A DNA stretch of 10,674 nucleotides, taken from Ignavibacteriota bacterium (lineage in GTDB: Bacteria; Bacteroidota; Ignavibacteria; Tepidaquicellales; Tepidaquicellaceae). The stretch lies in assembly GCA_003135995.1 (NCBI GenBank), contig PNBM01000241.1:10629-21302 (forward strand), given 5' to 3'. Positions 1 through 10,674 of this stretch are shown here, piece after piece. A program made the translations under genes and the position numbers. Under the pieces are notes generated by a model. That model worked only from the letters and a program-made list of their open reading frames with translations. It had not been told where the DNA came from and did no database searches. Within the stretch, counting starts at the first letter, position 1; every line of letters starts with the position of its first letter.

Positions 1-340
1 TCTAAGAAGTAAAATTCTAAATTTTGATAGAGAACATTTCTTAGTCATGAGTTTTGATGTCAGAAATAAATTAATCTCTATTGATGAAGTTTCATCCGGT
101 ACGCTAACCGCCAGCCTGGTACACCCAAGAGAAACTTTTGAATCGGCTATTAGAAATCACGCGGCACAGATAATTGTCGGGCATAACCATCCCTCTCATG
201 ATGCTGAACCATCTGAAGATGATATTAAAATAACCAAACGTCTATATGATGCTGGTAAAATAATGGGTATTGAATTAATAGACCATATTATAGTCACGAA
301 AACCGAATATACGTCATTAAAAAATAAAGGAATAATCTAA
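1..340 (+). CDS. radC: RadC-like JAB/MPN-domain protein, 5' end cut off by the window
   Basis: This is the C-terminal JAB (JAMM) domain of a RadC-family protein. The metal-binding motif is complete: GHNHPSHDAEPSEDD gives H-x-H, seven residues, S, two residues, D. It is followed by the family's typical 'T-K-R-L-Y-D-A-G-K-I-M-G-I-E-L-I-D-H-I-I-V' tail. The ATG at 47 is not the real start: the same frame is open back to base 2 and reads LRSKILNFDREHFLVM, which fits the part of RadC just upstream, including a Glu in the position of the JAMM glutamate. The gene therefore begins outside the window. RadC-like proteins are common on mobile elements, where their role is not established; a DNA-repair role is doubtful. 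The stop at 338-340 lies directly against the ribosome site of the next gene, so the two are probably co-transcribed. Confidence 0.88.
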   Translation, partial: LRSKILNFDREHFLVMSFDVRNKLISIDEVSSGTLTASLVHPRETFESAIRNHAAQIIVGHNHPSHDAEPSEDDIKITKRLYDAGKIMGIELIDHIIVTKTEYTSLKNKGII

Positions 341-350
341 GGAGGTAATA

Positions 351-584
351 ATGAGAAATAATAAAATAAAAGTAGATTTAGTCCCAATCATTAATAATAA
401 ATTTAAATTTGAAGAAAAAATCATGTCTAAATTTGTTGAAGAAATATTGAAAACTCAATTAATAAACGATGATGATGAACCCGAATATTGTTGTAGTAAC
501 TGTAGAATGCAAGTAGAGGTAGCTGATGGTGTTACTGGATATTGTGAACATTGTGAAAGCGTTGTGTTCGTTGAAAGAGTATAG
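351..584 (+). CDS. small zinc-ribbon protein (77 aa), function unknown
   Basis: This short acidic-to-neutral protein has a C-terminal zinc ribbon: C-C-S-N-C, a 12-residue beta segment, then C-E-H-C, i.e. two CxxC knuckles able to hold one zinc. The N-terminal 45 residues are charged and have no recognisable domain. The ATG at 351 is well supported by AAGGAGGT at 339-346, one of the best ribosome sites in the window. A second in-frame ATG at 423 has no such site. The gene starts 10 bases after the RadC-like stop and is followed by a terminator at 601, so these two genes form the end of one operon. Small zinc ribbons next to RadC-like genes on mobile elements may bind nucleic acid or protein partners; nothing in the sequence says which. 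Confidence 0.75.
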   Translation: MRNNKIKVDLVPIINNKFKFEEKIMSKFVEEILKTQLINDDDEPEYCCSNCRMQVEVADGVTGYCEHCESVVFVERV

Positions 585-600
585 TTCTTTTTAAGAAATT

Positions 601-628
601 AAAGCTATCTTTTATAAGGTAGCTTTTT
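601..628 (+). terminator. intrinsic terminator after the zinc-ribbon gene
   Basis: AAAGCTATC (601-609) pairs with GGTAGCTTT (618-626) with one U-G pair and an 8-base loop. The stem runs directly into a short T tract (624-628). It lies 16 bases after the stop codon of the zinc-ribbon gene and closes the RadC-like operon. Confidence 0.8.
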
Positions 629-647
629 AAATTGTCAAGATGTAATC

Positions 648-656
648 TGTGGATAA
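648..656 (-). promoter_or_regulatory. DnaA-box match
   Basis: The plus strand reads TGTGGATAA, so the minus strand reads TTATCCACA, a perfect match to the consensus TTATNCACA. I saw no other exact copy in the window. A 9-mer of this kind can occur by chance, but its place in the only long gene-free stretch of the first 4.6 kb, beside repeats and a replication-type gene, makes it worth noting. Confidence 0.5.
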
Positions 657-709
657 ATACTTATTACCCAAAGCCTACCCGCTAGCCTAACATATACTCT
701 CACTTGCTT

Positions 710-736
710 GTCAAGGTCGCTATCGCTATCCTTGAC
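710..736. repeat. inverted repeat with 13-base spacer
   Basis: GTCAAGG (710-716) and CCTTGAC (730-736) are perfect inverted copies. The spacer TCGCTATCGCTAT holds a tandem GCTATC. No T tract follows on the plus strand, so this is not a normal terminator there. Its GC content is higher than the surroundings. It may be a protein-binding site or an oriT-type hairpin. Confidence 0.5.
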
Positions 737-774
737 CAGCGTTCGAGATATAAAGCTACGCCATAAGGTGATGA

Positions 775-874
775 CCGTATAAATATCCTAAGTTTATTAA
801 GAATATATCTTTATTACAGAATAACCGTATAGCATACTATTGTTTTTATTATTATTTTATACGTGTCCCGTATA
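775..874 (+). repeat. three CCGTATA repeats (iteron-like)
   Basis: CCGTATA occurs at 775-781, 825-831 and 868-874, always on the same strand and at spacings of 50 and 43 bases. The first two share the longer form ACCGTATA. The third is half of the inverted repeat at 855-877. These could be binding sites for an initiator or repressor. They are short and irregularly spaced, so the iteron reading is tentative. Confidence 0.4.
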
Positions 875-877
875 AAA
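855..877. promoter_or_regulatory. 9-bp inverted repeat before the 893 operon, possible operator
   Basis: TTTTATACG (855-863) and CGTATAAAA (869-877) are perfect inverted copies around the 5-base centre TGTCC. The element ends 15 bases before the TTG start at 893. It therefore sits where an operator or translation-blocking hairpin for the operon would be. The half-site occurs again at 4879-4887. Confidence 0.5.
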
Positions 878-892
878 ATTTAATATTAAATT

Positions 893-1549
893 TTGATAGT
901 AGAATCTAAAAAAATCGTCAAAATTGACGAATTAGCTTATTTAGTACCTCGAAACGCAGGAGCTACCTTTAGTCAACTATGGCACATATTTTATTATACA
1001 CGCCTTTTTAAGTATGTTAAGTACAATCATTACGCTCAGATTAAAACAAGTTTTAATAAAATTTGTACTTACGATAAATTAAAAGATCTATGTAATTTAG
1101 GCTATTTTAAAAGCCCGCAAGAAGGGGTTTATTGTGCGACCGATAAAGTTTTACCGATCTTAAAAGAAGCTGGATTTATTATAGAAACTTTACCGGCTGA
1201 ACCAATTGGCAAAGGTGATATTAATGAACTTAACAATACAAAAGTTTTTATTTCATTGATGAAGCAACAGTATTTTTATACTTTTTTATATCCTAATTTC
1301 GGTTATTTGATACCTGATGCTTTAATGGTTTTATTAGATAAAGAAAATAGAAAATATAAACTAACTTTTATCGAAGTGGAAGCAGAAAAACCTGACTGGG
1401 AAATTTATATTGAAAACAAAAAAAATAATTATTTAAAATTAGCTAAAGATATCCGGTTTTACGAAGAGTGGAAAAAGTATTGCGAACTTTTAAAATTACC
1501 AAAGCCTGATTTTAATATTAAATTTAATTATAAAATTTACAAATTATAA
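893..1549 (+). CDS. replication-relaxation-family-like protein (winged helix plus nuclease-fold-like domain)
   Basis: The N-terminal half (about 30-95) looks like a winged-helix DNA-binding region: helices around SFNKICTYDKLKDLCNLGYF, then a strand pair. The C-terminal half has the pattern P141-D142, then F-I-E161-V-E163, then K176/K177 and Y180. This resembles the restriction-endonuclease-like core of replication-relaxation (Replic_Relax) proteins found on conjugative plasmids and integrative elements of Gram-positive bacteria. Such proteins are implicated in plasmid replication or mobilisation; their exact reaction is not settled. An in-frame TAA at 887-889 leaves TTG at 893 as the only ordinary start, with no Shine-Dalgarno. 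It is the first gene of a four-gene operon and its stop touches the next ATG. The family call rests on layout and motifs only. Confidence 0.6.
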   Translation: MIVESKKIVKIDELAYLVPRNAGATFSQLWHIFYYTRLFKYVKYNHYAQIKTSFNKICTYDKLKDLCNLGYFKSPQEGVYCATDKVLPILKEAGFIIETLPAEPIGKGDINELNNTKVFISLMKQQYFYTFLYPNFGYLIPDALMVLLDKENRKYKLTFIEVEAEKPDWEIYIENKKNNYLKLAKDIRFYEEWKKYCELLKLPKPDFNIKFNYKIYKL

Positions 1550-2368
1550 ATGAATTACTTCAATGAAGAATATTCGATAGGTAAAAAAGTTTTATATTCT
1601 TTTTTAGGAATGATTTTTTTATTGTCGCTATTATTTCAGATACATTTATTTAAGGTTCTTAACGAAGTTGTATCTGGTTTGAAAAAAGTTATTTATCTTT
1701 TTGTTATCTGTATTGTTTTTATAGTTTTATTATTAACCGTCTTTCATTTTTTTGTAATTCTAATTGCTGTTTTTCGTTTATTATTTGATTTATTGTTAAG
1801 CTTTTTTGAATATGTAAGAAATATCAAAATACATTACCGGCATTTTATTAACACTTTGGCTTTAATTTGGAATAATAGAAATAAATTTCCTTATTCTATT
1901 TTTGGAGGGTTCTATTTTTATTTAAGATTAAGAACTAAAGTACTTGGTTTTTTATTCCTTTTTGCATTTTGTTTTTTAATATTTGTTAAGTGTTATGATT
2001 ATAACAAGAATTATCATAGAACATATTGGAAAGTGGAATTTTTTCCTGGACAAGATAACGGAAGATATACTTTTTTACCAAATAAATATTATACAATTCA
2101 TGCTGAAGATAGGGTAAGTGATGTAATTATTAATAAAATATTATATGAGATTGATTATCGTAATCCTTTACCTCGAACTTGGAATATAATTTATAGTGAT
2201 ACAGCTACTTTTTGTTTAGGTTTATATTATGATCCAGTTAAAAATGCTTATTCGGCTCAATCATTTGAAATTTGGGAAGATAAAAAGGATGGTCCAACTT
2301 TAGATACAAATTATTTTATGACACTTTTGCCATTAAAAACTAATTTTTCTAAATATCTTAAAAAATAA
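1550..2368 (+). CDS. multi-pass membrane protein, unknown function
   Basis: I do not recognise a family. The N-terminal half is strongly hydrophobic: a segment at about 14-34, a long stretch at about 45-80 that could hold one or two passes, and another at about 129-147. After that comes a soluble region of about 120 residues (WKVEFFPGQDNGRYTFLPNK and onward), rich in Tyr and Asp, probably beta-structured. The ATG follows the previous stop with no gap (TAA then ATG) and has no ribosome site, so translation is probably coupled. Its stop overlaps the next ATG by one base (TAATG). Its place between a relaxation-type protein and a coupling ATPase suggests a membrane partner of the transfer apparatus, which is inference. 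Confidence 0.7.
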   Translation: MNYFNEEYSIGKKVLYSFLGMIFLLSLLFQIHLFKVLNEVVSGLKKVIYLFVICIVFIVLLLTVFHFFVILIAVFRLLFDLLLSFFEYVRNIKIHYRHFINTLALIWNNRNKFPYSIFGGFYFYLRLRTKVLGFLFLFAFCFLIFVKCYDYNKNYHRTYWKVEFFPGQDNGRYTFLPNKYYTIHAEDRVSDVIINKILYEIDYRNPLPRTWNIIYSDTATFCLGLYYDPVKNAYSAQSFEIWEDKKDGPTLDTNYFMTLLPLKTNFSKYLKK

Positions 2369-3450
2369 TGGGTAAATTTATTTTATTTGTAGGTGGTGTT
2401 ATATTCATTTTTTATATTACTATTGGTGTATTTTTTGTTGCTGAAATATCATGGATAGATACCTCTTTTTTTGTTAAAGATCATTTCTGGTTATGGTCTT
2501 TATTAATTTGCGGTTCTTTGGCTTTACTTTTCTTTTATGCTTCAGGTAAATCATATAAAGACTTAAAAATAAACGAATCATTTTTTTCTCAAGCAATGAT
2601 TGAAAATAAAATATCTTTTCAAAATAATAATTCTATTCCATCAAAAAATAAAGGAGGTTCTCATATGTCTATAATTAAAAAAGAAAATGAAGAAATCACA
2701 GAATTTGATTTATCTAAATTAACCATGGAATCATTGGTCAAAAAAATGGCTTTTGAAATGACCAAACCTGGTCCGGTGTTTTTTAAAGGTTGGGGAAATA
2801 ATAGGCTCAGATTAGATGTTGAACGGGTACAAATCATAAAAAATTATATTGATTCTATCCGGGATACAGGTGAATCATTAATGCAACTTCAATCTGATGC
2901 TATTTTGAGTTATTCTAAGATTAAAGCTCTTACGGAAATAAAGCGAACTGAACTTAAAAAGCAATTACATACTTCTTTAAAAGAACTTAATTTTATAGAT
3001 AAAGAATTTGAACACAAAATTGAATTAATGAGATTGGAAAGAGAAAATATCGCCGAAGATATTAAATTTAAGCGTGCCCAACGTGAAAAAATAGAAACTG
3101 AAAATATAGTAACGCATCTTAAAGCTGAAGCAGAATATAAGTTGATCATTGCTAAAAGTAAAAAAGAAAAGCAGATTGCTTATATATTGGCAGAAGCGGT
3201 TAAATCTTATAAAGATTTACCGAATGTTTTAAAATCTTATGTGGCTGTACAATTAGGGAGTGATAATTCTCAAAACCCAAGTGTTGATATGGAATTACAA
3301 GATCAATTAAAAGACTATGTAATTAGAAAACATAAAGCCGAAACTGAAATGTTGGAATACAAGGCCGATGAGAATAAAGCTTTAACAGATACTACGAAAG
3401 TAAAATTGGAAAGAGAAAAGAAAAAATATTTAAAAAATGACAACTTATAA
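2368..3450 (+). CDS. membrane-anchored coiled-coil protein with possible second internal start
   Basis: Two transmembrane segments lie at the N-terminus (about 4-26 and 40-57), followed by a polar linker up to residue 99. From residue 100 the protein is soluble and mostly helical. A conserved-looking patch, 'FEMTKPGPVFFKGWGNNRLRL', precedes about 200 residues dense in Lys, Glu, Leu and Ile with few prolines, i.e. a long coiled coil. No family recognised. The ATG at 2368 overlaps the previous stop and lacks a ribosome site. Inside the gene, AAGGAGGT at 2651-2658 lies six bases before an in-frame ATG at 2665 (Met100), which would give a 261-residue soluble form. The 3' end overlaps the ATPase gene by 14 bases. 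It may anchor or assemble the ATPase, whose own sequence lacks a membrane segment. Confidence 0.75.
   Translation: MGKFILFVGGVIFIFYITIGVFFVAEISWIDTSFFVKDHFWLWSLLICGSLALLFFYASGKSYKDLKINESFFSQAMIENKISFQNNNSIPSKNKGGSHMSIIKKENEEITEFDLSKLTMESLVKKMAFEMTKPGPVFFKGWGNNRLRLDVERVQIIKNYIDSIRDTGESLMQLQSDAILSYSKIKALTEIKRTELKKQLHTSLKELNFIDKEFEHKIELMRLERENIAEDIKFKRAQREKIETENIVTHLKAEAEYKLIIAKSKKEKQIAYILAEAVKSYKDLPNVLKSYVAVQLGSDNSQNPSVDMELQDQLKDYVIRKHKAETEMLEYKADENKALTDTTKVKLEREKKKYLKNDNL
2651..2667 (+). promoter_or_regulatory. internal Shine-Dalgarno and in-frame ATG (Met100)
   Basis: AAGGAGGT (2651-2658), then a six-base spacer, then ATG at 2665, in frame with the gene starting at 2368. It is the strongest ribosome site in the whole 893-4681 operon; the other starts there have none or a weak one. 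It falls exactly at the border between the membrane/linker part and the soluble coiled-coil part. Confidence 0.65.
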
Positions 3451-4681
3451 TCTTAGTTTTGGTTTTTTAGCAGGAGATTTAAAACAGGAATTACCGGAAT
3501 TTTGGGACATTAAAGATAGATTTGAACATTCCTATCTTGTAGGCAAAACCGGTATGGGAAAATCATCCCTTCTTGAACACATGGCCTCTTATGATATAGA
3601 CCAAAACCTAGCCGTTATTTTTATTGATCCCAAAGGAGAAAGTTGTAAAAAGCTTTATCATCTAACCAAAGACAAATCCCGGATTCTTTATATTTCTATT
3701 GAAAGCCCGACCGTTATTAATCCTTTAAATAAAGAAGGATATAGAATAGATAATCTTATTCAAGAGTTTATTCAGATACTTGATGTTTTAATAACCTTAA
3801 CAGCATCTAACCCGGAAAGTACGGTGTTAATGAGAGAAATCATTAACCGGGCTATGCATTCAATTACCAGAGAGCAAGATAAGAATCTTGATTACTTAAC
3901 TAAATTTCTTCTCTATAGTGATGTCCGAAGCCAATTAAAAAATACCTTGCCAGCAGGTAGTGACTTAAGAAAATATTGGGAGGAGTTTGATGGTATCAAA
4001 GGTAAAATTCCCAGGAATAACCAAAAAATAGAATGTGCCCAAAGATTAGCTTCACGTTTAATCGAAATTTCTACTGGAGAGATGAAAAATTTCGTTATTG
4101 GGAAAAATGAATTAAACATTTCTAATATTGTAGAAAAAAATAAAGTAGTTTTAGTTGATACTTCTCGTATGAATCGTAATAGCCGTATTTATTTAACTAA
4201 CCTTATTGTGTATGCTGTACTTTCTTATTGCGAATTTGCTGATAAAAAAAATAATCCCCTGATGGTCTATGTTGACGAATTTCAAATAGTGGTTAGTAGT
4301 TTATTTTCCGAACTGTTAGCTAGAAGCAGAAGCTCTAAAGTCGGTTTTACATTATCACATCAAAACTTTCAACAGATTCCTAAAACTATTTTAGGCTCTA
4401 TTTTTGGTAATGTTGGTACTTCAATTTGTTTTAGGTGTGGTGATGAAGAAGCCAGAAGATTTGCACCAATCTTTAATATTAAATCGAATGAATTATTTAA
4501 TCTTCCTAAATACCAAGCCTGGGTGAGAATTGGTACAAATAATACTTTAATTGAAACATACCCTCCAAAATTAACTGACGTACCAGCAATAGATATTCCA
4601 AAAATTGAGCTAACACAAGCCAAAATTCCGTTTACGCAAGAAGATTTTAACTTCCTAGGTGATAAATGGATAAATTTTTGA
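3437..4681 (+). CDS. VirD4/TraD-type coupling ATPase, minimal form without membrane anchor
   Basis: This is a P-loop ATPase of the type IV coupling protein group, which delivers DNA-protein complexes to a type IV secretion channel. Walker A is GKTGMGKS (36-43). It is followed by 'IFIDPKGES', typical of this group. Walker B is LMVYVDEFQ (275-283, Asp280-Glu281), then 'LLARSRSSKVGFTLSHQNFQQIP' with Gln309 in the position of the TraD/VirD4 glutamine motif. At 414 residues it is shorter than the usual 500-700: it starts almost at the ATPase core, with neither the N-terminal membrane segments nor an obvious all-alpha domain, although part of the latter may lie at about 110-200. The gene overlaps the preceding membrane/coiled-coil gene by 14 bases, so the anchor may be supplied by that partner. 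The stop is TGA, which also forms part of the next promoter. Confidence 0.88.
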   Translation: MTTYNLSFGFLAGDLKQELPEFWDIKDRFEHSYLVGKTGMGKSSLLEHMASYDIDQNLAVIFIDPKGESCKKLYHLTKDKSRILYISIESPTVINPLNKEGYRIDNLIQEFIQILDVLITLTASNPESTVLMREIINRAMHSITREQDKNLDYLTKFLLYSDVRSQLKNTLPAGSDLRKYWEEFDGIKGKIPRNNQKIECAQRLASRLIEISTGEMKNFVIGKNELNISNIVEKNKVVLVDTSRMNRNSRIYLTNLIVYAVLSYCEFADKKNNPLMVYVDEFQIVVSSLFSELLARSRSSKVGFTLSHQNFQQIPKTILGSIFGNVGTSICFRCGDEEARRFAPIFNIKSNELFNLPKYQAWVRIGTNNTLIETYPPKLTDVPAIDIPKIELTQAKIPFTQEDFNFLGDKWINF

Positions 4682-4687
4682 TATAAT
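4679..4687 (+). promoter_or_regulatory. extended -10 promoter overlapping the ATPase stop codon
   Basis: TGATATAAT gives a perfect TGn extended -10 plus consensus TATAAT. The TGA is also the stop codon of the coupling ATPase gene. No clear -35 is visible, as is usual for extended -10 promoters. Transcription would begin near 4694, at the 5' edge of the structured RNA. Confidence 0.65.
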
Positions 4688-4693
4688 AGTCTG

Positions 4694-4945
4694 AGTAAGC
4701 CGTGGTAAATGGGCAAAAGTCTATTTGTTAATGGTTATTGTTATCTATATCCAATCGTCCGGCTCGTTAGACACACCATCTAATAGAGTGGGTAACGGTA
4801 ATCCGTTTAGTTAGAGAAGATATAGAGACGACCTCAGTAATCATTGATCTGATATAAGAGTCAGGTCGTAAAACAAACTTTTATACGGATTTGCAACTTG
4901 TTATTAAAATTGCAAAGGGGTTAGTACTAAACTGACCCTTTTGTT
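4694..4945 (+). ncRNA. candidate structured non-coding RNA, about 250 nt, family not recognised
   Basis: The region has no coding frame worth naming but many long-range complements. P1: CCGT (4700-4703) with ACGG (4885-4888), AAAAG (4715-4719) with CTTTT (4878-4882), and TTTGTT (4724-4729) with AACAAA (4872-4877). Inside P1, P2 is TCTATATC (4744-4751) with GATATAGA (4819-4826), capped by TTAGA/TCTAA (4767-4771/4779-4783) and ACGG/CCGT (4795-4798/4803-4806). P3 is ACGACCT (4828-4834) with AGGTCGT (4863-4869). P1, P2 and P3 form a three-way junction, one base separating P2 from P3. A hairpin TTTGCAA/TTGCAAA (4890-4896/4910-4916) and a terminator follow. It has its own promoter at 4679. I do not recognise it as RNase P RNA, tmRNA, SRP RNA or a known riboswitch. 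It could act in trans or control the downstream genes. Confidence 0.6.
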
Positions 4946-4952
4946 TTTTTTT
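4914..4952 (+). terminator. intrinsic terminator of the structured RNA
   Basis: AAAGGG, a bulged G and TTAGT (4914-4925) pair with ACTGACCCTTT (4931-4941) over the loop ACTAA, and a nine-base T run follows (4944-4952). Its first bases overlap the preceding TTTGCAA/TTGCAAA hairpin, so the two compete. The T run leads straight into the next extended -10. Confidence 0.8.
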
Positions 4953-4953
4953 A

Positions 4954-4962
4954 TGATATACT
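4954..4962 (+). promoter_or_regulatory. extended -10 promoter for the interrupted small gene
   Basis: TGATATACT is an extended -10 (TGn plus TATACT). It directly follows the T run of the upstream terminator. The junction from CTTTTG and the T run to TATACTAA closely resembles the one at 5418-5440, so the same terminator-to-promoter arrangement is used twice. Confidence 0.55.
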
Positions 4963-5013
4963 AAGTAAGTACATACTTATATTTTAAATTATAATTAGTA
5001 TCTAATTTAAAAT
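4962..5013. repeat. two inverted repeats in the leader of the interrupted gene
   Basis: TAAGTA/TACTTA (4962-4967/4974-4979) overlaps the expected transcription start. ATTTTAAATTA/TAATTTAAAAT (4981-4991/5003-5013) is a perfect 11-bp inverted repeat ending two bases before the ATG at 5016. The first could be an operator; the second could fold in RNA and mask the start. Both are AT-only or nearly so, which raises the chance of coincidence. Confidence 0.45.
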
Positions 5014-5015
5014 TT

Positions 5016-5333
5016 ATGAAAGAGTATATTTCTATAAATTCTAAGGAAAAAATAAAAGACAGCAAATCTTATTTAAATAAGGCAGTGAAAGATCTTTTGG
5101 CAATTCAAATAGAACGAATGAAAGTTAGAGAAAATAATATTTTCTTGAAAAATGTTGATAAGTATTATGATTATTTGCCGACTGATTTTTAAGATCGTCT
5201 TTCTATTTATTTTGACAATAATCTTGATCAAGATTCTCGTTTGGGGCGAGAACTAGATAAAGAATTAAAAGATATTATTAAGAAAAAAGATGATAAAGCC
5301 GTTTTAGCTGATTATGAAATTATTGATGGCTAG
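5016..5333 (+). pseudogene. small charged protein gene interrupted by an in-frame TAA
   Basis: From ATG at 5016 the frame codes 58 residues (MKEYISINSKEKIKDSKSYL and onward, rich in Lys, Glu and Ile) and stops at TAA 5190-5192. The same frame then continues for 46 coding-looking residues (DRLSIYFDNNLDQDSRLGRE, then a Lys/Asp/Glu-rich helix) to TAG at 5331-5333. A single substitution, for example from CAA, AAA or GAA, would join the parts into one protein of about 105 residues, mostly helical and soluble. After the TAG the frame runs 14 more codons to TAA 5376-5378. No family recognised; small antitoxin-like or DNA-binding proteins have this make-up. Reading it as a decayed gene is favoured over recoding, because neighbouring genes use TAA, TAG and TGA as normal stops. 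The 58-residue product alone may still be made. Confidence 0.5.
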
Positions 5334-5404
5334 AGATCAGAATTTTTATCTATTTCTGATAAATTACTTTACTCTTAATTCTTCAATAAAGTTGTAATGT
5401 TATA

Positions 5405-5429
5405 AAAAGATTCTGATTCTTTTGTTTTT
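5405..5429 (+). terminator. weak AT-rich terminator before the primase-like gene
   Basis: AAAAGA (5405-5410) pairs with TCTTTT (5418-5423) over the loop TTCTGAT, followed by G and five Ts. The stem is short and weak. A longer competing pairing, ATCAGAAT (5336-5343) with ATTCTGAT (5410-5417), is possible. I support it mainly because the same order, terminator then extended -10, occurs at 4914-4962. Confidence 0.35.
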
Positions 5430-5430
5430 A

Positions 5431-5439
5431 TGTTATACT
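5431..5439 (+). promoter_or_regulatory. extended -10 promoter of the primase-like gene
   Basis: TGTTATACT is an extended -10 (TGn plus TATACT). Transcription would start near 5446, and the ribosome site AGAAAGGAG (5451-5459) follows at once, giving a leader of only about 20 bases. Confidence 0.6.
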
Positions 5440-5467
5440 AAAAATAAAACAGAAAGGAGTTAGCACT

Positions 5468-6277
5468 TTGTCAAACGAATATCTTAACTTTGCCGAGATA
5501 AGCGAGAAAGTCTCGTTTATTGATGTTTTTAATTATCTTAATATTTCTTACTCACAGAAAGGTGATGAATTAAAAACTCAAGATGGTATTGTTGTAAATG
5601 TTAAAAAAAATCTTTACTTCAACACCAATGATGAAACTCAAAAAGGTAGTGTTATTAATTTTTTAGCTCATTATAAACAAATTGATTTAAGGGAAGCAGC
5701 TTCATTACTTAAATCTCAATTTTTATCCGATATAATAGAAATAAAACCCAAGAGGGAAATACCTCAACTGAAACTGGACTGGGATTCTTATATTGAAGAG
5801 AGAGGTATAACTGAAGAAATTGCCAAGGAATATGAAATTGGTTTTGTCAAGCAACGCAGCATTGTCACCGGAAGAATTGCTTTTAAGATTCATGACCATA
5901 CTGGTAAACTGGTTGGTTATATTGGTTATAAGAAAGAGGACGAAAGCTGGTTCTTCCCTAAGGGCTTTAAACGCCCTTTATACAATGTTTTCAGACTTGA
6001 AGATACTAAATCAGTCATAGTAACCACAGATCCTTTTGATGCCCTTAGAATGGCTTCTTTAGGTATTAAAGAAGTAGTTTCACTACTGGCTAATTCAATG
6101 ACAGCCCAGCAGGAAGAACAATTAATAAAGTTTAATTACATTTTGTTACTTCATAAAGAGCCTGGAAATATTGTGAACCGTCTTTACTCAAACAGTTTTA
6201 TTAAAGCACCTGTTCTTTCTAAACCTTTAAAAGAATTAACCAACGAAGAGTTGATTAATTTAATATATCCCTCCTAA
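5468..6277 (+). CDS. DnaG-like primase-family protein lacking zinc ligands and TOPRIM acidic residues
   Basis: The layout is that of a bacterial primase N-terminal half. Residues 15-85 match the CHC2 zinc-finger region in shape ('GSVINFLAHYKQIDLREAASLL' is the usual end of it). Residues 105-180 match the catalytic-core N-terminus ('YIEERGITEEIAKEYEIGFV', 'GRIAFKIHDHTGKLVGYIGY', 'PLYNVF'). Residues 183-235 match TOPRIM. Yet the protein has no cysteine, so no zinc can bind. The TOPRIM motif normally E-G-x-x-D reads T-D-P-F-D (187-191), and the D-x-D position reads H-K-E (229-231). It is therefore probably not an active primase; a DNA-binding or regulatory role is plausible. The start is TTG at 5468, fixed by AGAAAGGAG eight bases upstream. 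It is a single-gene unit with its own promoter and a strong terminator. Confidence 0.7.
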   Translation: MSNEYLNFAEISEKVSFIDVFNYLNISYSQKGDELKTQDGIVVNVKKNLYFNTNDETQKGSVINFLAHYKQIDLREAASLLKSQFLSDIIEIKPKREIPQLKLDWDSYIEERGITEEIAKEYEIGFVKQRSIVTGRIAFKIHDHTGKLVGYIGYKKEDESWFFPKGFKRPLYNVFRLEDTKSVIVTTDPFDALRMASLGIKEVVSLLANSMTAQQEEQLIKFNYILLLHKEPGNIVNRLYSNSFIKAPVLSKPLKELTNEELINLIYPS

Positions 6278-6292
6278 AAGAGATTTATCATA

Positions 6293-6323
6293 AATAGTCC
6301 TGATGCACAGGACTATTTTTTTT
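6293..6323 (+). terminator. strong intrinsic terminator after the primase-like gene
   Basis: AATAGTCCTG (6293-6302) and CAGGACTATT (6308-6317) form a perfect 10-bp stem around the loop ATGCA, followed by a T run up to 6323. It lies 15 bases after the stop codon and marks the end of the mobile-type half of the window. Confidence 0.92.
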
Positions 6324-6353
6324 AAAAAAAATTTGAAATATTATACTTAACCC

Positions 6354-6382
6354 TTGAAAATTTCTTAATTAATTTTTAATTT
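6354..6382 (+). promoter_or_regulatory. possible promoter for the lipoprotein genes
   Basis: TTGAAA (6354-6359), a 17-base spacer and TAATTT (6377-6382) fit a -35/-10 pair. Transcription would start near 6389, giving a leader of about 225 bases that contains the folded element at 6436-6569. The region is very AT-rich, so other -10-like sites exist (for example around 6388-6398). Confidence 0.3.
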
Positions 6383-6435
6383 CTTTTATGACATAAAATA
6401 TATTAAATACATATAACCATATTGGCTTATTCTGT

Positions 6436-6569
6436 CTACTAAACCAACCAGTTTAAGATAAACGTCAGGATTAGCGAAACACTCACCAACGTGGGGTTTC
6501 CTTATTTGACGTTTGCGTTCTGGTTGGACGTAGTAGGCAAGTAAGGTAAGCTTCCATGTTGGTTTTTTT
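6436..6569 (+). promoter_or_regulatory. structured leader with alternative pairing, riboswitch-like (ligand unknown)
   Basis: Nested complements form a rod: CTACTA/TAGTAG (6436-6441/6531-6536), CCAACCAG/CTGGTTGG (6444-6451/6520-6527), AAACGTCA/TGACGTTT (6460-6467/6507-6514) and GAAAC(A)CTCAC/GTGGGGTTTC (6476-6486/6491-6500) with loop CAAC. The 5' strand AAACCAAC (6441-6448) can instead pair with GTTGGTTT (6558-6565), which runs into seven Ts (6563-6569). Two exclusive pairings, one next to a U tract, are the mark of a transcription-control leader. It precedes the lipoprotein start at 6616 by about 50 bases. I do not recognise a riboswitch class. A DNA role for the hairpin (recombination site) is the main alternative. 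Confidence 0.45.
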
Positions 6570-6615
6570 ATTACCCCACCGTTTAAGCTTAGCGGAAATT
6601 ATAATTTTTAAAACA

Positions 6616-7335
6616 ATGAAAAAACTTACAATTCTCTTTTTCGCTTTTGTGTTATCATTTTATTTGTTTTCCTGTTCTGCTTCTAAACCTGCAGCGGATA
6701 AACAAATTGCAATATTAGTTCCTCTTTCTGAAGCGGATAAATCCGTTACAAAAAATGGTGTTACCGTAGATGTTCAGTCTATTGATGCATCAAATGAAGG
6801 GCTCTATGCTGATTTATCTGCAAAATTTCCGATAGTTACTCAAGATTTTCTTGAAAGCCAACCAACACCAAAAAGTTTTACCTCCAGTAACGTTCTTGCT
6901 GGATTTATAGACCCTATGCCAGTAACATTTATCCTTAAAATTACTAATAACAGCGGTCATATAATTAAACTAAATGGCAGTGATGTTGGTATAACCGTGG
7001 CCGGAAAAGATTGGCGAAAACTGGATGTTCAAAAAATTAATACACTTTGGTTGTCGTTTTTTAAAAGTAATTATCAGTATCAACAAACTGTTCCAGCAGA
7101 TTTAGTAACCGCCATTCAAAATGTACCAATGTGGGATGAAAATCAAAAAATCTTACCAGGTAAATCACTTACCCTTTACGCACCGTTTGACATCAATTTG
7201 GGAAAAGGATTTAGTAATGCAACTCTCAGTATCTATGATCTTATAACAAACGTAGATGCCGCCGGAAATCCTACAGAAAGAACCAATATGGATTTTAATT
7301 TTAAGGAAGGTAATTATTCTTTAAAACAAAAATAA
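6616..7335 (+). CDS. lipoprotein, unknown function, beta-rich
   Basis: The ATG at 6616 gives a classic lipoprotein signal: two lysines, a hydrophobic core and the lipobox L-F-S-C with Cys20. An in-frame ATG at 6556 would add 20 residues ahead of the signal and is rejected. The mature protein of about 220 residues is rich in beta-type sequence. One part (about 115-140, 'VTFILKITNNSGHIIKLNGSDVGI') looks like an immunoglobulin-like or DUF4352-style beta sandwich, and 'ILPGKSLTLYAPF' later fits the same kind of fold. No catalytic motif is visible. It is probably anchored in the envelope, facing the periplasm or the cell surface. There is no Shine-Dalgarno; the leader before the ATG is A-rich. It is the first of three exported-protein genes spaced 61-66 bases apart, preceded by the folded leader at 6436. 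Confidence 0.75.
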   Translation: MKKLTILFFAFVLSFYLFSCSASKPAADKQIAILVPLSEADKSVTKNGVTVDVQSIDASNEGLYADLSAKFPIVTQDFLESQPTPKSFTSSNVLAGFIDPMPVTFILKITNNSGHIIKLNGSDVGITVAGKDWRKLDVQKINTLWLSFFKSNYQYQQTVPADLVTAIQNVPMWDENQKILPGKSLTLYAPFDINLGKGFSNATLSIYDLITNVDAAGNPTERTNMDFNFKEGNYSLKQK

Positions 7336-7350
7336 TTTATTAATCAGTTT

Positions 7351-7376
7351 AGGGAATAAGCAATGGCTTATTCCCT
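7351..7376 (+). terminator. perfect 11-bp hairpin between two exported-protein genes
   Basis: AGGGAATAAGC (7351-7361) and GCTTATTCCCT (7366-7376) pair perfectly over the loop AATG. No T run follows on either strand, so it is not a standard intrinsic terminator. It may attenuate transcription or stabilise the 3' end of the first lipoprotein message. Confidence 0.5.
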
Positions 7377-7401
7377 GACTTAAATTTAAAAAGTGTAAAA
7401 A

Positions 7402-8361
7402 ATGATTAAATTTATTTATATAGTTTTAATAAGCATAATACTACAAGCAATAACCTATGCAAATGATTGGACTTTAACGGGATTTGAAGGAAAATCAGTT
7501 TATTGTATCTCTGTAAATCCAGTTAATAAGAATATAATCTTTGTCGGAATTAAAGATGAAGGAATTTATTCTACGAGTAATGCCGGAACAAATTGGAATA
7601 TAGCATATGAAATTCAAAATCCAATTACCTGTATAACCATTGATAGATTTAATACAAGTAATATCTACGCTGGTTACAACGACGGCATAATAATTAGTAA
7701 TTCCGGAGGAAATAATTTTTTTCAAATCGAAATTGAAAAAAACATTAATGTAAATTCAGTAATTCTTGATGAAACACAGACGAAAGCGATTATTGTCGGC
7801 ACTGCTAAAGGAATATACAAGAGTTTTGATGATGGAAAAACTTTTTTAAAAGCTGGTTTAAATAATTTTCATATTACTTGTTTAGCAATTAATAATTCAG
7901 GTAGCAAAGCTATCATATACGCCGGAACAGTAAACGCCGGTGTCTTTAAATCTGCAAATTATGGTACTTCATGGGTACCTATAAACAAAGGGTTAACTAA
8001 CCTGCAAATTTATTCCCTTATCTGCAATTTTAGAAAACCTTCAGTTTTATTCTTAGGAACATTAGAAGAAAATATTTATAGAAGCGAAAATGACGGTGAA
8101 AGCTGGGAAAGTCTAAAGATAGATAACAAACTAAATCAAGGATATGTTTTTGCTCAAGCCATTGATAACACTAACAATAGTACAGTTATTTATTTAACGA
8201 GTTTAAGTGGTAATATTTATAAAATTACTGATGGTAATGTTATTAGTAAACTGAGTGATCCTCTAAGTAACATCTATGGAACATGTTTAGGCATAGTAAA
8301 CATTGTTCCTTCAACTTTATATCTTGGAACGACGACAGGCTTATATAAATTTGATGAATAA
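7402..8361 (+). CDS. secreted beta-propeller protein with Asp-box (BNR/sortilin-like) repeats
   Basis: A signal peptide (hydrophobic 3-19, likely cut after Ala20 in ITYA-ND) precedes a repeat protein. Units of the form 'G-I-Y-x-S-x-x-x-G-x-x-W' occur at about 54-65 (GIYSTSNAGTNW), 95-106, 137-148 (GIYKSFDDGKTF), 180-191 (GVFKSANYGTSW) and 224-235 (NIYRSENDGESW), with weaker ones near 270 and 313. The spacing is about 42 residues, as expected for blades of a six- or seven-bladed propeller related to the sortilin/YCF48 group. There is no membrane anchor, no lipobox and no obvious type IX sorting domain at the C-terminus, so it is probably periplasmic or released. Such propellers usually bind partners. 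The true ligand is unknown. It follows the lipoprotein gene and precedes another Asp-box protein. Confidence 0.8.
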   Translation: MIKFIYIVLISIILQAITYANDWTLTGFEGKSVYCISVNPVNKNIIFVGIKDEGIYSTSNAGTNWNIAYEIQNPITCITIDRFNTSNIYAGYNDGIIISNSGGNNFFQIEIEKNINVNSVILDETQTKAIIVGTAKGIYKSFDDGKTFLKAGLNNFHITCLAINNSGSKAIIYAGTVNAGVFKSANYGTSWVPINKGLTNLQIYSLICNFRKPSVLFLGTLEENIYRSENDGESWESLKIDNKLNQGYVFAQAIDNTNNSTVIYLTSLSGNIYKITDGNVISKLSDPLSNIYGTCLGIVNIVPSTLYLGTTTGLYKFDE

Positions 8362-8422
8362 TCCTTAATGTCAGGTATTAATAAAATAGAAATAATCTTT
8401 AACAAAATTAAAAAATAATAAA

Positions 8423-9838
8423 ATGAAAAAAATATACATAATACTAGCTTCGTTAATCTTTTTTTGTTCTTGTTCAAAAAATAATCCCGTTTCACCTCCA
8501 ATTGAACCACCTGTTTCAAAAGATTCTTTAGCTGTTATTACAGGTACGATAAAAGATATTTCAGGTAATACAATTCAAGCGGCAAATATTTATTGTCGAA
8601 ACACAGGAAATAGTTATTCTACATCAACCGATTCTCTTGGAAGATATAAAATACACAAAATAATCCCCGGAAATTATTCAATGATTATTTCTAAAAACGG
8701 TTTTACTTCGGACACTTCTAATATCTCTTTGAATTTTAAAGATTCACTTAGCTTGAACGTTCAATTGAGTCAATCGTTATGGTACAAAATTCAGGAGAAC
8801 GCTAATTATTTACGGGCATTTGATGCTTACAATGGGTTATTTGTAAATCCCCAGCTAACAATATATACTACTACAGAAGCCGGAGCATCTATTAGTTACC
8901 AATCTGGTATGATGAAAACAAGTAATTTCGGACTTAATTGGTTTGATGGCATAGACAATAATGCAACAACTAGAATATATAAAGCCTCAGATGATAAATT
9001 ATTTATATTCACTTGTAAATGGCAAGATGGAAACGGAAATTTTCTCGGTGAAAATAAATTCTACAGGTCTTTTGATTATGGAAATACCTGGACAAGTTTA
9101 GTGGATTTTAATTTTGATGGAATTCAAGAGTGTAGTGTTGCATTTACAAATAACGCTTATTATTTAAATATTGTTGGATGGATATATCCAATTATTGGTG
9201 AACATTTTATGTTTTATAAATCAAACGACCAAGGAAATAGCTGGAATTCATATAGTCCTATTTATAATTATAATATTATCAGTGTTAATAAAACCACATC
9301 CGGTAAAATATATATTCAAAATTATAGTGATAGTGTCTATTATACTACTGATGGAATAAACTGGAATTTGAAAATTATTACTGATAATAATTTAAAAAAT
9401 AATTTGGGAAATTCTGTCATATTGCCAACTGGCGAAATGATTGCAGGAAGTAATAGCAATTATTATATCTCAAACGATGATGGAGAGTCATTTAATCAGG
9501 TTAACTCAAATTTAAATTCAAACCTACCGAACGTTAATAAATTCGTTTACAATAGTTTAAATGAAATATTTGGTTATTATACTGGAGACTATATGGGAAT
9601 TTCGGGATGCGTCTATAAATCATCTGATAAATGTGTGACCATGCAAAAATATGATGAGGGATTACCACAATCATATAATGTTTCCGGAATCTATATTCGA
9701 GATGACTATGCTTATCTATTATGCGATGGATATGTTTACCGAACATCTAAGAAAACAACTGAAACAAATAAGATTAATAAAAGAGATATAAGTATCAGGA
9801 AAATTCAGAGTCAGAGTAAATCAAAAATTTATCATTAG
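8423..9838 (+). CDS. lipoprotein with carboxypeptidase-regulatory-like domain and Asp-box propeller
   Basis: The lipobox is F-C-S-C with Cys17 (Cys15 is a less likely site), followed by a Pro-rich tether (NNPVSPPIEPPVS). Residues about 37-116 form a carboxypeptidase-regulatory-like beta-sandwich: 'ITGTIKDISGNTIQAANIY', then 'DSLGRYKIHKIIPGNYSMII'. The remaining 340 residues carry Asp-box units, e.g. KFYRSFDYGNTW (212-223), FMFYKSNDQGNSW (262-274), VYYTTDGINW (305-314) and YYISNDDGESF. So this is a surface- or periplasm-facing lipoprotein with a propeller related to that of the preceding gene. The C-terminal 25 residues are basic and show no sorting domain. It has an A-rich leader without Shine-Dalgarno, and a terminator follows at 9874. 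This lipoprotein design is common in Bacteroidota and Ignavibacteriota. Confidence 0.82.
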   Translation: MKKIYIILASLIFFCSCSKNNPVSPPIEPPVSKDSLAVITGTIKDISGNTIQAANIYCRNTGNSYSTSTDSLGRYKIHKIIPGNYSMIISKNGFTSDTSNISLNFKDSLSLNVQLSQSLWYKIQENANYLRAFDAYNGLFVNPQLTIYTTTEAGASISYQSGMMKTSNFGLNWFDGIDNNATTRIYKASDDKLFIFTCKWQDGNGNFLGENKFYRSFDYGNTWTSLVDFNFDGIQECSVAFTNNAYYLNIVGWIYPIIGEHFMFYKSNDQGNSWNSYSPIYNYNIISVNKTTSGKIYIQNYSDSVYYTTDGINWNLKIITDNNLKNNLGNSVILPTGEMIAGSNSNYYISNDDGESFNQVNSNLNSNLPNVNKFVYNSLNEIFGYYTGDYMGISGCVYKSSDKCVTMQKYDEGLPQSYNVSGIYIRDDYAYLLCDGYVYRTSKKTTETNKINKRDISIRKIQSQSKSKIYH

Positions 9839-9873
9839 TTTTAAAAAACAGGTTAATAAAATTATTGAACTTG

Positions 9874-9903
9874 AAAGGTATCATAAATGGATACCTTTTT
9901 TTA
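9874..9903 (+). terminator. intrinsic terminator of the exported-protein genes
   Basis: AAAGGTATC (9874-9882) and GATACCTTT (9890-9898) make a perfect 9-bp stem with loop ATAAATG, followed by a T run to 9902. It lies 35 bases after the stop of the last exported-protein gene and faces the minus-strand terminator at 9915-9955. Confidence 0.9.
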
Positions 9904-9914
9904 TTTATTCGTTT

Positions 9915-9955
9915 TTAAAATATATAAAAATCCTCGGTCTCCAGATCCAAGGATT
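9915..9955 (-). terminator. minus-strand intrinsic terminator
   Basis: On the minus strand AATCCTTGG (9955-9947) pairs with CCGAGGATT (9937-9929), loop ATCTGGAGA, followed by TTTTTATATATTTT. One pair (9949 with 9935) is U-G on the minus-strand RNA but C-A on the plus strand. This shows that the minus strand is the one that folds well. Confidence 0.65.
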
Positions 9956-10002
9956 CACTTTCGCGAAAGTTGTCTTCCCCTATAAGATAATGGATCAATC
10001 AT
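9955..10002 (-). CDS. very short ORF (15 codons) with strong ribosome site, candidate small peptide
   Basis: GGAGGG (10012-10007, minus strand) stands four bases before ATG at 10002-10000. The ORF reads MIDPLSYRGRQLSRK and stops at TGA (9957-9955). Its end contains the palindrome ACTTTCGCGAAAGT (9957-9970), and the stop touches the terminator stem. An extended -10 lies just upstream (10038-10030), so promoter, ribosome site, peptide and terminator fit in about 125 bases. If one base were skipped at AAG-TGA, the frame would continue through the terminator stem as ESLDLETEDFYIF, giving 28 residues to a TAA at 9917-9915. Whether this is a decayed gene end, a leader peptide or a true micro-gene is open. 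Confidence 0.4.
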   Translation of the reverse strand: MIDPLSYRGRQLSRK

Positions 10003-10029
10003 AATTCCCTCCAAAATTATTTCTTTAAT

Positions 10030-10038
10030 ACTATAACA
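10030..10038 (-). promoter_or_regulatory. extended -10 promoter of the minus-strand unit
   Basis: The minus strand reads TGTTATAGT, a TGn extended -10 with TATAGT one base off consensus. Start of transcription would be near 10023, about 20 bases before the ATG. No clear -35 is visible. Confidence 0.45.
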
Positions 10039-10108
10039 TTTGACGATAAGAATAAATGTAAAAATCAAAAGAGTGTTTTACCATATAAAGTGATATAAAA
10101 TATTATTA

Positions 10109-10121
10109 AATTGTATCAATT
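10109..10121. repeat. small inverted repeat before the HTH gene, possible operator
   Basis: AATTG/CAATT with a TAT centre lies 31 bases before the ATG of the HTH protein. The rest of 10039-10151 is AT-rich; a TGATATAAA site at 10091-10099 could be the -10. The repeat is short, so autoregulation is only a suggestion. Confidence 0.25.
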
Positions 10122-10151
10122 CATTTTTTCAAATAAAAAAATATTCATATT

Positions 10152-10661
10152 ATGTTAAATAACGAAAAATTAAACAGGCGAATTATAAAGATTATGAAGT
10201 ATTTGAGAGAATATTGGAAAATAACACCTTATAGAATTGCTGTTGAATCTAATATTCCCCATTCCAGTTTGAAATATATGGTAGATGGTAGGTTTGAATG
10301 GAAATTAAATCACTTACTTTCATTTATAGATTTTCTTAATCGGAATGGTGCAAAAATATCTTTAACAAGTTTATTAGACTTTGATAATAAAAAATCTTTG
10401 TCTGATTTTATGAATACTGAGAAAGCGGATTTTAAGAATGTAGCTTTAAAAGATGATGAAAAATTGAAATTAAAACCTATAGTTGAAAAACATATTGATA
10501 TTAAAAAAGAATCCGATGAACTTATAAAGGAGTTATCAACAGCAATAAAAGATAATCCGTTTTGTAGAACTCATAAAATTTCACTTGATATAAAAGTAAT
10601 GGATAAGAATTTTAATTATCAGAAGGATTTAGAATTTGACGGCGGTAAGAAAATAAAATAA
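10152..10661 (+). CDS. helix-turn-helix (XRE/Cro-like) protein, 169 aa
   Basis: Residues about 8-65 are helical and contain a Cro/CI-type helix-turn-helix: 'ITPYRIAVESNIPHSSLKYMV', with the turn at S33-N34-I35 and a recognition helix at about 36-44, then the usual two closing helices ('KLNHLLSFIDFLN'). The remaining 100 residues are rich in Lys, Asp and Glu, probably an extended helix followed by a short beta-like tail ('HKISLDIKVMDKNFNYQKDLEF'). I do not recognise this part. There is no Shine-Dalgarno before the ATG at 10152; Met15 (10194) is an alternative start but would cut into the first helix. It probably binds DNA and may regulate itself or the genes that follow. A further ATG at 10669 suggests another gene starts at the window edge. 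Confidence 0.65.
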   Translation: MLNNEKLNRRIIKIMKYLREYWKITPYRIAVESNIPHSSLKYMVDGRFEWKLNHLLSFIDFLNRNGAKISLTSLLDFDNKKSLSDFMNTEKADFKNVALKDDEKLKLKPIVEKHIDIKKESDELIKELSTAIKDNPFCRTHKISLDIKVMDKNFNYQKDLEFDGGKKIK

Positions 10662-10674
10662 TATTTTAATGAGA

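Follow-up and report, generated by a model that had tools for sequence, protein, structure and literature searches.

A pseudoknotted RNA family outside Rfam, predicted beside a HerA/TrwB/TraD-like ATPase and a DnaG-like protein on mobile elements of Ignavibacteria and relatives

GOLLD and ROOL are ornate bacterial RNAs of unsettled role that occur on phages or mobile elements, and in the core of group I introns the 5' strand of P3 is followed by an inner arm, a P7-like 5' strand, the 3' strand of P3 and a P7-like 3' strand. In the cited reports, GOLLD and ROOL are described as large structured RNAs (PMC12286853), the ToxI and CptI antitoxins of type III toxin-antitoxin (TA) systems as containing pseudoknots (PMC5086642, PMC12373285), the packaging RNA (pRNA) of phi29 as working with a DNA-translocating ATPase (PMC6765105) and RAGATH-18-derived RNAs as belonging to TnpB (PMC11061315). 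The DNA analysed here is a stretch of 10,674 nt from an Ignavibacteriota bacterium (the window), in which positions 4679-4952 have the layout of an RNA gene, with an extended -10, about 200 folded nt and an intrinsic terminator (Table 1).

Table 1. Coordinates of the RNA gene, its structural elements and the neighbouring genes in the window
Feature	Position	Strand	Remarks
RadC-like gene	2..340	+	cut by window edge
Conserved module protein, tentatively wHTH + nuclease-like	893..1549	+	
TM1, putative membrane protein	1550..2368	+	hydrophobic by eye
TM2, putative membrane/coiled protein	2368..3450	+	by eye
HerA/TrwB/TraD-like ATPase, 414 aa	3437..4681	+	
Extended -10 promoter TGATATAAT, predicted	4679..4687	+	TGA shared with ATPase stop codon
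RNA gene, predicted	4694..4952	+	start near 4694 to terminator end; both transcript ends predicted
P1 5' strand, closing helix	4697..4703	+	best partner in the window 4885-4894, bulged
P2 hairpin	4704..4729	+	loop region conserved, GGGCA..AGUCC-like
P3 5' strand	4730..4737	+	partner 4838-4845
P4 5' strand	4746..4751	+	partner 4819-4824; arm bears ACGGUAAUCCGU at 4795-4806
Pseudoknot 5' strand ACGACCU	4828..4834	+	partner AGGUCGU 4863-4869; just 5' of P3 3' strand
GAGUCA, pseudoknot 3' strand and conserved AAAACAAACUUU stretch	4858..4881	+	AAAACAAACUUU stretch presumed unpaired
Intrinsic terminator	4912..4952	+	14-bp stem 4912-4944, nine T 4944-4952
Second extended -10-like site TGATATACT	4954..4962	+	directly 3' of terminator
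58-aa ORF between RNA and DnaG-like gene	5016..5192	+	no family match
DnaG-like protein, 269 aa	5468..6277	+	Toprim catalytic residues and zinc Cys lost

The initial annotation had proposed an extended -10, a non-coding stretch and a terminator with a nine-T run at this site, and each of these is present, the stretch of about 200 bases after the -10 being devoid of a long ORF. The -35 hexamer (GTGATA) is weak, which would make this an extended -10 promoter. Since promoter-like sites in the region (5) are not above the number in shuffled sequences (5.7), the predicted promoter rests on its conservation across loci. Specifically, in 20 ATPase-adjacent loci, among them two near-duplicate pairs (L133/L137 and L139/L116), the start of the RNA's -10 falls at -16 to +19, counted from where the ATPase stop codon ends, and the stop codon lies inside the hexamer in 13 (12 computed and L123 read from the locus sequence); this count leaves out L009, L130, L131 and L163, where genes lie between ATPase and RNA. 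A second extended -10-like site is found within 330 nt past the RNA core in 21 of 25 loci, within 100 nt in 20 of these, and was not found in L162b, L163, L164 and L140; as a control, 1250 random 200-nt stretches drawn from these loci contain such a site in 22% of cases. Because of the predicted promoter at the ATPase stop codon and the second -10-like site after the core, the RNA is most likely a transcript of its own. ARAGORN detected no tRNA or tmRNA gene in the window, and no tandem repeats were found in window positions 4600-5050.

Concerning the fold, a 282-nt stretch reaches -82.3 kcal/mol, compared with -57.3 ± 4.5 in 200 dinucleotide shuffles, none of which was as low (z = -5.5). Comparison of homologues establishes the predicted architecture P1[P2][P3[P4]] together with a pseudoknot; the 5' strand of the latter directly adjoins the P3 3' strand. 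The closing stem around a three-way junction that the initial annotation had drawn was a fair first approximation. Homologues back the closing P1, the hairpin P2, the arm P3/P4 and also the pseudoknot, which it had missed. In the sequence alignment P1 finds its partner at 4893-4899, where 2 of the 7 window pairs fail, and the single-sequence minimum-energy structure forms a local hairpin instead, taking up part of the pseudoknot 3' strand.

Two types of the RNA, A and B, were aligned. The pairing figures that follow count cells and not independent events, several copies being close relatives. In the first type-A alignment (seven members, MAFFT, sequence-only), 85.5% of 241 cells pair, against 67.9% after shuffling and 31-42% when the strands are slid, and two-sided changes occur in 26 of 35 pairs. 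Type B (11 members) is diverged and has the same topology, supported by its separate alignment: 84.6% of 344 cells pair versus 73.7% in shuffles, two-sided changes affect 23 of 32 pairs, and shifting the strands by one column leaves 54% pairing. A covariance model built on the nested type-A helices with the pseudoknot left out (R2) was run on 303 class genomes and retrieved 13 full copies from 9 of these; six of the copies, absent from the model, score 100-127 bits. In the alignment of these 13 copies (A7), whose nested pairs lean on R2, 92.2% of 386 cells pair (73.9% shuffled, 26-38% slid), with two-sided changes in 26 of 30 pairs; for the pseudoknot, 95.6% of the cells pair and 5 of 7 pairs show two-sided changes. 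The observed covariation score was reached by none of 500 shuffles in each of the three alignments, so that covariation, which the initial annotation had named as a test, is strong in both types. After sliding, 26-42% of cells pair in type A and no more than 54% in type B, compared with 85-92% observed, a comparison that favours the observed pairing because individual members of these alignments also served to name the helices. G-U cells (33) outnumber A-C/C-A cells (11) in A7, which fits folding of the plus strand as RNA. A single-sequence topology search was less decisive than the alignments, only 8 of 22 sequences scoring above at least 39 of 40 shuffles; one of the eight, L119, has helices that differ from those proposed, and for several others the best solution is a different pairing.

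Searches against Rfam 15 gave no match at gathering score on the window or on eight further loci. With E ≤ 5, four matches appeared on window positions 4600-5020, all far below gathering, and none at the RNA of L117, L121 and L123, in agreement with the initial annotation, which could place the RNA in no known family. A group I intron was considered and set aside, having no Rfam covariance match at gathering (window and eight loci) or at E ≤ 5 (window, L117, L121, L123), and the possession of a promoter and a terminator of its own would also make an intron unlikely. By these comparisons the RNA almost certainly represents a new family outside Rfam 15, and that the family is real we hold to be at least overwhelmingly probable. 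Searches of open-licence full-text papers (PMC, outside which lie most subscription journals and preprints) gave no description of it.

Besides the copy on contig C157, the genome of the window has two partial paralogues, located at the ends of C231 and C379, and other genomes were reached via sequence patterns and ATPase homologues; all 12 newly read ATPase loci have the RNA just downstream (by eye). Type A comprises the window, L019, L088, L087, L011, L013 and L015, with the core GAGUUA-[pseudoknot]-UAAAACAAACUU or close variants, and its carriers include the Ignavibacteria MAGs JAIOIK010000017.1 and JAGQWH010000136.1 and the Bacteroidetes MAG JAFDZO010000009.1. Type B mostly has UGUCC/GGACA pseudoknots and counts seven IMG/VR contigs among its members. 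The covariance models R1 and R2 do not cross-detect the two types, which are thus joined, as a proposal, through position and topology only. R1 matched L122, absent from that model, at E = 0.0026 and missed the RNA in L139 (a G322 stretch); its match in G062 (E = 0.005) is a candidate only. L115 and L116 (G322, G229) were assigned by eye, and alignment A3 was built leaving out these two, L122 and L016 (a near-duplicate of L111). BLASTN against plasmids and phages gave no match, and tblastn with the ATPase found relatives of 22-25% identity in four plasmids and none in phages. A scan of viral contigs with the pattern TTAGACACACCANCTAA yielded 37 raw stretches. Pseudoknot-flank pattern matches in viral contigs were rejected, other features of the RNA being absent; the match in L125 lies inside a long ORF, and the other four of that scan are already-known contigs. 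One of four genome-contig matches, L089 (Schlesneria), has none of the other features and was likewise discarded. With a 17-mer pattern, 4 of 15 genome matches are the RNA (L079, L080, L082, L083).

The RNA lies in a recurring gene order, namely a homologue of the 893..1549 protein, TM1, TM2, ATPase, RNA and DnaG-like gene, with TM1 or TM2 unrecognised in some loci and the RNA genes oriented with the module. By comparison, this module is found on phage contigs, in proviruses and in integrated elements, all from Ignavibacteria and relatives. The idea raised by the initial annotation, an independently transcribed structured non-coding RNA of a mobile element, is supported, covariation being strong and no Rfam family matching at gathering score. 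Absent from that annotation were the pseudoknot, additional copies of the RNA, its type-B relatives in phages and the neighbouring DnaG-like gene. A homologue of the 893..1549 protein gave a weak match to PF13814 (Replic_Relax), below cut-off. The family has an invariant Pro-Asp and Glu-x-Glu and a near-invariant Lys, a pattern that we take to be reminiscent of PD-(D/E)XK nucleases; its confident structural model found no significant fold match in the PDB. ArdC and/or RadC lie upstream in many cellular loci, and neither was seen in the viral stretches examined. Homologues of the terminase small subunit follow the module in viral L118, L119, L121, L122, L126 and L128 and in provirus-like L129 (G007) and L136 (G311); several of these loci also have a large subunit and a gene that was called portal solely from its position. 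The terminase assignment was profile-tested on L128. Other neighbours were recorded along the way. Phage contig L128 has, divergently upstream (10749-12198), a CBASS-like pair of genes for a SMODS nucleotidyltransferase and a SLATT_4 membrane protein, with similar ORFs (by eye) in L126 (10405-11854). On the contig of the window, upstream of it, genes of restriction type (DNA methylase, ResIII helicases) lie 5' of ArdC and RadC (L006:191-7408, G000:C157), and in L118 and L120 a small CxxC protein, HNH-like by eye, sits between the RNA and the DnaG-like gene.

The ATPase was found at E ≤ 1e-60 in 16 of 391 class genomes, all of which carry the RNA (14 by model and 2 by eye, 12 of the 14 through copies that the models were built from or a near-duplicate). 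Even at 28-30% ATPase identity (L019) the RNA is present, and in six distant relatives (L095, L098, L099, L103, L020, L023) no such RNA was seen downstream by eye. ATPase relatives without adjoining RNA occur as L014 in G016 and L017 in G008, both genomes having the RNA elsewhere: G016 bears three copies apart from the ATPase, and G008 one copy 9.6 kb downstream of the ATPase and one on another contig. Genome G001 has two RNA copies and no detectable ATPase or DnaG-like gene, its RNA contigs ending just past the RNA. Two copies in G016 (C315) lie 5 kb apart and match each other over about 270 nt only, which is the RNA unit. The stretch shared by L161 and L162a includes the DnaG-like gene, and those shared by L165/L166 and by L163/L164 are Rhs-like by eye. 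Copies apart from the ATPase (L166, L165, L162, L164) are found near Rhs/YD-repeat-like genes or fragments (by eye), suggesting a shared insertion region. In C379 (L009:5333-6859) a reverse-strand gene of 365 aa stands between the ATPase stop and the RNA, and the ATPase 3' end is present a second time, as a fragment ahead of the promoter of the RNA.

The DnaG-like gene is present in 8 of 9 RNA-carrying genomes (the exception being G001) and in none of 9 RNA-free genomes hand-picked from the same family. Three RNA copies that have no ATPase beside them (L161, L162a and L164) are followed by this gene, which is truncated in L164. It does not come directly after the RNA in L162b or in L163, where it lies about 10.5 kb further on. 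The AlphaFold model of the protein (pLDDT 90.7) matches DnaG (2au3) in Foldseek with E = 1.4e-13. With catalytic columns set from motif spacing and predicted strand/helix borders, the Toprim Glu (EGxxD) is replaced by V, T, I, A or D in 49 of 49 aligned members, the first Asp of DxD is His in all 49, and only one of the 49 keeps at least three Cys within the N-terminal 95 residues, the CHC2 zinc Cys being lost. Since the Toprim Glu, the first Asp and the zinc Cys are gone, the protein is very probably not an active primase.

Our preferred reading, to which we give a probability of about 0.35, is that the RNA would be a trans-acting scaffold on which the inactive DnaG-like protein assembles into an RNP that serves to replicate or maintain the element. 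The RNA would be transcribed on its own and bound by the protein, which has kept the primase fold and lost the catalytic residues. Control or initiation of the element's replication or maintenance would fall to this complex, which might, as one example, recruit host replication proteins or sequester them; moving the element DNA would be the task of the ATPase and the membrane proteins. We rank this RNP highest because the pair of RNA and DnaG-like gene persists in three copies lacking an adjacent ATPase and because binding of RNA or of primers is plausible for a dead primase fold. It is unlikely, though conceivable, that a dead primase retained by phages and integrated elements and a dedicated pseudoknotted RNA would form a new class of RNP that starts or hijacks replication and is coupled to a membrane ATPase, with the RNA possibly as a built-in primer or replisome-loading scaffold. 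Next in rank, and improbable by itself, comes a regulatory RNA, a decoy or antisense acting in trans on element or prophage expression or on superinfection immunity; the predicted promoter and terminator, the site upstream of packaging genes in phages, the conserved AAAACAAACUU stretch and the extra copies elsewhere in the genome would suit such a regulator, but its pseudoknotted, covarying architecture exceeds what antisense pairing needs. Adjacency to the ATPase is about as strong as that to the DnaG-like gene, so the partner of the RNA could also be the ATPase. By analogy with phi29, the RNA would then bind this HerA/TrwB-like enzyme and help to move element or phage DNA, as the position of the -10 at the ATPase stop codon and the RNA in all 16 ATPase genomes would have it; we place this third and consider it doubtful, given the copies without adjacent ATPase, the distant relatives seen without the RNA (though L019 has it) and the terminase genes of phage L128, with which packaging should not need such an RNA.

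Three further explanations rank lower. That the unit matters as a folded DNA site for recombination or cargo insertion (attC-like), and not as RNA, is quite unlikely: it would fit the intervening genes that separate ATPase from RNA in C379/L009 and L163 (small ORFs in L130 and L131) or the two copies of L162, the C315 match ending near the RNA unit and the ATPase 3'-end piece in C379, but promoter and terminator are kept along with the fold, A-C cells are outnumbered threefold by G-U cells and the module proteins scanned gave no integrase-family match. An addiction or abortive-infection pair, in which the RNA would neutralise the DnaG-like protein, is very doubtful. A pseudoknotted RNA with a terminator and a same-strand protein gene recalls the type III TA layout described in PMC5086642, and RNA and DnaG-like gene co-occur in cargo regions too. 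Nevertheless, window positions 4600-5050 lack the tandem repeats of such an antitoxin, the protein has a DnaG fold with lost catalytic residues and is no ToxN/CptN/TenpN-type endoribonuclease, and the separate -10 after the terminator departs from the single-promoter TA and AbiF operons (PMC5086642, PMC12373285). Least probable of all is a leader, that is, an attenuator or riboswitch of the DnaG-like gene; a structured region with a terminator 5' of an ORF would look alike, yet most loci have the second -10-like site past the core, other genes intervene in the window, L118, L120 and L163, and some RNA copies have no adjoining DnaG-like ORF.

Compared with known systems, the RNA resembles GOLLD and ROOL in being ornate, of unsettled role and carried on phages and mobile elements, and differs in its size of about 200 nt, its different fold, its tie to a specific ATPase/DnaG-like module and the lack of an Rfam match. 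It follows the helix order of the group I intron core, from which it departs in having a predicted promoter and terminator of its own, a single inner arm where the intron has P4-P5 and P6, and a closing P1. With the type III TA RNAs and the AbiF RNA RCd22, as portrayed in PMC5086642 and PMC12373285, it shares a terminator-bearing RNA 5' of a same-strand protein gene, but it has no repeats, a single large fold, a DnaG-like neighbour and a separate promoter-like site for the protein gene. The likeness to phi29 pRNA, an RNA beside a DNA-translocating ATPase, is one of analogy, with no sequence or Rfam match, and phage L128 also encodes terminase subunits. Like the RAGATH-18-derived TnpB RNAs (PMC11061315), it is a conserved RNA downstream of a mobile-element gene, whereas the module proteins scanned here gave no TnpB or IscB match. 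The combination of an RNA with a primase relative that has lost catalysis did not come up in searches of open-licence PMC papers. Structured RNAs of mobile elements are known as a kind, and what appears new is a family of them with an unusual protein neighbour. Supported by covariation and lying outside Rfam 15, this family combines a pseudoknotted core with a usual genetic address, comes with two candidate protein partners and offers a way in to directly testing why mobile elements keep ornate RNAs.
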